Positions 1-64,000 of a stretch of DNA of 64,000 nt are shown here, in pieces (the stretch's first letter is position 1; the number at the start of each line of letters is the position of its first letter). This DNA is from Chloroflexota bacterium (GTDB taxonomy: Bacteria > Chloroflexota > Anaerolineae > Anaerolineales > Anaerolineaceae): assembly GCA_021779955.1 (NCBI GenBank), contig JAJXZS010000034.1:248001-312000 (forward strand), given 5' to 3'. The position numbers and the translations under genes are program-made. A model generated the notes under the pieces. That model was given only the letters and a program-made list of their open reading frames with translations, searched no databases and was not told the DNA's origin.

Positions 1-2
1 GT

Positions 3-410
3 TCAAGACTCTATCCTCTCCTGGGATGGGCCGGATATTTAAAGGATTGGCCGGGTCCTGAAGAAGGCGAGCGTCCTGCAGCTTATGTGGTGTTGTTGGG
101 GGATACTGCGATTAGTAGCAGCTACAGCATCGACCCGGGTATCGCATCGCAGACTTTATTGTTGGCCGCGGTGGAAAAGGGGCTTGGCGGCTGTGTCATC
201 GCCACGGTGAAGCGAAACGAGGCCATGGAATTGCTCAATATCCCCGGGCAATACGAAATCCTTTACGTGATCGCGCTTGGAAAACCGGTCGAAAAAGTGG
301 TCATCGAAGATCTCGCGCCGGATGGAGATATCAAGTATTGGCGGGACGAGAAGCACGTGCACCACGTTCCCAAACGCTCGCTGAAAGACTTGATTATCAG
401 CGAAAACTAG
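3..410 (+). CDS. Nitroreductase family protein, C-terminal part (cut by window edge)
   Basis: An open frame runs in from the left edge and ends at TAG 410, giving 135 residues without the N-terminus. The visible part begins with a Pro-Leu-Leu-Gly-Trp-Ala-Gly-Tyr stretch and continues through GDTAISSSYSIDPGIASQ and EKGLGGCVI, the pattern seen in the C-terminal half of nitroreductase-fold FMN enzymes, where the 'GLGGC' segment helps bind flavin. The family reduces nitro compounds, quinones or enones with NAD(P)H; the substrate here cannot be told. The SDR gene follows 46 nt downstream on the same strand. An internal ATG at 87 would give 107 residues but would discard conserved sequence, so the real start is outside the window. 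Confidence 0.8.
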   Translation, partial: SRLYPLLGWAGYLKDWPGPEEGERPAAYVVLLGDTAISSSYSIDPGIASQTLLLAAVEKGLGGCVIATVKRNEAMELLNIPGQYEILYVIALGKPVEKVVIEDLAPDGDIKYWRDEKHVHHVPKRSLKDLIISEN

Positions 411-456
411 TATCGTTATCCGATAAGTATACGTATTATCTAGGAGAGATTGGCTT

Positions 457-1221
457 ATGGCTGATTTTTTGGACGGGGCTGTAGCACTTGTTACAGGGGC
501 GAGCAGCGGGATCGGAGAAGCCACAGCAAAGGCACTGGCAGCCCGGGGAGCGGCAGTAGCACTCGTTGCCAGGCGCAAGGAGCGGCTGGTGAAGCTTGCC
601 GCGGAGATCGAAGCCAAAGGCGGGCGGGCGCTGATCATCCCTGCAGACATTGGTATCCAGGCAGAGTCAATCTCTACGGTTGCGCAAACCGCAGACGAAT
701 TCGGCCGTCTGGACATCCTGATCAATAATGCCGGCCTGATGCTTTTGAGCAACATCGAGCACGCGGATACCACCGAATGGGACCGCATGATCGATGTCAA
801 TTTGAAGGGTTTGCTGTATATGTCTCACGCAGCGCTTCCCTATTTGCTCAAGGCAGCCAAGGATTCGCCGCGCAAAGTGGCCGATATCGTCAATGTCAGT
901 TCGGTGGCAGGCCGCCGCGCGCGTATCGGCGCAGGCGTGTACAATGCCACCAAGTTTGGCGTCGTTGCTTTCACCGAATCGCTACGCCAGGAAGTGACCG
1001 CGAAGCATGTGCGTGTTTCCGTAGTCGAACCGGGCGTTGTTCGGACGGAACTTGCGGGTCACATGAGCGAGCAGAACCGCGCCGCAACGATGAGGCCCTT
1101 CGAGGGCGTGACCCAACTCGAATCTGAAGATATCGCCGAGATCATCGAGTTTATCGTTACGCGGCACTGGCGTTCGGCGCTCAACGAAGTCCTCGTGCGC
1201 CCAACGGAGCAATCCTTCTAG
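457..1221 (+). CDS. SDR family NAD(P)-dependent oxidoreductase
   Basis: A 254-residue classical short-chain dehydrogenase. The cofactor loop TGASSGIG is at residues 13-20, NNAG at 90-93, catalytic Ser at 148/149 and the YNATK motif puts Tyr162 and Lys166 in the active site. The ARRKER segment at 38-43, with Arg residues after the second strand, favours NADP(H). The length matches YdfG-like members. The start ATG has TAGGAGAG about 8 nt upstream. It lies 46 nt behind the nitroreductase, so co-transcription is plausible. A rho-independent terminator follows. The substrate (an alcohol, ketone or sugar) is not predictable from sequence. Confidence 0.93.
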   Translation: MADFLDGAVALVTGASSGIGEATAKALAARGAAVALVARRKERLVKLAAEIEAKGGRALIIPADIGIQAESISTVAQTADEFGRLDILINNAGLMLLSNIEHADTTEWDRMIDVNLKGLLYMSHAALPYLLKAAKDSPRKVADIVNVSSVAGRRARIGAGVYNATKFGVVAFTESLRQEVTAKHVRVSVVEPGVVRTELAGHMSEQNRAATMRPFEGVTQLESEDIAEIIEFIVTRHWRSALNEVLVRPTEQSF

Positions 1222-1258
1222 GGCGGTCAACAGGCGGGCTGTGAATCCGCTTCAAACA

Positions 1259-1291
1259 AACCGACTTTCATTCATCGAAGGCCGGTTTTTT
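1259..1291 (+). terminator. Rho-independent terminator after the SDR gene
   Basis: AACCGACTTT (1259-1268) pairs with AAGGCCGGTT (1278-1287) with one mismatch, followed by a T run to 1291. A second perfect 7-bp inverted repeat, GTTCGTT/AACGAAC (1292-1311), spans the stop codon of the convergent UbiA gene and may act as its 3' hairpin. Confidence 0.75.
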
Positions 1292-1301
1292 GTTCGTTCA
1301 G

Positions 1302-2156
1302 TCAAACGAACAACCGGCTGAGGATGAAGGCGAGGATACACAGGGTGGCGCCAAGATATATACCTCGCATGGCAGCGCGCCCACTCTCTGAACTAACCGA
1401 GCGAAGCAACCGGATGGAGAAAATGACGATCAGCGCGTCGGTGGCCAGGATCATCACCAGGTAGGTCAGGCCAAGCCAACCGAAGACCAGCGGAATGAAA
1501 CCAATAAGGATTACGAGTGACCATAAGATGACAGAGGTCCTCAGGGCGAACGACCTGCCGCGGGTCAGGGCGATGGAACGCGAACCACGCTTGCGATCAC
1601 CTTCCATGTCCATGGCATCGCCCGCGATCTCCTCGCCCAGATCGATGAAGAAGGCGATCAGGGCAAAGATCCAGACGACAAGGTTGCCTGGCAAGTGTAC
1701 CGTCAACGCGCCAAAGATGAAGGAGAGCCCAACCGACAAGCTGACCATGAGATTGCCCGTAAGCCCCGCTTGCTTGAAGCGCCAGTTATACAGAAACGCG
1801 ATCAGCCAGAGAAAGATGCCAAGAACAAGCACATCGGGGCCAAGGATGAAAGCGCAGGCCAGACCGGCCAGGCTGGTCAGTACACTGAGCGCAATCACCT
1901 CTGAACGAGTCACTGCCCCAGAGGGAAGGGGGCGATCAGGCGTGTTGATCTTGTCGACCTCGTAGTCGAAGAGGTCGTTGAGGATGATCGCAGATGCCGA
2001 GATGCAGAAGATGCTCAAGAAGGCCAACACTGCCACACTCAGTTGAGGGAAATGCCCCAATGCGAGAATTTCACCCGCCAGGACGCAGACGCCTGCCGCG
2101 AACGTCAGTTCAGGGCGGATGAGGTGCAGAATGCCTGTGAGTTTCCTTTTGAACAT
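1302..2156 (-). CDS. UbiA family prenyltransferase (DGGGP-synthase-like)
   Basis: A 284-residue polytopic membrane protein of the UbiA superfamily, which joins an isoprenyl diphosphate to an aromatic or glycerol acceptor in the membrane. Both Asp-rich Mg-binding motifs are intact: N60-D61-x2-D64-x3-D68 and D180-x2-D183-x3-D187. The sequence after the first motif (KINTPDRPLPSG) is typical of the geranylgeranylglyceryl-phosphate/MenA-like branch, so (di)geranylgeranylglyceryl phosphate synthase-like activity is possible but not proven. TATAAT sits only 6 nt before the ATG and no Shine-Dalgarno site is present, so the mRNA is probably leaderless. A second UbiA gene lies at 36409. Confidence 0.88.
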   Translation of the reverse strand: MFKRKLTGILHLIRPELTFAAGVCVLAGEILALGHFPQLSVAVLAFLSIFCISASAIILNDLFDYEVDKINTPDRPLPSGAVTRSEVIALSVLTSLAGLACAFILGPDVLVLGIFLWLIAFLYNWRFKQAGLTGNLMVSLSVGLSFIFGALTVHLPGNLVVWIFALIAFFIDLGEEIAGDAMDMEGDRKRGSRSIALTRGRSFALRTSVILWSLVILIGFIPLVFGWLGLTYLVMILATDALIVIFSIRLLRSVSSESGRAAMRGIYLGATLCILAFILSRLFV

Positions 2157-2168
2157 GCGTCTATTATA
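2157..2168 (-). promoter_or_regulatory. -10 element of a leaderless promoter (UbiA)
   Basis: On the minus strand TATAAT occupies 2168-2163, then 6 nt, then the ATG at 2156. Transcription would start at the A of the start codon. The -35 hexamer is not obvious. Confidence 0.55.
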
Positions 2169-2430
2169 GGCCAGGGACGGATGAGATGCGTATATTCACG
2201 TCATATTCTTCAGCCGGGTTGAGATGCTTAGAGCCGCACACCGATTCACACTTGCGGGAGTTGATTTGGCGCATTCCGACATCTTTGCTACAATAATTCA
2301 TAAGAAGCAATCCTGCTTGCCATACAACTTCACGGCGTAGTGAGCTGCAAATCGAAGACAAATTGATTGATTACAACAGCGGTATGGCCCGCAAGTAGGG
2401 TGTGCATATTCGTTTCGAAAGGATGTCGAA

Positions 2431-4095
2431 ATGGCCATGCAAACCTCTACCACTCCCATCTTCTACCCAGACTTGTGCCCAAATTGCTCAAATTATGATT
2501 CGACCGGCCAGAAATGCATGGTGGCTGCTGTCGCCGCCGGTTCGACTTTGCCTTCCGAGGTAATGATCTCAGAAATGACCGGGCTTTGCCCTTATTTCGA
2601 GCCTGTTGCGAGCCGACCGACAATCAATGAAGTCGAGGCAGTCGAAGTGCAGGGAAACGTGGGCTTAACAGCAGAGGAGCCACCCTTGCCCACAAGGGAA
2701 GAGCCGGTTGAAAAAGCGGCAACTGAAGCTGCGATGCCTTTAGCGACCGAAATGGAGGTGAGCCCCGGTGAAGCAGATGCAATAATCGAACCTGCTGCGG
2801 CGACGCCATTTGCTGACATAGCGTCGCTTGACGAGGCGGCGCAGGTTGTGGCGGAAGCTGAAGGCGCCGTGCCGCCTGAGCTTCAGGCCAGCATCCCCAT
2901 CGAACAGGCGGCCAGAATCGTATCGATGCCTGCGACAATCGAACAACCAACAACCGTAGAGCCAACGCCGGTTACCAAAGAGCGTCCAACGATGCCTGGA
3001 AACGCCCCGGCCGTGGAAGCCAGGCTGCCGGGGGAAGCGCGCATTCATTGCCCCAAATGCAAGGTCGAAAACACATCCAATGCAGTGCGATGTCAGAATT
3101 GCGGCGAATTGCTTCTGCCTGGCGAGAATACGCGGGGGAAACCGGTCTATTTTGTGTTCGGAGTACTCTTTGCCGCAGCTTTCGCGTATCTGTATTACCA
3201 GTTCTACATTCTGAACCCGGGGACCACTCTCGAGAATGGGATATTCAGCCCCTTGATCCTTGGAGCGTTCGTCTCGCTGCTGCTGGGAATCTTCCTTTCA
3301 TTGAGGCGGGCACCGGAGTATTTGAAGTACGAAGCTCGGGCAAGCAGGCATATCCCCCTGAACGCGCTGCAATCGCTTGCGGATGCGAACCGGGCGATCG
3401 CAATTTCACCAGAACGTGAGCACAACAGGCTGCTGAAGATGCGCGCGGAAATTTACGATAAGCTTGGCATGGCAGAGGCTGCAGCTCGAGACAGGTTAGC
3501 GGTAATCACCTCGCCAAAGGCGACGCGCGCAGATGCGAACTTGGTCTATCCGATCACCGGGGCGGAAGCCGACCTATATGCCATGGGACGGCGCAAGGAT
3601 CAGATGAAGGCGGTATTGAGCTCGGGCAATGTCGTTGCGGTAGGGTATTGTCCAAGATGCCGGTTGGTTGCAGAGTTGAATGCTGATGAGAGCTGCAAGG
3701 TCCACCCCAAGATCAAAGGCCAGGATGTCGATTACGTGATTGCCGCCGATGCGCTGAAGGGGAAGCTCTCGGTGTTGGGGAAGATTGAGCGCAGACATCA
3801 GGAGGCGGCAGCTCAACTGACCGGGATGCTTGCTCAAAATGAGGCAGCTGCCGTTGGGTACTGCCCCAAGTGCCGGAAGGTAGTGCAGCTCGATGTGGAG
3901 CGCAAGTGCATCGTCCATCCGAAGCAGAGAGGCAAGTGGGTGCATTACACAGTGCCTGGCGAACTGGAGCAGGGTAAACAGGCGGTTCTTGAAGAGATGA
4001 AGAAACGCACGGTTGCGCTGAGGGACTTGCGAAATGCGTTGATGGTGGTGATCGTGCTTGTTGTTTTGCTGCTGGCCTATGTGCTGACAAGGTAA
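2431..4095 (+). CDS. Membrane protein with multiple zinc-ribbon-like modules
   Basis: Unrecognised 554-residue protein with a clear modular plan. Residues 10-50 hold a Cys-rich module (CPNCSN...C...C) and about 50-205 a low-complexity Glu/Ala/Pro/Thr linker. A four-Cys zinc ribbon (HCPKCKVENTSN...CQNCGE) at about 206-232 follows. Two membrane segments come next (VYFVFGVLFAAAFAYLYY and GAFVSLLLGIFLSL), then a helical TPR-like stretch, then two homologous CPRC/CPKC modules: YCPRCRLVAELNAD and YCPKCRKVVQLDVE, each ending in a 'C-x-VHPK' motif about 15 residues later. A C-terminal anchor (VVIVLVVLLLAYVL) closes it. Zinc binding is inferred. It stands alone between convergent neighbours, and no function is claimed. 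ATG 2437 is an alternative start. Confidence 0.8.
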   Translation: MAMQTSTTPIFYPDLCPNCSNYDSTGQKCMVAAVAAGSTLPSEVMISEMTGLCPYFEPVASRPTINEVEAVEVQGNVGLTAEEPPLPTREEPVEKAATEAAMPLATEMEVSPGEADAIIEPAAATPFADIASLDEAAQVVAEAEGAVPPELQASIPIEQAARIVSMPATIEQPTTVEPTPVTKERPTMPGNAPAVEARLPGEARIHCPKCKVENTSNAVRCQNCGELLLPGENTRGKPVYFVFGVLFAAAFAYLYYQFYILNPGTTLENGIFSPLILGAFVSLLLGIFLSLRRAPEYLKYEARASRHIPLNALQSLADANRAIAISPEREHNRLLKMRAEIYDKLGMAEAAARDRLAVITSPKATRADANLVYPITGAEADLYAMGRRKDQMKAVLSSGNVVAVGYCPRCRLVAELNADESCKVHPKIKGQDVDYVIAADALKGKLSVLGKIERRHQEAAAQLTGMLAQNEAAAVGYCPKCRKVVQLDVERKCIVHPKQRGKWVHYTVPGELEQGKQAVLEEMKKRTVALRDLRNALMVVIVLVVLLLAYVLTR

Positions 4096-4412
4096 GGCGG
4101 GACGAGAAGTCTGGGTATTGCTGCTTGTAGCCGTGTCAGTTTATGAGCGATCGAGCGGGTATCATAGACAAGGAAAAAGACGATCTATCCCCAGTTCTTC
4201 CCTTCGGGGAAAGGCCATGGAAGAGCGTACAGCTTGACGATCCTTAGGATGTTTCTTGTCATGTGAGGATGCAATCCTTGGCGCTATTACGAGAAGCGCA
4301 CATGAATATGTGTAGCCCGAATGAACCGTTCAGGAAGCAGAGAAAAATTTTAAGGAAACTGTAAGGTGTCAACGGATCAACCCCTTGAATTGCGGATGGC
4401 GTGACGCCCTTC
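4096..4412. other. Intergenic region, no gene seen
   Basis: 317 bp between converging genes. I see no tRNA fold, no coding frame with family features and no clear terminator with a T tract. Confidence 0.5.
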
Positions 4413-5801
4413 TCAGATCACGTCAGATTCGTTGATGGGGATTTCGGGTTCCGGTTTTTGCGAGAAGACCTCTTCTGGTGTCTCGACTGTTTTAACGGTG
4501 ATATCGGGCAATTCGATCTCCAGTCGACGAAGGCGCGGATAGAGAAAGGCAATCCCTGTCACTATCATTGTGACGATGCCAAAAACGCTGAACAGCAAGG
4601 CGATACCGCGTCCGGGTCCCGTGCCTATGATCCTTCCGAATGAATTTGCCAGAGGGCCATTTACGCTCATCAGAGGCTCGAAGATATGGTCGGCCAGGGG
4701 TCCGGCAATCAGGTAAGCCAGGGGGAGGGAGGACCAGGCAATCATACGGCGCACGGAGAAAACCCGACCCTGAACGTCAGGAGCCGTTTTGGTTTGCCAG
4801 ATAGCCTGGCTGCAACTATTGATGATAGGCAGGCCAAAGAAATATACAAAGACTGCGACGGCCCAAATGGCAATCGAGGCCGGGAAACCCACCGCTAAAA
4901 GGGCAATGCTTGAAAGCACAGAAAACAGGTAGATGCCAAAGATCCGCCTCTTTGGACCACCCCAAGCGCTCATGGTGAGACTTCCCACCAGTAGCGCAAT
5001 TCCCCCAATCGACATGAGCATGCCCAGGGTAGCGACGGTGGTAAATCCAAGCACCAAGGGTGTGAACAAAACCTGGACCACCCCCGAAGTAAAGTTGGTC
5101 ACAGCAAAAAAGAGGAGCAAAGCCAATAATCCGCGGCGGGCATTGATGTATTGCCAGCCAAATGCCGCTTCGTGGAGCAATGACCCCCGACCCTCCCGGC
5201 CTTCCCTGGTCACCTCAGGCCTGGGAATCCGCACCATCAGGAGAGTGGAAACCGCAAATAAAAAGGTGATGAAATCGATGAGGATCACCCCCTGGAGCTG
5301 GATCGCTCCAAGCAATACTGCCGCCAATGGGGGTGCGGCGATCATTCCAACGGCTTCAGCAATCTGGACCATTCCCCCAGCACGCCCGAGATGTTCCTTG
5401 GGGACGAGGAGGGTGGTGGCTGCTGAATAGGCGGGCCATTGGAATGCGCTGAACGTGGAACTGACTGCCATGATGATATAAATTTGCCAGACTTCCAGGC
5501 GGTTCGCGAGAAGGAGAACCACGATGGACACTGTGCATAAACTTGCACCCGCGTCGCTTAGAATCATTGCCCAGCGACGGTCCCAGCGATCGACAAGCGC
5601 ACCGGCGATGGGAGAGAACAGGATGCCGGGCAGCGCAGTGAACAATGAGATGAGAGCAAATTGGGTGACAGAACCGGTGCGTTGGAAGACCCATACGCCC
5701 AGGGCAAATCCGGTGAGCCCGGACCCGGTGAGCGATATCAACTGACCTCCCCAGATGAGGAGGAATGTGCGAAAGCCTTTTACAGCAAGGAGGTTGTTCA
5801 T
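4413..5801 (-). CDS. MFS transporter (MFS_3/EntS-like exporter)
   Basis: A 462-residue major facilitator with about 12 hydrophobic segments. The loop 2-3 signature appears as GALVDRWDRRWAM (usual form GxxxDRxGRR). The overall pattern (NNLLAVKGFRTFLLIWGGQLIS at the N-terminus, TFSAFQWPAYSAATTLLVPKEHLGRAGG after segment 4) matches the MFS_3 / 'transmembrane secretion effector' group, which includes the siderophore exporter EntS. A small-molecule exporter is likely; the substrate is unknown. The start chosen is ATG 5801, preceded by GGAGGGG; an in-frame upstream start at 5840 lacks such a site. The C-terminal tail of about 40 residues is hydrophilic. It stands alone. Confidence 0.9.
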   Translation of the reverse strand: MNNLLAVKGFRTFLLIWGGQLISLTGSGLTGFALGVWVFQRTGSVTQFALISLFTALPGILFSPIAGALVDRWDRRWAMILSDAGASLCTVSIVVLLLANRLEVWQIYIIMAVSSTFSAFQWPAYSAATTLLVPKEHLGRAGGMVQIAEAVGMIAAPPLAAVLLGAIQLQGVILIDFITFLFAVSTLLMVRIPRPEVTREGREGRGSLLHEAAFGWQYINARRGLLALLLFFAVTNFTSGVVQVLFTPLVLGFTTVATLGMLMSIGGIALLVGSLTMSAWGGPKRRIFGIYLFSVLSSIALLAVGFPASIAIWAVAVFVYFFGLPIINSCSQAIWQTKTAPDVQGRVFSVRRMIAWSSLPLAYLIAGPLADHIFEPLMSVNGPLANSFGRIIGTGPGRGIALLFSVFGIVTMIVTGIAFLYPRLRRLEIELPDITVKTVETPEEVFSQKPEPEIPINESDVI

Positions 5802-5983
5802 AGGGATCCCCTCCAGACCAGAAAAACTTGTTCCAGCCAACTCATAGGTTGGGCAAGCTTACAAGCGTCAGATATACGGCTGATTTGCTGAACGGAATTT
5901 GATGTTTGTTACGTTGGGGTTAACGAACCGGATTGAAAAGTCATCGACGGATTCTTTTGCGGGTTTTAATATTCGTTTATTTC

Positions 5984-5989
5984 ATTATA
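5984..5989 (-). promoter_or_regulatory. Possible -10 box upstream of the MFS gene
   Basis: TATAAT on the minus strand (GCTTATAATG), about 185 nt before the MFS start. It lies in the 288-bp MFS-VOC intergenic space, and no good -35 is seen at the usual distance. Confidence 0.3.
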
Positions 5990-6088
5990 AGCTACGGGTC
6001 AATGGACCGAACAGGTCGGACTGACAGCAGACGAGGTCAAATTGAAGATGAAGAGAGAAACCACCTACTGGAGTCTATGCAACTGGCG

Positions 6089-6490
6089 TCAACCGGCAGA
6101 ATTCATTTGCACGAGATCCCAAAGGTTGCCGTAGAGGTCTTCGAAGACGGCAACCCATCCGTAAGGAGCGTGTTTCGGTTCGCGGATGAACCTGATGCCG
6201 TTCGAAATCATCTCGTTGTAGTCGCGCCAGAAGTCGTCAGTATTGAGGAAGAGAAAAACCCGACCGCCAGCCTGGTTGCCGATGAAAGGCTCCTGTTCGG
6301 GTTTGGATGCCCTGGCGAGAAGCAGCGTCGTGCCGCTCGATCCGGGCGGGGCAACAAGAACCCAGCGCTTGTCCTGTTCAGGCTGATAAGTGTCTTCGAC
6401 GAGAGTGAAGTGGAGCTTTTGGGTGTAGAAGGCGATGGCTTCGTCGTAATCCCGCACGACCAGAGCGATATGGAGGATGGTTTGTTGCAT
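6089..6490 (-). CDS. VOC (glyoxalase/bleomycin-resistance fold) family protein
   Basis: A 133-residue single-domain vicinal-oxygen-chelate protein. It begins LHIALVVRDYDEAIAFYTQKLHF, the first beta-alpha unit with the metal-ligand His at residue 7, and ends with AVFEDLYGNLWDLVQ, the last strand, where the usual metal-ligand Glu is replaced by Asp. The KRWVLVAPPGSSGTTLLLA segment fits the subgroup often annotated simply as VOC family. Members are lyases, dioxygenases or drug-binding proteins, and the role here is unknown. No tight operon link is visible. The start ATG is the first in frame. Confidence 0.88.
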   Translation of the reverse strand: MQQTILHIALVVRDYDEAIAFYTQKLHFTLVEDTYQPEQDKRWVLVAPPGSSGTTLLLARASKPEQEPFIGNQAGGRVFLFLNTDDFWRDYNEMISNGIRFIREPKHAPYGWVAVFEDLYGNLWDLVQMNSAG

Positions 6491-6529
6491 TCTGAGCCCC
6501 CGGCTTGTTACATGGTGTTCGAAAGAAAA

Positions 6530-6973
6530 TCAGAGATGCGAATGCTCACGCCAATTGTACCCGCATGATGGGCAAAGCGCATTGTGCATACAGAGGAGCG
6601 ATCCACAGCTTGGGCACATCCATTTGCGGTTTTCGATCTCGACAAAGCTGTCGATTCCGGCGCGCTCGATGGCGATGAGGTTGTCGATGGGTTGGGTGTT
6701 GTATTTGGTGCGGTAGCGTTTATCCAGGCGTTTGATCAGGATGCAGGGGAAGTCGGCGCAGCCAACACAATAAGCGGATTTGGTAGCTCCCAGTTTTTCA
6801 CAGTTCTTGATGTGTCAATTCACGCATGATGGAGATTTATTGAAATCCGCTCCGCGGCAGCCAGGACAGGCGGCTATTCGCCGGATGAACGCGCGGCATA
6901 GACGGCAATCGATGCCGCAAGGCGCAATCAAGGCCGGAGAAGTCGGTTTGGGGAGGGCTTGGCTAGAATCCAC
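6530..6973 (-). pseudogene. DUF3795 family gene interrupted by an in-frame TGA (or candidate selenoprotein)
   Basis: Reading leftward from a GTG at 6973 (overlapping the end of the PPOX gene), one frame carries a complete Cys-rich DUF3795-type protein: APCGIDCRLCRAFI, then AACPGCRGADFNKSPSCVN, then TGA at 6817-6815 (codon 53), then HIKNCEKLGATKSAYCVGCA, then DFPCILIKRLDKRYRTKY, and a C-terminal zinc-ribbon-like MCPSCG...CPSCGYNW, ending at TGA 6530. As I recall the family, this place reads C-x-x-C-x-I-x-x-C, so the TGA sits where a Cys is expected. It is therefore either a Cys-to-stop mutation or a selenocysteine codon. I find no convincing SECIS-like hairpin just after it. DUF3795 proteins are thought to be small metal-binding proteins of unknown function. 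Confidence 0.7.
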
Positions 6974-7367
6974 GGAGCCTGGTTGGGTCGATGTGGATGG
7001 CTACAGTGTAGTCGGCGTGGAATTGCTCGGTGGTCATACCGAGGTCCTTGATGTCATCGGCATACTTCTTGGCATAGCCATGGTCGATGATTGGCGAGTG
7101 TGGTTCAAGTTTCGCATCGCCTGTGATGACGATCACATCGTCACCGCCACCCTCGAAGTTGATTGAAACCTTGGGGTGGACGGGAATATTGCGCAGTTTC
7201 AATGATTTGGCCTGGCTATAAATGAGTATCTCCTTGCCGTTCCAATAGAACCAGACCGGGTTGGGTTCAGGCGTGCCGCTGTGCGCCACGGTGGTGAGCC
7301 AGATCACCTTATCATGTTCGAGACGGTCAAGGACGTGGGCGCCGAAATCACCTTTGAATTCGATCAT
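6963..7367 (-). CDS. PPOX-class (F420- or FMN-dependent) oxidoreductase, TIGR03667-like
   Basis: 134 residues with the split-barrel pyridoxamine-oxidase fold: KVIWLTTVAHSGTPEPNPVWFYWNGKEILIYS is the cofactor-binding first half, SLKLRNIPVHPKVSINFEGG follows, and a short C-terminal TVAIHIDPTRLRGF strand ends it. The 'GTPEPNPVWFYW' pattern is that of the Rv3369-type group, which in actinobacteria uses deazaflavin F420; use of F420 here is inferred only. Start ATG 7367 has GGAG 6-7 nt upstream and an extended -10 promoter 35 nt upstream. The interrupted DUF3795 gene overlaps its last codons on the same strand. Confidence 0.88.
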   Translation of the reverse strand: MIEFKGDFGAHVLDRLEHDKVIWLTTVAHSGTPEPNPVWFYWNGKEILIYSQAKSLKLRNIPVHPKVSINFEGGGDDVIVITGDAKLEPHSPIIDHGYAKKYADDIKDLGMTTEQFHADYTVAIHIDPTRLRGF

Positions 7368-7400
7368 TATGTCTCCAATCTATCCGAAATAACGTTAGTT

Positions 7401-7410
7401 CCATTATACA
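7401..7410 (-). promoter_or_regulatory. Extended -10 promoter of the PPOX gene
   Basis: CCATTATACA on the + strand reads TGTATAATGG on the minus strand, 35 nt before ATG 7367. The same 10-mer recurs upstream of other leftward genes at 10953, 22047 and 33269. Confidence 0.7.
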
Positions 7411-7990
7411 GAGTTCAGGTCAGTGAAACTGCAGCGAATTCCGGTAGAGGAGGTAGTGCTTACGTCCTTGAGCGTTTAGTACGCAAGGCGCATTGCTGAA
7501 GGGCTAGAGACTTGAATTGGCAGGTCAATGATCTTTCCCCGGTCCGTCCTGAAGCGAAGGGACAAATCAACCTCCCTGGCGATCTAGGCGCCCTCTTGCA
7601 GTATTAGTGATAGCAGGGGCAGGCCGATTGCCGTTTGTGCGCTAACTGCAACTATAACCAATTGACGCTCAGCCGAACCCTCTCTCATACGAGTGTGAGG
7701 GGTTTGATAAGCATGCGTTGAACAGTCATCTCCAGCCTTGACCCCGAAGATGTTCTTCACAGCGAAGTAAGGGCCAGTACAAGATTAAGAGGTGTCCTTT
7801 CGTTTTTAGAAGATATTCGATAAAGTGGGCCAGGCGCTGAAGAATTCCATTACCAGAGCCGCAATTACCTTCATGGATGTTTTTTGTTCAAGAGGACAAG
7901 AAGGCAAGCCAGAGGAACTGATCATTCCCGTAATTAACTCGCAGACCTATACGTCTTCAGGGCGATGTATACTGAGAATAAGAGATTCGA
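7411..7990. other. 580-bp intergenic region, nothing assigned
   Basis: No frame with family features and no tRNA were seen. A TATACT box near 7970 with an ATG at 7991 is the only signal, and it belongs to the small gene that follows. Confidence 0.4.
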
Positions 7991-8206
7991 ATGAGTAGCG
8001 TAAGTGGGGTGGGTATGTCAACTAAGAAGAGTTCGCTTCGGTCTTGGGTGGTTGGCATTCTGTTGGTTATTTGCCTTGTGCTTGCCCCCGGCATTCGGGG
8101 TTACGGCAACTGGCGAATTGATGAGTACATCATCGGTATGGCGCTGCCCATTGCGATTATTCTCTATCAGTTAATCTCCGGGAAGCAGTTCTCAATTTCC
8201 AAATAA
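7991..8206 (+). CDS. Small membrane protein, two predicted TM helices
   Basis: Unrecognised 71-residue frame. After a short basic N-terminus (STKKSSLRSW) comes a strongly hydrophobic helix (VVGILLVICLVLAPGI), a polar turn (RGYGNWRIDEY) and a second helix (IIGMALPIAIILYQLI), ending GKQFSISK. The composition suits a small inner-membrane protein rather than noise. Two starts are possible: ATG 7991, or ATG 8015, which has GGGGTGGG directly upstream. A TATACT box about 20 nt before 7991 may be its promoter. No partner genes are evident. Confidence 0.5.
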   Translation: MSSVSGVGMSTKKSSLRSWVVGILLVICLVLAPGIRGYGNWRIDEYIIGMALPIAIILYQLISGKQFSISK

Positions 8207-8253
8207 ACATCAAGCATTTGATTTTCGAAGCCTTATCTCGTGAAATGGCAAAA

Positions 8254-8640
8254 TCATGCCTTCTTCTTTCCGGCTCTGGATTCGGCCTTCTTCATATTCT
8301 CGGCCAGGCGGAATTCTACGATGCGGGTGATCAGATCAAGAGGGATGGGGCGATCGAGGGGGAACTGGATCGTGCCTTTGGATGTGACATAAGGCGCCAG
8401 TTCGTCCTTAAAGGCAGCGACTCCGCTTGAAGTGGGGAAGAAGCTGATGTGGTCCTTGAATCCTCCAAAGTACACCAGGTCGCCGTTGAGGTAGTAGCAA
8501 GGTATCTGGTAGCTGATGATCTCCTTTGCGCCCGGAGCAGCAGCTCTGATCGCGGCGCGGATTTCCTGCATGGTCTTTTGGATCTCTGCCGGGAATTGCG
8601 CAATGTATTCGTCTACTGAAGCAGATGCGTTGCTTTTCAT
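8254..8640 (-). CDS. DUF1801 domain protein (YdhG/iron-chaperone-like)
   Basis: 128 residues matching the DUF1801 pattern: VDEYIAQFPAEIQKTMQEIRAAIR at the N-terminus, then APGAKEIISYQIPCYYLNGDLVYFGGFKDHISFFP and a C-terminal SKGTIQFPLDRPIPLDLITRIVEFRLAEN. The fold resembles frataxin-like iron-binding domains, and some members (B. subtilis Fra) act as iron chaperones; the function here is unproven. The C-terminus is Lys-rich (AGKKKA). It stands alone with about 100 bp on either side. Confidence 0.9.
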   Translation of the reverse strand: MKSNASASVDEYIAQFPAEIQKTMQEIRAAIRAAAPGAKEIISYQIPCYYLNGDLVYFGGFKDHISFFPTSSGVAAFKDELAPYVTSKGTIQFPLDRPIPLDLITRIVEFRLAENMKKAESRAGKKKA

Positions 8641-8738
8641 ACACTCTCCAATCCGGGGATAATGCTCAAGTCAAGTTACCGGCACGTATTATATGGGAAA
8701 ATATTGAAGGCTGCTGTAAAAATCTAAGAACCCTGTCC

Positions 8739-9155
8739 TCAGGCCATTACAGTCTCGAGCCTGCCAAGTGTTACCGGCACACCTGTGCGCAGGGTGTTAT
8801 GAATTTCAGCCAGGCGATCGGTCAGCTCGGCGAGTTGGCGAATTTGAAGGGGTACGGCATTGGCAGTAACCCGCGCATTGTAGGTGACGTTTTGGGCAGG
8901 CTCACCCGCTTCCCCAAATTCACCTTCGACTTCGACCTCCACCTGCTCAATCTGAATACCCTGTTTGGCAGCTTCGCGATAGAGATCATTGCAAAAGCAT
9001 GTGGAAAGAGCGAGGAAGAGCAGTTCGCCGGTATTGATGCTCGATCCGTAGCCCGAAGCTTTGGGCGCGATCTTGAGCGCATGGATGATGTCATTTGTGG
9101 AGACTGAAGCCTGGTGCTGTCCGCGGCTGTTGAGCACCCTGACAGAAATCTTCAT
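8739..9155 (-). CDS. OsmC family peroxidase-like protein
   Basis: 138 residues with OsmC-family features: the GSSINTGELLFLALSTCFCNDLYREAAKQGI segment contains the catalytic Cys region (TCFCND), but the second conserved Cys of true OsmC/Ohr, usually near residue 120, is absent (the C-terminus reads NTLRTGVPVTLGRLETV). It therefore belongs to the broad OsmC-like group that binds or reduces peroxides through thiols, with altered chemistry possible. The start ATG is preceded by AGGAGGAC. Its neighbours are unrelated. Confidence 0.85.
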   Translation of the reverse strand: MKISVRVLNSRGQHQASVSTNDIIHALKIAPKASGYGSSINTGELLFLALSTCFCNDLYREAAKQGIQIEQVEVEVEGEFGEAGEPAQNVTYNARVTANAVPLQIRQLAELTDRLAEIHNTLRTGVPVTLGRLETVMA

Positions 9156-9194
9156 TTTGTCCTCCTCTAAACGTCGATCATGCCGACGAAGAGA

Positions 9195-9959
9195 TTATTC
9201 CTTGCACTTGCCGCTGGCACCGACCTGGTAGAGGGCATCTATCTCGACCTGCGAAAGCGCCCGATCATAAATGGCTACTTCATCCACAATGCCCTCGAAG
9301 CCCTTGGCTGTGTCGTTTGGAAGGCCGCCGATGTAGAATGTGGATTCGGCGGGGGTATTCAGGGGTAGATCACCTGTGGCAACCGGCTGGCCATTTACAT
9401 AGAGGGTAAAGGAAGAGCCCGTGTTCGAAACGGCCACATGATACCACTCGCCGACATTCAAGTCGGGCCCGAAGATCCTTCTTCCCCATTGAGAGAAGAA
9501 AAGACTCTTTGCGGCTGTTCCCAGGTGAAAGGTTTGCTCGAGCGATCCGAAGTTCCCGTAGCCTGCAAGAAACCCCTCCCCTTCGGGTGCAGCTTCGAGT
9601 TTCATCCAGAGTTCGATCGTACGGTCGGAGTCTGCGCTGGGGAACTCGGCAGCAGTTGCGGCAACGTATGCAGACCCGTTGAAGGCGAATGCCTGGCCCA
9701 CTTTGCCTTCAGCATAGGCTACACTTTCCGAAAGGGTACCGGTGTTTTCACCCTGGATGTCTTCAGGGCTGGCGTCGCCAGGCCACCATGCGACAAGGCC
9801 GGCGGGAGCGAGGATACAGGGCACGCTTTCATCCCGAGCGGGAGGCACTCCCCAAAAGCGTTCAAGGGAACACGAGGCACTTGAAAGGGTTACCAGCAGA
9901 GCCAGTGACAATAAAAACCAACGCAGAAAATGGCGTTTTTCTCGTCCCCTTCCTGTCAT
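9195..9959 (-). CDS. Lipoprotein with LamG/concanavalin-A-like domain
   Basis: 254 residues. The N-terminus (RHFLRWFLLSLALLVTLSSASC) is a lipoprotein signal with a lipobox ending at about Cys30. From about residue 50 it shows a LamG-type jelly roll: GLVAWWPGDASPEDIQG, then VGQAFAFNGSAYV, RTIELWMKLEA, GEWYHVAVSNTGSSFTLYVN and GIVDEVAIYDRALSQVEIDALY, a series typical of Concanavalin A-like lectin/glucanase domains. Such domains bind sugars or proteins at the cell surface. No catalytic domain is attached, so an adhesive or binding role is likely. The end GASGKCKE is short. It stands alone. Confidence 0.88.
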   Translation of the reverse strand: MTGRGREKRHFLRWFLLSLALLVTLSSASCSLERFWGVPPARDESVPCILAPAGLVAWWPGDASPEDIQGENTGTLSESVAYAEGKVGQAFAFNGSAYVAATAAEFPSADSDRTIELWMKLEAAPEGEGFLAGYGNFGSLEQTFHLGTAAKSLFFSQWGRRIFGPDLNVGEWYHVAVSNTGSSFTLYVNGQPVATGDLPLNTPAESTFYIGGLPNDTAKGFEGIVDEVAIYDRALSQVEIDALYQVGASGKCKE

Positions 9960-10048
9960 AAGCCGCTCCAGTCCTGGTTCAGTGACCGAACCAAAAGCCT
10001 GCTCCTATTAATATAAAACTATCGGGGCTGGCTTTCAAGCAGCGGAAG

Positions 10049-10918
10049 TCAACGGAGCGCTGAGAAAAGGGCGAGGACGACAGGAATGTCAGTGCCTGCG
10101 TGGAAGAGGAAGGAGCCCAAAATGCTATCCGTCTTCTGCATGATGAACCCCCAGGCGAGTGCAAGCGGGAGGAGAAAAGCGAAGAAGAGCAGAATATCGG
10201 GTGAATACGAAACGCCGGTGTGGTGCAGCGTGAATGGGATGGCAATGACGAGATTCGATAGGAACCTGCCCAGGAAGGGATCGAGACGCTGAAGGAAGAG
10301 CCCGCGGAAGAGGAGTTCTTCGTTGAAGGCGTTGCCGATGATGAAGATGAGAATCCAGGGGATCCAGGAGACGACCTCGCGCATGTACAGCTCACGCGCG
10401 CCAAACAAGAATTGGGCCGAGAAGATGGAGCTTGCCGCAAAGAGGACAAATCCGATGAAGCCGATGAGCAATCCCAGGCCGAGGCGGCCTTTCTTGACGT
10501 AGATGGAGGCCAGGCTGGTCTTGGAAAAAAGCATGGCAAGCAGGATGACACCAACAATGATGATACTGCTATCGAGTTTATCGAGGGCGAGCCCTGCAGG
10601 CGAGTAGAGAGGGATGCGCAGAAGCTGGAGTAGCCAGTCGCGGGAAGGTACGTAGTAGTCGATACCCATGGCGAGTGCGGCGACAAAGCCGGCGAAGAAA
10701 AGCTGCCAGTAGTTCTTCAGGCGGGGGTTTTCACGGGCAAAAAGCGCACAAATGAGGAGCCCGACGATGAGGATCACCCTGCCGAAGGGATCGACCATGG
10801 CAGGCAGCAGCGGACGGATGTGACTGAAAACGACGAAGATGAGAATGCCGAAGGCCAGAATAATGAAGAAAAGGACTGCCCGCCGCCAACCTTTTGGAGA
10901 TGCCTGGTCAGTATTCAT
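10049..10918 (-). CDS. CPBP family intramembrane metalloprotease (copy 1)
   Basis: 289 residues with about eight membrane helices. The CAAX-protease/bacteriocin-processing (ABI) motifs are present: NEELLFRGLFLQRL (EExxxR, about residue 200), FTLHHTG (motif 2 His) and FLFHAGTD (motif 4 His). These residues coordinate the metal in Rce1-like proteases. Bacterial members cleave prenylated or other membrane peptides; the substrate is unknown. Start ATG 10918 has AGAGGAGT upstream and an extended -10 promoter 36 nt upstream. A second, divergent CPBP gene lies just upstream on the same strand. Confidence 0.9.
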   Translation of the reverse strand: MNTDQASPKGWRRAVLFFIILAFGILIFVVFSHIRPLLPAMVDPFGRVILIVGLLICALFARENPRLKNYWQLFFAGFVAALAMGIDYYVPSRDWLLQLLRIPLYSPAGLALDKLDSSIIIVGVILLAMLFSKTSLASIYVKKGRLGLGLLIGFIGFVLFAASSIFSAQFLFGARELYMREVVSWIPWILIFIIGNAFNEELLFRGLFLQRLDPFLGRFLSNLVIAIPFTLHHTGVSYSPDILLFFAFLLPLALAWGFIMQKTDSILGSFLFHAGTDIPVVLALFSALR

Positions 10919-10952
10919 ATACTCCTCTCCGCTGGTTTCTTGGATCTTAGTA

Positions 10953-10962
10953 CCATTATACA
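10953..10962 (-). promoter_or_regulatory. Extended -10 promoter of CPBP copy 1
   Basis: TGTATAATGG on the minus strand, 36 nt before ATG 10918. Identical in sequence to the PPOX promoter element at 7401 and at nearly the same distance from its gene. Confidence 0.7.
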
Positions 10963-10988
10963 GAAGGAAAGGCGAGTTGATTCAGGTT

Positions 10989-11699
10989 CTAGAAACGAAT
11001 CCAGCCTGTTTGGGTGGTCAGGAAAGACAGCGCGCTGAGACCGATGGCATTGATGGTCATGTGCAAAATGATCGTCGGCCAGATGGAGCGGCTGCGATTG
11101 TATATATAAGCAAAGGCAAAGCCGAGGATAAAGATGGGCACGATCGCTGTAAGGTCGGCGTGAACCAGCGAGAAGAGGGCGGCGCTGATAAGACCAGCTT
11201 TCACCCAACCCAATGAATCACGAAGCCCGCCGAAAACGAAGCCGCGAAAGAAGACCTCTTCGACGAATGGAGCAATTCCCACCCCGCCGATCCAGAGCCA
11301 ACCTGTCCAGGTGACTTCGCTCAACGTCTGTTGGAGGCCGGCTTGCGAAGTGGTGTGAAAAACGCTTTGAAGGAAGAGGTTATAGGCGCCGTTGAAAGCA
11401 TAAAAAACGATGATGATGCCAAAACCGATGACCAAAAACGCCGCGGGGAAACGGCGCAGGCCGAGGGAAGACCAACTGACATGATATTTATGAACACTCA
11501 GCAGCCAGACCGGCACCAGGAGGAGCAATTCACCCAGGGAAATGTACACCCCCAGGTCCACAAGCAAGCCGAGTGCACTTGTCAGGACCACGGCGACGAC
11601 AGAAAGGATGATCCACAACCCAAGGCCGGCGATCCCAAGCCATACTTCGCGGCGTGTCCAGGGGATTACGGGAAACGGATTTTGCTCTGAATTTTCCAT
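10989..11699 (-). CDS. CPBP family intramembrane metalloprotease (copy 2)
   Basis: 236 residues and about seven helices. Motifs: EEVFFRGFVFGGLRD (EExxxR), FSLVHADL (His) and HMTINAIG (His-x3-N), the complete CPBP active-site set. It is shorter than copy 1 and differs widely from it, so the pair is not a recent duplication. ATG 11699 is preceded by GATGAGG; a TATAAT box lies about 75 nt upstream. The two CPBP genes are separated by 70 bp containing copy 1's own promoter, so they are adjacent but can be expressed separately. Confidence 0.9.
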   Translation of the reverse strand: MENSEQNPFPVIPWTRREVWLGIAGLGLWIILSVVAVVLTSALGLLVDLGVYISLGELLLLVPVWLLSVHKYHVSWSSLGLRRFPAAFLVIGFGIIIVFYAFNGAYNLFLQSVFHTTSQAGLQQTLSEVTWTGWLWIGGVGIAPFVEEVFFRGFVFGGLRDSLGWVKAGLISAALFSLVHADLTAIVPIFILGFAFAYIYNRSRSIWPTIILHMTINAIGLSALSFLTTQTGWIRF

Positions 11700-11773
11700 G
11701 AAACCTCATCCTGTAAAGCTCTGAAGCGTGGGAATCTCGTGAAGGACAAGTACCTGTCCCCCTCTTTGTGAGA

Positions 11774-11779
11774 ATTATA
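11774..11779 (-). promoter_or_regulatory. -10 box upstream of CPBP copy 2
   Basis: TGTATAATTC on the minus strand with TATAAT at 11779-11774, about 75 nt before ATG 11699. Confidence 0.5.
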
Positions 11780-11873
11780 CATTCGACCCATGTTTGTGCA
11801 GCCTGATTGCGGTAATCAATTCTTACAGGCTGTTCTGCTCGATATTTCGTTTTCAGTTTGACCAGTCCAAGAT

Positions 11874-12218
11874 TCAAGGCAGCTGAGTGATGCCGATCAT
11901 GTTCCCATCAGCGTCTTTGACAGATGCGACCAGCTTGCCATATCCAACATCTCTGACGTCTTGAACCAACGTTGCACCTCCATCGATCAAACCCTGGAGT
12001 GCCTGCCGGATGTCTGGCACCGAGAAGTAGGGAGTAACCCCCGTCATTCCCTGCTGGCCTCCATCGGGAACAAGGCCGATGTCCTGATCAGCGACCCTGT
12101 ATCCCACATAATATGGCGCGTCTGCGATGGGATCAACGCCAAGCAATTTGGTAAAAAGCGATTTCGCTTTTTGGAGATCTTCGACTGGATAAAGCACCGT
12201 CCAAACGCCTTGATTCAT
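11874..12218 (-). CDS. VOC family protein
   Basis: 114 residues. Two beta-alpha-beta-beta-beta halves are visible: VWTVLYPVEDLQKAKSLFTKLLGVDPIADAPYYVGYRV, and TPYFSVPDIRQALQGLIDGGATLVQDVRDVGYGKLVASVKDADGNMIGITQLP. The final strand has Gly-Ile rather than the usual Glu metal ligand, and the first lacks His, so metal binding is doubtful; this resembles antibiotic-binding or CFP32-like VOC proteins. AGGAGGC precedes the ATG. It is one of three VOC proteins in the window (with 6089 and 17275), which are not close copies. Confidence 0.88.
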   Translation of the reverse strand: MNQGVWTVLYPVEDLQKAKSLFTKLLGVDPIADAPYYVGYRVADQDIGLVPDGGQQGMTGVTPYFSVPDIRQALQGLIDGGATLVQDVRDVGYGKLVASVKDADGNMIGITQLP

Positions 12219-12308
12219 TTGATGCCTCCTTTAACTACCGAAGTCTGATAGCAGAGAACATGGTAGCACGGGAAATATAAATTCAGGTTAAACGCACAAT
12301 TGCAGAAA

Positions 12309-12358
12309 CCGCGAAGCGGACACCCGGGGGAATCGACCGGGTATGTCCGAATTCGCGG
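12309..12358. repeat. Long imperfect inverted repeat (3' hairpin)
   Basis: CCGCGAA (12309-12315) pairs with TTCGCGG (12352-12358), and inside it CGGACA...TGTCCG and CCGG...CCGG continue the stem around an ATCGA loop. It lies after the lipoprotein gene ending at 12400 (minus strand). No clear T run follows, so termination is uncertain. Confidence 0.6.
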
Positions 12359-12399
12359 CTTCGAAGGTGCGTATGCAATGATCTGGAGCGAAATGCCCG

Positions 12400-12885
12400 T
12401 TATGCGTTGATCACGACATAGACGTTCCCATCATCTTGAGGGGTGATCGAGATGGTAGCGCTCTCTGCTTCCTTCTTGTAGATCAACATTTTATTGCCAA
12501 CAGTGCCTTCTTCAATATCGGTGAGGAGCCAGTCCAGCCCTGCCATTTCTTTGTTGTAGAACGCCTGGATGACTTCCACCGGAACATCGATGGCGAAGTA
12601 GTATCCGCCCGAGATCTCATCGCCCGCAATGGCATCGGGCATGACACGAATGCCATGCCAGTATTCATAGGGGACTTGCGAAGGCATGGGCAAGCCCGTC
12701 ATCGATGACTGGACGGAGGTTTCCATGGGCCTCGCGGTGATCGTGGGCACGTTGGAAAAGATGGACGAAGAAACGCCGCCCTGTCCAGTTGTGGGGGTTG
12801 GTGTGGGCTTTTGCCCGATCACGGTACACGCCGACAATACGGCAAAGAGAAAACAAACGACTGTGACTTTAGTGATGGCTTTCAT
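12400..12885 (-). CDS. Predicted lipoprotein, unknown function
   Basis: 161 residues. MKAITKVTVVCFLFAVLSAC is a lipoprotein signal with lipobox LSAC and Cys20, followed by a Thr/Pro/Ser-rich tether (QKPTPTPTTG...). The C-terminal 90 residues form a compact alpha/beta unit: YEYWHGIRVMPDAIAG, then YFAIDVPVEVIQAFYNKEM, LDWLLTDIEEG, KMLIYKKEAESATISITPQ and NVYVVINA. I recall this layout from small extracellular proteins of Anaerolineae but cannot name a family. A -10 box (TATATAATGG on the minus strand) lies about 54 nt upstream of the ATG. It stands alone. Confidence 0.8.
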   Translation of the reverse strand: MKAITKVTVVCFLFAVLSACTVIGQKPTPTPTTGQGGVSSSIFSNVPTITARPMETSVQSSMTGLPMPSQVPYEYWHGIRVMPDAIAGDEISGGYYFAIDVPVEVIQAFYNKEMAGLDWLLTDIEEGTVGNKMLIYKKEAESATISITPQDDGNVYVVINA

Positions 12886-12938
12886 GATTTCCCTCTGGTT
12901 GGTGGTGGTGAAAAAGATGCGCCCCCTTAGATGATCCC

Positions 12939-12944
12939 ATTATA
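12939..12944 (-). promoter_or_regulatory. -10 box of the lipoprotein gene at 12400
   Basis: TATAAT on the minus strand within TATATAATGG, 54 nt before ATG 12885. Confidence 0.55.
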
Positions 12945-12962
12945 TAGAGCGCAGACATCCAG

Positions 12963-12994
12963 ACAAATAAAAAACACCTTGCAGAGTTGCAAGG
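12963..12994 (-). terminator. Rho-independent terminator of the DUF998 gene
   Basis: On the minus strand CCTTGC (12994-12989) pairs with GCAAGG (12982-12977) and is followed by GTGTTTTTTATTT. It sits 32 nt after the stop of the gene at 13026. Confidence 0.85.
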
Positions 12995-13025
12995 CGTTGA
13001 GTTCGAGGCAAATTCGGGTGTGAAA

Positions 13026-13664
13026 TCAACTCCGTTTTAAGAGCTTTATGCCAAAAATGAACATCCAGAGCATAAATGGTACGATCAGGGCGCGTTGGAT
13101 CAGGCCAAGCCAGCCGGCAAATGCGATTTGAAACTGGGTTATCTTGGAAGAGACGGTGAAAAGAACGAGGTTAGCGGTGATGATCAGCGCAAGGGAGATC
13201 GTCCATGTGCAGAATGATTTCCAGGCAGGATCGCTGTTGAAACGGCGCAGGTAGACAAAAGTGCTGATGGGCATGAGCAGAAAGGCAAGCGAGCCAAGGA
13301 TGCCATGGATGGTTCCATGTACAGTCCCTTGATTGACCGGCGTTTCTGCGGGGTCCATCACAAAAGGTCCCGAAACCATAAACAATACCGCAATCATCGT
13401 GAGGAAGATCAAACCACCGCGAGAAGCTTTTCCGGTTGGAAATTCGGCGGCGATTCGCCGCGTGAAAACGAACATCAGCGCGCCGGTCAGAATAAAGTTG
13501 GTTATCTGGATCCAGCCGCGAGGACCCAGAGACAGGGCGCTGATAAAATCTGCCAGGGCGTTGTAGCCGGGCCGAAGGAAATCTTCGAGGGTAAAGGTGA
13601 TCACAAACAGGGCTGGGAAGATAATGCCTGCCCAGGCTGTCAGCTTCTTCAGTTCCGGAGTCAT
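13026..13664 (-). CDS. DUF998 family membrane protein
   Basis: 212 residues with six predicted helices. Matches DUF998: WAGIIFPALFVITFTLEDFLRPGYNALADFISALSLGPRGWIQITNFILTG at the N-terminus, then GPFVMDPAETPVNQGTVHGTIHGILG in the middle. The 'D..S.LSLG..GW.Q..NF...G' pattern is diagnostic. Function is unknown; distant links to cytochrome b561-like proteins have been suggested for the family. No Shine-Dalgarno site precedes the ATG, but TAAAAT lies exactly 7 nt before it, so the transcript may be leaderless. A strong terminator follows the gene. Confidence 0.9.
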   Translation of the reverse strand: MTPELKKLTAWAGIIFPALFVITFTLEDFLRPGYNALADFISALSLGPRGWIQITNFILTGALMFVFTRRIAAEFPTGKASRGGLIFLTMIAVLFMVSGPFVMDPAETPVNQGTVHGTIHGILGSLAFLLMPISTFVYLRRFNSDPAWKSFCTWTISLALIITANLVLFTVSSKITQFQIAFAGWLGLIQRALIVPFMLWMFIFGIKLLKRS

Positions 13665-13671
13665 TAGTTAC

Positions 13672-13677
13672 ATTTTA
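13672..13677 (-). promoter_or_regulatory. -10-like box next to the DUF998 start codon
   Basis: TAAAAT on the minus strand, 7 nt before ATG 13664, with no ribosome binding site between. It fits the leaderless pattern seen at 2156, 59417 and 63983, but is a weaker match. Confidence 0.4.
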
Positions 13678-13804
13678 ACCTTCCCGGCTTATTGAGGCCT
13701 GGCAAGGTCCCTTTGAACTGGAAAGGGCTACAAAACCATTAACACCTTATAAATCGTTCGTGCAAGCCGGTGAGGATATAAGTATGGCGTGTAAAGAGAA
13801 AGCT

Positions 13805-14482
13805 CTACCCTCGTTTAGGGCATGAAGGAAGGCCACAAGAATCGGGCGGGAGCGTTTTGCAGGCGGCCGACCATGTGCTCAACGCAGCCGAGATAAGGGG
13901 ATGAACCTTCTGGTCAGTGATGCCAAAGGAAGCAGCCATCTTCAACTGGCTGGATGCGAGAGGGATGGCAAGCGATTCCCAGCCTGTTAGTGGAACGCCG
14001 CCGATGCGATGGATGAGATCGAGCCAGCGCACTGAAACGACAGGGCCGGAAAGCACGGGGAAAGTGGCGCTACTTCGATCGAAGTAGCCGATTAACTTTG
14101 CGCAATCATCGGCGTTGGCTTCGAGTAAAGCGCGCCATGAACCTTTGAAGCGCCCCTGCACTCCACGGCAAACCTGCCACCAGACGCGCCCGATGTATTG
14201 CGGCGCGCCGATATGCAGCGACACGATCGCCTCAGTCACCTCTTGCGAAACCTTGTAAGCCACCTGCGAAGGGTCGAACAGCCAATTTTCCTGATGATCT
14301 ACAAGAACCGCCCATTGTTCCGGGCCGGGAAGATTGGTGCTGGCGACGGCTCCAAGGGTGAGCAGGTTCAGACGGCGTTCGACCGAAGACACGCTCTGCA
14401 CGAGCCTGGCAGGGTCGTGCTGTCCGCAAAGGCCCAGAGGAAGGCTGGAGAAGGCGTCAACGAGCGGGGAAGATAATGTCAT
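13805..14482 (-). CDS. Uncharacterised protein, possibly DNA-glycosylase-fold related
   Basis: 225 residues from ATG 14482. I do not recognise it firmly. The stretch GRFKGSWRALLEANADDCAKLIGYF, then ATFPVLSGPVVSVRWLDLIHRIGG and LTGWESLAIPLASSQLKMAASFGI, resembles helical uncharacterised proteins related to HhH-GPD glycosylase/queuosine-salvage folds ('FP.LSG...S..WL..L'), with low certainty. The frame is open upstream to a GTG at 14530, but that part contains the terminator hairpin of the neighbouring gene, so the shorter start is preferred. The C-terminus is Cys-containing (KTLPPDSCGLPSCPKRG). Confidence 0.65.
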   Translation of the reverse strand: MTLSSPLVDAFSSLPLGLCGQHDPARLVQSVSSVERRLNLLTLGAVASTNLPGPEQWAVLVDHQENWLFDPSQVAYKVSQEVTEAIVSLHIGAPQYIGRVWWQVCRGVQGRFKGSWRALLEANADDCAKLIGYFDRSSATFPVLSGPVVSVRWLDLIHRIGGVPLTGWESLAIPLASSQLKMAASFGITDQKVHPLISAALSTWSAACKTLPPDSCGLPSCPKRG

Positions 14483-14500
14483 AGGCGGAATCAGATGGAT

Positions 14501-14528
14501 GAAAGGGGGAAGGCAGCGCCTTCCCCCC
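14501..14528 (-). terminator. Terminator hairpin of the LTD/MBL gene
   Basis: GGGGGAAGGC (14505-14514) and GCCTTCCCCC (14518-14527) form a perfect 10-bp stem with a 3-nt loop. On the minus strand it is followed by TTTC. It lies 19 nt after the stop of the gene at 14547. Confidence 0.75.
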
Positions 14529-14546
14529 ACTGTATTAACTCAAATG

Positions 14547-16775
14547 TTATTGGTTGGCCGTGCCCTTGGTTGCGGTGCAGTTGGACGACCAGGCTCCACC
14601 GTCTGGAAGGCGGCAGAAGGATAGATCGTAAGGCGCGCTGCCATAAGTGTAGGCGTCAAAGATCGTAGTGCCATCGGTGCCGAGGAGGCGAACATCGTCA
14701 CCCGTATTGTTGTAGTAGTTTACCATCTCCATCACGTAATAACTGCCGGGTTCGAGAATGGTAGCGGAAGGTATTTGCTTTGGAGCGCCGCCCCCGCCGG
14801 CGATGTCATCGAGCCACATACCGCTGATGTCCAGGCGGTCGGCAGTAGTATTGTAGAGCTCGACCCATTCGGTGGTGAAGAGCACCGATGGGGCGGGCAG
14901 GACTTCGTTCACCAGCACTTCACCCAAGAGTGGAATTCGTGGCTCATCGGGTACGACGACGGGATCGGAGGCAACGTATGCCGTGCCTGCGACGGTGTAG
15001 TTGACCCCATCAGCAGTCGACACGACCACATTGCCGTTGACGATCACAGAGTCGTAATAGTTGCGTGTGGGATCGCCGATCTGCGGCAGGTACATCTTTG
15101 TACCGTTGTTGTAGAGGCGATCGAGCGTGGATTGATCGGGATGGCCGTATGTGTTGGTGCTGCCTGCGCTGATGATGGCCACCGCGGGATCGAGCGTGGC
15201 GACGTATGCGGCATTAGTAGAATGCGCCGAGCCGTGATGGTTGACCGCGATCACCTCGACCTGCTGGCCGATGCGGGAGGCGACATTTGTCTCTTCGTCG
15301 TTATAGGTATAGCCGTAGGAACTGGTGGCATACTCACCGTCTGTATCGCCGCCTGTGACGAAATCGAATTTACCCCAATTGAGCCAGAGGGTGATGGAGT
15401 AGTCGTTTTCGGATGTGGGCAGAGCGTCCAAAGAGTGATCGCCGGCAACCGGGGTAACGCCGTCAGCCTGCATGACACCCTGGGCATCCACCTGGACGAT
15501 CTTGACCGTCACGCCATCGGCAATGCCGAGATCGATCTGGGTTGTGGAACCGATCTGGGCAATCTGGCGGATCTGTCCGGCAATCGTCGAAGGATCGGTG
15601 ACCCAGCACGCCCAGTTGCTCGCCGTGCCCGAGAGGGTGCCCACATTGTGCCATTCGATCTCGAGATTAGGATCACAGATGCCATCGTGGTTGGAATCGA
15701 CCCAGGTGCCTCCGTCTCGGTCGATCAGAGCGCCGGCAGTGATGCCTTGCTGCTCGAGGAGCGACCAGATACCCCCGTAGCCTGCGTAGCCGATATGATC
15801 GAGGTGCCAGTGGGTGGCCAGAATGTAGTCGAGGTGGCTGCCGCCGGTAATCCGCCGGATCTCGCCAGCGACCCAGGTGGCGGTCTGGTTGGTGTTCCAG
15901 CTTTCTTCCATCACGTCGATGAGAAGGGTTCGGCCGGTCGGTCCAATAATGAGCTGTGATTCACCCTGCCCGACGTTGAAGACATGAATTTCGAGCGTGC
16001 CAGGCGTCCAGGTGCCACCAGCGGGTGGGGTGGCGATGTTTGCGGATCCCTGGGTGGGGGTGCACTCCACGGCGCTCCAAGCGCCGCCATCCGGCTGTCG
16101 GCACCAGCTCATGTCGAGCGTGGCTGATGTGTAGGTATATGCGTCGAATACGGTTGATGCGTCAGTGCCGAGCAAGCGGACATCGTCGCCCGTGTTGTTC
16201 AAATAGGAGGGAAGGGTGATGACGTAATACGCGCCTGCATCGATGGTCGTATCGGCGGGGATTTGCACAGGCGCAGAGCCGCCCGCGGCGATGTCATCCA
16301 CATACATCAGGCCGATATCGAGCGTCTCTGACGAGACATTATAGAGTTCGATCCATTCGCTTGTCTGAACTGTGCCCGGGGCGGCTACAAATTCATTGAT
16401 GAGCACCTCGCCGGCAACCGGCTGCCTCGGACCGGGGTTGTTGGTCACAGTCACGTTCACACTGGCTGTGGTGGTCGTTCCCACGTAGCGGGCGTATACC
16501 GTGTGCGCGCCATCGGCATAAAGCGTGGTGTCCCAGGTGTAAGACCAGCTGCGAGTGCCTGTGGCTGCCCACCAAGTGATGTTATCGATGGAAACTTGAA
16601 CCGACCTGCCGTCACCGGTACCGGTGACAAGGTAGGTTGCGCTGACCACTTCGCCGCTGACCGGCGTCTTGATGGCGACCGGCTTGGCAGCAAAAGCAAC
16701 GTTGGAGGTAAGCAGCACGAGGATCAGGGCGATCGTGACTGCTCTACCCCAGATGGAACGGTTGATGAGTTGCAT
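14547..16775 (-). CDS. Secreted protein: Ig-like, lamin-tail, metallo-beta-lactamase, lamin-tail
   Basis: 742 residues. Signal peptide 1-30 (ALILVLLTSNVAFAA). About 31-115 is an Ig-like domain (SVQVSIDNITWWAATG...). About 122-245 is a lamin-tail domain (GEVLINEFVAAPG...SEWIELYNVSSETLDI...NNTGDDVRLLGTD). About 260-585 is a ComEC/Rec2-like metallo-beta-lactamase domain with THWHLDHIG (metal ligands at 321-326), a GGDTDGE turn and NHHGSAHS. About 620-742 is a second lamin-tail domain very like the first. The MBL domain has IEIHVFNVGQGES-type start (LEIHVFNVGQG), as in extracellular ComEC-like hydrolases/nucleases. A surface or secreted phosphodiesterase/nuclease anchored by LTDs is inferred. GGAGG precedes the ATG; a structured leader lies upstream. 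Confidence 0.9.
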   Translation of the reverse strand: MQLINRSIWGRAVTIALILVLLTSNVAFAAKPVAIKTPVSGEVVSATYLVTGTGDGRSVQVSIDNITWWAATGTRSWSYTWDTTLYADGAHTVYARYVGTTTTASVNVTVTNNPGPRQPVAGEVLINEFVAAPGTVQTSEWIELYNVSSETLDIGLMYVDDIAAGGSAPVQIPADTTIDAGAYYVITLPSYLNNTGDDVRLLGTDASTVFDAYTYTSATLDMSWCRQPDGGAWSAVECTPTQGSANIATPPAGGTWTPGTLEIHVFNVGQGESQLIIGPTGRTLLIDVMEESWNTNQTATWVAGEIRRITGGSHLDYILATHWHLDHIGYAGYGGIWSLLEQQGITAGALIDRDGGTWVDSNHDGICDPNLEIEWHNVGTLSGTASNWACWVTDPSTIAGQIRQIAQIGSTTQIDLGIADGVTVKIVQVDAQGVMQADGVTPVAGDHSLDALPTSENDYSITLWLNWGKFDFVTGGDTDGEYATSSYGYTYNDEETNVASRIGQQVEVIAVNHHGSAHSTNAAYVATLDPAVAIISAGSTNTYGHPDQSTLDRLYNNGTKMYLPQIGDPTRNYYDSVIVNGNVVVSTADGVNYTVAGTAYVASDPVVVPDEPRIPLLGEVLVNEVLPAPSVLFTTEWVELYNTTADRLDISGMWLDDIAGGGGAPKQIPSATILEPGSYYVMEMVNYYNNTGDDVRLLGTDGTTIFDAYTYGSAPYDLSFCRLPDGGAWSSNCTATKGTANQ

Positions 16776-16801
16776 GGTTAATTCCTCCAGACGAGCTAAA
16801 C

Positions 16802-16838
16802 AAAAAGCGACCAGCCGGGTTGAGTTTGAGCTGATCGC
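16802..16838 (-). promoter_or_regulatory. Terminator-like hairpin in the leader of the LTD/MBL gene (possible attenuator)
   Basis: On the minus strand GCGATCAGC (16838-16830) pairs with GCTGGTCGC (16815-16807; one G-U pair) and is followed directly by TTTTTG. It lies 27-63 nt before the ATG at 16775 and about 125 nt after a predicted promoter at 16964, so a transcript from that promoter would meet an intrinsic terminator before the gene. I do not recognise a known riboswitch in the leader. Confidence 0.5.
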
Positions 16839-16963
16839 GAGGGAGCTAAAGGGATGCAGATAGATTGATAGAGGGGTGAAGAATGACCCAGAGATGCGCG
16901 TGAGAGGAAGTGAATGCCAAAGGTTGCCATTTCACCTGCTGCAATGCGGACAAAGATGAGTTA

Positions 16964-16997
16964 ATTATAGGATCGCAGCATAATGGCGCAACAAAAC
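16964..16997 (-). promoter_or_regulatory. Predicted promoter of the LTD/MBL gene
   Basis: TATAAT at 16969-16964 on the minus strand with TTGCGC 16 nt further upstream as a -35 candidate. It gives a leader of about 180 nt. Confidence 0.5.
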
Positions 16998-17095
16998 TGC
17001 GCGACGACTTTCCAAATGTAACCGTTCAATTGAGGCCGATCATTATTTGGGTTGTGCGGGGCGATTTCGATTTGTCGAGGCCTGGCTCTTCGATG

Positions 17096-17272
17096 TTAAA
17101 AAATTTCTGCCGTCTCTTCATGCATATTGTCTTTGAGAGCGCGGAATTCTTCTTCGCTGGCTTCCCATTGACCCAGCACGATCCGTTTGAAAGCCTTGAC
17201 ATCTTTGCGCCAGGTCTGTTTGATCGAAAGCAGAATATCCCCGTTTTGTTTTTCGGTGCACAGACTGTTGAG
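17096..17272 (-). pseudogene. Coding-like fragment without a start codon
   Basis: Overlapping the end of the VOC gene by a few bases, one minus-strand frame reads LNSLCTEKQNGDILLSIKQ..., then WRKDVKAFKRIVLGQWEASE, then EEFRALKDNMHEETAEIF and TAA at 17096. Its amphipathic, charged helices look like a real protein end, but no ATG, GTG or TTG lies in a sensible place. It may be the 3' remnant of a lost gene. Confidence 0.3.
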
Positions 17273-17274
17273 CC

Positions 17275-17673
17275 CTATCCGTGGGTGTGCGAACCGATCT
17301 CAATGAGGTTGCCCTCGGGGTCGGCGATCATCGAAGAGTACATGCCCCAGGGTTCGAGGCGGGGGAAGTAGACCGGGGTGGCGCCCGCATGAACAACCTT
17401 CGCGAATTCAAGGTCGACTTCAGAAGATGTGGGTAGTTCGATGGCAAGTTCGAAGGTGCCGTTCAACTTTGCAGGGTAGTCGGGCGTTTGACCGAGCAAG
17501 CCTGGCAGTTCCTTGCGCTCGTACATGGAAAAGCGCACACCCTGGTGAAAGTACTCGGCGTATGGACCGTTGCCGCTCCATTCGATGTCGAATCCGAGCA
17601 CGTCGCGATAGAAGCCGACCATGTTGGGCAGATCGTTCACAAACAGGCCGATCATATCGATTTTCGTGGGCAT
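17275..17673 (-). CDS. VOC family protein
   Basis: 132 residues. IDMIGLFVNDLPNMVGFYRDVLGFDIEWSGNGPYAEYFHQGVRFSMYERKEL is the first VOC half, and GTFELAIELPTSSEVDLEFAKVVHAGATPVYFPRLEPWGMYSSMIADPEGNLIEIGSH the second, with the expected metal-ligand Glu in NLIEIGS. It resembles glyoxalase-like proteins with an unknown electrophilic substrate. The start is ATG 17673 with GGGAG about 10 nt upstream; the frame stays open further upstream without a good site. The DUF6429 gene is 67 nt upstream on the same strand. Confidence 0.88.
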   Translation of the reverse strand: MPTKIDMIGLFVNDLPNMVGFYRDVLGFDIEWSGNGPYAEYFHQGVRFSMYERKELPGLLGQTPDYPAKLNGTFELAIELPTSSEVDLEFAKVVHAGATPVYFPRLEPWGMYSSMIADPEGNLIEIGSHTHG

Positions 17674-17740
17674 AGTTATTATCTCCCATTCAGTGCACTC
17701 GAAGTGCAATCCAGAAGAATCTTTGTGCAGTCGTTTTTGC

Positions 17741-17977
17741 TTACTCTTTGCCAAAGTATTCGAAAAACAGTTGTTTGGAGAGCCTGGCGCCTTCTTCGGT
17801 CAGGATCAGGGTGGGTGATTTGGATTGCGGGTCGCTGATGTACCCCTTGCGTACCAGGTGGTTCAGGATCTCCATGTCCATCCCCTTCCAGGCACGCGTG
17901 CCGAACCGGTCGGTTGAACTGGTGAGGTAGAGCAAAGCGAGCGCCATCTCGTCAACTTTATCTTGATCGTATTCCAT
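17741..17977 (-). CDS. DUF6429 family protein
   Basis: 78 residues: DQDKVDEMALALLYLTSSTD, RAWKGMDMEILNHLVRKGYI, SDPQSKSPTLILTEEGARLS. This is the compact all-helical pattern of DUF6429, which has the feel of a winged-helix protein ('LTEEG' wing turn) and is often found singly. Function is unknown. ATG 17977 has GCGAGGG 8 nt upstream. A longer reading frame starting at 18025 runs through a TGTACAAT box that is better read as the -10 promoter element, so the short start is preferred. Confidence 0.82.
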   Translation of the reverse strand: MEYDQDKVDEMALALLYLTSSTDRFGTRAWKGMDMEILNHLVRKGYISDPQSKSPTLILTEEGARLSKQLFFEYFGKE

Positions 17978-18227
17978 GGCAACCCTCGCTTTCAAGTAAA
18001 AAAGGTAGCCATCTCTATTGTACATGGCTTAACCAGGTCCATGAAGCGAAAGATCAAGTGAGAGATAAGCGTTTTAATTGAGAGGATCGGGGCTTTGTAG
18101 TATGATGTTGCCTTTGAGCAAGACTGGAAGATTGGCATGCCAGAACTTCTCGGCACTAAACAATTCGAGGTATCAACCTCCACCCATAATAAAGATGGGA
18201 AAGAGCTGCCCGAGGGAGGCTTCATAG

Positions 18228-18800
18228 TCAATCGAAATGATCTTGAAAATAGAAGGACTTCTGTCCATACCTCTTAACCTCCCCCTTGATGTACAGGTCG
18301 CGGAGAAACGAGTGCATGGGATGAGCGAGATCGATCATCGCTGTCACCCGGTCGCCGGGCCGCAGGCTTTGGGTAATGCCCGACTTGAGCACTTCGACGA
18401 TTCCGGTATATTCGCGGCTAAGATAGGAATAGGTATACTCGATCTTGCCGCGGATTTGCTCGAAAGAGGTTTCACGAATTCTTCCCTCGATTTGAATGCC
18501 GCCGTTGTAGATCGAATAGACCTTGCCAATGCGTAGGCCAAGGGCAATGACGGCGATAAGCAGGATCGCGAGGTTGTGGACGGTGTACTCAATCGGCGCC
18601 GCACCCACGATTGCCATGGATGCAAGATCGAGGAGCCAGACCACAAACGGTATGAGGACCGAAAGGAGGGCTTTGGCATCAATCCGGAGAATCCGAACCA
18701 GGGAAGGATAACGGTTCATGATAGCTGATCCAATAATGAAAAGAAAAATTCCGAACAAAATATGAATCCGAAGGGGATCAAAAGCAGCATCCCCACACAT
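18228..18800 (-). CDS. Membrane protein with DUF3592-like soluble domain
   Basis: About 190 residues. Three N-terminal hydrophobic helices (IHILFGIFLFIIGSAIM, ALLSVLIPFVVWLLDLA, NLAILLIAVIALGLRIG) precede a beta-rich C-terminal part: GRIRETSFEQIRGKIEYTYSYLSREYTGIVEV...SLRPGDRVTAMID. The 'Y.Y...G.EYTG...LRPGD.V.V..DP..P' pattern resembles DUF3592-type membrane proteins. Function is unknown. The start is uncertain: an ATG at 18806 overlaps a TATAAT box (18805-18810), ATG 18800 is 4 nt after it, and ATG 18719 is an internal alternative. Confidence 0.65.
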   Translation of the reverse strand: MCGDAAFDPLRIHILFGIFLFIIGSAIMNRYPSLVRILRIDAKALLSVLIPFVVWLLDLASMAIVGAAPIEYTVHNLAILLIAVIALGLRIGKVYSIYNGGIQIEGRIRETSFEQIRGKIEYTYSYLSREYTGIVEVLKSGITQSLRPGDRVTAMIDLAHPMHSFLRDLYIKGEVKRYGQKSFYFQDHFD

Positions 18801-18861
18801 GCTCATTATAACGACGCGGTTTGTGGCTGCAACGGCGTTTGCCTATCAAGAATGCAAGATA

Positions 18862-19407
18862 TCATTGTTGTATGGCGGATCTCAACTTGCTCTCACGCAA
18901 TAATTGTTCGCGCGTGACTTGCCGGAAACTGGTGGAATAGCTGACGACCAGAGCGATCGCACAGCACAGGATATTGAACAGAGGTAATGCCGCGAGCAAT
19001 TGATTAAGCGTAACCGCTTTACCCAGGCGGAAAATCGAATCGAACATGCCCGGGCTGGTCTGATGAACCGGGATGAGAAGCGAAGTCAGGATTCCGCCGC
19101 CGAGAAGCGTGAGAATCATAACGAAGACCCCTGCAATGCCAAAACCCTTGTCGATCCCTCTGCCGAGCAGGTGTACACCTAACCCCACAAGGACGGAGCT
19201 AGGGATTGCCATCCAGAAGACGGGACGATGAAAGATGGCAACGGCCAATGCCCACAGACCGATGCCGATCAAGGAGCCGAGGAATCCGCCAATGATACCG
19301 ATCAGGATGTTTTGCTCAGATCGCAGTATCTGCATCTTCTCGCGGATAATCTGAGAATTTGATGGTGTTCGCCTGTAAGCTGCCATTGAATGACTCAATT
19401 GAACCAT
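18862..19407 (-). CDS. Uncharacterised membrane protein (four TM helices)
   Basis: 181 residues. The N-terminal 30 residues are polar, then come four hydrophobic segments: ILIGIIGGFLGSLIGIGLWALAVAIF, VFWMAIPSSVLVGLGVHLLG, GIAGVFVMILTLLGGGILTSLLI and LLAALPLFNILCCAIALVVS. The C-terminus is a charged helix (FRQVTREQLLRESKLRSAIQQ). The GIAGV...GGG pattern is common in small membrane proteins that surround secretion or tubulin-like systems, but I cannot name a family. AAAGGAGATGGGGG precedes ATG 19407. A -10 box lies about 100 nt upstream. Confidence 0.7.
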   Translation of the reverse strand: MVQLSHSMAAYRRTPSNSQIIREKMQILRSEQNILIGIIGGFLGSLIGIGLWALAVAIFHRPVFWMAIPSSVLVGLGVHLLGRGIDKGFGIAGVFVMILTLLGGGILTSLLIPVHQTSPGMFDSIFRLGKAVTLNQLLAALPLFNILCCAIALVVSYSTSFRQVTREQLLRESKLRSAIQQ

Positions 19408-19507
19408 CCCCCATCTCCTTTCTTGGGGAATCCGATCAGCATTTCATCACCGGATGCAATTTAATCCCCTTTTCAGAGAAGCCTGCAAGGATTCATCTTT
19501 CACCTAT

Positions 19508-19513
19508 ATTATA
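19508..19513 (-). promoter_or_regulatory. -10 box upstream of the membrane protein at 18862
   Basis: TATAAT on the minus strand (TCATATAATATAGG), about 100 nt before ATG 19407. Confidence 0.4.
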
Positions 19514-19648
19514 TGAATCCAAAGTTAGTTCAGAAGTAAAGAATCAGTTAAAGAATGGTTTGTTCAATTCCAACGAGGGTAGGTTTGACTGCTTCAACAA
19601 GCTCAGCCTTCGGACCGAGGATCATTCGTGCTGAGTGCGATCAGTGAG

Positions 19649-22003
19649 TTATCCTGGCGATTTCGGTTTGAGCATCAGTACAGATTCGGCATCCCGGGTG
19701 ATCTCATCACGCAGGAACAACAACGTGTGATACCTGGCGTTGAACCAATCGTCGACGCCATCGGCATAATGCCTGGTTCCGGGGAGCCCAGACTGGCCGG
19801 GAACGAAATTGACCCTGGCATGCGCCGGATCGGCCATATCGATGACGAAGCGGAAGGGTGGACCGACCACATCATTGCGGCTCAGATCTACGAAACTGGA
19901 CGCGCTCGCCCAGACGGTGCTGCCATCGCCTCCGATGGAATACGGCCCAAGGTTGAACACCCGATCCAAGGGGCGCTGTCTGCCCATGATGTGTGAAAAG
20001 GTCAAGTGGTGAAGGTTTCCCCAACGCCATTTGGATAGTTCAGGGCCGAGATTGGCGTGCAGATGCGAAAGCGAGCGGTGCAATGCTTCGAGCAGTACCG
20101 CATCACGCCCGCAGCAATTCTTCAACTGCCACCAGGCAGAATCCGGATCATCGAGGCGTGCCGTCAGCCATTCCCAGGCGTGCATTCCCCACATTCCCGA
20201 GCCGCGGCTGCCACGTACCTGCTGGCCCATTCCGGCCATCTTCTCATCCAGCATCAGCGCGAGCGTCTGGCGGATCCAGACTTCGTAAAGCGCTGCACAC
20301 GGACTGTCCGGCGCGAGATGACCGTCCCATTCGCGCATCAATGTTATTGCAGCAGTGTCTTCGTACATTGCAGATGTGAGCCCGCCTGCAACCCTGGCGA
20401 AAATCCGCGCGGAGGGCGAGACCTGGTCGTACTGCATGCCGCACAGGCAGGATGCATCGGCTTGCCCCGTCTCTTCGATCAATTCGGTGATGCGCTGGGC
20501 TCGGTCGTGAACTACATAATCATTCCCCAGATGGTAAGGATAGTCGCTGCTTGCAACCCGGTTGTTGGCAGTGACAATATATCCGCGGGATGGATTGAAA
20601 AGTTGAGGTAAACCTTCGAACGGGATGAACCCGGTCCATTCATATTCACCTGTCCAGCCTGCAACAGGAACCGCGCCGTTTCCCTTGGCGCGAATAGGAA
20701 TATCGCCGACATAGTTATATGCGATGTTCCCCAGGGTATCCGCATAGACGACGTTCTGGTTGACGGCGCGCCAGTTGCGCAATGCATCGCGGAATTCAAA
20801 GCAGCTCTCGGCCTTGTTCATACGGAAGATGGATTCAAGGAAGGAATGCGCATCGAAGGCGGTCCATGACATAGCCATGGCCGGTAATTCAGTCTCGGAT
20901 TGCTTGATGAGCGCTTTATTGATGACCGGTCCGTGGCGCGTTTCTTCAACAATTTCGGTGATCGCGGGTTTGCCCTTGATGTTGATCTCTTCTTGCCTGA
21001 GCGTCAGCGGAAACCATTGTCCCTGATATTCTGCTTCTTTGACGCCATCGCGGGTGCGGATGTGCTCTTCGAACAAGTCTTGAACATCGGCAAAGCCATC
21101 CGTAAAGCCCCAAGCCACCCGTCCATTATGTCCCTGGATCACCAGGGGAACACCGGGGAAGGATACGCCAACGACATTGAGGATGCTGCATGAAAGATGA
21201 TTCTGGATAAAGATGCCCGGCGCTGTCAGTTGGAGGTGCATATCGTTTGCCAGAAGGGGTGAGCCGCTAAGCGACTTCGAACCGGAAATGACCCAATTGT
21301 TGCTGCCCACTCCATCGGCAGGCGAGCCAAGCGAGAATGCCTGGCGTTTGGAAGCAAGCAGCGGAAGATTCGCGTCCAGGATGAGCGGCCAGGCTTCTTC
21401 AGAAGCGAGTTCGAGTTCAGCTATCTTTTGAGATCCCAGTTTATGGATCAATTGGCCGCGTAGAAGCTCAGATTCCCAACTGGAACCGAGATAAACGAAC
21501 ATGAGGTAATTCCAGGAGAGACTGTCCGTGGGTGTCCACGGCTCAGGTTTGTAGCCAAGCAGGCTGAATTCGAGCGGGAGAGGCTCGCTGCGGATGCACT
21601 CATTCACTCCGAGGCTGTAGGCTTCTGTGATAGAGCGCTCCAATCCCCCTTCCTGACCGGCCGCTTTCTCCGCCCATTGCCGCAAGCCAAGGGTGCGCAT
21701 GGTCAGGTCGGTTTCAAGGCCGGCCTTGCCCATGACCTCGCTCACGCGCCCAGCAACCACCCGGCGATAGAGATCCATTTGCCACAGGCGTTCCTGGGCA
21801 TGGGTGAATCCCTGGCCAAATATGACGTCTTCGATTGAATGAGCGTAGATGTGGGGGACACCCCAGTGGTCGCGAATGATCTCAACCTCTCTGTTCAAGC
21901 CGTTCAGTGTAAGGTTGCCATCCAAATGGGGACGGTGGGTGAGATTATAAGCATGAACTCCCAACTTCATGAACGGTGCTAGAATCGAATCGACCCATGA
22001 CAT
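19649..22003 (-). CDS. Penicillin acylase family protein (Ntn hydrolase precursor)
   Basis: 784 residues, the usual length for the S45 family. These enzymes are made as a precursor and cut into alpha and beta chains, the beta chain starting with the nucleophile Ser. The autocleavage site is visible as GVG-SNNWV with Ser234, preceded by the N-terminal chain (EIIRDHWGVPHIYAHSIEDVIFGQGFTHAQERLWQMDLYRR). The oxyanion-region pattern LLANDMHL is present. No signal peptide is seen, so it is either cytoplasmic or exported otherwise. Substrates could be acyl-amides such as quorum signals or antibiotics. ATG 22003 has GGGGAGGAA upstream; the open frame further upstream contains the promoter. Confidence 0.92.
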   Translation of the reverse strand: MSWVDSILAPFMKLGVHAYNLTHRPHLDGNLTLNGLNREVEIIRDHWGVPHIYAHSIEDVIFGQGFTHAQERLWQMDLYRRVVAGRVSEVMGKAGLETDLTMRTLGLRQWAEKAAGQEGGLERSITEAYSLGVNECIRSEPLPLEFSLLGYKPEPWTPTDSLSWNYLMFVYLGSSWESELLRGQLIHKLGSQKIAELELASEEAWPLILDANLPLLASKRQAFSLGSPADGVGSNNWVISGSKSLSGSPLLANDMHLQLTAPGIFIQNHLSCSILNVVGVSFPGVPLVIQGHNGRVAWGFTDGFADVQDLFEEHIRTRDGVKEAEYQGQWFPLTLRQEEINIKGKPAITEIVEETRHGPVINKALIKQSETELPAMAMSWTAFDAHSFLESIFRMNKAESCFEFRDALRNWRAVNQNVVYADTLGNIAYNYVGDIPIRAKGNGAVPVAGWTGEYEWTGFIPFEGLPQLFNPSRGYIVTANNRVASSDYPYHLGNDYVVHDRAQRITELIEETGQADASCLCGMQYDQVSPSARIFARVAGGLTSAMYEDTAAITLMREWDGHLAPDSPCAALYEVWIRQTLALMLDEKMAGMGQQVRGSRGSGMWGMHAWEWLTARLDDPDSAWWQLKNCCGRDAVLLEALHRSLSHLHANLGPELSKWRWGNLHHLTFSHIMGRQRPLDRVFNLGPYSIGGDGSTVWASASSFVDLSRNDVVGPPFRFVIDMADPAHARVNFVPGQSGLPGTRHYADGVDDWFNARYHTLLFLRDEITRDAESVLMLKPKSPG

Positions 22004-22046
22004 GTTTCCTCCCCTTTGCCTGCAGCGTGGTAAGAAGTTATCATTT

Positions 22047-22056
22047 CCATTATACA
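22047..22056 (-). promoter_or_regulatory. Extended -10 promoter of the penicillin acylase gene
   Basis: TGTATAATGG on the minus strand, 45 nt before ATG 22003. A TTG just before it keeps the frame open, which can mislead start calling. Confidence 0.7.
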
Positions 22057-22274
22057 AAGAGCTTGAGGGTTGTCACAGAATGAATAGAGAGTTGCGACGT
22101 TCGATCAAGACCATTCGTATTCATTTCAGACGAATCCCATTATTCGATTTTTGAACCTTTTGCCTACGGTAAGGTACATGATAGTGAAGACGAAGACCGA
22201 ACACACGCGAAGACAAATTGATCACACAACCTCAGGCAATCGTTTTGACTCATTCCCGCTGCAAAGAGGACGCC

Positions 22275-22829
22275 GTGGCTCCAGAACTCTTGCATGACCA
22301 GGAGTTGCTGCGCCGAATAGCAGCCAAAGACGAAGATGCATTGAAAGAGTTGTATGGCATCTACGGTCAGCGGTTGTTTGCCTATGCCCTGCGCGTGACG
22401 AACGATGAAGCCAGGGCTGAGGATGCGGTGCAGGAGGCGTTGATCGTCATCTGGCAGAAGGCGGGCGGGTTCAGGAGCGAAGGGCGGCCGATCGCATGGA
22501 TATTGGGCATCGTACACAATACCGCGCTCAAGTCGCTAAGGCATCGAACTGAAAGGATATCCAATGTGATGGAAAACAGCCTGGTTGCGGCAGATCTTTC
22601 ACCTGAGGAGCATTTGCAGGTCAATCAGCAGGCCAATCTGCTGCACCAGGGATTGAAAGGATTGTCACCTGAACACCGGGAAGCCCTCGAATTGATCTTT
22701 TACCAGGGCTTGAGCCTGGAAGAGGCAGCCAGGGTGTGCCTATGCCCGGTCGGCACAATCAAAAGCCGGCTGAGCTACGCAAGGCAGCGCCTGAAAGGTC
22801 TGATGAACCGGGCGGAGGCAGGAAAATGA
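22275..22829 (+). CDS. ECF-type RNA polymerase sigma factor
   Basis: 184 residues from GTG 22275 (an in-frame TTG at 22218 would add 19). Region 2: DEDALKELYGIYGQRLFAYALRVTNDEARAEDAVQEALIVIWQKAGGFRSEGRPIAWILGIVHNTALKSLRH. Region 4: LKGLSPEHREALELIFYQGLSLEEAARVCLCPVGTIKSRLSYARQRLKGLM. This is a two-domain group-4 sigma factor that directs RNA polymerase to a small regulon in response to envelope or transport stress. AGAGGA lies 5 nt before the GTG. Its TGA overlaps the ATG of the anti-sigma gene (ATGA), so the two are translationally coupled and made in equal amounts. Confidence 0.93.
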   Translation: MAPELLHDQELLRRIAAKDEDALKELYGIYGQRLFAYALRVTNDEARAEDAVQEALIVIWQKAGGFRSEGRPIAWILGIVHNTALKSLRHRTERISNVMENSLVAADLSPEEHLQVNQQANLLHQGLKGLSPEHREALELIFYQGLSLEEAARVCLCPVGTIKSRLSYARQRLKGLMNRAEAGK

Positions 22830-23743
22830 AACATTATCTGGACGAGATGCCGCTTTATGTCGCCGGTGAGCTCGATGAAAAGACGAGTAAGGCGCTTGAA
22901 GATCACATCGCACAATGCGAGAGCTGCCGTGAAGAGTTGAACCTCTGGCAAGCCATGGCGCAGACCGTTCGGGAAGAGGATTCTCGTGTTATCGCTCCTG
23001 CAAATGCAGCGCAAATCGCCTTGGTGAAGATTCGCAAGCTGGAAGATAAGCGGTTACCGTCTTGGAGAATGCCGCTGTTTTCCGGCCTTCGAAAACCACT
23101 CATGGGCGCGATTAACCTGCTCAGAGTCCAGGCATTGATGGTCAGGCACGATATGTGGCCGGCTGTGGCAGGGGTGATGATATTGAGCGTGATCGTCGCG
23201 CTGATCTCGAAGCAGTACCGGGTGATCGCTTTCGTAGGTCCGTTGGTGGCTGCAGCAAGCCTGGCTGGGATGTCTGGGCCGGGGCAGGACGCGGCGTATG
23301 AGCTTACTGCGTCTACCCCGACCTCAGCCTGGAAAATCCTGCTGGCCCGCCTGAGCGTGGTCTCCGCCTACAACCTGGGGATCTCATTGCTTGCCAGCGC
23401 AGCGATGCTGCTGATCATCCCAGCTGATCTGCTCGGTCTGTTCATCCTGGGCTGGTTGGCTCCGATGGCTTTTCTCTCCTGCCTGGCGCTGCTGCTCTCA
23501 GTCTGGATCGGTACGAACAATGCGATCGTTCTTGCTTATGGGTTGTGGCTGCTTCAATACTTCCGAATTTCGATCATGTTCAATGGGACGGCCGGATTGC
23601 CCGCCTGGGATGCATTCATCACGGCTTATCAAAGGTTCTGGGAATCTCCGACCCTTTTACTTGCGGTCGCAGCGGCGATGCTTACGGCGACCCTGTTCTC
23701 CACCCGTTTCACCGATCATAGGCTCGCCCAGTACCAGGCGTGA
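22826..23743 (+). CDS. Anti-sigma factor: zinc-finger domain fused to ABC-2-like membrane domain
   Basis: 305 residues. The N-terminal 40 hold a ZAS zinc motif, H27-x3-C31-x2-C34 (DHIAQCESC), which binds ECF sigma factors. After a linker come about six membrane helices (GVMILSVIVALI, IAFVGPLVAAASLAGM, LGISLLASAAMLLII, LFILGWLAPMAFLSCLALLLSVWI, ...). The segment GPGQDAAYELTASTPTSAWKILLARLSVVSAYNLG resembles the coupling-helix region of ABC-2 permeases, so this looks like a sigma-binding domain on a permease-like body. That is unusual: most anti-sigmas have a single helix. Two permease genes and an ATPase follow. It may sense transport state directly. The start is set by the ATGA overlap with the sigma gene. 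Confidence 0.85.
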   Translation: MKHYLDEMPLYVAGELDEKTSKALEDHIAQCESCREELNLWQAMAQTVREEDSRVIAPANAAQIALVKIRKLEDKRLPSWRMPLFSGLRKPLMGAINLLRVQALMVRHDMWPAVAGVMILSVIVALISKQYRVIAFVGPLVAAASLAGMSGPGQDAAYELTASTPTSAWKILLARLSVVSAYNLGISLLASAAMLLIIPADLLGLFILGWLAPMAFLSCLALLLSVWIGTNNAIVLAYGLWLLQYFRISIMFNGTAGLPAWDAFITAYQRFWESPTLLLAVAAAMLTATLFSTRFTDHRLAQYQA

Positions 23744-23807
23744 GATTCGTCTTCAAAATGGCTTCCAACACTCTCGAACAGTTTTGCTTCACATTATGGA
23801 GAAGAGA

Positions 23808-24587
23808 ATGCAGCAATTTCTTGGTATGGCTGGTTATGAATTCAAAATGTGCATCAAGCGGGCCGGCTTCTGGATTGTTTACGGTTTGCTTGCAGCATTT
23901 TATTTGGTCACGATCATGGCTCCAGGCAAAAGCTCTGCCGTAGACGTCATCGATGCCTCGCTGATCTGGCAGCAGGCAGGGCAACTGGTATTCACGTTCA
24001 ACGTGTTCCTGCCACTGCTTGCGGGCATCCTGGCAGCGGACCGGATGCAGCGGGATTTTCGCGGCGGGGTCCGTGAATTGCAGCGCAGCGCGCCTCTTTC
24101 AAACGCCCGATATATCCTGGCGAAATACGTTGGTGTGCTTGGCTCGGTATTGCTGCCTGTGTTTATCATCATCGCCATGGATGGAATCATGATCGTGGCA
24201 GGTGGACATGCGCCTGTCGGGTTCCTGTGGCCCTTGTTCCTCGCCTTTCTAAGCATCACGGTTCCCGCGCATGCATTCGTTGTCGCTTTCTCCCTGGCCT
24301 GTCCGCTTGTGCTCCCGCTCAGGGTGTACCAGGTGTTATTCACCGGTTACTGGTTTTGGGGCAACCTGCTCAGCCCGCAGGCCTTTCCCACGATTAGCGA
24401 CACGGTATTGAATGCGGTCGGCCAATTTCCGCTTTATGCTTATTTTGGCGGATTGAGAGCCCCAGATACAACCGCGCCCTATACGCCTGCCCAGGCGATC
24501 CTCAACCTTGCGGTGCTTTCAGGCATGATTGCGCTGGCGTTGATTGGAATCAACATTTACATGCGCGCTCAGGCAAAAAAGGCATAG
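23808..24587 (+). CDS. ABC-2 type transporter permease (subunit 1)
   Basis: 259 residues with six hydrophobic helices: GFWIVYGLLAAFYLVTIM, AGQLVFTFNVFLPLLAGILAADRM, a VLGSVLLPVFIIIAMDGIMIV stretch and so on to IALALIGINIYMRAQ. The DRMQRDFRGGVRELQRSAPLSNARYILAKY stretch after the second helix is the ABC-2 coupling region. The start is ATG 23808 with GGAGAAGAG directly upstream; longer open starts lie inside the anti-sigma gene. It sits 64 nt after the anti-sigma gene and 8 nt before subunit 2, as part of the five-gene operon. Confidence 0.88.
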   Translation: MQQFLGMAGYEFKMCIKRAGFWIVYGLLAAFYLVTIMAPGKSSAVDVIDASLIWQQAGQLVFTFNVFLPLLAGILAADRMQRDFRGGVRELQRSAPLSNARYILAKYVGVLGSVLLPVFIIIAMDGIMIVAGGHAPVGFLWPLFLAFLSITVPAHAFVVAFSLACPLVLPLRVYQVLFTGYWFWGNLLSPQAFPTISDTVLNAVGQFPLYAYFGGLRAPDTTAPYTPAQAILNLAVLSGMIALALIGINIYMRAQAKKA

Positions 24588-24595
24588 GTCTGACG

Positions 24596-25261
24596 ATGAA
24601 ACGCTTTTCATTACGCTACAACTTGCTCACGTCAAAGCTCGACCAGCTCTGGTTTCCGTTTGCCTTCTTTGGCGTGTTCGTGATCATTGGCATCTTGCGC
24701 GGAGAAAACTACATCGTGGATACCACGCGGGCTTACCTGGGAGCTGTGATTCCGCTGCTGGGCGGCATAATGGCTTCCTATAGCGTGCTCGAAGACCCCA
24801 GCCTGGAGCTGCGCTTTGCCACACCGGTAAGCACGCTTCAGACGATGCTCGAGCGGCTGCTGCCGTCCTTCCTGATCGAGGCTTTCTTTGCGCTGGCGTA
24901 TCAGCTCTTTGCTGCTGCATTCGGCGCCGATCTTGCCTCCATGTATGGTTTGTGGGGCAACCTGCAAATCGCCTGGATGGTGCCCACAATCTCATTGATG
25001 GCGCTCGGCTTTTTCACCGCAATCGTCGCTGCAAAATCGACCATTGGTGCACTCTTTGCCGGAATGGTATGGCTGGTGGAACTGGTTGCCAGGGAATGGT
25101 TCCTAGCAAGCGACATTGGCAAGTATTTCCTGGTCTATATGAGCATTTTCTATCCTGACAATCCGGCGCTGCGGAATAACCAATTTGCATTGGTATGGCT
25201 CGGTCTCATCCTGTTTATGGCAGCCTGGGTGCTGCTCAAGAAACAAGAACGCTATATCTAA
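24596..25261 (+). CDS. ABC-2 type transporter permease (subunit 2)
   Basis: 221 residues with about six helices (WFPFAFFGVFVIIGIL, AYLGAVIPLLGGIMASYSV, LIEAFFALAYQLFAAAFG, MVPTISLMALGFFTAIVAA, IGALFAGMVWLVEL, LVWLGLILFMAAWVLL). The 'EDPSLELRFATPVSTLQTMLERLLPSFL' stretch is the cytoplasmic coupling segment. It is shorter than subunit 1 and lacks obvious similarity to it, so the exporter is a heterodimer. It starts 8 nt after subunit 1 ends, and the ATPase starts 10 nt after its stop, confirming an operon. Confidence 0.85.
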   Translation: MKRFSLRYNLLTSKLDQLWFPFAFFGVFVIIGILRGENYIVDTTRAYLGAVIPLLGGIMASYSVLEDPSLELRFATPVSTLQTMLERLLPSFLIEAFFALAYQLFAAAFGADLASMYGLWGNLQIAWMVPTISLMALGFFTAIVAAKSTIGALFAGMVWLVELVAREWFLASDIGKYFLVYMSIFYPDNPALRNNQFALVWLGLILFMAAWVLLKKQERYI

Positions 25262-25271
25262 AGGAAAAATC

Positions 25272-26174
25272 ATGATTACCATCAAATCGCTTGTTAAAAC
25301 TTACCATACCAACGGCCGCAAGGTTCAGGCGCTGAACGGTGTGGATCTGGATATCAGCACAGGCATGTTCGGTCTGCTTGGCCCCAACGGCGCCGGGAAG
25401 ACAACCTTGATGCGCATCCTGGCGGGGATCGCCAATCTCTCCGGCGGCTCAGCCACTGTAGATGGGCACGACCTTTCGACCGAGCAGGGGAAGCATGCTG
25501 TCAAATCGATGCTTGGATATCTCCCCCAGGAATTGGGCATGTATCCTGAACTGACAGCTTATCAATTCGTGGACTACATGGCGATCTTAAAGGGGCTGGA
25601 CGAACCAGGCGAGCGGCGCGAGTGGGTGGAAAAAGCCATCGAATTGGTGGGATTGACGGATGTGGCCGGACGCAAGATCAAGAGCTACTCCGGAGGCATG
25701 AAGCGGCGGGTGGGGATTGCGCAAGCGCTGGTGAATGACCCCAAACTGCTCATCGTCGACGAACCCACAGCGGGGCTCGATCCCGAAGAGCGCATCCGCT
25801 TTCGTAACCTGCTGGTCAAACTTGCGGTAGAGCGAACAGTCATCCTCTCGACGCATATCGTCGAGGATATCGCCCAAACCTGCCGCGACCTGGCAGTGCT
25901 GGTCCACGGCAGCGTCATTTTCCGAGGCAGCCCGATCGAGCTGATGCAGGCAGCTTCAGGCCACGTTTGGACCCTGACGACATCGGCAATGGAAAAGCCC
26001 AATCACGACCTGAGCGTGGTATCGATGCTGCACCTGGCCGAAGGAACGCAGTACCGGTTGGTGGGAGCTTCGGCTGCCGAATATCCCGAGGCGAAGGAAG
26101 TGCAGCCGGGTTTGGAAGATGGATATGTCTGGTTGATGAAGCGGACGGGGCAGACGGAAGAAGTGCTCGCTTAG
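25272..26174 (+). CDS. ABC transporter ATP-binding protein
   Basis: 300 residues. Walker A GPNGAGKTT at 37-45, signature YSGGM at 139-143, Walker B LLIVDE at 159-164, D-loop AGLD and switch His195 (STHIVED) are all intact, so it should be a working ATPase. It is the DrrA/CcmA type that drives ABC-2 exporters for lipids, antibiotics or polysaccharides. A C-terminal 80-residue tail (VWTLTTSAMEKPNHDLSVV...) is of the kind often seen in this subgroup. AAAGGA lies 5 nt before ATG 25272. It is the last gene of the sigma/anti-sigma/ABC operon. Confidence 0.95.
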   Translation: MITIKSLVKTYHTNGRKVQALNGVDLDISTGMFGLLGPNGAGKTTLMRILAGIANLSGGSATVDGHDLSTEQGKHAVKSMLGYLPQELGMYPELTAYQFVDYMAILKGLDEPGERREWVEKAIELVGLTDVAGRKIKSYSGGMKRRVGIAQALVNDPKLLIVDEPTAGLDPEERIRFRNLLVKLAVERTVILSTHIVEDIAQTCRDLAVLVHGSVIFRGSPIELMQAASGHVWTLTTSAMEKPNHDLSVVSMLHLAEGTQYRLVGASAAEYPEAKEVQPGLEDGYVWLMKRTGQTEEVLA

Positions 26175-26204
26175 GAAGCTTCTCAGCCCAGGTTAAGTGA
26201 AATC

Positions 26205-26251
26205 AATGGCAAGGGCGTGCCTGTAGCGTTCAGGTCAATGCCCTTGCCATT
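26205..26251. repeat. Perfect 12-bp inverted repeat between convergent genes
   Basis: AATGGCAAGGGC (26205-26216) and GCCCTTGCCATT (26240-26251) flank a 23-nt loop. The right arm is inside the 3' end of the DUF1697 gene. No T run, so it is a 3'-end hairpin of uncertain role, possibly shared by both convergent transcripts. Confidence 0.6.
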
Positions 26252-26768
26252 TCTGCCATCTTGACCACTGTATTCCAATTGCGGTAGGTCATGGGGGCGC
26301 CGAGCAGTCTTTCTGCGCTGGCAGCCAATTTCGAACCGCCGAAACCTTCCGGTGTATAGAGATAAAAGACCCTGCCGATCAGTTGAAAGATTTCGGAAGG
26401 GATCTCGAGCTTTTCGATTGCCTGTAAATCCGGGTTTTGGGGGAAGGCAACCAGAAATCCCAGGTGGAGCCTGGAAGGATTGCTTACGGCATGCGGGAAG
26501 GGATTTGCAACCATGGCGGCTTCGATTTCGGCGAGGGTCAGCAAAAGCGCCGGGGAGGTAAAGCCACGACGCGATGGATCTCGGCGGAAATTCGAGCCGA
26601 GAGGGTGGAAAGGTCGGTATCAGGGTGGGTGAAGACAGCGTTGCCGCTCTGGATATAGGTTCTGACGTTCCGGCAGTTGAGGCTTTCGAGAATGGAAACT
26701 AACTCGGTCTTGGGCAGCATATTGCCGCCAACGTTGATGTCACGGAAGAGAGCGATATAGCTGGGCAT
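26230..26768 (-). pseudogene. DUF1697 family gene broken by a frameshift
   Basis: Two minus-strand frames together make one DUF1697 protein of about 180 residues. The first (26768-26538) gives SYIALFRDINVGGNMLPKTE, VSILESLNCRNVRTYIQSGNAVF and ISAEIHRVV, then runs to a stop. The second, one base back, gives GFTSPALLLTLAEIEAAMVANP, then FLVAFPQNPDL and a normal end. The switch lies near 26560-26575 and equals loss of one base (or a -1 shift). The second frame has no usable start of its own. Either a recent frameshift mutation or a sequence error; no slippery heptamer is evident. AGGGG precedes the ATG at 26768. Confidence 0.8.
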
Positions 26769-26799
26769 TGCGAACCCCTTTATAAGGGCAGTGAAGGGG

Positions 26800-27558
26800 C
26801 TAGATTTGGAGCAACCATATCATTTGCGGGCTGTCACCCGTGAAACTTCCGTAGGTGTAGTCGCCGTAGAAAGCCTTCAGCTTGTACCCGGCAGCAGTCG
26901 CCAGGCGCTCGAACTCATCCAGGTAGGTCAGGCGGAAATTGAGCTCGATGACGCGTTTGGATTGCAGCACACCTTCTGCATCGTATTCTTCATAGAATTG
27001 CAGAGCTTTGACAATCTGGGGGTCGTCAACAAGGCTTTGTTCGAGAGTCCACAGGAGAAGGGTACCACCCGTTTGAGGGAGGGGATATTCGCGAAGCAAG
27101 CGTAGATGCCCATTCACATCCTGCTGGTGGACGTAAGGATTGCCCAATGTGCAGATGAATGTGCCACCGGGAGCCAGATGGCGGCGGATGCGGTGGAGCG
27201 CTTCATATTGGTCCATCGGCGAGGTGATATGGGCGAAGGAGTTGAATGGGATGATGATCAATTCGAATTGCCGAGGCAAATCGAGTTTGCACACATCCAT
27301 TTGTATGACCTGAGCTGAGAGCCCCAGTTGGTTGAGTTTATCTTCGAGGATCAAGTTCAGGCTGGCGGAACGGTCGACACAGGTGAGTTTTACGCCTGCC
27401 TGCGCCAGCGGGATGGAGACGCGCCCGCTGCCAGACATCAGCTCGAGTACTTCGCCCTTCGATTTACGAGCTTCTTTCACAAAGAAATCGATGTCCTCGG
27501 TTACAGGCACGTAGATGTCGTAAAGATCGGCGATCGGGTCGTAGTCATTAATTTGCAT
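26800..27558 (-). CDS. Class I SAM-dependent methyltransferase
   Basis: 252 residues. Motif I is VLELMSGSGRVSIPLA (ELxxGxGR), the acidic end of strand 2 is TCVDRS, and motif post-I QMDVCKLDL and motif II LIIIPFNSFAHI follow; the core Rossmann strands are all in place. The N-terminal DYDPIADLYDIYVPVTEDIDFF is typical of methyltransferase_25-like enzymes. The substrate is unknown. The C-terminal YGDYTYGSFTGDSPQMIWLLQI is a common family ending. A TGTATAATGA promoter lies 22 nt before the ATG, inside the 3' end of the upstream gene, so it can be expressed separately from that gene. Confidence 0.92.
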   Translation of the reverse strand: MQINDYDPIADLYDIYVPVTEDIDFFVKEARKSKGEVLELMSGSGRVSIPLAQAGVKLTCVDRSASLNLILEDKLNQLGLSAQVIQMDVCKLDLPRQFELIIIPFNSFAHITSPMDQYEALHRIRRHLAPGGTFICTLGNPYVHQQDVNGHLRLLREYPLPQTGGTLLLWTLEQSLVDDPQIVKALQFYEEYDAEGVLQSKRVIELNFRLTYLDEFERLATAAGYKLKAFYGDYTYGSFTGDSPQMIWLLQI

Positions 27559-28019
27559 GAAGAAGAACCTCGCTTCAGATCATTATACAACGAGGTGAAA
27601 TCAAGTCCTGGTTGAAAGCCAATGGACTTAATGCTGATCCGGTTGGTTTTGAGGTGCCATGCTCCCAGATACCAGCGGCGGTCTTTGATCAACAGACCCA
27701 ATGCGGAAAGGCTGACGAGGAGAGCGACCAGGTCGAGCCAACCCATCTGGTCTGCGAAGGCTGTTACCTCCAGAAGAGTGAGCGCAGCGAAGGTGAGATA
27801 GTAAGCCAGCCGATGACGCCGCCCCATGAGAACGGCAAGGGCTGCCAGTACGGCGGTTGCTCCAAAAGCGAGCCCGACCATCGTCCATTTGAAATTGCCA
27901 GTCTGTTCAAATGACCAATTTAATCCAAGGGCAGTGATGAGGGCGAAAACGAACCAAAATGCAGCGATGACGAGGATGAGGACAAAGGCAGCGATTACCG
28001 AAATAGGAACGCGATTCAT
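27501..28019 (-). CDS. Small membrane protein (four TM helices)
   Basis: 172 residues. Hydrophobic helices: VIAAFVLILVIAAFWFVFALITALGL, MVGLAFGATAVLAALAVLMG, LAYYLTFAALTLLEVTAFA and LDLVALLVSLSALGLLI. No family recognised. The last 40 residues (FTSLYNDLKRGSSSCKLMTTTRSPIFTTSTCL) read through the promoter and start of the next gene, overlapping it by 58 bp, and do not look like a natural protein end, so an original stop may have been lost. ATG 28019 has GAGAGGA upstream. It lies 25 bp downstream of the linear amide hydrolase remnant. Confidence 0.65.
   Translation of the reverse strand: MNRVPISVIAAFVLILVIAAFWFVFALITALGLNWSFEQTGNFKWTMVGLAFGATAVLAALAVLMGRRHRLAYYLTFAALTLLEVTAFADQMGWLDLVALLVSLSALGLLIKDRRWYLGAWHLKTNRISIKSIGFQPGLDFTSLYNDLKRGSSSCKLMTTTRSPIFTTSTCL
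27580..27589 (-). promoter_or_regulatory. Extended -10 promoter of the methyltransferase gene
   Basis: TGTATAATGA on the minus strand, 22 nt before ATG 27558. It lies inside the coding sequence of the upstream membrane protein gene. Confidence 0.6.
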
Positions 28020-28044
28020 GGTTTGTTCCTCTCGTCTTATCTGA

Positions 28045-28784
28045 TCAATGATTCTTGACCGCCGTTTTAGGAGAATTGAAATCGTATTTGACGATCGAAT
28101 CGAAATGTCGGTCCATACAATAGAACAAGTCATGGTTTTGGGCATCAGAGGCGAGCGAAAGCTTGGTGGTCCAATCAGGCCCATCCTGTCTGGCGTCCGC
28201 GAGCATCTCAAAGGCTCGGTTGACGCTAAAGCGGCCGCCTTGCCGCGAGAGTGAATCTATGATCCTGGTATAACGGTCCGCGCCGCTGCCGGTTGGGTCG
28301 CGCGGAATGAGATCGCTGTAGTCTGACAGGGGGAAGTTGGTCATGGCAAGGAAAGGCGAATCGCTGCGCATGGGGAGGAGATTATTCTTCCGGGTTCGAT
28401 CACGAGACAGGTGCCCTGCGGATCGATGATGAAATTGTGGGTGCTGAAAAAAGGACTGTTCACGATCTCGACTCGCTGCAATAAGGCCTGAATATCATCG
28501 ATTCAGGCAGCGGATTCAAAAATGTACCTGACCACGGAGGTCGTCAGCCGGCGCTTCTGGTTCTGCCGTTAATATTTTGCCAAACCATCCGAATCGGCCG
28601 TAACGTCGTTGACAAAAACTCCGTTGGGATTCAGTCCGAAGGAAGGGTCGAAAACGCCACGGACTTTTACAGAGACCAAAAAATCGCGCCCACGACAGGA
28701 TGAGATCCTGAAATCCTTGCCGTCATTGTCGAAGTTCATACCGACGATGACATTTTCCTTGCGATGGGTAAAGCTTGCGCACAT
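28045..28784 (-). pseudogene. Linear amide C-N hydrolase (choloylglycine hydrolase-like) pseudogene
   Basis: From ATG 28784 the frame gives MCASFTHRKENVIVGMNFDN, with the Ntn nucleophile Cys2, then RDFLVSVKVRGVFDPSFGLN and NGVFVNDVTADSDGLAKY, then TAA at 28571-28569. The same frame continues RQNQKRRLTTSVVRYIFESAA, TGA at 28505-28503, then IDDIQALLQRVEIVNSPFFS and THNFIIDPQGTCLVIEPG. After a frameshift near 28370 the rest follows as MTNFPLSDYSDL...GSGADRYTRIIDSL...DGPDWTTKLSLASDAQNHDL. Every family block is present in order, with two nonsense codons and one frameshift, so the gene is dead. The family hydrolyses bile-salt-like or penicillin-like amides. Confidence 0.85.
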
Positions 28785-28795
28785 TGATCTGAGGT

Positions 28796-29563
28796 CTACT
28801 GCCGGCCGTATTGCGCGCGAAAAGCGAGGGCTTGTTCGAGATTGTCTGTGCAAATTCGCGGGATGCCCAAATCTGCACTGAGTTGAAGCGACTCCAGGTC
28901 GTTCACGTCATAAGCGTGAACTTCGATGCCGTGCTTGTGAGCTTCATCGATGATAGAGCGGCTTAATTGTGAAGGATGAAGGTGTACCGCTCTTACCTGT
29001 GCAAGCTGCGAAAGTTGGATTGCTTCGTATTGCACCACATCCGACTTCATCCAACTGGACGAGAGATGGTAAAGGAGATCGGCGGTGAGGCCCGGGCAGA
29101 TCCTTTGCATGGCAAGCAGGAATGCCGGGTAATAGGAAGTGATTTCGATGTCTTTCCACAGTTTCCTGTGCTTTTTCAGGACTGCTCCGATTGCCTGAGC
29201 TGACTCCGGCTCGGGCCCCTTAATCTCTATTTCCATCTGGACCCTGCCGCCAATCGCTCCAAGCACTTCAGACAGGCTTGAGATATGGCCTTCAACTGCA
29301 GTTGAATTGTCGTGTGAAAAAACGCGCAATCCCCTCAATTGCTCATAGGTATAGTTGAAAATGGCTCCGCTGCCAGACGTGTTGTGATCAAGGTAATAAT
29401 AATGGTAAACCATGGGAACCTGATCGGAGGACAGGCGCACATCAAGCTCTACGCAATCAGCGCCAAGCTCAATGGCGCGTTCAAAGGCCGGGAGAGTATT
29501 TTCCGGAGCATAAGTTGCCACACCGCGATGGGCCACAATATCGAAGCAGTGATCTTTGTCCAT
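28796..29563 (-). CDS. Glycerophosphodiester phosphodiesterase family protein
   Basis: 255 residues. GDPD motifs: VAHRGVATYAPENTLPAFERAIELGADCVELDVRLSSDQVPMVYHY, which supplies HR, E-N-T, E-x-D and the catalytic His. A TIM-barrel body ends with HKHGIEVHAYDVNDLESLQLSADLGIPRICTDNLEQAL. In place of the common VxHD the second His site is MVYHYYYLDHNTSGSGA, which is intact. These enzymes release glycerol-3-phosphate from glycerophosphodiesters. The start is either ATG 29563 or the GTG at 29599; the former gives the typical N-terminus. It lies 11 bp upstream of the dead amide hydrolase gene. Confidence 0.88.
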   Translation of the reverse strand: MDKDHCFDIVAHRGVATYAPENTLPAFERAIELGADCVELDVRLSSDQVPMVYHYYYLDHNTSGSGAIFNYTYEQLRGLRVFSHDNSTAVEGHISSLSEVLGAIGGRVQMEIEIKGPEPESAQAIGAVLKKHRKLWKDIEITSYYPAFLLAMQRICPGLTADLLYHLSSSWMKSDVVQYEAIQLSQLAQVRAVHLHPSQLSRSIIDEAHKHGIEVHAYDVNDLESLQLSADLGIPRICTDNLEQALAFRAQYGRQ

Positions 29564-30133
29564 ATGTCGAATTCTCGTTCCTCTCTTCAAAGCCTCCACA
29601 TATCATTATTACATATTTGTTTACGCAAGTAAGTTAAATCCAGTTAAAAGTACTCTAATCCAGCTATAACCTTCACCATTTGGCTTAGTAGATCATGCCG
29701 GCGATAGTTGACTCACCCGGCCTAAGATACTTACGAATATTCGACTGGAAGATTACTATGCATCTTCCTGACAGTCAGGAAGATGCGGCCTATTGACTTT
29801 TTTTCGCATAGAAGTATTACTTAATTAACAATAGTAATCTATTTGTTTATACAACTTTCTAGCTCATATGAACCGCGGCAGGGGTTTTCACCGGCTGTGT
29901 GCATTTTAGTCTCTACACTACTCTCATACAATTCGGACCCCCAACCTTCGCAAAGCCCAATTGCGCGACCATTTCTACAGCAAGCATCGTGGAAGGTTTG
30001 ATTTACCGTCCATGCATTCGTTGCTCATCACTATCTACTGAATGGAGGGAGGTGATTGATAGTCCCATAGAACGAGGAACGGAATTCATTTGCGTCGAAT
30101 GAAAGGCGAGCATTTGTGATTCAGGAGGGTCAT
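29564..30133. other. AT-rich divergent intergenic region
   Basis: 570 bp between divergent genes, clearly more AT-rich than its surroundings (for example 29815-29860). It should hold both promoters but no single one is clear. Contains the perfect inverted repeat at 29760-29786. No tRNA or coding frame was recognised. Confidence 0.4.
29760..29786. repeat. Perfect 12-bp inverted repeat (hairpin)
   Basis: GCATCTTCCTGA (29760-29771), CAG loop, TCAGGAAGATGC (29775-29786). A T run (CTTTTTTTC) comes 10 nt after it on the + strand, too far for a standard terminator. Confidence 0.6.
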
Positions 30134-32515
30134 ATGAGCACTCAAATTCGCGACAAATTATTTACCCGATTTGGATTCAAATTCATGACTGCATTAGTAA
30201 TTTTGGGACTCATGACGGGGTTCGAAGTAATCTCCGTCATGGCGGTGAGCATCGGTGGCTATGAGATCGATGGGGTGGTACCCGATGATGGGGCTACCGT
30301 TTTCGATGATCCCTTTGGCGCTGTTGCCGAATTAGGGCCGGTGAACTCTAACTTGACCAAGCTTGGGGTTATCAATACGGCAGTGCCTCCTATGCTTTCG
30401 ATGACCAATCCCAATGCGCAGGTGGATCTGCGCAGGGTTTGGCTCGACACCAATATCGTCGGCAATGATGTGTGGCTCTACTTCGCATGGGAGCGCGACT
30501 CGAACACAGGCAGCGGTGTGATCATGTACGAGTTTCAGAAGAGCGAGCCGCCTGCTGAATGCGACTACAGCCTGACGAATGCCGAATTGATTGCAGCCTG
30601 CAATCCATGGGCGAATCGAGCCCCCGGAGATCTCATTATCGTTTGGGATCAAAAGGGCAAAACGATCAATATCATTATCCGAACCTTCGAATATAACGAC
30701 ACAAATCCCGCCAATGGCGTATGGGACGGGAATGCGGCTGAACCGTTATATCTGGACGCCGGTACAACGCTTGACGCCAGCGTATCCAAGGCTGCATACA
30801 GCAGCGACGGCTATTATGGCGAAGCTGCCATCAACCTATCGGCAACCATTTTCCCCGAGACGCCAACCGAATGCCTTTCTTACGGAAACGTCATCCCCGG
30901 CACCGTAACCGGCAACTCGGATTCGGCTGACTACAAGGATACGATCCTTTCTAATTACTCCGGAAAGATCTCCATCTCCAATTGCGGCGAAGTCGAAGTG
31001 ATCAAGGAGACCGTCCCGGATGACTTGACGGGAACCTTCCCCTTCACTTTGGACCAGGAAGATGGCGGCTATCTGCGCTTTGGCGGAACGGTAGATGAAA
31101 TCACCGGAACGTTAACTTTCGATGGGGATAAGGAAACCTACAAAGATCTCATTGCCGATACCGATTACCAGCTCGTCGAGGGAGACGTTGGATCGGCATT
31201 TGCCATGACCTCGATCGTGTGCCAGGTGGATGATGAGATCCCGGTCGATATCACCGAAGGCGGCTTCTTTGCGGTCAAGCCAAGCACCATCACCACGTGC
31301 ACCATCACCAACGAACAACAGCCGGGCACATTGATCGTGAAAAAGCTGGTGATCAATGATGACGGAGGCGCGCTCGAAGCAGACGATTTCGAATTCCAGG
31401 TGGATGGCGGTGCACAGATCACGTTCATCACCGATCCGGATCAGGACCCTGCAAATCTGTTGATGGGCAAGAACAGCCTGACTGTGGACACCGGCACGTA
31501 TGACGTGACAGAGCCGGCAGTCGATGGGTATACGACGACCTACAACAATTGTACGGGTGTCGAAGTGCCGGCCGGAGGAAGCGCGACGTGCGCGATCACC
31601 AACGACGATATTGGTCCGACGATCACGCTGATCAAAGAAGTGGATAACGGCGATGGAGGAAATGCCGGCGTGGATGACTTCGGGCTGACCATTGGCAGCA
31701 CGGCCGTGAAATCGGGAGAAACGCTCACCGTAATGGCCAATACCGCTTATAAGCTCGATGAAGCCGGTTTGACGGGATACGACTTTGTTTCAATCGGTGC
31801 TGGAACCGGCGATTCCAGCAAGTGCCCGTCTGTTCTTGGAGGTAGCGTGACGGCGGATCCCGGAGAGGACATCGTCTGTACGATCAAGAATGACGACATC
31901 GCGCCGACCATCACCCTGATCAAGGTGCTCAACCTGGATAACGGCGGGTCGGCTGGGCTGAACGACTTTGGGTTGTCCATCGGTGCGACATCGGTCGATT
32001 CAGGTGTGGCTCTGACGGTCCTCGCCAACACGGAATATGAGCTCAACGAAACCGGCCTTGCAGGTTTTCACTTCGAATCCATCGGAGATGGTGCGGGAGA
32101 CTCGGCCAAGTGCCCGGATGTTCTGGACGGCAAAGTGACGGCTGATGAAGGCGAGAACATCGTCTGCACCATCATGAACGATGACGACAAAGCTGCGCCC
32201 GGCGGTTCAACCGATATGGCGTGGGAGATCTTCGATGCACTCACCCTTAACGGCGTCCGACCTGGAGCCCCTGGCGCGGCTGCATCGGTGGTCTTCAGAT
32301 TGTTCTCCGACGACATATGCACGACTCAGGTTGGCGGCGACGATTTGGTTTCCATCGTCGATAACGTTGCCTCATCAAGCGGATTCAAAGTGGGTATTGG
32401 CACTTACTTCTGGCAGGCGATCTACAGCGGTGACCAGTATAATGAAGGCTTCACCACTCGCTGTGGATACGAAGTAACGACGATCGCAGAGGCGATCACC
32501 CTGCCCTGGAAGTAG
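30134..32515 (+). CDS. Secreted protein with prealbumin/SpaA-like (DUF5979-like) repeats
   Basis: 793 residues. Signal/anchor helix at about 20-40 (FMTALVILGLMTGFEVISVMAV). The N-terminal 260 residues form an unrecognised beta-rich domain (VWLYFAWERDSNTGSGVIMYEFQ). From about 290 come CnaB/prealbumin-like modules: CGEVEVIKETVPDDLTGTFPFTL, GTLIVKKLVINDDGGALEADDFEFQVDGG, then two near-identical 97-residue copies beginning TITLIKEVDNGDGG and TITLIKVLNLDNGG, each ending CTIKNDD/CTIMNDD. A final module (SVVFRLFSDDICTTQVGGD) ends in ITLPWK with no sorting signal or C-terminal anchor. Such modules build surface stalks. ATG 30134 has GGAGGG upstream. The Cys pair in each repeat may form a disulfide. 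Confidence 0.85.
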   Translation: MSTQIRDKLFTRFGFKFMTALVILGLMTGFEVISVMAVSIGGYEIDGVVPDDGATVFDDPFGAVAELGPVNSNLTKLGVINTAVPPMLSMTNPNAQVDLRRVWLDTNIVGNDVWLYFAWERDSNTGSGVIMYEFQKSEPPAECDYSLTNAELIAACNPWANRAPGDLIIVWDQKGKTINIIIRTFEYNDTNPANGVWDGNAAEPLYLDAGTTLDASVSKAAYSSDGYYGEAAINLSATIFPETPTECLSYGNVIPGTVTGNSDSADYKDTILSNYSGKISISNCGEVEVIKETVPDDLTGTFPFTLDQEDGGYLRFGGTVDEITGTLTFDGDKETYKDLIADTDYQLVEGDVGSAFAMTSIVCQVDDEIPVDITEGGFFAVKPSTITTCTITNEQQPGTLIVKKLVINDDGGALEADDFEFQVDGGAQITFITDPDQDPANLLMGKNSLTVDTGTYDVTEPAVDGYTTTYNNCTGVEVPAGGSATCAITNDDIGPTITLIKEVDNGDGGNAGVDDFGLTIGSTAVKSGETLTVMANTAYKLDEAGLTGYDFVSIGAGTGDSSKCPSVLGGSVTADPGEDIVCTIKNDDIAPTITLIKVLNLDNGGSAGLNDFGLSIGATSVDSGVALTVLANTEYELNETGLAGFHFESIGDGAGDSAKCPDVLDGKVTADEGENIVCTIMNDDDKAAPGGSTDMAWEIFDALTLNGVRPGAPGAAASVVFRLFSDDICTTQVGGDDLVSIVDNVASSSGFKVGIGTYFWQAIYSGDQYNEGFTTRCGYEVTTIAEAITLPWK

Positions 32516-32541
32516 CGCAAGGCGGTTACCAATAAGCAGGA

Positions 32542-32574
32542 AGCCTGGACGAAGCTGCGAGCTTCGTCCAGGCT
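32542..32574. repeat. Perfect 15-bp hairpin at the end of the surface-protein gene
   Basis: AGCCTGGACGAAGCT (32542-32556), loop GCG, AGCTTCGTCCAGGCT (32560-32574), 27 nt after the stop. No T run follows on either strand, so it may block transcription or protect the 3' end between the convergent genes rather than act as a classical terminator. Confidence 0.7.
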
Positions 32575-32640
32575 ATATGATTCTAGTCGGGGGAAATGCT
32601 CCGGCGGAGAATAGAAAAACACTCCACAGGTTTGTCACGC

Positions 32641-33165
32641 TCAGGGTAGCACAGGAACTGCGGAGGTCGGAGCAGGGGTATCAAGCTTCTTGAGCTGGTA
32701 GATTGCCTGCAGACCGCGGAACAACCCGTACAGCGCCAATAAGTGAAAACCGGCATCCAACCAGATATGCATCGCTGCAAGCAAAATTCCATCCAGCGAG
32801 TAAAGAACCATGCCAACGATCACCGCCCAGGCGTGGCGCTTGCGGCCTAGCATACCGGCAAGTACGAAGAGGCCAGCGATGACGCAATTGATACCGAAGC
32901 TGAGAATAAAGCCGATCATACTCATGTCTGCCCCCGCCTCAATTGCTGCCTGGTCAAAAATCACATCGACAAGTTGCGTGACTCCGAGACCAACTATGAA
33001 AGACAAATCAGCCTCCAACAAGTAGAGGATCGAATTGAGTAACGAAAGCCCGGCGATCCAATAGAACCAGTTGATTCCGCCTTTCAGCTTCGATTTGAGG
33101 GCAGAAATCACCTGAAGCTGGATATAGTTTGGGTCCTGGGCCATGGATACGGATTGCTGAGTCAT
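32641..33165 (-). CDS. Membrane protein, unknown function (four TM helices)
   Basis: 174 residues. Polar N-terminus (QDPNYIQLQVISALKSKLKGG), then helices: INWFYWIAGLSLLNSILYLL, MSMIGFILSFGINCVIAGLFVLAGMLG, AWAVIVGMVLYSLDGILLAAM and FHLLALYGLFRGLQAIYQL. The C-terminus is Pro/Thr-rich. It resembles the many small membrane proteins of unknown function in this window. AGGAGG precedes ATG 33165 (with ATG 33168 beside it); an open frame upstream to 33279 crosses the -10 promoter and is not used. A TGTATAATGG promoter lies about 104 nt upstream. Confidence 0.75.
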   Translation of the reverse strand: MTQQSVSMAQDPNYIQLQVISALKSKLKGGINWFYWIAGLSLLNSILYLLEADLSFIVGLGVTQLVDVIFDQAAIEAGADMSMIGFILSFGINCVIAGLFVLAGMLGRKRHAWAVIVGMVLYSLDGILLAAMHIWLDAGFHLLALYGLFRGLQAIYQLKKLDTPAPTSAVPVLP

Positions 33166-33268
33166 CATTCCTCCTGTATGCCTGATAGTGCAACCGCACT
33201 CGAGCTCTATGATTGAATTTATTGAAGGTATTTGTGTTGAAAGTTGGGATCTGGCGCCCCCATTTGTG

Positions 33269-33278
33269 CCATTATACA
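33269..33278 (-). promoter_or_regulatory. Extended -10 promoter of the membrane protein at 32641
   Basis: TGTATAATGG on the minus strand, about 104 nt before ATG 33165. Confidence 0.6.
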
Positions 33279-33375
33279 AATATCTATTGCTGAAAACAAT
33301 TGAATGGACCTGTCAGTGTAGACAGGTAGATACGCTACCCACATCATTGGTCGGCGTTGATTCTCTCGCTTGGTC

Positions 33376-33434
33376 TTGACATATACATCGAATCGATGTA
33401 TATGTCACAGAATAGTACATCGAATCGACATATA
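33376..33434 (+). promoter_or_regulatory. Promoter overlapped by two palindromic operators (PadR autoregulation)
   Basis: -35 TTGACA (33376-33381), 17-bp spacer, -10 TATATG (33399-33404). The same bases form a perfect 14-1-14 palindrome, GACATATACATCGA / TCGATGTATATGTC (33378-33406), covering the whole promoter. A second, imperfect copy with the same centre (ACATCGAATCGAcATAT) lies at 33416-33434; the two centres are 32 bp apart, about three helical turns. The downstream operon encodes a PadR-family regulator, whose relatives bind ACAT/ATGT dyads. Confidence 0.75.
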
Positions 33435-33551
33435 TTCTGACTACAAGGCGCCATACAGTTTGCGGAAGAAAAAATCATGATCTAGGTCTAAAATGCCTCT
33501 GGAAGTATAGAGAATCATTTCTAACGGAAGAGATAAAGGAGTAGATAGCGC

Positions 33552-34361
33552 ATGAATCGAAGTTTTTTGCAGTTGGAGGATGTTCGTCTGGCAACCGTAG
33601 ATTTTGGTGGCAGCGGGCCAGGCCTGTTGCTGCTTCACGGCTTGATGGGCAGGGGCACGACCTGGGCAGCCACGGCAGCCTGGCTCACGAAGTATTATCA
33701 CGTTGTCGCAATCGACCAGCGCGGTCACGGCTGGAGCGATAAGCCGGATGACTACTCGAACGCCGCATATGTGCGGGATGCCGCATCCGCCATTCAAAAA
33801 CTTGGGTTGGAGCCGGCGGTTGTGATCGGGCACTCGATGGGCGCTGTCAATGCATGGGTGCTGGCAGCGCAGCACCCCCGCCTGGTGAGCGGGCTGGTCC
33901 TCGAGGACAAGGACGCAAACATGTATACCGGTGCAAGAATGCAGAGTTGGAGGGATTGGTTCGCCAGTTGGCCGGTTCCATTTCAAAGCCTGTCTGAGGT
34001 GAGGGAGTTCTTCAACGCAGAAGATTCACCTCGCGACGGCGATTTCTTCAGCGAAGTGATGCGCGAAGAAAGCGACGGCTATCATCCGCTCTTTTCGTTC
34101 GACCACATGCTCAAATCGCTTGAAGACTGGACGGTGCACGATTATGCGCCCTTGCTGGACAAGGTTCTTTGCCCCACGCTGGTGGTCAAGGGCAGCCTGA
34201 GCAGTGCAAAGGAGAGCGACCTGAAAGCCATGGCCGCACGGATTCCTAATGGGCGGTATGCGCTCGTCGAAGGGGCAGGTCACGTTGTGCACAACGACCA
34301 GCCCGAACGCTGGCGGGCTGTGGTCGAATCCTTCCTTGCAGAACTGGCAACCCATGCTTGA
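33552..34361 (+). CDS. Alpha/beta hydrolase
   Basis: 269 residues with a full alpha/beta hydrolase fold: LLLHGLMGRGTTWAAT (oxyanion HG), AIDQRGHGWSDKP, nucleophile elbow GHSMGAVNA, catalytic Asp/Glu region and the C-terminal GAGHVVHNDQPERW with catalytic His. Close in style to haloperoxidase/lactonase-like esterases; the substrate is unknown. It is the first gene of an operon with a PadR regulator whose ATG overlaps its stop by 8 nt, and both sit behind the palindromic promoter. The substrate, or a product of this enzyme, may be the inducer of PadR. GGAG lies a little upstream of ATG 33552. Confidence 0.9.
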   Translation: MNRSFLQLEDVRLATVDFGGSGPGLLLLHGLMGRGTTWAATAAWLTKYYHVVAIDQRGHGWSDKPDDYSNAAYVRDAASAIQKLGLEPAVVIGHSMGAVNAWVLAAQHPRLVSGLVLEDKDANMYTGARMQSWRDWFASWPVPFQSLSEVREFFNAEDSPRDGDFFSEVMREESDGYHPLFSFDHMLKSLEDWTVHDYAPLLDKVLCPTLVVKGSLSSAKESDLKAMAARIPNGRYALVEGAGHVVHNDQPERWRAVVESFLAELATHA

Positions 34362-34875
34362 AGTGGCGATCCTGGGGTTCTTGAAGGAAGCGCCACTGCA
34401 CGGCTATGAACTCAAACAGCGCATCGCCATGCTAACGGGGCATGCCTATCGCGTCAGCGATGGTGCGCTCTACCCGGCAATATTGAGAATGGAGCAGAGG
34501 GGTTGGATCGTACGCCACCAGGAACGTGGCGAAGCGGCAGCCCCCCGCCAGGTGCTCACACTCACTCCTGATGGTGAGCAGGAATTGTTGCGGCTGTTGA
34601 GAAACCCATCGGAGCTTGAGATTTCGAACAGCAGCCAGTTCAACGTGCTCCTGGCATTCTTGAAATATCTCCAACCTGCTGAACAACGGGCAGTCCTCAA
34701 GCGGCGCCTTGAGTTCCTGGAAGGCGCGCGCAGCTTCTTCCAGGCGGGCGGGAAGCCGGTAAAACTTGTAGAGGAAGCCGATCCCTTCAGGCGCGGTATG
34801 TTGCAGATGGCAATCTCTTCGAGCCGCAAGGAAAAAGCCTGGCTGCGAGAGATGATCGAGGTCCTGGGGGAATGA
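34354..34875 (+). CDS. PadR family transcriptional regulator
   Basis: 173 residues. The N-terminal winged helix has the PadR signature: LEVAILGFLKEAPLHGYELKQRIAML...RVSDGALYPAILRMEQRGWIVRH...PRQVLTLTPDGEQELLRLL. A C-terminal helical region (FNVLLAFLKYLQPAEQRAVLKRRLEFLEGAR) is the dimerisation part. PadR proteins repress genes for detoxification or multidrug transport until a ligand binds. ATG 34354 overlaps the hydrolase stop, so the two are translationally coupled. It probably binds the two palindromes at 33378-33434 and represses its own operon. Confidence 0.92.
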   Translation: MLEVAILGFLKEAPLHGYELKQRIAMLTGHAYRVSDGALYPAILRMEQRGWIVRHQERGEAAAPRQVLTLTPDGEQELLRLLRNPSELEISNSSQFNVLLAFLKYLQPAEQRAVLKRRLEFLEGARSFFQAGGKPVKLVEEADPFRRGMLQMAISSSRKEKAWLREMIEVLGE

Positions 34876-34908
34876 TTTTCAAGATTTCGTTTCTGGTTAA
34901 GTCATCCG

Positions 34909-36339
34909 TCATTGGCTCTTGGAAAGATCATCGATCAGCTTTTGCTTGATGGCAGCGACATCCGGTTCGAGGCAGGCATAACTGTTAGGTTCGGCGCCCT
35001 CGATAACGGCCGTCTGCCCGAAGTGTGTTCCGGCATCCGTGATGATATCCAGGTGCACCGGGGTAAACCGGCACAGGCCGTTGTCCACCATGATCATCGA
35101 GCCCATCAGATCCCAAATGGCGAATTCCTGAGTTCCCGTGGAGTTCATCAGGCCATCGTAGGCGTCGGCGATGAAATTGGCGATTTCCCCTCCGCTGCGC
35201 CATTGCTGGGTATCCGTTTTGCTGATTAACACCTGGTTTGTGGCATCCAGGGGAACGAGATAGAGCGGAAGGCCGGCGTCGAAGACTTCCTTGTAAGCCT
35301 GTGGGTCGGAATAAACATTCCATTCAGCGGAAACATTGGGATCGCCGGGATAAAAGTCCGAGATGTTGCCAGGCGCATAGACAGCGCCGGCCATCATGTA
35401 GACCGCTGCAATGTTTTCGCGGATCTCGGGCGAGCGCCGTAATGCCAATGCCAGATTGGTCAACGGGCCGCTGAAGTAGAGCATTACTGGTGAAGGAGAT
35501 TGTTCGACCACCTGGATGATCAAATCCGCATCGGTCTGCACCGGATAATTCTTGTCTTCATTGAAACGCGGCCAACCCCAGAAGCCAGCCGACGCGCTGC
35601 GAACGCCTTCGGGAAAGCCTTCGACGTCGGAGAGCGAGCCGTCAATGCCTGCGCCCAGGGGGATGCCAGGAAAGCCAAAGTAATCCAGCATACGGCCAAT
35701 GTACTCGATGTATTGATTCGGGTGAGCTTCGCCGTAGCTGATCCCGGCGCCGACTAACTCGATGCCGGGCTGGGTAAGCAGATACAAGAGGGCGGTGGTC
35801 CCATCCGGGCTGCCATCGTCATCGTCGAAAACATGGATTCTGCTTGCGGTCTCGGCCGGAGACGCAGGAGCGGCTTTGAGCGTGAGTGTGCCCACCGTCT
35901 CGCCGTATTCTCCGCGGCTGGTATAAAGCAGCCTGCCATCCGGAAGGAGTTGAAGAAAGTCCTGCCCCTCACCAGAGCATGAGGTAGATTTATTCACGGC
36001 TTTGAATTCGTAAATGCCGTCTTGCTCGCCAACCAGGTTGAATTCGCCGGAACAGTGCAGGCTGAGATCGTACGTGCCGCAGGTTTCTCCAACCCGACAG
36101 TCAGCCTGGAGAATGATGGCAACACGCATGGCAAGGGCGCCATTCTGTGCTAGCCCTTTCCAGGTTCCGCCAAGGGGAAAAGCTGCCGGCAGGAGTTCAG
36201 TCGGTTTGGGCGTTTCGGTGGCCGGTTGGGCGGATGCCGCAGGCTCAGGCGTGGGAGTCGAAGCCGGCGGGAGACAAGCCGAGAGAAGGAAGGCCAGGCT
36301 TAGCAGCGCAAGGGTTGGCGGCGAGAGGTGATTTTTCAT
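34909..36339 (-). CDS. Nucleoside hydrolase-type lipoprotein
   Basis: 476 residues. MKNHLSPPTLALLSLAFLLSAC is a lipoprotein signal, followed by a Thr/Pro tether. About residues 50-155 form a small beta-rich domain (GTWKGLAQNGALAMRVAIIL...C-containing). From about 165 the nucleoside hydrolase fold begins with RIHVFDDDDGSPDGTTALLYLL, the Ca/ribose site, in the DGSPDG variant instead of the usual DxDxGxDD. The NH blocks GPLTNLALALRRSPEIRENI, AVYMMAGAVYAPGN and AEWNVYSDPQAYKEVFDAG follow. An extracytoplasmic N-ribohydrolase for nucleoside scavenging is inferred. ATG 36339 has AGGGGAA directly upstream; a longer frame from 36396 is not favoured. Confidence 0.85.
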   Translation of the reverse strand: MKNHLSPPTLALLSLAFLLSACLPPASTPTPEPAASAQPATETPKPTELLPAAFPLGGTWKGLAQNGALAMRVAIILQADCRVGETCGTYDLSLHCSGEFNLVGEQDGIYEFKAVNKSTSCSGEGQDFLQLLPDGRLLYTSRGEYGETVGTLTLKAAPASPAETASRIHVFDDDDGSPDGTTALLYLLTQPGIELVGAGISYGEAHPNQYIEYIGRMLDYFGFPGIPLGAGIDGSLSDVEGFPEGVRSASAGFWGWPRFNEDKNYPVQTDADLIIQVVEQSPSPVMLYFSGPLTNLALALRRSPEIRENIAAVYMMAGAVYAPGNISDFYPGDPNVSAEWNVYSDPQAYKEVFDAGLPLYLVPLDATNQVLISKTDTQQWRSGGEIANFIADAYDGLMNSTGTQEFAIWDLMGSMIMVDNGLCRFTPVHLDIITDAGTHFGQTAVIEGAEPNSYACLEPDVAAIKQKLIDDLSKSQ

Positions 36340-36408
36340 TTTTCCCCTATGAAATCGATCGATGAAGTACGTATTTGACGGGATACCCCTGATCATTCCA
36401 ACTTGGGA

Positions 36409-37317
36409 CTAGTGTACTGCTGCGGCGATGACGATGCCATCGATTGCGATGAACAAAACTGCAAGCGAAGCGATCAAACTATAAACATAACGGAGCGACT
36501 GCCGCTCTTGCGCAGGTTTCTCGATGATGCAGAATGCGGCCGTGCTGAGGGGTATCAGGGAAAGGATAGAGAACAAACGAAAATCCGGATAGCGCGTGGG
36601 GGCAGACAGAAACGCGATCAAAAACAAGGAGATTGAAGCGAGAAAAAAGAGCAGCCCAATCGTAATGAAAATGGTTGGCCGGCCAAGGCGGACCACCCAG
36701 GTATGCTTGTTCCCCAGGCGGTCGGTCTCCATGTCTGGAATCTCGACGATCAGGATGATCGCAAGCGAATAAAACATGAGGGGCAGGGCCAGGATCAGGT
36801 TGCTGCCGGTCGTAGAAGGCTTTAGCGAGAGGAATCCGACTGCGGGCACGAGGAATCCGAAAGTGAATGCAGTCAAGATCTCTCCGAACCCGCGATAGGC
36901 CAACTTGAGCGGAGGGGCTGAATAGCACCAGCCGACTGCGTTGCTCAACAAGACCAGGGTAAGGAACCAGATGGGAACCGCGTAGGCAAGTATGAACGTG
37001 ACGCCCAACGCGATCGAAATGAAAGTCAGCGCCAATGCGATGATCAGGGCAGGTTTGCGCCACTCCGGATGGGCTATCAAAACACCGCTGCCGCCGCTGA
37101 ATAACGATGGGGTGCCGAGGCGGTCTACTTCTAGATCGAAGTAATCATTGCTGAAAGAGACGGCCAACTGTGCTGTTGCCACCGTGAGGTAGGCGAAAAC
37201 CATGCGGGGGAAGGAGAGATCAGCGCCTTGCAGAACGGCCCAAAAGGCGGCGAGAATAAACAGGACAAGGCTGGCGATCAAGAATCGGGGACGGGCCAGG
37301 CGAAGTAAGTTTGCCAT
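36409..37317 (-). CDS. UbiA family prenyltransferase (MenA-like)
   Basis: 302 residues from ATG 37317 (GGGAG upstream; a TTG 15 nt earlier is open). First Asp motif N57-D58-x2-D61-x3-D65 (NDYFDLEVDRLG) and second VEIPDMETDRLGNKH at about 200 are intact, with about eight helices between and around them. The MenA/UbiA-like spacing suggests transfer of a polyprenyl chain onto dihydroxynaphthoate or a similar quinone head group; the 'TPSLFSGGSGVL' stretch is MenA-like. It is only weakly similar to the UbiA protein at 1302. It stands beside but not clearly in an operon with the nucleoside hydrolase. Confidence 0.85.
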   Translation of the reverse strand: MANLLRLARPRFLIASLVLFILAAFWAVLQGADLSFPRMVFAYLTVATAQLAVSFSNDYFDLEVDRLGTPSLFSGGSGVLIAHPEWRKPALIIALALTFISIALGVTFILAYAVPIWFLTLVLLSNAVGWCYSAPPLKLAYRGFGEILTAFTFGFLVPAVGFLSLKPSTTGSNLILALPLMFYSLAIILIVEIPDMETDRLGNKHTWVVRLGRPTIFITIGLLFFLASISLFLIAFLSAPTRYPDFRLFSILSLIPLSTAAFCIIEKPAQERQSLRYVYSLIASLAVLFIAIDGIVIAAAVH

Positions 37318-37562
37318 CTGATTGGCTCCCAAAAACTTATGATCCGAGTGGTTCGCCCGCTCTTGCAGGCCGACTTTGAGCCTGCGCGAAAACCGTTTTC
37401 CACTCGGGCCGATCCGATTTTTAGTGTAGCATCAGGGCAGATTTTTTGAAATACCATCTTTTTGTTTGATCAAAGTGACTGCAAAATCAGTGGGCGTTGA
37501 CCGTTTTTGGTCTGCAGAGGAAAACACCGGATCGAGCGTCGTTACCTGAGACAGCAAGTAAC

Positions 37563-38741
37563 TCAGGCTTCTTTCTGTTGATTGTGAATCCCGGATACCC
37601 GCCTGGGCAGGCGTTTGAGAAGCATTTGACTCACGCTGACCGTCAGGATCGAAACGATGATGATGAGCAGGTACTTCGACTGGAACAGGTAAGCCATCAT
37701 CACAAAGACGACAACCGGTTGGGGCAGAGTGATGACCATCAACCCGGTCATGATCCCCAGGATCCCCGCTGGCGCCGAGATGAATGGCAGTGCCTGGTTC
37801 AAGCCCATGCCGAGTGCTGTGGCTGCGAACATGAGCGGGAAGAATTGGCCGCCCTTCCAGCCGCTGGCGAGCAGAAGAGCGATAACCACGATGCGCAGCA
37901 GTGCGATCAGGACGAGCGATGTGGAGCCCAATTGACCCGCCTGAAGGTAGGTGGGCTGCATATCGAATTGCCCGGAGTAGAGCATCATTGGCAGCCACGA
38001 TGCCAGCAATCCCAAAACGACCCCTGCAATCACGGAGCGCAAGACCGGGAACGATTCAAAGCGAGATGTGAGCTTTTGACTCCTGCGGAAGAGAAGGAGA
38101 TAGAGACTGCCGAAAAGCCAACCGATCAGGCTCAGAGGGATGGCCCACAGGACATCGATCCATGAGAAGGGCTCGGTCATGTTCAGCAGGCCGCCCACAT
38201 ACAGGTCTTCGACGCCGATGCCAAACGCGATCAGGCCGACCAACACCACAACCAGATTAGGCCACGTTCGAGCCAGAATATGCAGACGGGAGACTTCCGG
38301 CACGGGCGCAGGAATGCGCATGCGCATGCGAAGCGGGCGAATATAGTCTGCAGCCCGGGTGGAAAGGCCGCCCAGAAGATTCACAATGACAGCTTCCGGT
38401 CCAAGGCTGCCGCCAAAGATAAGGGATACGGTAGCAAGCACCAATCCACGCGGGAGTTGAGTGTAATCGAGCCTGCCAGTATCGACGAGCTCATTCAAAG
38501 CCGCGACAAAATTCTTCGGATGATCGCCGAGGAATCGCTGGCATAATCCGACAAGGATTCCTCCCAGGCTGCAAAGGATCAATGGCGTATATTGAAATTT
38601 GAACCAGCTCGAAGCCAGGATGGCACGGATGGCCATATCGACAAGCTGAATGAAACCGGCAGAGACGAGCCCGACCAAAATGCCGGATACGATTGCGACT
38701 ACCGCCAGAATCGTGAAAGCCAGTCTCGTGCTCAATGCCAT
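37563..38741 (-). CDS. Chloride channel (ClC) family protein
   Basis: 392 residues and about 10 helices. The ClC signature segments are present: FGGSLGPEAVIVNLLGGLST (GSxGPE), and GWKGGQFFPLMFAATALGMGLNQAL (GK.GG.F.P) near the C-terminus. The N-terminal pattern LVSAGFIQLVDMAIRAIL and C-terminal ITLPQPVVVFVMMAYLFQ fit. The external 'gating' Glu (GxEGP in CLC antiporters) is replaced by GSLGPEA, where Glu follows Pro, so channel-versus-antiporter behaviour cannot be told. AGGAG precedes ATG 38741. No partners. Confidence 0.85.
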   Translation of the reverse strand: MALSTRLAFTILAVVAIVSGILVGLVSAGFIQLVDMAIRAILASSWFKFQYTPLILCSLGGILVGLCQRFLGDHPKNFVAALNELVDTGRLDYTQLPRGLVLATVSLIFGGSLGPEAVIVNLLGGLSTRAADYIRPLRMRMRIPAPVPEVSRLHILARTWPNLVVVLVGLIAFGIGVEDLYVGGLLNMTEPFSWIDVLWAIPLSLIGWLFGSLYLLLFRRSQKLTSRFESFPVLRSVIAGVVLGLLASWLPMMLYSGQFDMQPTYLQAGQLGSTSLVLIALLRIVVIALLLASGWKGGQFFPLMFAATALGMGLNQALPFISAPAGILGIMTGLMVITLPQPVVVFVMMAYLFQSKYLLIIIVSILTVSVSQMLLKRLPRRVSGIHNQQKEA

Positions 38742-38880
38742 TTGCTCCTCTTTCACCCCCGGGGCTAACATTTACGAAGAATTACACCGTCTTCACTCTA
38801 TCAAGTCACGTCGATGTTAGCTCAGGCAGGAGTCGAAGTCAAGAATCGAAATGGCAGCCTGTATTCAGCCTGACGCCAGA

Positions 38881-38901
38881 CCGGGCGCATAGCGCGCCCG
38901 G
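38881..38901. repeat. GC-rich 8-bp inverted repeat before DUF72
   Basis: CCGGGCGC (38881-38888), 5-nt loop, GCGCCCGG (38894-38901), directly after the DUF72 stop (minus strand). No T run; probable 3' hairpin. Confidence 0.5.
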
Positions 38902-38902
38902 A

Positions 38903-39658
38903 TTATGCTTCCGCCAGTATCATCTTCAGGTCGCGGGCATTTTCGGGGGCAAAACCACCGAAATCGTTGTTGAAAAAGATGTAGACCTGTTTGGCGCCGC
39001 GGGAAACCAGGCTGCGGGTGAGGCTGGCGATCTCGCGCAGCTCTTCGTTGCTGTAGGTTGTCGAATACCAGTGGATGCGGCCGTGCAAGCGCAGGTAAGC
39101 CCGTTCAGAAGTCAGGTAATCGGTCAGTTTCTGACTGGGCGAATCCGCATTGCAGAAGCAGGCTCCCACTTCGTTGAGCAGGTGCTCGGTCTGGGGGTTG
39201 AACCAGCGGTCGTTGCGGAATTCAACCGCGACCCGGGCGGGATCGGAAAACGATAGCAGGGCGCTGCGCAGGCGTCCAAAATCATAGGGCAGGCTGGGCG
39301 AGACCTGGAGCAGGATCATCTGGAATTTGTCCTCGAGCAGGTCGGCGGAGGCGCAGAAAGTATGGATGTCCGTTTCGGTATCCTTCAGCAGCTTGAGATG
39401 GCTGATCATTTTAGGCGCTTTGAGAACATAGCCGAATCCCCGGGGAGCCTGCGCCTTCCATTTCAGGTAGGTTTGATCCTTGAAAGCGCGGTAAAACGTG
39501 GCGTTGATCTCAACCGCGTTGAATTGGGCGGAGTAGTACTCGAACCAGCGACTTTTGGGCAGCTTTTCGGGATAGAAGCCGCCTTTCCAGTGGTCGTAGG
39601 TCCAGCCGGAGGTACCGATGTAAAAGGTGGGGCTTTGCTGGGGGATCGATTCGTCCAT
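38903..39658 (-). CDS. DUF72 family protein
   Basis: 251 residues. FYIGTSGWTYDHWKGGFYPEKLPKSRWFEYYSAQFNAVEINATFYRAFKDQTYLKWKAQAPRGFGYVLKAPKMISH is the canonical DUF72 N-terminus, a TIM-barrel protein, ending YIFFNNDFGGFAPENA. The family's function is unknown; structures suggest a sugar- or nucleotide-binding barrel. ATG 39658 (10 nt after a TATGAT box) is preferred; ATG 39673 lies inside that box. No Shine-Dalgarno site is seen, so a very short leader is possible. It is followed by a GC hairpin. Confidence 0.9.
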   Translation of the reverse strand: MDESIPQQSPTFYIGTSGWTYDHWKGGFYPEKLPKSRWFEYYSAQFNAVEINATFYRAFKDQTYLKWKAQAPRGFGYVLKAPKMISHLKLLKDTETDIHTFCASADLLEDKFQMILLQVSPSLPYDFGRLRSALLSFSDPARVAVEFRNDRWFNPQTEHLLNEVGACFCNADSPSQKLTDYLTSERAYLRLHGRIHWYSTTYSNEELREIASLTRSLVSRGAKQVYIFFNNDFGGFAPENARDLKMILAEA

Positions 39659-39704
39659 TTTGACCGGTATCATACATTGCTCTATGTACCCGGAATATCG
39701 AATT

Positions 39705-40319
39705 TCAACCCGGTTTCCTGATCATTGCCCAGTTATAAGGGCTTTCGGGGGTGGCTTGTTCCTGGCCCATTACCTTGAAGCCGTTCTGTTCATAGAAATG
39801 CAGGTTGACTTCGTTGTTGGTCTCCAGGTAACAGGCCAATCCTTCGAGGTCTGCCTGGGAGAGGATGGGTTGGAGTAGAGCGCGTCCCACTCCGCGGTGT
39901 TGATAAGAGGGCTCGACGCCGAGTTCATAAAGATACCAGTGCTCGCCTTGAATCAGCTTTTCGTGCATGCGGTCAGCACATTCGACCATGGCCATGCTGC
40001 GTTTGAACTCCTGCCTGGGCATTCTGAACGGAATTTGGAATAAGCCTGAACGAAGTACTCCAAGCATTTGCATGCCGGTCTTTTGAGGACCCAGCCACAT
40101 GGCAACCCCTTCGAGCGCAGGCGTCGTAAAAACCCTGCCGTAAAGCTGTCCGTACCTGACGAGCCTCTCGAACAGCCAGGGCATGATCAGGTCACGTTCA
40201 GCAGTTTGGGGAAGCACAAAGGTGAAAAAGGGATCGTTGTAGAAAGCCCGGGTCAAAACGCCTGATGCGGGTTTGTTCAACGCAGAAGCGAGCGGAATTG
40301 CGAGAGCCTGACTGTCCAT
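39705..40319 (-). CDS. GNAT family N-acetyltransferase
   Basis: 204 residues. The acetyl-CoA motif A is LYELGVEPSYQHRGVGRALLQPIL (V-x4-QxxGxG/A) and motif B ACYLETNNEVNLHFYEQNGFKV (Y-x-NGF). The N-terminal half (FTFVLPQTAERDLIMPWLFERLVRYGQLYGRVF...AMWLGP) is the puromycin/toxin-type GNAT arrangement. The substrate is an unknown amine. AGGAGGACTGG precedes ATG 40319, and a TCATTATACA promoter (TGTATAATGA on the minus strand) lies about 38 nt upstream. Confidence 0.9.
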   Translation of the reverse strand: MDSQALAIPLASALNKPASGVLTRAFYNDPFFTFVLPQTAERDLIMPWLFERLVRYGQLYGRVFTTPALEGVAMWLGPQKTGMQMLGVLRSGLFQIPFRMPRQEFKRSMAMVECADRMHEKLIQGEHWYLYELGVEPSYQHRGVGRALLQPILSQADLEGLACYLETNNEVNLHFYEQNGFKVMGQEQATPESPYNWAMIRKPG

Positions 40320-40354
40320 TGTCCAGTCCTCCTATCTAGAGAACGGTCTGAATT

Positions 40355-40364
40355 TCATTATACA
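40355..40364 (-). promoter_or_regulatory. Extended -10 promoter of the GNAT gene at 39705
   Basis: TGTATAATGA on the minus strand, about 38 nt before ATG 40319. Confidence 0.65.
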
Positions 40365-40471
40365 GAAAGCTGAACCGGTGTGATCCATCAAAAATCGCTT
40401 TCGAGCATTCGAGAGCGCTGCTTCCTGGTTGGATCGATCTAACACCATGAAAACGGTGTTGCGTGCCAGGG

Positions 40472-41011
40472 TCAATTCGCTGCCGGCCCATCCGCTGACG
40501 TCGGGCGGCCGGTTGCCATGAATGCCTCGTGGAAAGTGACACTCCCTTGCGGATAGCGGCCGTCGAACGATAGGGCGAAGAAAACCTCGGGCGGAACGTG
40601 CTCGAGAACCAGGCTCTCCACGTTCTTGAACCCAAATTTCGTGTAGTACGTCGGATGCCCGACCAGGCAGCAGCCTTTAGCGCCCAGGTCCTTCAGCTGG
40701 GACAACCCCTGCTGGATGAGCGCTTTGCCGATGCCCATGCGCTGGTAATCGGGCAGCACCGAGACCGGGCCGAGGCCATACCAGTCGCGCGCGCCATCCG
40801 CAATGGAGATGGGCGAAAAGGCGATGTGACCCACCAGCCGGCCGTCCAGTTCAGCGACCAGCGAAAGAGTCAATGCATTGGCTGCGCGCAGTCCCTCGAC
40901 CACGTACTGCTCGGTGTGATTGCTGATTTCCAGGTTCGCGAAAGCTGCGATGGTTAAGTCGGTGATGGCGTCGATATCGTTCGAGGTTTCGAGTCGGATG
41001 AGGAGGAGCAT
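40472..41011 (-). CDS. GNAT family N-acetyltransferase (YhbS-like)
   Basis: 179 residues. VSLVAELDGRLVGHIAFSPISI then GLGPVSVLPDYQRMGIGKALIQQGLSQLKDLGAKGCCLVGHPTYYTKFGFKNV: motif A is QRMGIG and motif B HPTYYTKFGF, with the 'GPVSVLPDYQRMGIG' stretch typical of YhbS/DUF1999-like enzymes. The substrate is unknown. It is separate in sequence from the preceding GNAT. It lies 340 bp downstream of the consensus promoter at 41359 and is the nearest gene to it, so it may have a long structured leader. Confidence 0.88.
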   Translation of the reverse strand: MLLLIRLETSNDIDAITDLTIAAFANLEISNHTEQYVVEGLRAANALTLSLVAELDGRLVGHIAFSPISIADGARDWYGLGPVSVLPDYQRMGIGKALIQQGLSQLKDLGAKGCCLVGHPTYYTKFGFKNVESLVLEHVPPEVFFALSFDGRYPQGSVTFHEAFMATGRPTSADGPAAN

Positions 41012-41352
41012 AGGGTCCTTTGGGGTGGGTTTGAGTTTGGGTAAATTGATCCCATCAGGGATTTCGAGTTGGGAAAGCGCCGACCAACTTATGAAGACGA
41101 GAAATCAGAGTTAAAGTGTATGGTTTCGATAACTGCGGGAATGATTCGGAACAAATCGGACAGGCAGAGAACCCTGCGAGGGGTTATTCGTGCTGCCTGA
41201 AGAGATTCGATGGAGACCCTGCAATGATTCAATCTTTTTCTCCCTGGCGAGTGAATCGGAACGAGTGATCAGGACCTGGTGAATCGAGTGGGGCAATAAG
41301 GAAATTCGGGATCCCAAAAAGGGTAGAGGGGAACGAGATCGATTTCCCACTG
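41012..41352 (-). ncRNA. Candidate structured leader or small RNA
   Basis: 340 nt between the near-consensus promoter at 41359 and the GNAT start. On the transcribed (minus) strand CAGGCAG (41199-41193) pairs with CTGCCTG (41167-41161), with GGGTT/AACCC nested inside (41181-41185 and 41170-41174). No coding frame with family features was seen. It could be a long 5' leader of the GNAT gene or an RNA of its own. Confidence 0.35.
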
Positions 41353-41358
41353 ATTGGT

Positions 41359-41386
41359 ATTATAGCACTAATGTTCTAATTGTCAA
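41359..41386 (-). promoter_or_regulatory. Consensus promoter with LexA-like site in the spacer
   Basis: TTGACA (41386-41381), 16-bp spacer, TATAAT (41364-41359) on the minus strand: both hexamers are perfect. The spacer contains GAACATTAGTGC, 7 of 8 matches to the GAAC-N4-GTTC SOS-box pattern of Gram-positive-type LexA. Confidence 0.6.
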
Positions 41387-41433
41387 GGGGTTTGGAGATT
41401 TTTTAAGCTTAAAATTTGTTGCGATTGTGGGTC

Positions 41434-41499
41434 GGGGTGAAGCTTCGTGATTGGGTGGCGTCTCTGAAATGACTAGACGCTTCCACGATGCTTCACCCC
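41434..41499. repeat. Nested 66-bp inverted repeat
   Basis: GGGGTGAAGCTTCGTG (41434-41449) pairs with CACGATGCTTCACCCC (41484-41499), 15 of 16; inside it GCGTCT (41458-41463) pairs with AGACGC (41475-41480). No T run. Origin unknown: structured RNA, small mobile repeat remnant or regulator site. Confidence 0.65.
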
Positions 41500-41643
41500 C
41501 TACAGGTGGTTGGGCGACGCGAGAGGAATGCGTGGTTGGCCTTGACGGGGGTTTCGGGCCGGATGATGAGATTCTGTGGTGTCATAATAGTCCATTTTTA
41601 TTGTAGAGCGGGTTCGCTTTTGACCCATCAGATTGAGCAGCGG

Positions 41644-42045
41644 TCATTCCATTAGGGCGGCGCGTAAAGCCCACATAATGCTTCGCGAGATCATCAGCGC
41701 AATCCCGGCAAAGAGCATCGCTATGAATGGCATGGGAGGACCCCAAACCAGAGCGGAGAGGCCTGCGGTAGTCACCAGGGTGGTGCTCCAGGCGACACGC
41801 ACCGGTCGGGCCCATTGGCGCTGCCAGAAGCAGGTGAGTATCACAGGTAAGCTCAAGAACCCGCACTCGAGCTGCACCGCAGTCTCGACCTTCTGACCGG
41901 TGGTTCGAGTACGGGGAAGCTGGCGAAAGCCACCCGAGAGCGCCTGCCAGCCAAGCCATGTGAGAAACAATATGGCGCCGGCCAAAAGCCCGCGCCTGAC
42001 GATCTGATGACGGATCAGCGATTTCTCTTCGATAGCTGTAACCAT
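41644..42045 (-). CDS. Small membrane protein, unknown function
   Basis: 133 residues from ATG 42045 (an upstream ATG at 42138 would add a hydrophobic 31-residue extension, LLYFLLLLFKG). Helices: LAGAILFLTWLGWQALSGG, a weaker CGFLSLPVILTCFWQ, and LVTTAGLSALVWGPPMPFIAMLFAGIALMIS. The last helices end at the Arg-rich MWALRAALME. Family unknown. It is the first gene of the AT-richer patch. Confidence 0.6.
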   Translation of the reverse strand: MVTAIEEKSLIRHQIVRRGLLAGAILFLTWLGWQALSGGFRQLPRTRTTGQKVETAVQLECGFLSLPVILTCFWQRQWARPVRVAWSTTLVTTAGLSALVWGPPMPFIAMLFAGIALMISRSIMWALRAALME

Positions 42046-42165
42046 ACCCTTGAATAATAACAGCAAAAAATACAGCAGGGCGGTCTTGATTATGGAATCT
42101 AGACTATGAACAAGATTGGCGGGCAGGAAATGCCCCAATCCGCGCCACGGTCCATATTAGCTGCC

Positions 42166-42702
42166 TTATTTGCATCGAAACAACTCCAACGCATCGCGTT
42201 GGCCCTGGGATAAGTGCAACGCCTCATTTTGATCTGCAGGATAGATTTCAGCTTTTTCCCATAGTTGTCGCCGTACGCTGGCCGCAATCCCCATTTTTAC
42301 GCCTGTTTGTTTAAGATCATCCGCAAGCAATCGCGCATCGAAAAGAAAGACCTTTTCAATCGTCCAAGGACGAACTTGCCCGTGGGAGGTTATCCGGCTT
42401 GATTTTCGTCCCGTTAATACAAGGTAATAATCGGGAAGAAACTCAGGCGTGATGTCCAGGATTCCTTCTTGAAAGGCGTACCACTTGATATTGACTGTAT
42501 GATCCTTCAAAGGCTCGTCACAAAAATATCCATCACTACCTTTGTGAGAAGCGGACTCATTAAGCACGATGTTAAATACCTGAGAGGCGATGTACTCGCC
42601 AATATGCCCAATGGCGGCAGGGCGTTTAATTAACGCAGTGATCTCTCGCTCATTTTGATTTCGAGCATCAATCAGTATGGAAAGCTGTTTCAGATCGTCC
42701 AT
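42166..42702 (-). CDS. Putative PD-(D/E)XK nuclease-like protein (DUF6998-like)
   Basis: 178 residues. The core reads GHIGEYIASQVFNIVLNESASHKGSDGYFCDEPLKDHTVNIKWYA: Glu, then GSD, then NIK, an arrangement like the E-xn-D-xn-(E/Q/N)xK nuclease active site, with Asn in the usual Glu place of the last motif. I recall this family as DUF6998, often next to restriction genes, with modest certainty. The rest (YLVLTGRKSS, RPWTIEKVFLFDARLL) is typical. AGGAT precedes ATG 42702. It lies next to the PGN_0703-like nuclease gene, in a patch with lower GC than its surroundings. Confidence 0.65.
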   Translation of the reverse strand: MDDLKQLSILIDARNQNEREITALIKRPAAIGHIGEYIASQVFNIVLNESASHKGSDGYFCDEPLKDHTVNIKWYAFQEGILDITPEFLPDYYLVLTGRKSSRITSHGQVRPWTIEKVFLFDARLLADDLKQTGVKMGIAASVRRQLWEKAEIYPADQNEALHLSQGQRDALELFRCK

Positions 42703-42845
42703 ATCAATCCTTCACTGTTTCTTTTTACCTGCCTGTGTATTATTAGGTCAGGCTCGATATTGAACCGGCCATTTTGAATAGAATGGTGGATAGGAAAAGC
42801 ATCAACTTGAGCTGCGATCTATTACTACAATAGGCTCAAGTCGTA

Positions 42846-43838
42846 TTACCGGATTTCACAGACCCAGGCGTAACGAGAATTGATGTATTCCTGCCAGGGT
42901 TTCATTTCAGGCAATTTCCCGACGGATAAATTTCCAAAAAGCTGCTCGGTGCTCACGCTGATAAACCTTCCTTCGGGCTTTACCAGGTGGCTCCAAATAC
43001 TTGTTGGCGATGAACCCAATTTCCCTAACGACGGCGATGTGACTTTGCGAAAGTCGGCATTATGGACTGGCGCAATATGCATTAGGGTGACAATATCTGC
43101 GCCCAGTTCATGCGCCTTTTCCATTTCGCTGGCTAAGAATTGCTGGCGCATCAACTGATAGAAAGGTTCGTAGAACAGCGCATCAAAAGATGGCAAAATC
43201 TCTTTGTTGACCGGGCAATCAGCATTTTCAAATAGATGCCGGTAGATTTCCGTGCGGTCTGCCCCGCTATTCGCTATTTTTAGGAAAGTACCGCCATACG
43301 ATTCGGTATATTTCCATTCAATCAAGGCGACCTGTCGTTTTTTATCCACACGCTCAAACATAACGATTGCATCGGCGCTGGTGTAATTTGCGCCCCGTGT
43401 GCGCTGGCCATTTCTCGAAATTTTCTCGTGCAGGTAGTTATCTTGACCGATCCACTCGAAAGAGACATACTGCCCGCTTTCAATGGGAAGCATATTCTTG
43501 AGTTCCGGAAAAATCGGGCGAAGAACTGTAGCTAAAGCTTCTGGTTGATTGGCAAAAGGGAAAAGAAAATTGACGCAACACACCTGCGAATCGCACAGAT
43601 GATTACTTGGTTTTCTGTTCTGCCCATCGTGCCATTTGATTTGATGCTTTTCGAAATGCCCGAGGGCGGTTTCTCTGATGCCGGGGAATAGATTTTGCTC
43701 TGCAGACTCTAGAGGTAGACAAAAGGGCCGCGGCTTTCTTTTATATACACCATCGCCTCGCGCCGAATCTGAAAAATAGGGAGATGTATTTTTGAAAAAT
43801 GCTTGCTTCGGTTTTTCGCTTTCGAGGAATTTGCCCAA
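42846..43838 (-). CDS. PGN_0703 family putative restriction endonuclease
   Basis: 330 residues. SADAIVMFERVDKKRQVALIEWKYTESYGG is a clear PD-(D/E)XK active site (Asp; then E-W-K), in the setting I know from the PGN_0703 family, with the N-terminal Cys-rich zone (SNHLCDSQVCCVNFLFPFA) and the C-terminal GADIVTLMHIAPVHNADFRKVTSP...SVSTEQLF. The start is a TTG at 43838 with only a weak SD (AAGAG), so it could begin elsewhere. No methyltransferase partner is present, so it is either a solitary defence nuclease or an inactive relict. It is more AT-rich than its neighbours. Confidence 0.75.
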   Translation of the reverse strand: MGKFLESEKPKQAFFKNTSPYFSDSARGDGVYKRKPRPFCLPLESAEQNLFPGIRETALGHFEKHQIKWHDGQNRKPSNHLCDSQVCCVNFLFPFANQPEALATVLRPIFPELKNMLPIESGQYVSFEWIGQDNYLHEKISRNGQRTRGANYTSADAIVMFERVDKKRQVALIEWKYTESYGGTFLKIANSGADRTEIYRHLFENADCPVNKEILPSFDALFYEPFYQLMRQQFLASEMEKAHELGADIVTLMHIAPVHNADFRKVTSPSLGKLGSSPTSIWSHLVKPEGRFISVSTEQLFGNLSVGKLPEMKPWQEYINSRYAWVCEIR

Positions 43839-43912
43839 GATTTGTGCTCTTTTCTATGGTGAAGGGAAGTATGCAGGTTGGTCTATTTGAACCCGACAAA
43901 TTGAGCTGAAAT

Positions 43913-43939
43913 GGTGGGTTGGAAGAACACCAACCCACC
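43913..43939. repeat. Perfect 10-bp hairpin
   Basis: GGTGGGTTGG (43913-43922), 7-nt loop, CCAACCCACC (43930-43939), upstream of the PGN_0703 gene and of the second hydrolase (divergent). No T run. Confidence 0.55.
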
Positions 43940-44198
43940 CTGCATCAATTCAATTGAAAAGTGCCAATTGTGGCTGGTAGATATCACCCCCACGTGTCTT
44001 ATTTTACACATCAGACAGTATTCTGCAACAAAAAAGCGTTCTCCATTTTGGAAGAGCACAGTACATGTTTCATTTTGTCTGCTCAAGTTGTAAATCGTGT
44101 TCAATTTTGAAAACACCCTTCAGACTCATAAATAGTTGGGCGACAAGATTGCCCGTAGTAAAATCCAATAAGCTCAATTGACCGCGGGAGGACCAAAA

Positions 44199-45032
44199 TT
44201 GAAGACCGTATCTATTCATAGAGAAATTGCGAAGATGCAAAATATTGACATCTTTTTCAGAGATACGCAGACTGACGTGCAAGCGATCCTCTGTCTGCAT
44301 GGGAGATGGGGGCGAGGGGAAACGTGGATTGATTTCATTCACCATTATGGACAAAAATACAGGGTGATTGCACCCGATCAACGCGGGCATGGGCTAAGCG
44401 GAAAACCGGTTGGGAAATATACATCCGAAGAAATGGCAGATGACATGGTTTCTCTATTGGATTACCTGCATCTGCAGGCGGTGATCCTGGTCGGTCATTC
44501 GATGGGTGGAGCTATTGCCGGTTATGTAGCCGCAAAGTATCCTCAGCGCGTGCACGCATTAGCCATTCTCGACAAATCTGCCAACGGACCAGAAACACGA
44601 AATGCCACCCCCTTAACCGAACAGAAACTGGTTGATCCTGTAACTAAAGACTGGCCGTTGCCGTTTACGAGTTTGACCGAAGCCCAGGGGTATATAAAAG
44701 CTGAAATGGAATCAGAATTGAGCTGCCAATATTTTATGAATAGTCTGGTGGAAACTGTGGAGGGATATCAAATGATGTTCAGCGCACAGGCAATGGCTGC
44801 TAACATTGCGTATTATGAAAATTGGTGGCATTTGTTACCAGAGATCAAATGCCCGGTGATGCTTTTAAGGTCAAGCAGCCATGAAGCAGTTCCCGATGCG
44901 GATTTTCAAAAAATGCAATCGTTGATCGCGAATTGCACCGCTTATGAAGTATCACATCCGGATCACAATGTCCACCTGGGGAACAAACGAGAATTCTATA
45001 AATACTTTGAGGAATTTCTACACAAAATTTAA
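44199..45032 (+). CDS. Alpha/beta hydrolase (second copy type)
   Basis: 277 residues from TTG 44199, which has GGGAGGACC directly upstream (ATG 44235 is the next option). HG motif LCLHGRWGRGETWIDF, PDQRGHG, nucleophile elbow GHSMGGAI, and a C-terminal DHNVHLGNKREFYKYF with catalytic His. The sequence is AT-rich compared with most of the window, and only moderately related to the hydrolase at 33552, although both share the 'QRGHG' and 'RGxxW' style of haloperoxidase-like enzymes. No regulator is beside it. Confidence 0.85.
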   Translation: MKTVSIHREIAKMQNIDIFFRDTQTDVQAILCLHGRWGRGETWIDFIHHYGQKYRVIAPDQRGHGLSGKPVGKYTSEEMADDMVSLLDYLHLQAVILVGHSMGGAIAGYVAAKYPQRVHALAILDKSANGPETRNATPLTEQKLVDPVTKDWPLPFTSLTEAQGYIKAEMESELSCQYFMNSLVETVEGYQMMFSAQAMAANIAYYENWWHLLPEIKCPVMLLRSSSHEAVPDADFQKMQSLIANCTAYEVSHPDHNVHLGNKREFYKYFEEFLHKI

Positions 45033-45038
45033 TCTGTT

Positions 45039-45063
45039 GGCCGGGTTTGAGTTTGAACCCGCC
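45039..45063. repeat. Hairpin after the hydrolase gene (GGGTTTGA...TGAACCC type)
   Basis: GGcCGGGTT (45039-45047) pairs with AACCCGCC (45056-45063). The same GGGTTnGAnnTTGAACCCGCC pattern recurs at 45617-45642. Confidence 0.5.
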
Positions 45064-45109
45064 ATTTGATCAGTGCATTGGAAGGCTATCATACCCTACC
45101 CGAATTTCG

Positions 45110-45115
45110 TATAAT
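45110..45115 (+). promoter_or_regulatory. -10 box of the lipoprotein gene at 45193
   Basis: TATAAT on the + strand within CGTATAATATAAC, 77 nt before the ATG. Confidence 0.45.
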
Positions 45116-45192
45116 ATAACTAATAGCATCAAAATAGGAACCAATCTTCTTGTTCTCGTGTCTATTGCTTGATGAATTACAGGAGATGGGTC

Positions 45193-45606
45193 ATGAAAAG
45201 AACGGTTTCGATTCTTGGCTTATGGGTTGTTATGGTATTGGTTCTTTCAGGGTGTGTCATTTCACCCATAGGCAGCACAACGCAAACACCCACAGCATCA
45301 GTCCCTTTGAATTCGCAGGTGGTCACCCTGGCGGATAGCGGCGGGACGATCCAGATGAAAGTGGGCGACAGCTTTCTGCTCAAGCTTGGGAACGAGTACA
45401 CGTGGCAGATCAGCCTGAGCAACCAGGATGTGATCGGCTTGAGGAAGGGCGTGCAGGTCATCCTTGGCGCGCAGGGGATTTATGACGCGCTGCAACCTGG
45501 CACGGTTCAGCTTACGGCTACCGGCGACCCGCAGTGCCGGCAATCCACGCCGCCATGCGCAGCGCCGTCAATCCTGTTCAGCGTGACGATCGAAGTAAGC
45601 CAATAA
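45193..45606 (+). CDS. Predicted lipoprotein with Ig-like/chagasin-like domain
   Basis: 137 residues. MKRTVSILGLWVVMVLVLSGC is a lipoprotein signal (LSGC). The rest is a single beta-sandwich: VVTLADSGGTIQMKVGDSFLLKLGNEYTWQISLSNQDVIGL, then VQVILGAQGIYDALQPGTVQLTATGDP and a final FSVTIEVSQ. The layout (GDSFLLKL..NEYTW..., ...PGTVQLTATG) resembles chagasin-type cysteine protease inhibitors (I42), which bind with three loops, but the 'NPTTG' loop is not clear. A -10 box (TATAAT at 45110-45115) lies about 78 nt upstream. ATG 45193 has GGAGATGGG upstream. Confidence 0.7.
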   Translation: MKRTVSILGLWVVMVLVLSGCVISPIGSTTQTPTASVPLNSQVVTLADSGGTIQMKVGDSFLLKLGNEYTWQISLSNQDVIGLRKGVQVILGAQGIYDALQPGTVQLTATGDPQCRQSTPPCAAPSILFSVTIEVSQ

Positions 45607-45616
45607 ATCTTTGAAT

Positions 45617-45642
45617 GGGCGGGTTCGAATTTGAACCCGCCC
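45617..45642. terminator. Bidirectional-type terminator hairpin between convergent genes
   Basis: GGGCGGGTTC (45617-45626), loop GAATTT, GAACCCGCCC (45633-45642), 10 nt after the lipoprotein stop and 5 nt before the metallopeptidase stop. No T run on either side; the placement suggests a shared 3' hairpin. Confidence 0.55.
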
Positions 45643-45647
45643 GAATA

Positions 45648-46532
45648 TTAATTCGTCCAACCAGGGGTTTCGCAGGAGTTGATGTCGCCGGACTGCAAGC
45701 CGTCTTCGAGCGCTGCCTGGCGCTGCTCGGCTGAACCGTGTGTCCATGATTCGGGAGAGACATAGCCCTGCGTCTCGCGCTGGATCCTGTCGTCACCCAC
45801 AGACGCGGCAGCGTCGAGACTTTGGGCGATCTCTTCGCTCGTCGGGGCCACCAGGTAACCGGTTTCGGCGGCGTGAGCCGTCCACACACCGGCAAGGCAA
45901 TCCGCCTGCAGCTCGATGAACACCGACATGCTCTGCGGACCCGAGTCAGACCCGCCAGACGAATCGAGCACGCCGAGCAGATCCTGAACGTGATGGCCGT
46001 ATTCGTGGGCGAGGACGTATGCTTCGGCGAACGGGCCTCCCTGGGCGCCAAAGCGGGTTTGCAGCTCATCGAAGAAGGTGAGGTCGAGGTATACCATCTG
46101 GTCGGTGGGGCAGTAGAAGGGACCCGAGGCTCCGGAAGCGTAACCGCAAGCTCCCTGGGTCGATCCGCTGAACAATACTGTCTGCGCAGAGGTGTACTGC
46201 TCGCCGTAATTGGTGAATGTGGTGTCCCAGTAATCTTGAATGCTGTTGACATAGCCTACGATGCGGCAGTCCTCCCTGGTGTTGGCGTCCGCGCCGGTCT
46301 GGCAGGCTGTTTGAAGGTCGCTGACCTGGCTCACGTTCTGACCGGGCGACGAAAGGTCATTGCCGACGAGGCCGAGAAGCTGGGAGGGGTTCGCACCGAG
46401 GAGCAGGGCGATGACCACGATGATGATCAGGCCGAGCCCGCCTCCGCCGAAAGCTGCGGTCCGACCGACACGGCTCCCGCGGCGGTCCTGTACCTGGGAT
46501 GGATCGAGCCGAGCTTTCTCATTGAACGGCAT
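45648..46532 (-). CDS. ypfJ: YpfJ-type neutral zinc metallopeptidase
   Basis: 294 residues. One N-terminal membrane helix (GLGLIIIVVIALLLGA) follows a basic head with DRRGS; the rest is extracytoplasmic. The zinc motif is VLAHEYGHHVQ (HExxH), with downstream ELQADCLAGVW supplying the third ligand region, as in the KPN_02809/YpfJ family of neutral metallopeptidases. Blocks DPFYCP...DQMVYLDLTFFDEL and FAEAYVLAHE are typical. Its substrates are unknown. The ATG has AGGAGGTCC upstream. It is convergent with the lipoprotein gene. Confidence 0.9.
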   Translation of the reverse strand: MPFNEKARLDPSQVQDRRGSRVGRTAAFGGGGLGLIIIVVIALLLGANPSQLLGLVGNDLSSPGQNVSQVSDLQTACQTGADANTREDCRIVGYVNSIQDYWDTTFTNYGEQYTSAQTVLFSGSTQGACGYASGASGPFYCPTDQMVYLDLTFFDELQTRFGAQGGPFAEAYVLAHEYGHHVQDLLGVLDSSGGSDSGPQSMSVFIELQADCLAGVWTAHAAETGYLVAPTSEEIAQSLDAAASVGDDRIQRETQGYVSPESWTHGSAEQRQAALEDGLQSGDINSCETPGWTN

Positions 46533-46642
46533 GGTAGGACCTCCTTCTGGTTAGGCATATCGCAATCATGCTGCAATTTCATTGTACACATTTTGAGCGC
46601 CGCGTTCGTTAATGGTAAAGGTCATTTCCTAATGTACACTAC

Positions 46643-47185
46643 TTACGCCTTTCTTCCGCGGATACCCGCATCCAGCGCATACATGAGCCTGTCGAGGCGG
46701 CTGCTTCCCGCTTGACGTGCGGGCATTTGCAGCAAGACTTCGCGCACTTCCTGGGGCACATGGTCGATCGCCCAACGAACCTCGCCGTCGGCGACGCCTG
46801 GATCGCCTGCTTGGTCGAGCTCCAGTGCCAGGGCGGCATAGGCTGCCGGACCGACAATGTGTTTGGTTTGCTGGACATCCGCCAGGGGATGCGTGTAGGC
46901 AGACGACGCGGCAAGGCCAGCGGCGCGCGCGGCGGCTGCTGCAGCCGGGTCGCCGACTTCGCGGGCAGCGGTCATCGCTGCCATGGCAAGCGAGCGCAGT
47001 TGAGCAGTGCGCTTTCCACCGGAAGCAAACGCCCGGATGCCTTCAATCGCTGCCCTGGGTCGGGTGTCTGAAACCGCATGCCTCTCGAACACCAGCAGCG
47101 CTCTTTCAGCGCAGTTCGCAGCCCAGCTCCCCAGGGTTCGAAGCGATTCAATGGTTAACGGAAAATACCTGGATGCGGGATCCAT
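46643..47185 (-). CDS. Imm-5-like putative immunity protein
   Basis: 180 residues, strongly helical and Ala-rich: LRTLGSWAANCAERALLVFERHAVSDTRPRAAIEGIRAFASGGKRTAQLRSLAMAAMTAAREVG..., ending VPQEVREVLLQMPARQAGSSRLDRLMYALDAGI. This is the pattern of the Imm-5-like family, proposed to be immunity proteins for polymorphic toxins, though many members have no toxin nearby and some are labelled otherwise. No toxin gene adjoins it; the nearest genes encode a metallopeptidase and a predicted nuclease. An AGGGGT site lies just before ATG 47185. Confidence 0.75.
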   Translation of the reverse strand: MDPASRYFPLTIESLRTLGSWAANCAERALLVFERHAVSDTRPRAAIEGIRAFASGGKRTAQLRSLAMAAMTAAREVGDPAAAAAARAAGLAASSAYTHPLADVQQTKHIVGPAAYAALALELDQAGDPGVADGEVRWAIDHVPQEVREVLLQMPARQAGSSRLDRLMYALDAGIRGRKA

Positions 47186-47233
47186 CGTTCACCCCTGCGA
47201 GTATGGATAGGTGGAGTGGAGTATAAACTCACC

Positions 47234-47830
47234 TTACCGATCTACAGCCTTTGTAACGGCTTCGGCCAATTCTGAATAGCTGATCCCCGGGCCGGCGAGC
47301 TTTTCAAGACTCGGAAGTGTGATCGATTGCTGGCTGCGTGACCGGTCATTCAGCACCCGCGTGGGGAGAACATAAAATCGCCATTGATCGAGATCCATTG
47401 GGTCGACCGTGGCTTTGTCCTGGTGGGCCAGCAGCGCGAACACATACACGTCAGCCTGGCGTTTGGCTTCCTGATCCATCTGACCCGTGTCTGCCGACCA
47501 GTATCTTGTTTTGGGTACATTGAATGTGATCTTGGACAACCGCTTCTGATGCCAACTTTGAACATACGCGGCCGACTTCACCTCGACCTTGATGTTATCG
47601 CAGGTTTCCAAGTCGTACGGATTCCATTCTTTTCGACATTCATCGAGCTTTGCGCCAACCGCGTTTGCGACGATGAACTCCGCGAGCACACCCCGCGTGG
47701 CATTGCTGAGCAGATCGGACGTGCTCCAACTCCAAAAATCGAGCAGTGTCATTGCGAGGGGGTGATGATCGAGGAAGGGCTCGTTTCCGAGCTTGCGAAG
47801 GGGGAACTTGCGGGAAAGGTCAGGGGGCAT
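47234..47830 (-). CDS. Putative PD-(D/E)XK nuclease-like protein
   Basis: 198 residues. GVLAEFIVANAVG...EWNPYDLETCDNIKVEVKSAAYVQSWHQKRLSKITFNVPK gives Glu in helix 1, Asp in 'YDLET', then V-E-V-K, an intact E-D-ExK set with the 'KSAAYVQSW' follow-up seen in restriction-type nucleases. A C-terminal ISYSELAEAVTKAVDR is ordinary helix. Family name not recalled. A TATAAT box at 47921-47926 (minus) lies about 90 nt upstream. ATG 47830 is preferred to ATG 47752, which would remove the N-terminal 26 residues. It is the third nuclease-like gene in 6 kb. Confidence 0.65.
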   Translation of the reverse strand: MPPDLSRKFPLRKLGNEPFLDHHPLAMTLLDFWSWSTSDLLSNATRGVLAEFIVANAVGAKLDECRKEWNPYDLETCDNIKVEVKSAAYVQSWHQKRLSKITFNVPKTRYWSADTGQMDQEAKRQADVYVFALLAHQDKATVDPMDLDQWRFYVLPTRVLNDRSRSQQSITLPSLEKLAGPGISYSELAEAVTKAVDR

Positions 47831-47920
47831 TGGGTTTAAGAGATTGGGGGGAGAAAGTAAGAACCGTGAAGAAGAAGTATCACCATACCATTGAGAGCGT
47901 CAATATTCGAGTATTGTTTG

Positions 47921-47926
47921 ATTATA
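47921..47926 (-). promoter_or_regulatory. -10 box of the nuclease-like gene at 47234
   Basis: TATAAT on the minus strand (GAATATAATCAA), about 90 nt before ATG 47830, in an AT-rich patch. Confidence 0.4.
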
Positions 47927-48035
47927 TTCAATAATGATATTCATACGTCATGAATGGTGGGGTGGGTTGCTGCTTTTCCAACCAACCCTACGGTTCTGAC
48001 TTCAGGCGCTTACTGGGTGATTGATGAATCCCAAT

Positions 48036-48380
48036 CTACTGTTCCCTGACGATATCGACCGAGATCTCCACGGCTGGCGTCGTTCCTCTGTTCTCGAGCC
48101 AGTGGTAGGTGCTCATATCCTCAGGCCAGCCCGCTCCCGGCCCGTACTCCTTTGCCACACCATTTCGATGATCAGTGATCGTTCCTTCCAGGATATAGAC
48201 CATGCCCGGCCGGCCTTTATGGTCGTGGAGCGGGCCGAAAACCGCCCCAGGTTCGAAGGTAACCCGGCGCATGCGAAATTGAAGTCCGGCCATGCCCTCG
48301 ATTTCAGGGCCGAGGTCGAATTTTCTGAGCAACTCAACCGTAACGCCTTTGGTCTCGTGTGCAACCTGTTCGTTTGTCAT
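48036..48380 (-). CDS. Cupin domain protein
   Basis: 114 residues. MRRVTFEPGAVFGPLHDHKGRPGMVYILEGTITDH then PGAGWPEDMSTYHWLENRGTTPAVEISVDI: the two cupin motifs, with His-x-His replaced by HDH, a Glu in ILEGT and His in YHWLEN as metal ligands. A small-molecule-binding or epimerase-like cupin; the substrate is unknown. GGAGACC lies 6 nt before ATG 48380. Divergent from the DUF1214/DUF1254 pair. Confidence 0.9.
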   Translation of the reverse strand: MTNEQVAHETKGVTVELLRKFDLGPEIEGMAGLQFRMRRVTFEPGAVFGPLHDHKGRPGMVYILEGTITDHRNGVAKEYGPGAGWPEDMSTYHWLENRGTTPAVEISVDIVREQ

Positions 48381-48607
48381 CGAGGTCTCCTTCCATCCGT
48401 TCCAGCCACTGATTTATTCATTGTACTGACTTTTGAACCGCAATAATCAGCCATAGAATCAGAAACGGCCTTCCAAGTCTTGACCAAGATTCTTCATATG
48501 ATATTAACCTGTATAAACATATAATTTGCGTATGGTAAATTTCCTCACAATGCTTTCGAATGCTCAAGTCGTGCCCACGGATATACCGGCAAAGGAGTAG
48601 AAACAAT

Positions 48608-49270
48608 ATGAACAGAAGAATCTCATATCTGGCGATAGTGGTCGGAGTGATATGTGTCTATTTCTTTATCTCCGCATTCTTCCTTGGCCATCCCAGGATT
48701 GTGCGAAATGACCTGATTCAAGGCTTCTTCATCGGCTTCGGGCTGGCGTTTGTCACTGCCCAAATTTACGCCAGGATCAAGACCACGAAGGTCAACGGCT
48801 GGATCACCATGTTCGGACTAGGCGAGCCAGGCAACGGCATGTTCCTGCGAGCCGCCCATGCCCAGTTATTTCCCGGACCGGTGAACGTTCCCCAAGAAGC
48901 GATGTATTGGTGGACGAACTCAGATGGCGCAGGCCGTGCGCTCTCAGGAGTTCACGATTACTTGATGCGCTTTCCAGCAGGGCAACTTCCGCCGAACAAT
49001 GCATTCTGGTCGATTACGATGGGTGACGACGGGAATCATTTTGTAGCGAACCCGATCAACCGGTTCAGCGTCAGCGATCGTACCGGGCTTGCCCCAAACC
49101 CCGACGGTTCTGTCGATATTTACATTCAGAACACTGCTCCGGAGGGGCACGAGTCCAATTGGCTGCCTGCGCCTTTGGGTAAGTTCATCCTCTGGCTGCG
49201 CGTGTACATGCCCGGTCAAGCCATTCTGGACCGCAAGTATCAGGTGCCGCCAGTCGTGGAGGTGAAATGA
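48608..49270 (+). CDS. DUF1214 domain membrane protein
   Basis: 220 residues. An N-terminal helix (YLAIVVGVICVYFFISAFFLG) and a second hydrophobic segment (LIQGFFIGFGLAFVTAQIYA) anchor it. The C-terminal DUF1214 reads GMFLRAAHAQLFPGP..., PPNNAFWSITMGDDGNHFVANPINRFSVSDRTGLAPNPDGSVDIYIQN, NWLPAPLGKFILWLRVYMPG. Normally DUF1214 is the C-terminal half of DUF1254-DUF1214 proteins; here the two are separate genes with an ATGA overlap, so they should form a complex. Function is unknown. GGAG lies 9 nt before ATG 48608. Confidence 0.85.
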   Translation: MNRRISYLAIVVGVICVYFFISAFFLGHPRIVRNDLIQGFFIGFGLAFVTAQIYARIKTTKVNGWITMFGLGEPGNGMFLRAAHAQLFPGPVNVPQEAMYWWTNSDGAGRALSGVHDYLMRFPAGQLPPNNAFWSITMGDDGNHFVANPINRFSVSDRTGLAPNPDGSVDIYIQNTAPEGHESNWLPAPLGKFILWLRVYMPGQAILDRKYQVPPVVEVK

Positions 49271-49863
49271 TGCAGATCAATTACCAGCATTTGCTCATAT
49301 TCTCATTGGTTATGATTCCGGTTTTTTTACTCGTCACCTACTTTTGGCCGCGCCTGTTGCTTTCAGTCTTTAAGAGGGGGATTCTTTCTAACGGGTTCGG
49401 CGACGGCCCCATTCCGATCAATACGCTCGCTACGGAGCCCCAAGCGCTTTTTGCAGATCCTCTCCACGCCCCCGCCTCGGCCCCAAGCCTGGCGACTACG
49501 GGCGTGAACCACGACACGCTTCTTGCGGCCGGCTGGCTGGATCTCAGTCAAGGGCCGCTTGTCTTGCACGTCCCCGATATGCACGATCGCTACTATAGCG
49601 TGCAGTTCACGGATCCATTGAAAAACACTAATTTCGCATATGTCGGCAAACGCGCCACGGGGACTCAGGCGGGCGACTTTCTCATTACGAGAGCAGGTTG
49701 GAAAGGTCAGGCGCCGGGCGGAATGAAGCAGATATCCTCGCCGAACAACTCTGTGTTGGTCATCGGAAGGGTTCTCGTGGAAAACGACAACGACGTGGCG
49801 ACGGCCTACGATCTTTCGAAGCAGATCCAATTCACACCCTTGAGCCGCTGGCAACCCGGATAG
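49267..49863 (+). CDS. DUF1254 domain membrane protein
   Basis: 198 residues. One N-terminal helix (LLIFSLVMIPVFLLVTYFW), then the DUF1254 body: LLAAGWLDLSQGPLVLHVPDMHDRYYSVQFTDPLKNTNFAYVGKRATGTQAGDFLITRAGWKG...SPNNSVLVIGRVLVENDNDVATAYDLSKQIQFTPLSRW. The conserved 'Y.VQFTD...N.FAYVG.R.TGT.AGD.L..GPGW.G' pattern is clear, and the Ser-Pro motif is present. Normally fused to DUF1214; here the second gene of a coupled pair. Start ATG 49267 overlaps the DUF1214 stop; ATG 49270 is next. Confidence 0.85.
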   Translation: MMQINYQHLLIFSLVMIPVFLLVTYFWPRLLLSVFKRGILSNGFGDGPIPINTLATEPQALFADPLHAPASAPSLATTGVNHDTLLAAGWLDLSQGPLVLHVPDMHDRYYSVQFTDPLKNTNFAYVGKRATGTQAGDFLITRAGWKGQAPGGMKQISSPNNSVLVIGRVLVENDNDVATAYDLSKQIQFTPLSRWQPG

Positions 49864-49923
49864 AGTGACCGTTGAAAGGCGACTCTACCCATCTGCCGAT
49901 TCCCTTTCTATGCGTAATCACCA

Positions 49924-49947
49924 CCGCCCTCCAAAACTGGAGGGCGG
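49924..49947. terminator. Hairpin after DUF1254 (also scrap of a duplicated OB-fold 3' end)
   Basis: CCGCCCTCCA (49924-49933), AAAC loop, TGGAGGGCGG (49938-49947). It resembles in form the terminator hairpin after the OB-fold gene at 53464-53491, and what follows also resembles that gene's end. It may serve the DUF1214/DUF1254 transcript. Confidence 0.5.
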
Positions 49948-49974
49948 CTTAAAGTGGAAATCTGCTTGATTCCA

Positions 49975-50010
49975 GGCTCTTACCGCGGTCCTGAACTTAT
50001 GCCTGTACAT
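49975..50010 (-). pseudogene. Degenerate scrap of the OB-fold gene 3' end
   Basis: Minus-strand reading MYRHKFRTAVRA corresponds to VYGYKFRPAVRA at the C-terminus of the OB-fold protein at 53509. The similarity, together with the preceding hairpin, suggests an old partial copy. Confidence 0.4.
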
Positions 50011-50151
50011 CCGACTCGGTGCGCACAACAGACGGTAGAGTATCGATTTAACGCCCGAATCAGGCCGCGCCGCAAAGCGGCGTTGGCTTGAATGAGTTGT
50101 CTGGCATGATTGGATTTTCGCCACTTTCTGAGTCGCCCGGTAATCCCTTCA

Positions 50152-50898
50152 TCACCGCTGCATCAGAGCGAACACACCCCAGCCCAGGTATTCTCGCGTG
50201 TAAGCGGCGTAGCGCTCGGGTTCCGAGGTCAGTTTGGCTCGAACTTCATTCGCCATCTCGTCGTTGGGATTGGCGTCAAGCCACCGGCGCATGGTGAGCC
50301 ATTTGGCAGCCTCGTATCTGTCCCAGCCGTCCTGGTCAGCCAGAACCATTTCAACGACGTCGTAGCCAAGATGGTCGAAAGACGCGATAAGTTCTGGAAG
50401 CATGAGAAATTCGGAGATCGAGCTGGCAAGACACCCCCTGGCAACATCTTCCGTCGGCGGTAATTGCCGCCAGTACGGCTCGCCGATGAGGATGATCCCT
50501 CCGGGGCGCAGGCTCCGCGCCAGAAGCTCGATCGTGCCGGCTACTCCCCCGCCGATCCAGGTGGCACCGAGACAGGCTGCCACACTGACCTTCTCGTCAG
50601 AGACAAAGCCGGCAGCATCGTCATGAATGAACTTGACTTGAGCGGCAACGCCAAGCTCTTCAGCACGGAGTTTCGCTTGCCCGGTGAACAACTGGCTCAT
50701 GTCGATGCCGGTGCCGGTGACACCGTAATCGCGCGCCCAGGTGCACAGCATCTCCCCCGATCCGCTGCCGAGATCGAGAACTCGGGCCCCCGGTTCCAGA
50801 CGCAGCGCCGCCCCGAGAACGGCAAGCTTTTCGGGTGTGATCGGGTTGTGGATGCGGTGAGCACTCTCAGTGATGTTGAAGATTCGTGGAATATCCAA
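50152..50898 (-). CDS. Class I SAM-dependent methyltransferase
   Basis: 248 residues. Motif I VLDLGSGSGEMLCTWARD, acidic strand-2 end TGIDMS, VKFIHDDAAGF (motif post-I/II), and LRPGGIILIGEPYWRQLPP after strand 5. This resembles methyltransferases of the ubiE/arsM-like kind that act on small molecules; the substrate is unknown. The N-terminal 30 residues (IPRIFNITESAHRIHNPITPEKLAVLGAAL) are a lid helix. No close partner; a scrap of the OB-fold gene follows 230 bp away. Confidence 0.9.
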   Translation of the reverse strand: MDIPRIFNITESAHRIHNPITPEKLAVLGAALRLEPGARVLDLGSGSGEMLCTWARDYGVTGTGIDMSQLFTGQAKLRAEELGVAAQVKFIHDDAAGFVSDEKVSVAACLGATWIGGGVAGTIELLARSLRPGGIILIGEPYWRQLPPTEDVARGCLASSISEFLMLPELIASFDHLGYDVVEMVLADQDGWDRYEAAKWLTMRRWLDANPNDEMANEVRAKLTSEPERYAAYTREYLGWGVFALMQR

Positions 50899-51379
50899 TG
50901 CAGAAAATCTCCCTTCGGGTGTGAATAAGTTCAGATAGTGCTAAAGGTTTGCGTTACCTGCGTGAAGGTCGGTTTGGACTCAGCCCGGGAACCGGTTGTA
51001 GTATAAATAAAGCCATTGCTGTTGCCAGAATTGCCACCCCACTTTTCAATTGTACAAATACGCCTTATTTATGCAACACAAAATGCGCCCCCATCTCTGG
51101 AATGCGCTTTGCATTTTCTTGTTCTTCAAGAACTTAATGAGCCAACACCGGCCGGAACTTATACCCGTAGACGAGCATACCGTGCTTGTCGCCATCCTGG
51201 CGAATGCGGCTCCACCGGCATTTTAGTCGGTAAGCCTTCATCCGGTCACCTTCAGGGGTTGCGGCGCGTGTGGCCCTGATCGCCGGCGGCTGCCATTGGC
51301 GCGAGGGGGGGCGCGCCTCGTTGAAATCGCCGCCTGAGTGAATCAAAAATCCCGACCTGTTAGGTCAGGCACATGTTAT
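50899..51379. other. 480-bp intergenic region with an OB-fold gene remnant
   Basis: Holds a 60-bp copy of the OB-fold gene 3' end (see 51151) and a TGTACAAT box near 51050. Otherwise nothing recognised. Confidence 0.4.
51151..51210 (-). pseudogene. Truncated duplicate of the OB-fold gene 3' end
   Basis: About 59 of 60 bases match the C-terminal coding region of the OB-fold gene at 53509 with two or three substitutions. On the minus strand it reads RIRQDGDKHGMLVYGYKFRP, identical to the intact protein. The upstream part of the gene is absent, so this is a dead fragment. Confidence 0.75.
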
Positions 51380-52816
51380 TTAGGGATTTGCTTGTTTATG
51401 TATTTCAAGCTCCCAGGTGGTCACTCCGGTTACGCCCTGCATCGCGGTAGACTCTTCTCCATGTGCTTGAGCGCCGTCCTTTGCGGCGATCTCGATTTCG
51501 TTAAGAAAGAAACCTTGATCCTGGGCAGCACCAAGCGCCCACGTACCGGCAATCGGGTGCACGCACGTATACTCTGATGTACTGGTCGACGCCGGGCCCA
51601 CGATGGTCAATTTGAAAGTGGCCGGTTGACCGGTGGCGTCCGGGATGACTTTGCCGGTTATCCTCATCGCAGGAAATACCAGCGCGGAAGCCTCAGGGTC
51701 GGTGCACTGGAAATCCTTACTGCCCATAGAGGCTTCGACTTTTTGCATGACCCCTTCTCCCACAATCGTCCCATTCGCATTCGCGCGGAAAGTGATCAGG
51801 AATTCGTAACCACTTATGACTTCAAGACCGCTTTGTTCTCCAGATATGCGGTATTTCCCTTCGCCGACGTAGTTCTGCACGCATTTTTCTTTGACTTGCT
51901 CGTAGGTCTGGATAATTTTATCGATCTCAGCTTTAAATTCATTCCCATTCTCATTCGTTTGCCCCAAAAGGGAGGCCTGACGTGCCCAACCCAGGGCTTT
52001 CGAAATGATGGCAGGCGCCTTATCGCAATCCTCGAGCGCAATCGGCAGTTGAGGAGCAATGAAACTGTCGTATGCCTGGCGCAAAAATTCGCTGATCCTA
52101 TCTTTAAAATTGGGATCCGGTTTTCCGATAAATTCGGCCTGGCGCTGAATTCCCAGATATTCCTGCACATTTTGCGTGAACGCGTCTTCTGCATTGGAAG
52201 GAACGTTTTGTTGCTGCTGGGTTTGGATCTCATCAGGTGTCGCTTGTGCGGCGCCAACCCCACTGAAATGCCAGACCTCGAGCGTCAGGATGCCGTTCTC
52301 AACGGTCGATGGGTTGAGATATACTCCCTGGCCATCCTCATGATAGCCAAAGGCCACGGTCTCATATCCTTCTGATGCGACGGTTTTGGGAGATTCGATG
52401 CTGAGTGTAGCAGGTTGGAAGAGCCGCAACCCTTCGGGTTCCATTTGCACCCCGGCGACCAGGCCGCCGCTGAACGGTAGGCCATCTACGCCTGCTATAG
52501 GCTTCAGGGTGATCGTTTCATCGCTTTGCAGAGCGCCCTTTGGAAAAACGAGCGTAAACCGGGTGCCATCGGCAGCCTGGGCAGCCAGTGTCCCGCCTGC
52601 CGTGGAGATGACCGCGCTTACTGCGAGGCTCTCGTCCACCGCGACCTGCACGTTAAGCGGATTTGGAATGGGGGTTGCAGTCGACGGCATGGCGGTCGGA
52701 GATGACAGCATGCCGGGCGTTGTGGGCGGCGAACTGGTTAGGGAAGACGGAGCAGTGCAAGCCGTCAATGTGGCCACCAACAACAGGGTGACGAGTTTCT
52801 TGAGTGAAATAACCAT
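51380..52816 (-). CDS. Predicted lipoprotein, ZU5-like N-terminal region
   Basis: 478 residues. Lipoprotein signal KLVTLLLVATLTAC (LTAC, Cys20) and a Ser/Pro/Thr tether to about 50. Residues 55-195 resemble a ZU5-like domain (ISTAGGTLAAQAADGTRFTLVFPKGALQSDETITLKPI...FSGGLVAGVQMEPEGLRLFQPATLSI). The middle is helical (FTQNVQEYLGIQRQAEF...EIDKIIQTYEQVKEK) and the C-terminal 120 residues are beta-rich with Cys residues (KDFQCTDPEAS, EYTCVHPIAGTW). No function known. ATG 52816 has GGAGTTCA upstream. It lies in a stretch that holds scraps of other genes. Confidence 0.75.
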   Translation of the reverse strand: MVISLKKLVTLLLVATLTACTAPSSLTSSPPTTPGMLSSPTAMPSTATPIPNPLNVQVAVDESLAVSAVISTAGGTLAAQAADGTRFTLVFPKGALQSDETITLKPIAGVDGLPFSGGLVAGVQMEPEGLRLFQPATLSIESPKTVASEGYETVAFGYHEDGQGVYLNPSTVENGILTLEVWHFSGVGAAQATPDEIQTQQQQNVPSNAEDAFTQNVQEYLGIQRQAEFIGKPDPNFKDRISEFLRQAYDSFIAPQLPIALEDCDKAPAIISKALGWARQASLLGQTNENGNEFKAEIDKIIQTYEQVKEKCVQNYVGEGKYRISGEQSGLEVISGYEFLITFRANANGTIVGEGVMQKVEASMGSKDFQCTDPEASALVFPAMRITGKVIPDATGQPATFKLTIVGPASTSTSEYTCVHPIAGTWALGAAQDQGFFLNEIEIAAKDGAQAHGEESTAMQGVTGVTTWELEIHKQANP

Positions 52817-52970
52817 GAGTGAACTCCATTTTTAAAAAGGAAACGAGTCTGGTCAGCATGCCAAATGGACTGCTGAATTTTCAAACGAATACCTGGCACA
52901 TAGCTGTTGCGAAAACCCTTATCGGATGGACGTTCTCAAGAAGGCGAAGCGTCAACTTCTTCACTGCGGG

Positions 52971-53255
52971 CTATGATTGCGGCCAGCGGACATCTCTCCA
53001 GCTCTCGAAGCCAGGTAGCGTCATCGCCATCTTATCTTTCAACACAGCATCTCCCACCGACCTAACCTGGGCTATGCACGAACTAAATGCTTCTGAAAAA
53101 GCAACAGTATCACGAGTTCCAATCTCATTGCCACTCACTCCCGATGGCCCTCATATAAACCTGATGTTTGATACAACAGGAGGAATGACCAGAGTGCGCA
53201 AGCGCTCAATTGCCGTACGAGCATCTTGCAACTTTACTATAGCACCTCCAAACAT
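52971..53255 (-). pseudogene. Small gene interrupted by TGA
   Basis: From ATG 53255, preceded by GGAGGAGG at good spacing, the frame reads MFGGAIVKLQDARTAIERLR, TLVIPPVVSNIRFI, TGA (53153-53151), then GPSGVSGNEIGTRDTVAFSE, AFSSCIAQVRSVGDAVLKDK, MAMTLPGFESWRDVRWPQS and TAG at 52971. The helical, WxG-like tail suggests a real 95-residue protein with one nonsense codon, but no family is recognised. The 34-residue first part alone could be a small protein. Confidence 0.35.
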
Positions 53256-53461
53256 TGAAACACCTCCTCCACTATTATTCGAGTATATCGATATCCAGGT
53301 TTTATGGTAACAAAGACAGCGACGAAACGGCCCAACGGTTTGCGTAACTGGCGCTGGGGTGGGCGTGGACAATGGTTGGGAGAAAAAAACTTGTAGCCAG
53401 AAAACTGTTTGCCATAGTGCCGCAGAATCCTACAATCACAATGTGATTATGCCATAAATCA

Positions 53462-53491
53462 AAAAGCGCCTTCCAGAAATGGAAGGCGCTT
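53462..53491 (-). terminator. Rho-independent terminator of the OB-fold gene
   Basis: AAGCGCCTTCCA (53464-53475), loop, TGGAAGGCGCTT (53480-53491). On the minus strand the stem is followed by TTTGATTT. Strong 12-bp stem. Confidence 0.85.
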
Positions 53492-53508
53492 GAAATCTCA
53501 ATCTTGTT

Positions 53509-53910
53509 TTACGCTCTTACCGCAGGCCTGAACTTATACCCATAGACGAGCATACCGTGCTTGTCGCCATCCTGGCGAATGCGGCGGGTGACCATCTCCA
53601 CAGGCATGCCGATCTCGACCGGCTTGTCTCCCAGGTCGGTCAACTGCGCGGTGACCATGGGGCCTTCCTCGAGCGCGACCACTGCGACGGTGTACGGGAT
53701 ATTCTCTTCATAACCGGCCGGGGCGTCGCGCATGATGGTGTACGAATAAACCTTGCCTTTACCGCTCATGGTGTATTGCGTTTTCGCTTCTTCGCCGCAG
53801 TACGGACAAACATCCCGCGGCGGGAAGATCTTGGAATCGCAATGCGGGCAAACCTCACCCACAAGTGCGTATCTTTGTTGTTTTAGCCTCCAATGGCGTG
53901 GAACTTCCAT
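53509..53910 (-). CDS. Zn-ribbon OB-fold protein (DUF35/ChsH2-like)
   Basis: 133 residues. Rubredoxin-like zinc ribbon C21-x2-C24 ... C35-x2-C38 (EVCPHCDSKIFPPRDVCPYCG), then a DUF35 OB-fold: GKGKVYSYTIMRDAPAGYEENIPYTVAVVALEEGPMVTAQLTDL...IGMPVEMVTRRIRQDGDKHGMLVYGYKFRPA. In archaea this protein joins thiolase and HMG-CoA synthase into one complex that channels acetoacetyl-CoA. It lies next to both genes here, so the same role is likely. Its 3' end is present as two remnants at 49975 and 51151. ATG 53910 is preceded by GGAGCAATAAAT. Confidence 0.9.
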   Translation of the reverse strand: MEVPRHWRLKQQRYALVGEVCPHCDSKIFPPRDVCPYCGEEAKTQYTMSGKGKVYSYTIMRDAPAGYEENIPYTVAVVALEEGPMVTAQLTDLGDKPVEIGMPVEMVTRRIRQDGDKHGMLVYGYKFRPAVRA

Positions 53911-53998
53911 ATTTATTGCTCCATTTCCTTATAATTATCTTTGCAAGGGTAAGTGTAGAGTAGGGTTGCTATCAAAAGCTATCAAATAAAAAAGACTG

Positions 53999-54030
53999 GT
54001 GATTAGTGATTAGTAATCAGTAATTAGGAA
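53999..54030. repeat. Short dispersed repeat (TTAGT/GTAATCAGTAAT type)
   Basis: GTGATTAGTGATTAGTAATCAGTAATTAGGAA, a degenerate 7-8-mer repeat. A matching string, GTAATCAGTAA...TAATTAGGAA, occurs at 61383-61405. Confidence 0.45.
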
Positions 54031-54155
54031 CAACAGTCTATTCTCAATTCGAGCAAGGCAATGAGTATTTGACCAAACAACTCATTCCGAGATGCCTGAT
54101 CCCTAAGCGCCCAATTGCCAAGCACCTAGTCACTCAGCGCCCGGTTACTTGGTGC

Positions 54156-55319
54156 TTAATCACTGATCCTCTCCAGCACATGCGTCACGGCGGTGGATGC
54201 GGGGCCACCTAATGATTGGACCAAGGCACAGTGCGCGTTCTTGACCTGGTTGGCTCCGGCTTCTCCGCGCAACTGCTGCACCGCTTCCACGATCTGATAC
54301 ACTCCGCTGGCGCCCAATGGGTTGCCGCGCCCTTTTTGACCGCCCATGGTGAGCGATGGCAGCCTGCCATCGAGCGCGAGGGTACCATCTGTTGCGAGTT
54401 CCCAGCCTTCCCCGCGGTCGGCAAAACCGGCTGCCTCGAGGCTGAGAGCAGCATACACAGAGAACGAATCACAGAACTCGAACATGTCCGCGTCTTCAGG
54501 GCGCATTCCGGCTTTACGGCAAGCCTGCTGTATCGAGCGATGGGCAGCCTCGAAGCCCATCGGGTCGCGGCGGTCGTGTACCGCCAGCGTGTCGATGGCA
54601 ACGGCTGACCCGCTGATGCGCACGAGTGGATGCACGGGTTTCTCAGGCAGCAGGTCGCGGCGGCAGATCACCACCGCAGCCGCGCCGTCTGCATATGGCG
54701 CACTGTCGTACAGGTTGAGCGGATCGGTGATCAGGTCGGCTTTCTGGTACATTTCCCTGGTAATCGCCTTGTGGTACATGGCGTTTGGATTGTTCACAGC
54801 GTTGGCATGGGCGAGGATGGGGAAACCTGCCAGGGCGTCTGCTTCCAAGTTGTTTTCGTATAGATATCGCTGCATGATCAGCCCGGCCTGGCCGTTCGCT
54901 CCCAATCCGGGGATGGCTTCGAAGTCGTAATCCATTCCCATCGAAAGAGCGCTCTCCAGCTCTGAGCCGACCGCATCCGTCCACTTTTCGACGCCCGCCA
55001 CCACCGCGCAATCGATGTAACCCGAAAGGACGGCCAGGTATCCAAGGCGCAGGGCTGCCGCTCCAGACGCGCCGGCCGCTTCGGCAGTGTAGCTCTCGAT
55101 ACCGTTCAGTCCGGCATAATCCACGAGCAGCGCACCCAGGTTGGCCTGATGCGAAAGGATCGATGATAGCATATTCCCAACGTAAAGGGCTTGAGGGCGC
55201 AACCCTCCCGAATCCGCAACCGCCTGGCGGATGGCTCTGACGCCCATCTCGCGCAGGCTGAGATCCCAGTGTTCTCCAACAGGGATTTGACCAATCCCGG
55301 CAATCACGACGTCTGTCAT
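54156..55319 (-). CDS. Thiolase-fold protein of the HMG-CoA synthase cluster (active-site residues replaced)
   Basis: 387 residues, full thiolase length with archaeal-type sequence (VVIAGIGQIPVGEHWDLSLREMG...ANGQAGLIMQRY...DSAPYADGAAAVVICRRDL). It should make acetoacetyl-CoA for HMG-CoA synthase. But the catalytic Cys of the usual 'ACASG' is Gly83 (AAGASGAAAL), the His of 'HDxF' is Cys283 (FCDSFS) and the His of 'GHPxGATG' is Asn333 (GNPLGASG). All three are unlike working thiolases, so either catalysis is very different or this is a non-catalytic partner. It starts 9 nt after HMG-CoA synthase ends, so it is in the same operon. ATG 55319. Confidence 0.8.
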   Translation of the reverse strand: MTDVVIAGIGQIPVGEHWDLSLREMGVRAIRQAVADSGGLRPQALYVGNMLSSILSHQANLGALLVDYAGLNGIESYTAEAAGASGAAALRLGYLAVLSGYIDCAVVAGVEKWTDAVGSELESALSMGMDYDFEAIPGLGANGQAGLIMQRYLYENNLEADALAGFPILAHANAVNNPNAMYHKAITREMYQKADLITDPLNLYDSAPYADGAAAVVICRRDLLPEKPVHPLVRISGSAVAIDTLAVHDRRDPMGFEAAHRSIQQACRKAGMRPEDADMFEFCDSFSVYAALSLEAAGFADRGEGWELATDGTLALDGRLPSLTMGGQKGRGNPLGASGVYQIVEAVQQLRGEAGANQVKNAHCALVQSLGGPASTAVTHVLERISD

Positions 55320-55328
55320 AGATCCGCC

Positions 55329-56410
55329 CTATTCCATGCTGATATTTCCGCGGTAGCGGAGGTAGGTGCCGTAATCGATTTGGGTACGGCGGGCGATATA
55401 TTCGGCGGTGGAAGTGGCCAGTTCGCGGCGCGCTGCGATCTTGTCGGTGACGACGAGGGAGAAGGCGTCTGAACCTGCGCCGGATCCGTAGGAAACCATC
55501 AGGATGCGGTCGCCGGGTTTGGCGATGTCCAGGATCGCGGTCAGGCCAATCATTGCTGATCCGGCATAGGTATTCCCGATGTCGGGAGAAAGCAGCCCGT
55601 CTTTGATCTGCTCAGGGGTAAACCCAAGTGTGGCTGCCACTCTTTGAGGGAATTTGGGGTTGGGCTGGTGGAATACGCCGTAGGTGTAATCGGATGGGCT
55701 GCGCTTCATTCCGTCGAGCATGATGCGGGCAGCCCCTTCAATATGCTTGAAGTAAGCCGGTTCACCCGTGAAGCGCTGCCCGTGTTCTGGATACTTCATC
55801 TCGGCGCGCCGCCAGAAATCAGGCGTGTCTGAGACAAACGAATAAGAAGCTTCGATCTCCACCACTGCTTCTTCAGCCGGTCCGATGATGAAGGCTGCTC
55901 CGCCCGAGGCTGCCGTGTATTCCAGCGCGTCGGCCGGCTTCCCCTGGGCAGTGTCCATGCCGATGGCCATGGCATAGCGCCCCATGCCCGAGCCGGTGAG
56001 TGCGATGGCGGCCACCATGGCTTCGGTACCCGCTTTGCATGCGAATTCCCAATCACCCGATTGGATGCTGGCCGATGCACCGATGGCTTCAGCCACCACT
56101 GTGCCGCTGGGTTTGACCGCGTACGGATGCGATTCGCTGCCCACCCACACGGCCCGCAATTCGCACGGGTCGATGCCTGCGCGGGCGATCGCATTGCGCG
56201 CGGCTTCGATGGACATGGTGATCACATCCTCATCGATACCGGCGACCGATTTTTCTTTTACCGGCGAACCGGTCTTGTGCCCGGTCCAGACCATCGAAAT
56301 ATCCTCGCCAGGGATGCGGTAACGCGGGACGTAAGCCCCGTAGCCGATGATCCCGATCTTGCGGTCTGTTTTCAAAAGCAACTTGGATGGGTCGTTCGTC
56401 GTTTCTGTTG

Positions 56411-56414
<4 letters not shown>
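55329..56414 (-). CDS. Hydroxymethylglutaryl-CoA synthase
   Basis: 361 residues, the archaeal-type HMG-CoA synthase. Catalytic Cys126 is in DWEFACKAGTEA, His249 in GVFHQPNPKFP, and the Glu in VGSESHPYAVKPSG. It condenses acetyl-CoA with acetoacetyl-CoA to HMG-CoA. The conserved start KIGIIGYGAYVPRYRI and the end GSGAGSDAFSLVVTD are intact. ATG 56414 overlaps the TGA of HMG-CoA reductase (ATGA), and thiolase follows 9 nt later. With the OB-fold protein at 53509 it should form the archaeal-type complex. No further mevalonate genes are in the window. Confidence 0.92.
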
Positions 56415-57709
<1,295 letters not shown>

Positions 57710-57802
57710 CGCATCTCCACCGGTTTCCCGATTTATACAAGCCAATCGTAAGCGTGGCGAACTGGCAAAAGCTATCAGATATTGAACCTTGCTGACTGGA
57801 AT

Positions 57803-57830
57803 GAAAATCCCGGAGTGGGAGGCTCCGGGA
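57803..57830 (-). terminator. Terminator of the subtilase gene
   Basis: TCCCGGAG (57808-57815) and CTCCGGGA (57823-57830) form an 8-bp stem; on the minus strand TTTT follows. It is 24 nt after the subtilase stop. Confidence 0.75.
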
Positions 57831-57853
57831 CTTTGCAACAGTGTGGATAAAGA

Positions 57854-59224
57854 TTAGGGAATTGCGTTCAAGGCTGCGTCAGCCGTGGCCAATCCGGCGC
57901 CGGTGGCATCGGCTTCCCAGCAGACTTCGGTCAATCCGACATTAGGATCGATGATATCCCGGCAGCCGGCAGGCAGGGGAATCGCGCTGTCTTCAAGCGC
58001 AAGTTCCGCATCATTGGCTGTCAGGGATGGATCCTTCTGAAGCATTAGAGCCACAATGCCAGCAACATGAGGCGAAGACATGGAAGTGCCGCCAAGGAAA
58101 TAGTAGCTGATCTGGCCGCTATTGACCTGGTACGGACCAACGATCCAAGAGCCTGGTGCGGCCACATCGAGATCCTGGCCGGCGAGCGCACGGCTCGAGA
58201 AATCGGTAATGTAGAAATCGTCGGCGTTGGTAGGATCTGGAACGTCAGTGGCGTACCACCAGGTTCCGGATTTCCATTCACCCACCCAGCCGGAAGCAGC
58301 CACGGAAATTACGGGCGCGTAAGCACCGGGATAGCCCATGCCGGCAGTGCCTTCATTCCCCGCGGAAGCCACAATGATCACGCCGTTCTCGACAGCATAA
58401 TCCACCGCTGCCTGTTCCATGGCGTCCAGCGAAGGTCCGCCAAGGCTCATATTGATGACCACCGGGCTGTTGCCAAGCTTGCCATCGACCTTAAGGTCGG
58501 TCACATAGACGATACCAGCAGCAACCACTGAAGACCATCCGGATCCGTTCTGGTTCAGGACTTTGACCGGGATGACCGTGGCCATGGGAGCGACGCCATT
58601 GACCGGCGTGCCGCGCATACTGTAGCCAAGGATTGTAGAGGTTACATGGGTGCCGTGCGAATTCTGGTCATGTTCCCACTTGTTGGGTTGTGATGAGACA
58701 ACCCCCATTTCACCGCCGCCGCCGCCGAACGCGATGGCAAACTCTTCAGCGATGCGTTCCTGTGGGAAGTACTGGCGCCAGGAATCGACCAACCCGGTAT
58801 CCAGCACGGCAACATACACGCCGGTGCCGTCATAGTCGGTCACGCGTCCCGAACCCAAGTTGGTCACATTGACCGCGTCGAGATCCCAGGTGTTGATGCC
58901 ATTGGCGAAGCTGGTAGCTTCAACGGTATCGATCGGCGAGCCATTACGCTCCTGATCAGGTCCGGCAGCTTTGACATATGGCAGCGCCTGAATGATGGGC
59001 AATTCCGTTGCGGGAATCATCATTGTTACGGCATCGATCTCAACGATCTTGTTGAAGACCTTACCGTGGGTGCCCAGGTCTGCCAGTATGGCGTCGGTAA
59101 CCTCAGTGTTCAAGACGACATTGATGCCAATTTTCTTAATTGCGGGTGCAGCAGTTGCGACCGTCGAGACCATCATGAGCAACAAAGCCAAAATGATTAC
59201 AGCGTGGAACGTGGTGCGTTTCAT
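57854..59224 (-). CDS. S8 family serine peptidase (subtilase)
   Basis: 456 residues. Signal peptide about 1-26 (VIILALLLMMVSTVATA), then a short prodomain-like region to about 85 (KIGINVVLNTEVTDAILADLGTHGKVFNK). The catalytic triad is Asp142 (AVLDTGLVDS), His190 (NSHGTHV) and Ser381 (GGTSMSSPHVAG), with the oxyanion Asn290 (SAGNEGT). All are intact, so the enzyme should be active outside the cell. No C-terminal extension or sorting motif. ATG 59224 has AGGAGGAAA upstream. A terminator follows. Confidence 0.93.
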   Translation of the reverse strand: MKRTTFHAVIILALLLMMVSTVATAAPAIKKIGINVVLNTEVTDAILADLGTHGKVFNKIVEIDAVTMMIPATELPIIQALPYVKAAGPDQERNGSPIDTVEATSFANGINTWDLDAVNVTNLGSGRVTDYDGTGVYVAVLDTGLVDSWRQYFPQERIAEEFAIAFGGGGGEMGVVSSQPNKWEHDQNSHGTHVTSTILGYSMRGTPVNGVAPMATVIPVKVLNQNGSGWSSVVAAGIVYVTDLKVDGKLGNSPVVINMSLGGPSLDAMEQAAVDYAVENGVIIVASAGNEGTAGMGYPGAYAPVISVAASGWVGEWKSGTWWYATDVPDPTNADDFYITDFSSRALAGQDLDVAAPGSWIVGPYQVNSGQISYYFLGGTSMSSPHVAGIVALMLQKDPSLTANDAELALEDSAIPLPAGCRDIIDPNVGLTEVCWEADATGAGLATADAALNAIP

Positions 59225-59381
59225 TATTTCCTCCTCATTGTAAATTTCCGGCGTGATTTCCCGTCGATGAATTTGATGATGAACACCGGTTGAATCAAAT
59301 TATGTGTATTCATTATAGAAAGCGCATATATCAAAGTCAAGAAGATATGTAATAAATGTGTCTAAATCACTACCAAACTGG

Positions 59382-59416
59382 TTGAATTAGACTAAATAAC
59401 TCTATATAATAATGCT
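59382..59416 (+). promoter_or_regulatory. Promoter of a leaderless gene
   Basis: TTGAAT (59382-59387), 17-bp spacer, TATAAT (59405-59410), then 6 nt to ATG 59417. Transcription should start at or within 1-2 nt of the ATG. No ribosome binding site is present. Confidence 0.7.
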
Positions 59417-60052
59417 ATGGACAGAAATGCAGTTTCACCTTCAGTACTGACTGCCGGAGATGTTTCAATACACATCCGGCAGTTGTTTGACCGGTTCGGC
59501 ATCCACGCCGAAGGAAATTGGGATGAAGACAAACTACGCATCCTGGAAGAATCCAGTTTCCTGTTCTTTGGCATGACGCCGGAAAATTACAAAAAGTGGT
59601 TTTGGACTGAGAACCTGGTTGTGCGTCTCGAGGACATGTCGAAAGGTGGGCTGACCAGCAAGAACCTGGTGCTGTTGAATCCGGCCAACCTGACGAGCTG
59701 GACGGTGGTTCACGAGCTTGCACATGCCTGGGATGCGTCGCAAGGATGGAAATTGAGCACATGGATGGCCAGGGCAACGGGGAGCCAGTTCAATTATCCG
59801 CTGTTTCACAGGATGTTTCCCAAGAGCAAGAGCTTCTGGTATGCAGTAGGAAATCCACCTCCGCCCTGTGGCGTGGATGCGAATTTCAACAAGCTGGAAG
59901 ATTTTGCCGAGTCAGTTGCCGCATATCTCTTTCCGGAGGAGGCAAAAAAACGCGCGGAAGAACGCGGCTGGAGTTACGAGCGGTTTGGCTGCCAAAATTT
60001 TCACGAGACATTTCGAGGAAAGTGGATCGACCAGCTCGTACATCAAAAATGA
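59417..60052 (+). CDS. Putative zinc metallopeptidase (HExxH)
   Basis: 211 residues, cytoplasmic, with VVHELAHAWD (HELAH, zinc motif) at about residue 100, and a later Glu in LEDFAESVAAYLFPEEAKKR as a likely third ligand, as in gluzincin-type peptidases. The N-terminal DVSIHIRQLFDRFGIHAEG and the middle LTSKNLVLLNPANLTSW are conserved-looking but not recognised. The 'ELAHAWD' variant (Ala after His) is typical of metalloproteases that process toxins or cell-wall proteins, but no family name is claimed. The mRNA is probably leaderless. Confidence 0.65.
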   Translation: MDRNAVSPSVLTAGDVSIHIRQLFDRFGIHAEGNWDEDKLRILEESSFLFFGMTPENYKKWFWTENLVVRLEDMSKGGLTSKNLVLLNPANLTSWTVVHELAHAWDASQGWKLSTWMARATGSQFNYPLFHRMFPKSKSFWYAVGNPPPPCGVDANFNKLEDFAESVAAYLFPEEAKKRAEERGWSYERFGCQNFHETFRGKWIDQLVHQK

Positions 60053-60074
60053 ATGAGGTCGGTAAATTAAAATC

Positions 60075-60117
60075 AATCTCTCCCAGCCCTCTCCAAAAGA
60101 GAGGGTTGGGAGAGATT
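60075..60117. repeat. 18-bp near-perfect inverted repeat after the metallopeptidase gene
   Basis: AATCTCTCCCAGCCCTCT (60075-60092) pairs with AGAGGGTTGGGAGAGATT (60100-60117), one G-U pair. The form (CTCTCCC ... GGGAGAG) is that of a repetitive extragenic hairpin; no T run follows. Confidence 0.6.
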
Positions 60118-60142
60118 GTTCATAGCAATCGACTGAAATGAA

Positions 60143-60166
60143 AGACGCTCCCGAAAGGGAGCGTCT
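60143..60166 (-). terminator. Terminator of the Mrr-type nuclease gene
   Basis: AGACGCTCCC (60143-60152), GAAA loop, GGGAGCGTCT (60157-60166). On the minus strand it is followed by TTTCATTTC; it begins 7 nt after the Mrr-type gene's stop. It may serve both convergent genes. Confidence 0.7.
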
Positions 60167-60172
60167 GACTTT

Positions 60173-61309
60173 CTATTCCTTGGGTAAAGTCACCCTGCAT
60201 TGAGGTGAATTCTGACACACGTATTTGACGTGGGCATTGCCAATCACAGGCTTGATCGTTTTCTCCACCATGGGAATTCCGCAGACCGGGCATTCAGGCG
60301 GCTCGTTGAGATTCATAAAGGGGGCTTTATCGACCTGCTCAGTTTCAGCCGCGGGCACAGGGTCGTCGATCTCCGAATTGAGAACGGTCTGGGCTGCCGT
60401 CAACGTAATGGGCAGCGGCTCTGGTTTGCGCTCTTCTAACATAACCGGGCCGGTTACTTCCGGAGCCGGTTCACGTTCGAAGCGCGGGGTAAGAGCATTG
60501 ATGATCGAGCCAAATCCTGAGGAGACTGCTCCGGCGACACCGAATGCGGGCTGCAGAGCATGGGTGGGTTGGTCTGTCTTTCGGCGAGCGTAGACCTTGT
60601 CTTCCCCCACCTCTTCCGTGATCCGGGTGCGCGTGGAGGTAACAATCTTGAGGAATTGAGCGCCGTCATACAGGCGAATGGGTTTGCCTTCTGCCCAAAG
60701 GCGTGCCTGTTCGGAGATGGATCCTGTGGTGATGACCGCGCCCGCATCGGCATTGGCAGAACGCAAGGCGCCGTAGAAGTCGCGCACCACCGGCTCACCA
60801 ATGCGCCCCTTGTAGCGCTTGCATTGGACAAACCAGATTTCATTCGTCTTGGAATGGACGACCAGGTCAATGCCATGATCGCCTGTGCCGCCCACGATTT
60901 CGACCGAATGACCCTGGGCGCGATAGGTTTCAGCCACCAGTTTTTCGAATTCCGCGGGCGAGAGTGCACGCATCTCCGCGATCGAATCCGCGGTCATGTG
61001 ATTATGCCGCTCTTCGAGCGCGAAGGCAAAGGCAAATGGAATGAGAATCAGCCCGACAATAAGGAAGAACTGCGAATTCTCCGGCTCCGGGATCAGTTTA
61101 AAGGTTTCCATCTTCAAGAAGAAGAAGATCAGATGAAGCAGAGCAAAGAATCCCCAGGCGAAGAGCAGGGCTTTGATCGAAAGACGGAACCGAATTCCGA
61201 AACCCTTGTTCTTTTTGAAGATCCCGACCAGCAGCGCGATGAACATCAGCGGCCATAAACCGGTCAAAAACCTTGCGGCGATGAGAACGAGAGCTAATGC
61301 AGTATCCAT
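60173..61309 (-). CDS. Membrane-anchored Mrr-type restriction endonuclease-like protein
   Basis: 378 residues. Two N-terminal helix pairs (ALVLIAARFLTGLWPLMFIALLVGIF; ALLFAWGFFALLHLIFFF; FLIVGLILIPFAFAFAL) anchor it. About 120-240 is an Mrr_cat domain: LSPAEFEKLVAETYRAQGHSVEIVGGTGDHGIDLVVHSKTNEIWFVQCKRYKG (Asp; Q-x-K). A long linker and a C-terminal Cys4 zinc-ribbon-like end (ECPVCGIPMVEKT...KYVCQNSPQCRV). DNA cleavage at the membrane, or a structural role, is inferred; Mrr domains cut methylated DNA in some bacteria. ATG 61309 has GGAGGAA upstream. Confidence 0.85.
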   Translation of the reverse strand: MDTALALVLIAARFLTGLWPLMFIALLVGIFKKNKGFGIRFRLSIKALLFAWGFFALLHLIFFFLKMETFKLIPEPENSQFFLIVGLILIPFAFAFALEERHNHMTADSIAEMRALSPAEFEKLVAETYRAQGHSVEIVGGTGDHGIDLVVHSKTNEIWFVQCKRYKGRIGEPVVRDFYGALRSANADAGAVITTGSISEQARLWAEGKPIRLYDGAQFLKIVTSTRTRITEEVGEDKVYARRKTDQPTHALQPAFGVAGAVSSGFGSIINALTPRFEREPAPEVTGPVMLEERKPEPLPITLTAAQTVLNSEIDDPVPAAETEQVDKAPFMNLNEPPECPVCGIPMVEKTIKPVIGNAHVKYVCQNSPQCRVTLPKE

Positions 61310-61382
61310 GGCTATTCCTCCATTGAGCAGAATCACTAGAGGATTAGTTGCAGGAATGGTGCCAGAATAAGGAAGGGAATCG

Positions 61383-61515
61383 TAATCAGTAAACAGTAAT
61401 TAGGAAAAACGGCCTGCAATTCACAGGTCTTGATTCGGTCCGCAGCTCCTTTATTAAATGATCAGTAACCAGGAATCGCTTTTCCTGGTTACTATGTACT
61501 GGTTACTGATTACTA
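61383..61515. repeat. Intergenic repeat zone with a 12-bp hairpin
   Basis: Contains GTAATCAGTAA (61382-61392) and TAATTAGGAA, matching 53999-54030, then a perfect hairpin AGTAACCAGGAA (61464-61475) / TTCCTGGTTACT (61482-61493) and further GGTTACTGATTAC copies. These are short dispersed repeats in non-coding DNA. Confidence 0.5.
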
Positions 61516-61517
61516 TC

Positions 61518-62201
61518 CTAGATTTCGACGCTTTCCCCAGGTTTGAGCACGACAACTTTTGTTGCGGTTTCGGCTTGAACGCGCGCAGCCCATTTCTGCG
61601 GATCCTGCTTGATCTTGTCATTTGAATTATAGTGGATCGGCAGGACAACCTTGGGGTGGATGGTCTTGACTGCTCGCAAGGCTTCATCAGGGTCGATGGT
61701 GTAATATCCGCCGATGGGCAGCGCCGCGAAGTCGATCCCTTCTTCACCGATCGCTTTCATACTGTCGAAGAGACCGGTGTCGCCGGCGAGATAGATCTTT
61801 TTACCTTCCTGCGTGGTGAGAATGAAGCCCGATGCGGTCCCTCCGTCGGATCCATCAGGCAGATTTGAATTATGCGCAGCTTCAGTGCGTTTCAGGTTTC
61901 CAAAGGGTAACTCGAGTGATGTGTCCATTTCAATGGACTGGGTCTTCAGCCCCTGGCGTGCAAACCAACCGGCAATCTCGGGGTTGGCGATCACAGTGGC
62001 ACCCGTTCGTTTGGCGATGCTCACTCCATCGCCCACATGATCATGGTGACCGTGGGTGACGAGAATGTAATCCGCCTGGGCTTGCTCTGGGCGGATCGCA
62101 GCCATAGAGTTGCCTGTAAAGTATGGATCGACCAGCACTATCTTCCCGCCGGTCTTGATTTCGATTGCAGCATGTCCAAGCCACTTAAGAGTTGTAGGCA
62201 T
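61518..62201 (-). CDS. Metal-dependent hydrolase, UPF0173/UlaG-like (MBL fold)
   Basis: 227 residues. LKWLGHAAIEIKTGGKIVLVDPYFTGN, then YILVTHGHHDHVGDGVSIAK (HxHxDH zinc motif), then IYLAGDTGLFDSMKAIGE and LPIHYNSND with the later metal ligands. This is the UPF0173 (L-ascorbate lactonase UlaG-related) family of metal-dependent hydrolases, whose substrates are usually unknown. AGAGATCG lies just before the ATG. It is separate from the larger MBL protein at 14547. Ten bases upstream the winged-helix gene ends, so co-transcription with that gene is possible. Confidence 0.92.
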   Translation of the reverse strand: MPTTLKWLGHAAIEIKTGGKIVLVDPYFTGNSMAAIRPEQAQADYILVTHGHHDHVGDGVSIAKRTGATVIANPEIAGWFARQGLKTQSIEMDTSLELPFGNLKRTEAAHNSNLPDGSDGGTASGFILTTQEGKKIYLAGDTGLFDSMKAIGEEGIDFAALPIGGYYTIDPDEALRAVKTIHPKVVLPIHYNSNDKIKQDPQKWAARVQAETATKVVVLKPGESVEI

Positions 62202-62211
62202 ATCGATCTCT

Positions 62212-63102
62212 TTATGAATTCAAACCTTTCTTGTAACGCAACAACTGGTCGGCCAGGGTGTCGATGTCCTTCTCGGTAAGGTCGGCCCATGGGGCATAAA
62301 AGTATTTGTCGGTCATTTCTTCTGCCGTCTGGCGTACAGCCCGGCCTTCTGGCGTGATCGAGTAGATATCGAGCGAGTAATTCGCCCATCCAAGCTTTAC
62401 CAATTCGCGGAGAGACTCATCAGATTCTTCGAAGGAATGCCCGCGCCTGGAAAGCTTTTGCAGCACCGTGTCGATGCTCTCCGAGTCGTTGAGCCAGAGC
62501 AGGGTGAGGATATCCCAGGTGTGGCCGCTTACATTATTGGGGCGCCAGGCTGCCAGATGAGAATCGTCGCGGTAAGCCATTAGATCGCTGAGGTAGGTGT
62601 CGACTCGCACCATGACAGCGGCATCTTGTCCCGGATCGAGCTTGTGTGAATGGTTGACGCACCATTTTCCAGGCGGTTCGGGGAATGCCAGCGATGCTTC
62701 GACACGTTTTAACAGTGTATTCGCGAGTTTCTCGAGCTCTGCAGCAGGCAGCGGAGAGATGGATGCCATGGAATTGAAAGTGGCATAGCGAATGACCTTG
62801 AACGCTCGTTCACCACGCTCGGTCAATCTGTAATGGTCTTCATCGATGGTATCCAACAAGCCAACGCGAGCCATCGATGCCAGGCGGTGCTTGTAGACTT
62901 CTTCGTTCGTATAAGGCGAGCGTACATTGAGTATCTCTGCAGAGATCGGCTCTGGCTCGAAGGAAGGGAGGGCAAGCAACAGATAAGCCTCAGGAGCGTC
63001 CAAATTGAAATCTTCACCCGTCTTGGTAAGGGTGGGATCGTAGTAGGGCCGCAACGCATTTTCGGCGTCAAGAATGTGAGAATAGATCTCGTTTAACTTC
63101 AT
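62212..63102 (-). CDS. Winged-helix (SCO6745-like) protein
   Basis: 296 residues. Two winged-helix-like halves are visible: YLLLALPSFEPEPISAEILNVRSPYTNEEVYKHRLASMARVGLLDTIDEDHYRLTERGERAF, and HTWDILTLLWLNDSESIDTVLQKLSRRGHSFEESDESLRELVKLGWANYSLDIYSITPEGRAVRQ, each with 'LTxxGR' wings. The middle helical region PPGKWCVNHSHKLDPGQDAAVMVRVDTYLSDLMAYRDDSHLAAW resembles the SCO6745/DinB-like family. A DNA-binding regulator or a protein with a regulator-like fold is possible. ATG 63102 has GGAGGAG upstream. The UlaG-like gene follows after 10 nt. Confidence 0.7.
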   Translation of the reverse strand: MKLNEIYSHILDAENALRPYYDPTLTKTGEDFNLDAPEAYLLLALPSFEPEPISAEILNVRSPYTNEEVYKHRLASMARVGLLDTIDEDHYRLTERGERAFKVIRYATFNSMASISPLPAAELEKLANTLLKRVEASLAFPEPPGKWCVNHSHKLDPGQDAAVMVRVDTYLSDLMAYRDDSHLAAWRPNNVSGHTWDILTLLWLNDSESIDTVLQKLSRRGHSFEESDESLRELVKLGWANYSLDIYSITPEGRAVRQTAEEMTDKYFYAPWADLTEKDIDTLADQLLRYKKGLNS

Positions 63103-63140
63103 GTTCTTTGCTCCTCCCTGGCCCAGCATGTAGAGCCAGA

Positions 63141-63983
63141 CTAATACAGGATCGATGGTAGAACTTGCAGGTCCCTGGTGTCTCTGTACATGGCGCGAAT
63201 CTCTGAGTAGCCATCTTGCGGGTTCAGGCAGAGACTCGCGATCCGGTCCAGAAGCAAAAAGTCTGCTTCGGTTACCTGGCTTTCGTGCTTGGCGATCAAC
63301 CCATAAGCATCCCATGGCAATAATTCGATGTTATTCAATGCCAGAAAGTCACGGACCAGATCGCCGCGGATAAACCACAGTCCTTTCATATCATGGATGC
63401 CGAAGAGATTGGGGTCCGCCTGACCGGTACGGCAGAGCAGCCAGGCTTTTGCGCCCGTAACAAACTTATAAGCTGGCAAGTTCAAAGGGTCGAAGCCGAT
63501 TTTCAGGGCGTGCTGCTGGAGCGCGTCGAGCTGCGCATCCACCATCTGCCAGCGCGCTTCTTTGCAGTTCCAGTATTCGACCACCCAGTGATCTTCAAAA
63601 TGTTTTGGCCTGAAGTACGTACCGAATCCGCAGCGCGCGCGAGCCGGAATCCCTTTCGCTTTTAACAAGGCAGCCAGCACGACCGAGAAATCGCGGCAAT
63701 TACCCACGAGCCTGCGATCCAGCGATCGTTCTTGTGAAAATGGGATCGGATCGAGCTCGAGCATGCGCGCATATTTGGCTTTGAACGAACGGATGTTCAC
63801 TTCCTGTTTGCGGGCTTCAGATAGCTTCAGTCCGTAGCGATCGAGCCAAAAGATATGGATGAGTGCATTTTGGGTGAGCCTGACTAATTGCGGAATGTCC
63901 TGCGGAAGGTCGGCTGCCGCTATCTCTGGGGGCAGCGCGGTCATCAGCCCCGGCTGAAGATAAAAGTCGAGATCAGGTTCCAT
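63141..63983 (-). CDS. Transglutaminase-like domain protein
   Basis: 280 residues. The transglutaminase core is GNCRDFSVVLAALLKAKGIPARARCGFGTYF (catalytic Cys at about 95), EDHWVVEYWNCKEARWQMVDAQLD (catalytic His and Asp). These domains are Cys peptidases or acyltransferases. The C-terminal part (GLWFIRGDLVRDFLALNNIELLPWDAYGLIAKHE) is of unknown function but often follows this core. TATAAT is 6 nt before ATG 63983, no ribosome binding site is visible, so the mRNA is probably leaderless. It is 38 bp upstream of the winged-helix gene and may be co-transcribed. Confidence 0.85.
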   Translation of the reverse strand: MEPDLDFYLQPGLMTALPPEIAAADLPQDIPQLVRLTQNALIHIFWLDRYGLKLSEARKQEVNIRSFKAKYARMLELDPIPFSQERSLDRRLVGNCRDFSVVLAALLKAKGIPARARCGFGTYFRPKHFEDHWVVEYWNCKEARWQMVDAQLDALQQHALKIGFDPLNLPAYKFVTGAKAWLLCRTGQADPNLFGIHDMKGLWFIRGDLVRDFLALNNIELLPWDAYGLIAKHESQVTEADFLLLDRIASLCLNPQDGYSEIRAMYRDTRDLQVLPSILY

Positions 63984-63995
63984 GATTAGATTATA
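63984..63995 (-). promoter_or_regulatory. -10 box of a leaderless promoter (transglutaminase-like gene)
   Basis: On the minus strand TATAAT (63995-63990), then CTAATC (6 nt), then ATG 63983. The -35 region lies outside the window. Confidence 0.6.
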
Positions 63996-64000
63996 CGGCT

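Follow-up and report, generated by a model that had tools for sequence, protein, structure and literature searches.

An in-frame TGA at a conserved cysteine position of a DUF3795 gene in a Chloroflexota genome carrying selenocysteine genes

The DUF3795 locus and its in-frame TGA

The stretch of DNA under analysis (64,000 nucleotides, referred to as the window) carries a DUF3795 frame that is interrupted by one TGA and lies between a PNPOx_N-like gene and a glyoxalase/VOC-like gene. The coordinates of the frame, its parts and its neighbours are collected in Table 1.

Table 1. Features at the DUF3795 locus, in window coordinates
Feature	Position	Strand	Remarks
Upstream neighbour, PNPOx_N-like gene	6963..7367	minus	11-base overlap with the GTG start of the DUF3795 frame
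DUF3795 frame read through the TGA	6530..6973	minus	147 codons before the closing stop; first possible start GTG 6973
ORF under translation table 11	6815..6973	minus	52 codons and TGA, with the first five conserved Cys
In-frame TGA	6815..6817	minus	codon 53; column is Cys in 80/80 best relatives
Open remainder of the frame	6530..6814	minus	last eight conserved Cys and zinc-ribbon-like C-terminal end
60 bases 3' of the TGA, expected SECIS region	6755..6814	minus	no model-fitting hairpin
Downstream neighbour, glyoxalase/VOC-like gene	6089..6490	minus	

The reverse complement of positions 6815-6817 is TGA, and the frame around it reads SCVN-U-HIKNCEKL. Apart from this codon, the 147-codon frame was free of stops down to its closing TGA (6532-6530), and candidate starts 5' of the interruption were located at codon 1 (GTG, 6973), codon 15 (TTG) and codon 51 (GTG). 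For the Pfam query of the read-through protein, C was entered for the TGA codon, and the gathering cut-off of DUF3795 (PF12675) was passed with 26.5 bits against 22.6. The initial annotation had proposed that a full DUF3795 protein continues on both sides of the TGA, and this description was borne out. The DNA pattern in its TGA form had a single match in the window and no match in any of 100 shuffles. The TGA at 6815-6817 is thus confirmed as present in the assembly, and the observation was right. A second DUF3795 copy was sought in the same genome at E 0.001 and none was found.

The structure of the DUF3795 protein was predicted confidently (mean pLDDT 90.6) as a Cys-rich model. The sequence search of the PDB returned two matches (best E 0.23) and the fold search 14 matches, none of them with E at or below 0.001, so that no solved relative was recognized by sequence or by fold. 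The plasmid search returned two records at about 30% identity.

Relatives at the TGA column

Relatives were compared in two sets. The near set comprised the best 80 of at least 529 confirmed relatives (from at least 584 pattern-matching stretches in genome_contigs; loci L075-L154), and the wider set comprised 67 further matches, many of them more distant. The closest relative among the matches listed was L075, from an Anaerolineales MAG, at 58%. At the column of codon 53, all 80 near relatives, every one from another species, have a normal Cys codon (TGC in 48, TGT in 32), which is the answer of the homologue comparison proposed earlier as a check for selenocysteine (Sec), and it speaks against Sec. 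In the wider set the column holds Cys in 42 relatives, Met, Val, Leu, Ile or Tyr in 24 and a gap in one. Cys at codon 53 is thus fixed in the near subfamily and not in all of DUF3795, and the residue is not indispensable in the family. The motif given in the initial annotation, C-x-x-C-x-I-x-x-C with TGA in place of the second Cys, accordingly holds for the near subfamily but not for DUF3795 at large (42/67). Met, Val or Leu occupies the column in a more distant subfamily that includes L013, L014 and L047 (Met or Val replacing Cys), and Leu was recorded for L074 in the larger alignment.

The rest of the window protein resembles its relatives closely. Of the 38 columns conserved in at least 90% of the best 80, it keeps 35, among them all 13 Cys columns other than that of codon 53; the departures are at residues 22, 53 and 94. 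Mean identity to 74 relatives was 0.463 before the TGA and 0.455 after it. The mean identity of the window protein to the others was the third lowest of 81, which may hint, weakly at best, at relaxed constraint.

TGA was found at the codon-53 column in none of the best 80 relatives and in none of the 67 wider ones. Genome_contigs was also scanned with an exact-spacing pattern of CxxU and the second Cys group, and 0 stretches were returned; the control recovered the window site, and the Cys form of the pattern matched 45 of the 80 loci L075-L154, so the scan reaches about half of the near relatives.

Only L131 (Dehalococcoidia MAG; 2076-2078) among the best 80 relatives has a stop that is truly interior: an in-frame TGA at a different conserved Cys, the second of a CxGC (CxGU). 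The genome of L131 encodes SelA and tRNA-Sec. Stops in L015 and L092 (TGA) and in L088 and L114 (TAA or TAG) lie at the C-terminal end and were set aside as not interior. L064 has both TGA and TAA in its last third, off the codon-53 column.

DUF3795 copies are also broken in ways that Sec does not explain. Frameshifts were seen in L056, L061 and L171, and the 3' part is lost in L025; these four are a lower limit, as they were spotted by eye among the 67 wider relatives. The TGA of L171 was considered as a Sec site and rejected, for it belongs to the frameshifted gene. Among all one-step nonsense changes possible in the window frame, 18-25% would give TGA on a conserved Cys, the range depending on transition bias, and the position of the TGA therefore favours Sec only about four to five and a half-fold.

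Selenocysteine genes and the SECIS hairpin test

The genome to which the window belongs (2.83 Mb, 56 contigs) was searched for the selenocysteine machinery. tRNA-Sec was detected with 73 bits against a cut-off of 47, and ARAGORN agreed at the locus (anticodon tca). SelA, SelB and SelD were all found. SelB (L034, C19:22236-24111) is interrupted by a run of N, across which the reading frame changes between its two parts. SelD (L042, C27:21117-22049) has a single TGA within its frame, at the motif CAGUASK. Judged from these genes, the genome appears to use selenocysteine. The gene check suggested in the initial annotation was thus answered in the affirmative, with a SelB interrupted by the N run, and the refutation of Sec by absent machinery does not apply. 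SelD was found in 113 of 147 genomes of the family (E 1e-60), SelA in four of four and tRNA-Sec in 11 of 12 tested genomes; being so common in the lineage, the machinery discriminates little. The formate dehydrogenase alpha subunit of the same genome (C3:37824-39899, L066) has no internal stop and is seemingly a non-Sec form.

The bacterial SECIS model, as given in a review (PMC13188914), places an apical loop of 3-9 nt with G in its first two positions on an upper stem of 4-16 bp, 16-37 nt from the UGA, with an MFE of at most -7.5 kcal/mol; according to the same review, not all putative SECIS elements of bacteria conform to it. This published geometry was recoded for the scan in place of bSECISearch, the program named in the initial annotation, and hairpin energies were computed alone. 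The SelD gene provided the only positive controls, 29 of the 30 TGA-bearing SelD loci being located by motif search (L230 was left out).

No hairpin of SECIS geometry was found after the window TGA, and none fits after the TGA of L131, whereas all 29 SelD UGAs located in the family are followed by one. In the SelD gene of the same genome, ggcgcag-GUG-cugcgcc stands 33 nt downstream of the UGA as a 7-bp stem with a GUG triloop (-11.3 kcal/mol). In 20 of the 29 SelD genes the best hairpin had a GUN triloop and lay at the same distance of 33 nt, and hairpin energy was at or below -7.5 kcal/mol in 19 of the 29. After the window TGA, a relaxed search (one mismatch, loops of up to 14 nt) gave +2.0 kcal/mol at best, and a 3-bp stem with the loop GAGCUA gave -2.0 kcal/mol.

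Hairpins of SECIS geometry were also found after 241 of 400 random TGAs of the window and at the matching place in 44 of 80 Cys-form relatives. Because the geometry is this permissive, failure counts against Sec and passing would mean little. The folding of the region 3' of the window TGA was no better than that of shuffles (z -0.35; -0.16 to 0.47 for other lengths of the folded region), and the SelD regions reached a mean z of -0.9, so that overall folding energy is no sharp test.

Readings of the TGA and comparison with known systems

The reading we prefer, with a probability of roughly 0.85, is that the DUF3795 gene is interrupted by one nonsense change of a Cys codon, whether this arose by recent mutation or is a wrong base in the assembly. 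The ancestral gene would have had a Cys codon at codon 53, and this codon would have become TGA by a recent real mutation or by a base or sequencing error; the ribosome would terminate at the TGA after 52 residues, and the resulting product would probably be no working protein. A change that is recent or not real would account for the conservation still visible in the remainder of the frame. The observations taken to favour this reading are the failed SECIS geometry, the unremarkable folding, the lack of TGA relatives, the Sec-independent breakage of other copies and the nonsense share of 18-25%; those taken to tell against it are the Sec machinery, the Sec-type SelD, the kept Cys columns, the even identity and the single DUF3795 copy. 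The non-universal Cys and the N-interrupted SelB leave the odds as before. The lineage-matched SECIS control from SelD, together with the lack of TGA relatives, makes termination much more likely.

The alternative that survives best, and one that we regard as improbable, is that selenocysteine is inserted at the TGA by SelB with a SECIS element outside the consensus model. The product would be a Cys-rich DUF3795 protein with a CxxU motif and a metal-binding or redox role. The suspicion was a reasonable one at the outset, for the TGA occupies a column where all of the best 80 relatives have Cys, and the genome holds Sec genes, including a Sec-type SelD. The frame 3' of the TGA is open and conserved, CxxU occurs often among the Sec motifs tabulated in the review (PMC13188914), and L131, whose genome encodes SelA and tRNA-Sec, has TGA at a different conserved Cys. 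Putative SECIS elements outside the model are known from the same review, and a DUF523 selenoprotein prediction is on record without TGA relatives elsewhere (PMC12013277). Against these points stand the lack of a fitting hairpin in the window gene and in L131 alike, set against 29/29 SelD controls; the lack of any TGA relative at the codon-53 column (0/80, 0/67 and 0 in the pattern scan); the wide occurrence of the Sec machinery in the lineage; and the other residues, Met and Val among them, at codon 53 in 24 of the 67 wider relatives. The initial annotation had held selenocysteine and plain mutation to be equally possible; both were rightly considered, and the balance has now moved towards mutation or base error.

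A broader form of the Sec reading, which we consider very unlikely, would make DUF3795 an undescribed selenoprotein family of the Sec-using bacteria of the lineage (probably Chloroflexota). The Cys position taken by Sec would then vary (CxGU in L131, CxxU in the window), and the SECIS element would be of a type unlike that of SelD in the same family. DUF3795 is absent from the table of the review (PMC13188914), in which 119 selenoprotein families and subfamilies are given.

It is highly doubtful that the 52-residue product is itself a functional protein: it would contain the first five conserved Cys and nothing was seen in its favour, and the conserved columns run on through the second half of the frame at an identity similar to that of the first. 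The reading of TGA as a sense codon (for Cys, Trp or another residue), whether through general recoding or through a suppressor tRNA, draws on the open frame and nothing beyond, and it was rejected as next to negligible because TGA closes 18 of the 44 long non-overlapping mechanical ORFs (at least 200 aa) of the window, in agreement with the earlier view that TGA is not generally recoded. Two further loci of the window, at 28503 and 53151, had been described as decayed with an in-frame TGA; the TGA is there in both, but TAA or TAG also occurs nearby in the same frame, and by eye they have the look of ordinary decay.

If the Sec reading were true after all, a Cys-rich family would join the selenoproteome and the SECIS model would be called into question. 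Under the preferred reading of an interrupted gene, the locus illustrates how a selenoprotein can be mimicked when TGA stands at a conserved Cys position and the genome uses Sec. It also illustrates the help that a lineage-matched control, here the Sec codon of SelD, gives in separating the mimic from the selenoprotein.

Among known systems, the window protein is like DUF3795 (PF12675) in its 13 other conserved Cys, His130, the DKRYR region and the C-terminal CPxC...CPxC, and the window gene differs from its relatives in having TGA for the sixth conserved Cys; residues other than Cys also occupy this position in 24 of the 67 wider relatives. With bacterial CxxU selenoproteins the gene shares the TGA/Cys pair, the CxxU context and a host with Sec machinery, but it lacks both a hairpin of SECIS geometry and a TGA relative at the column. 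The zinc-ribbon (seleno)protein DG (NF049953) is matched by the C-terminal ribbon only (6553-6660 of the minus strand, E 0.0035); the score of 17.3 bits is far under the cut-off of 130, and the match excludes the TGA site. The gene resembles nonsense-interrupted genes (pseudogenes) in that its frame is conserved apart from a single stop, and the only difference found from these is the Sec machinery in the genome of the window.
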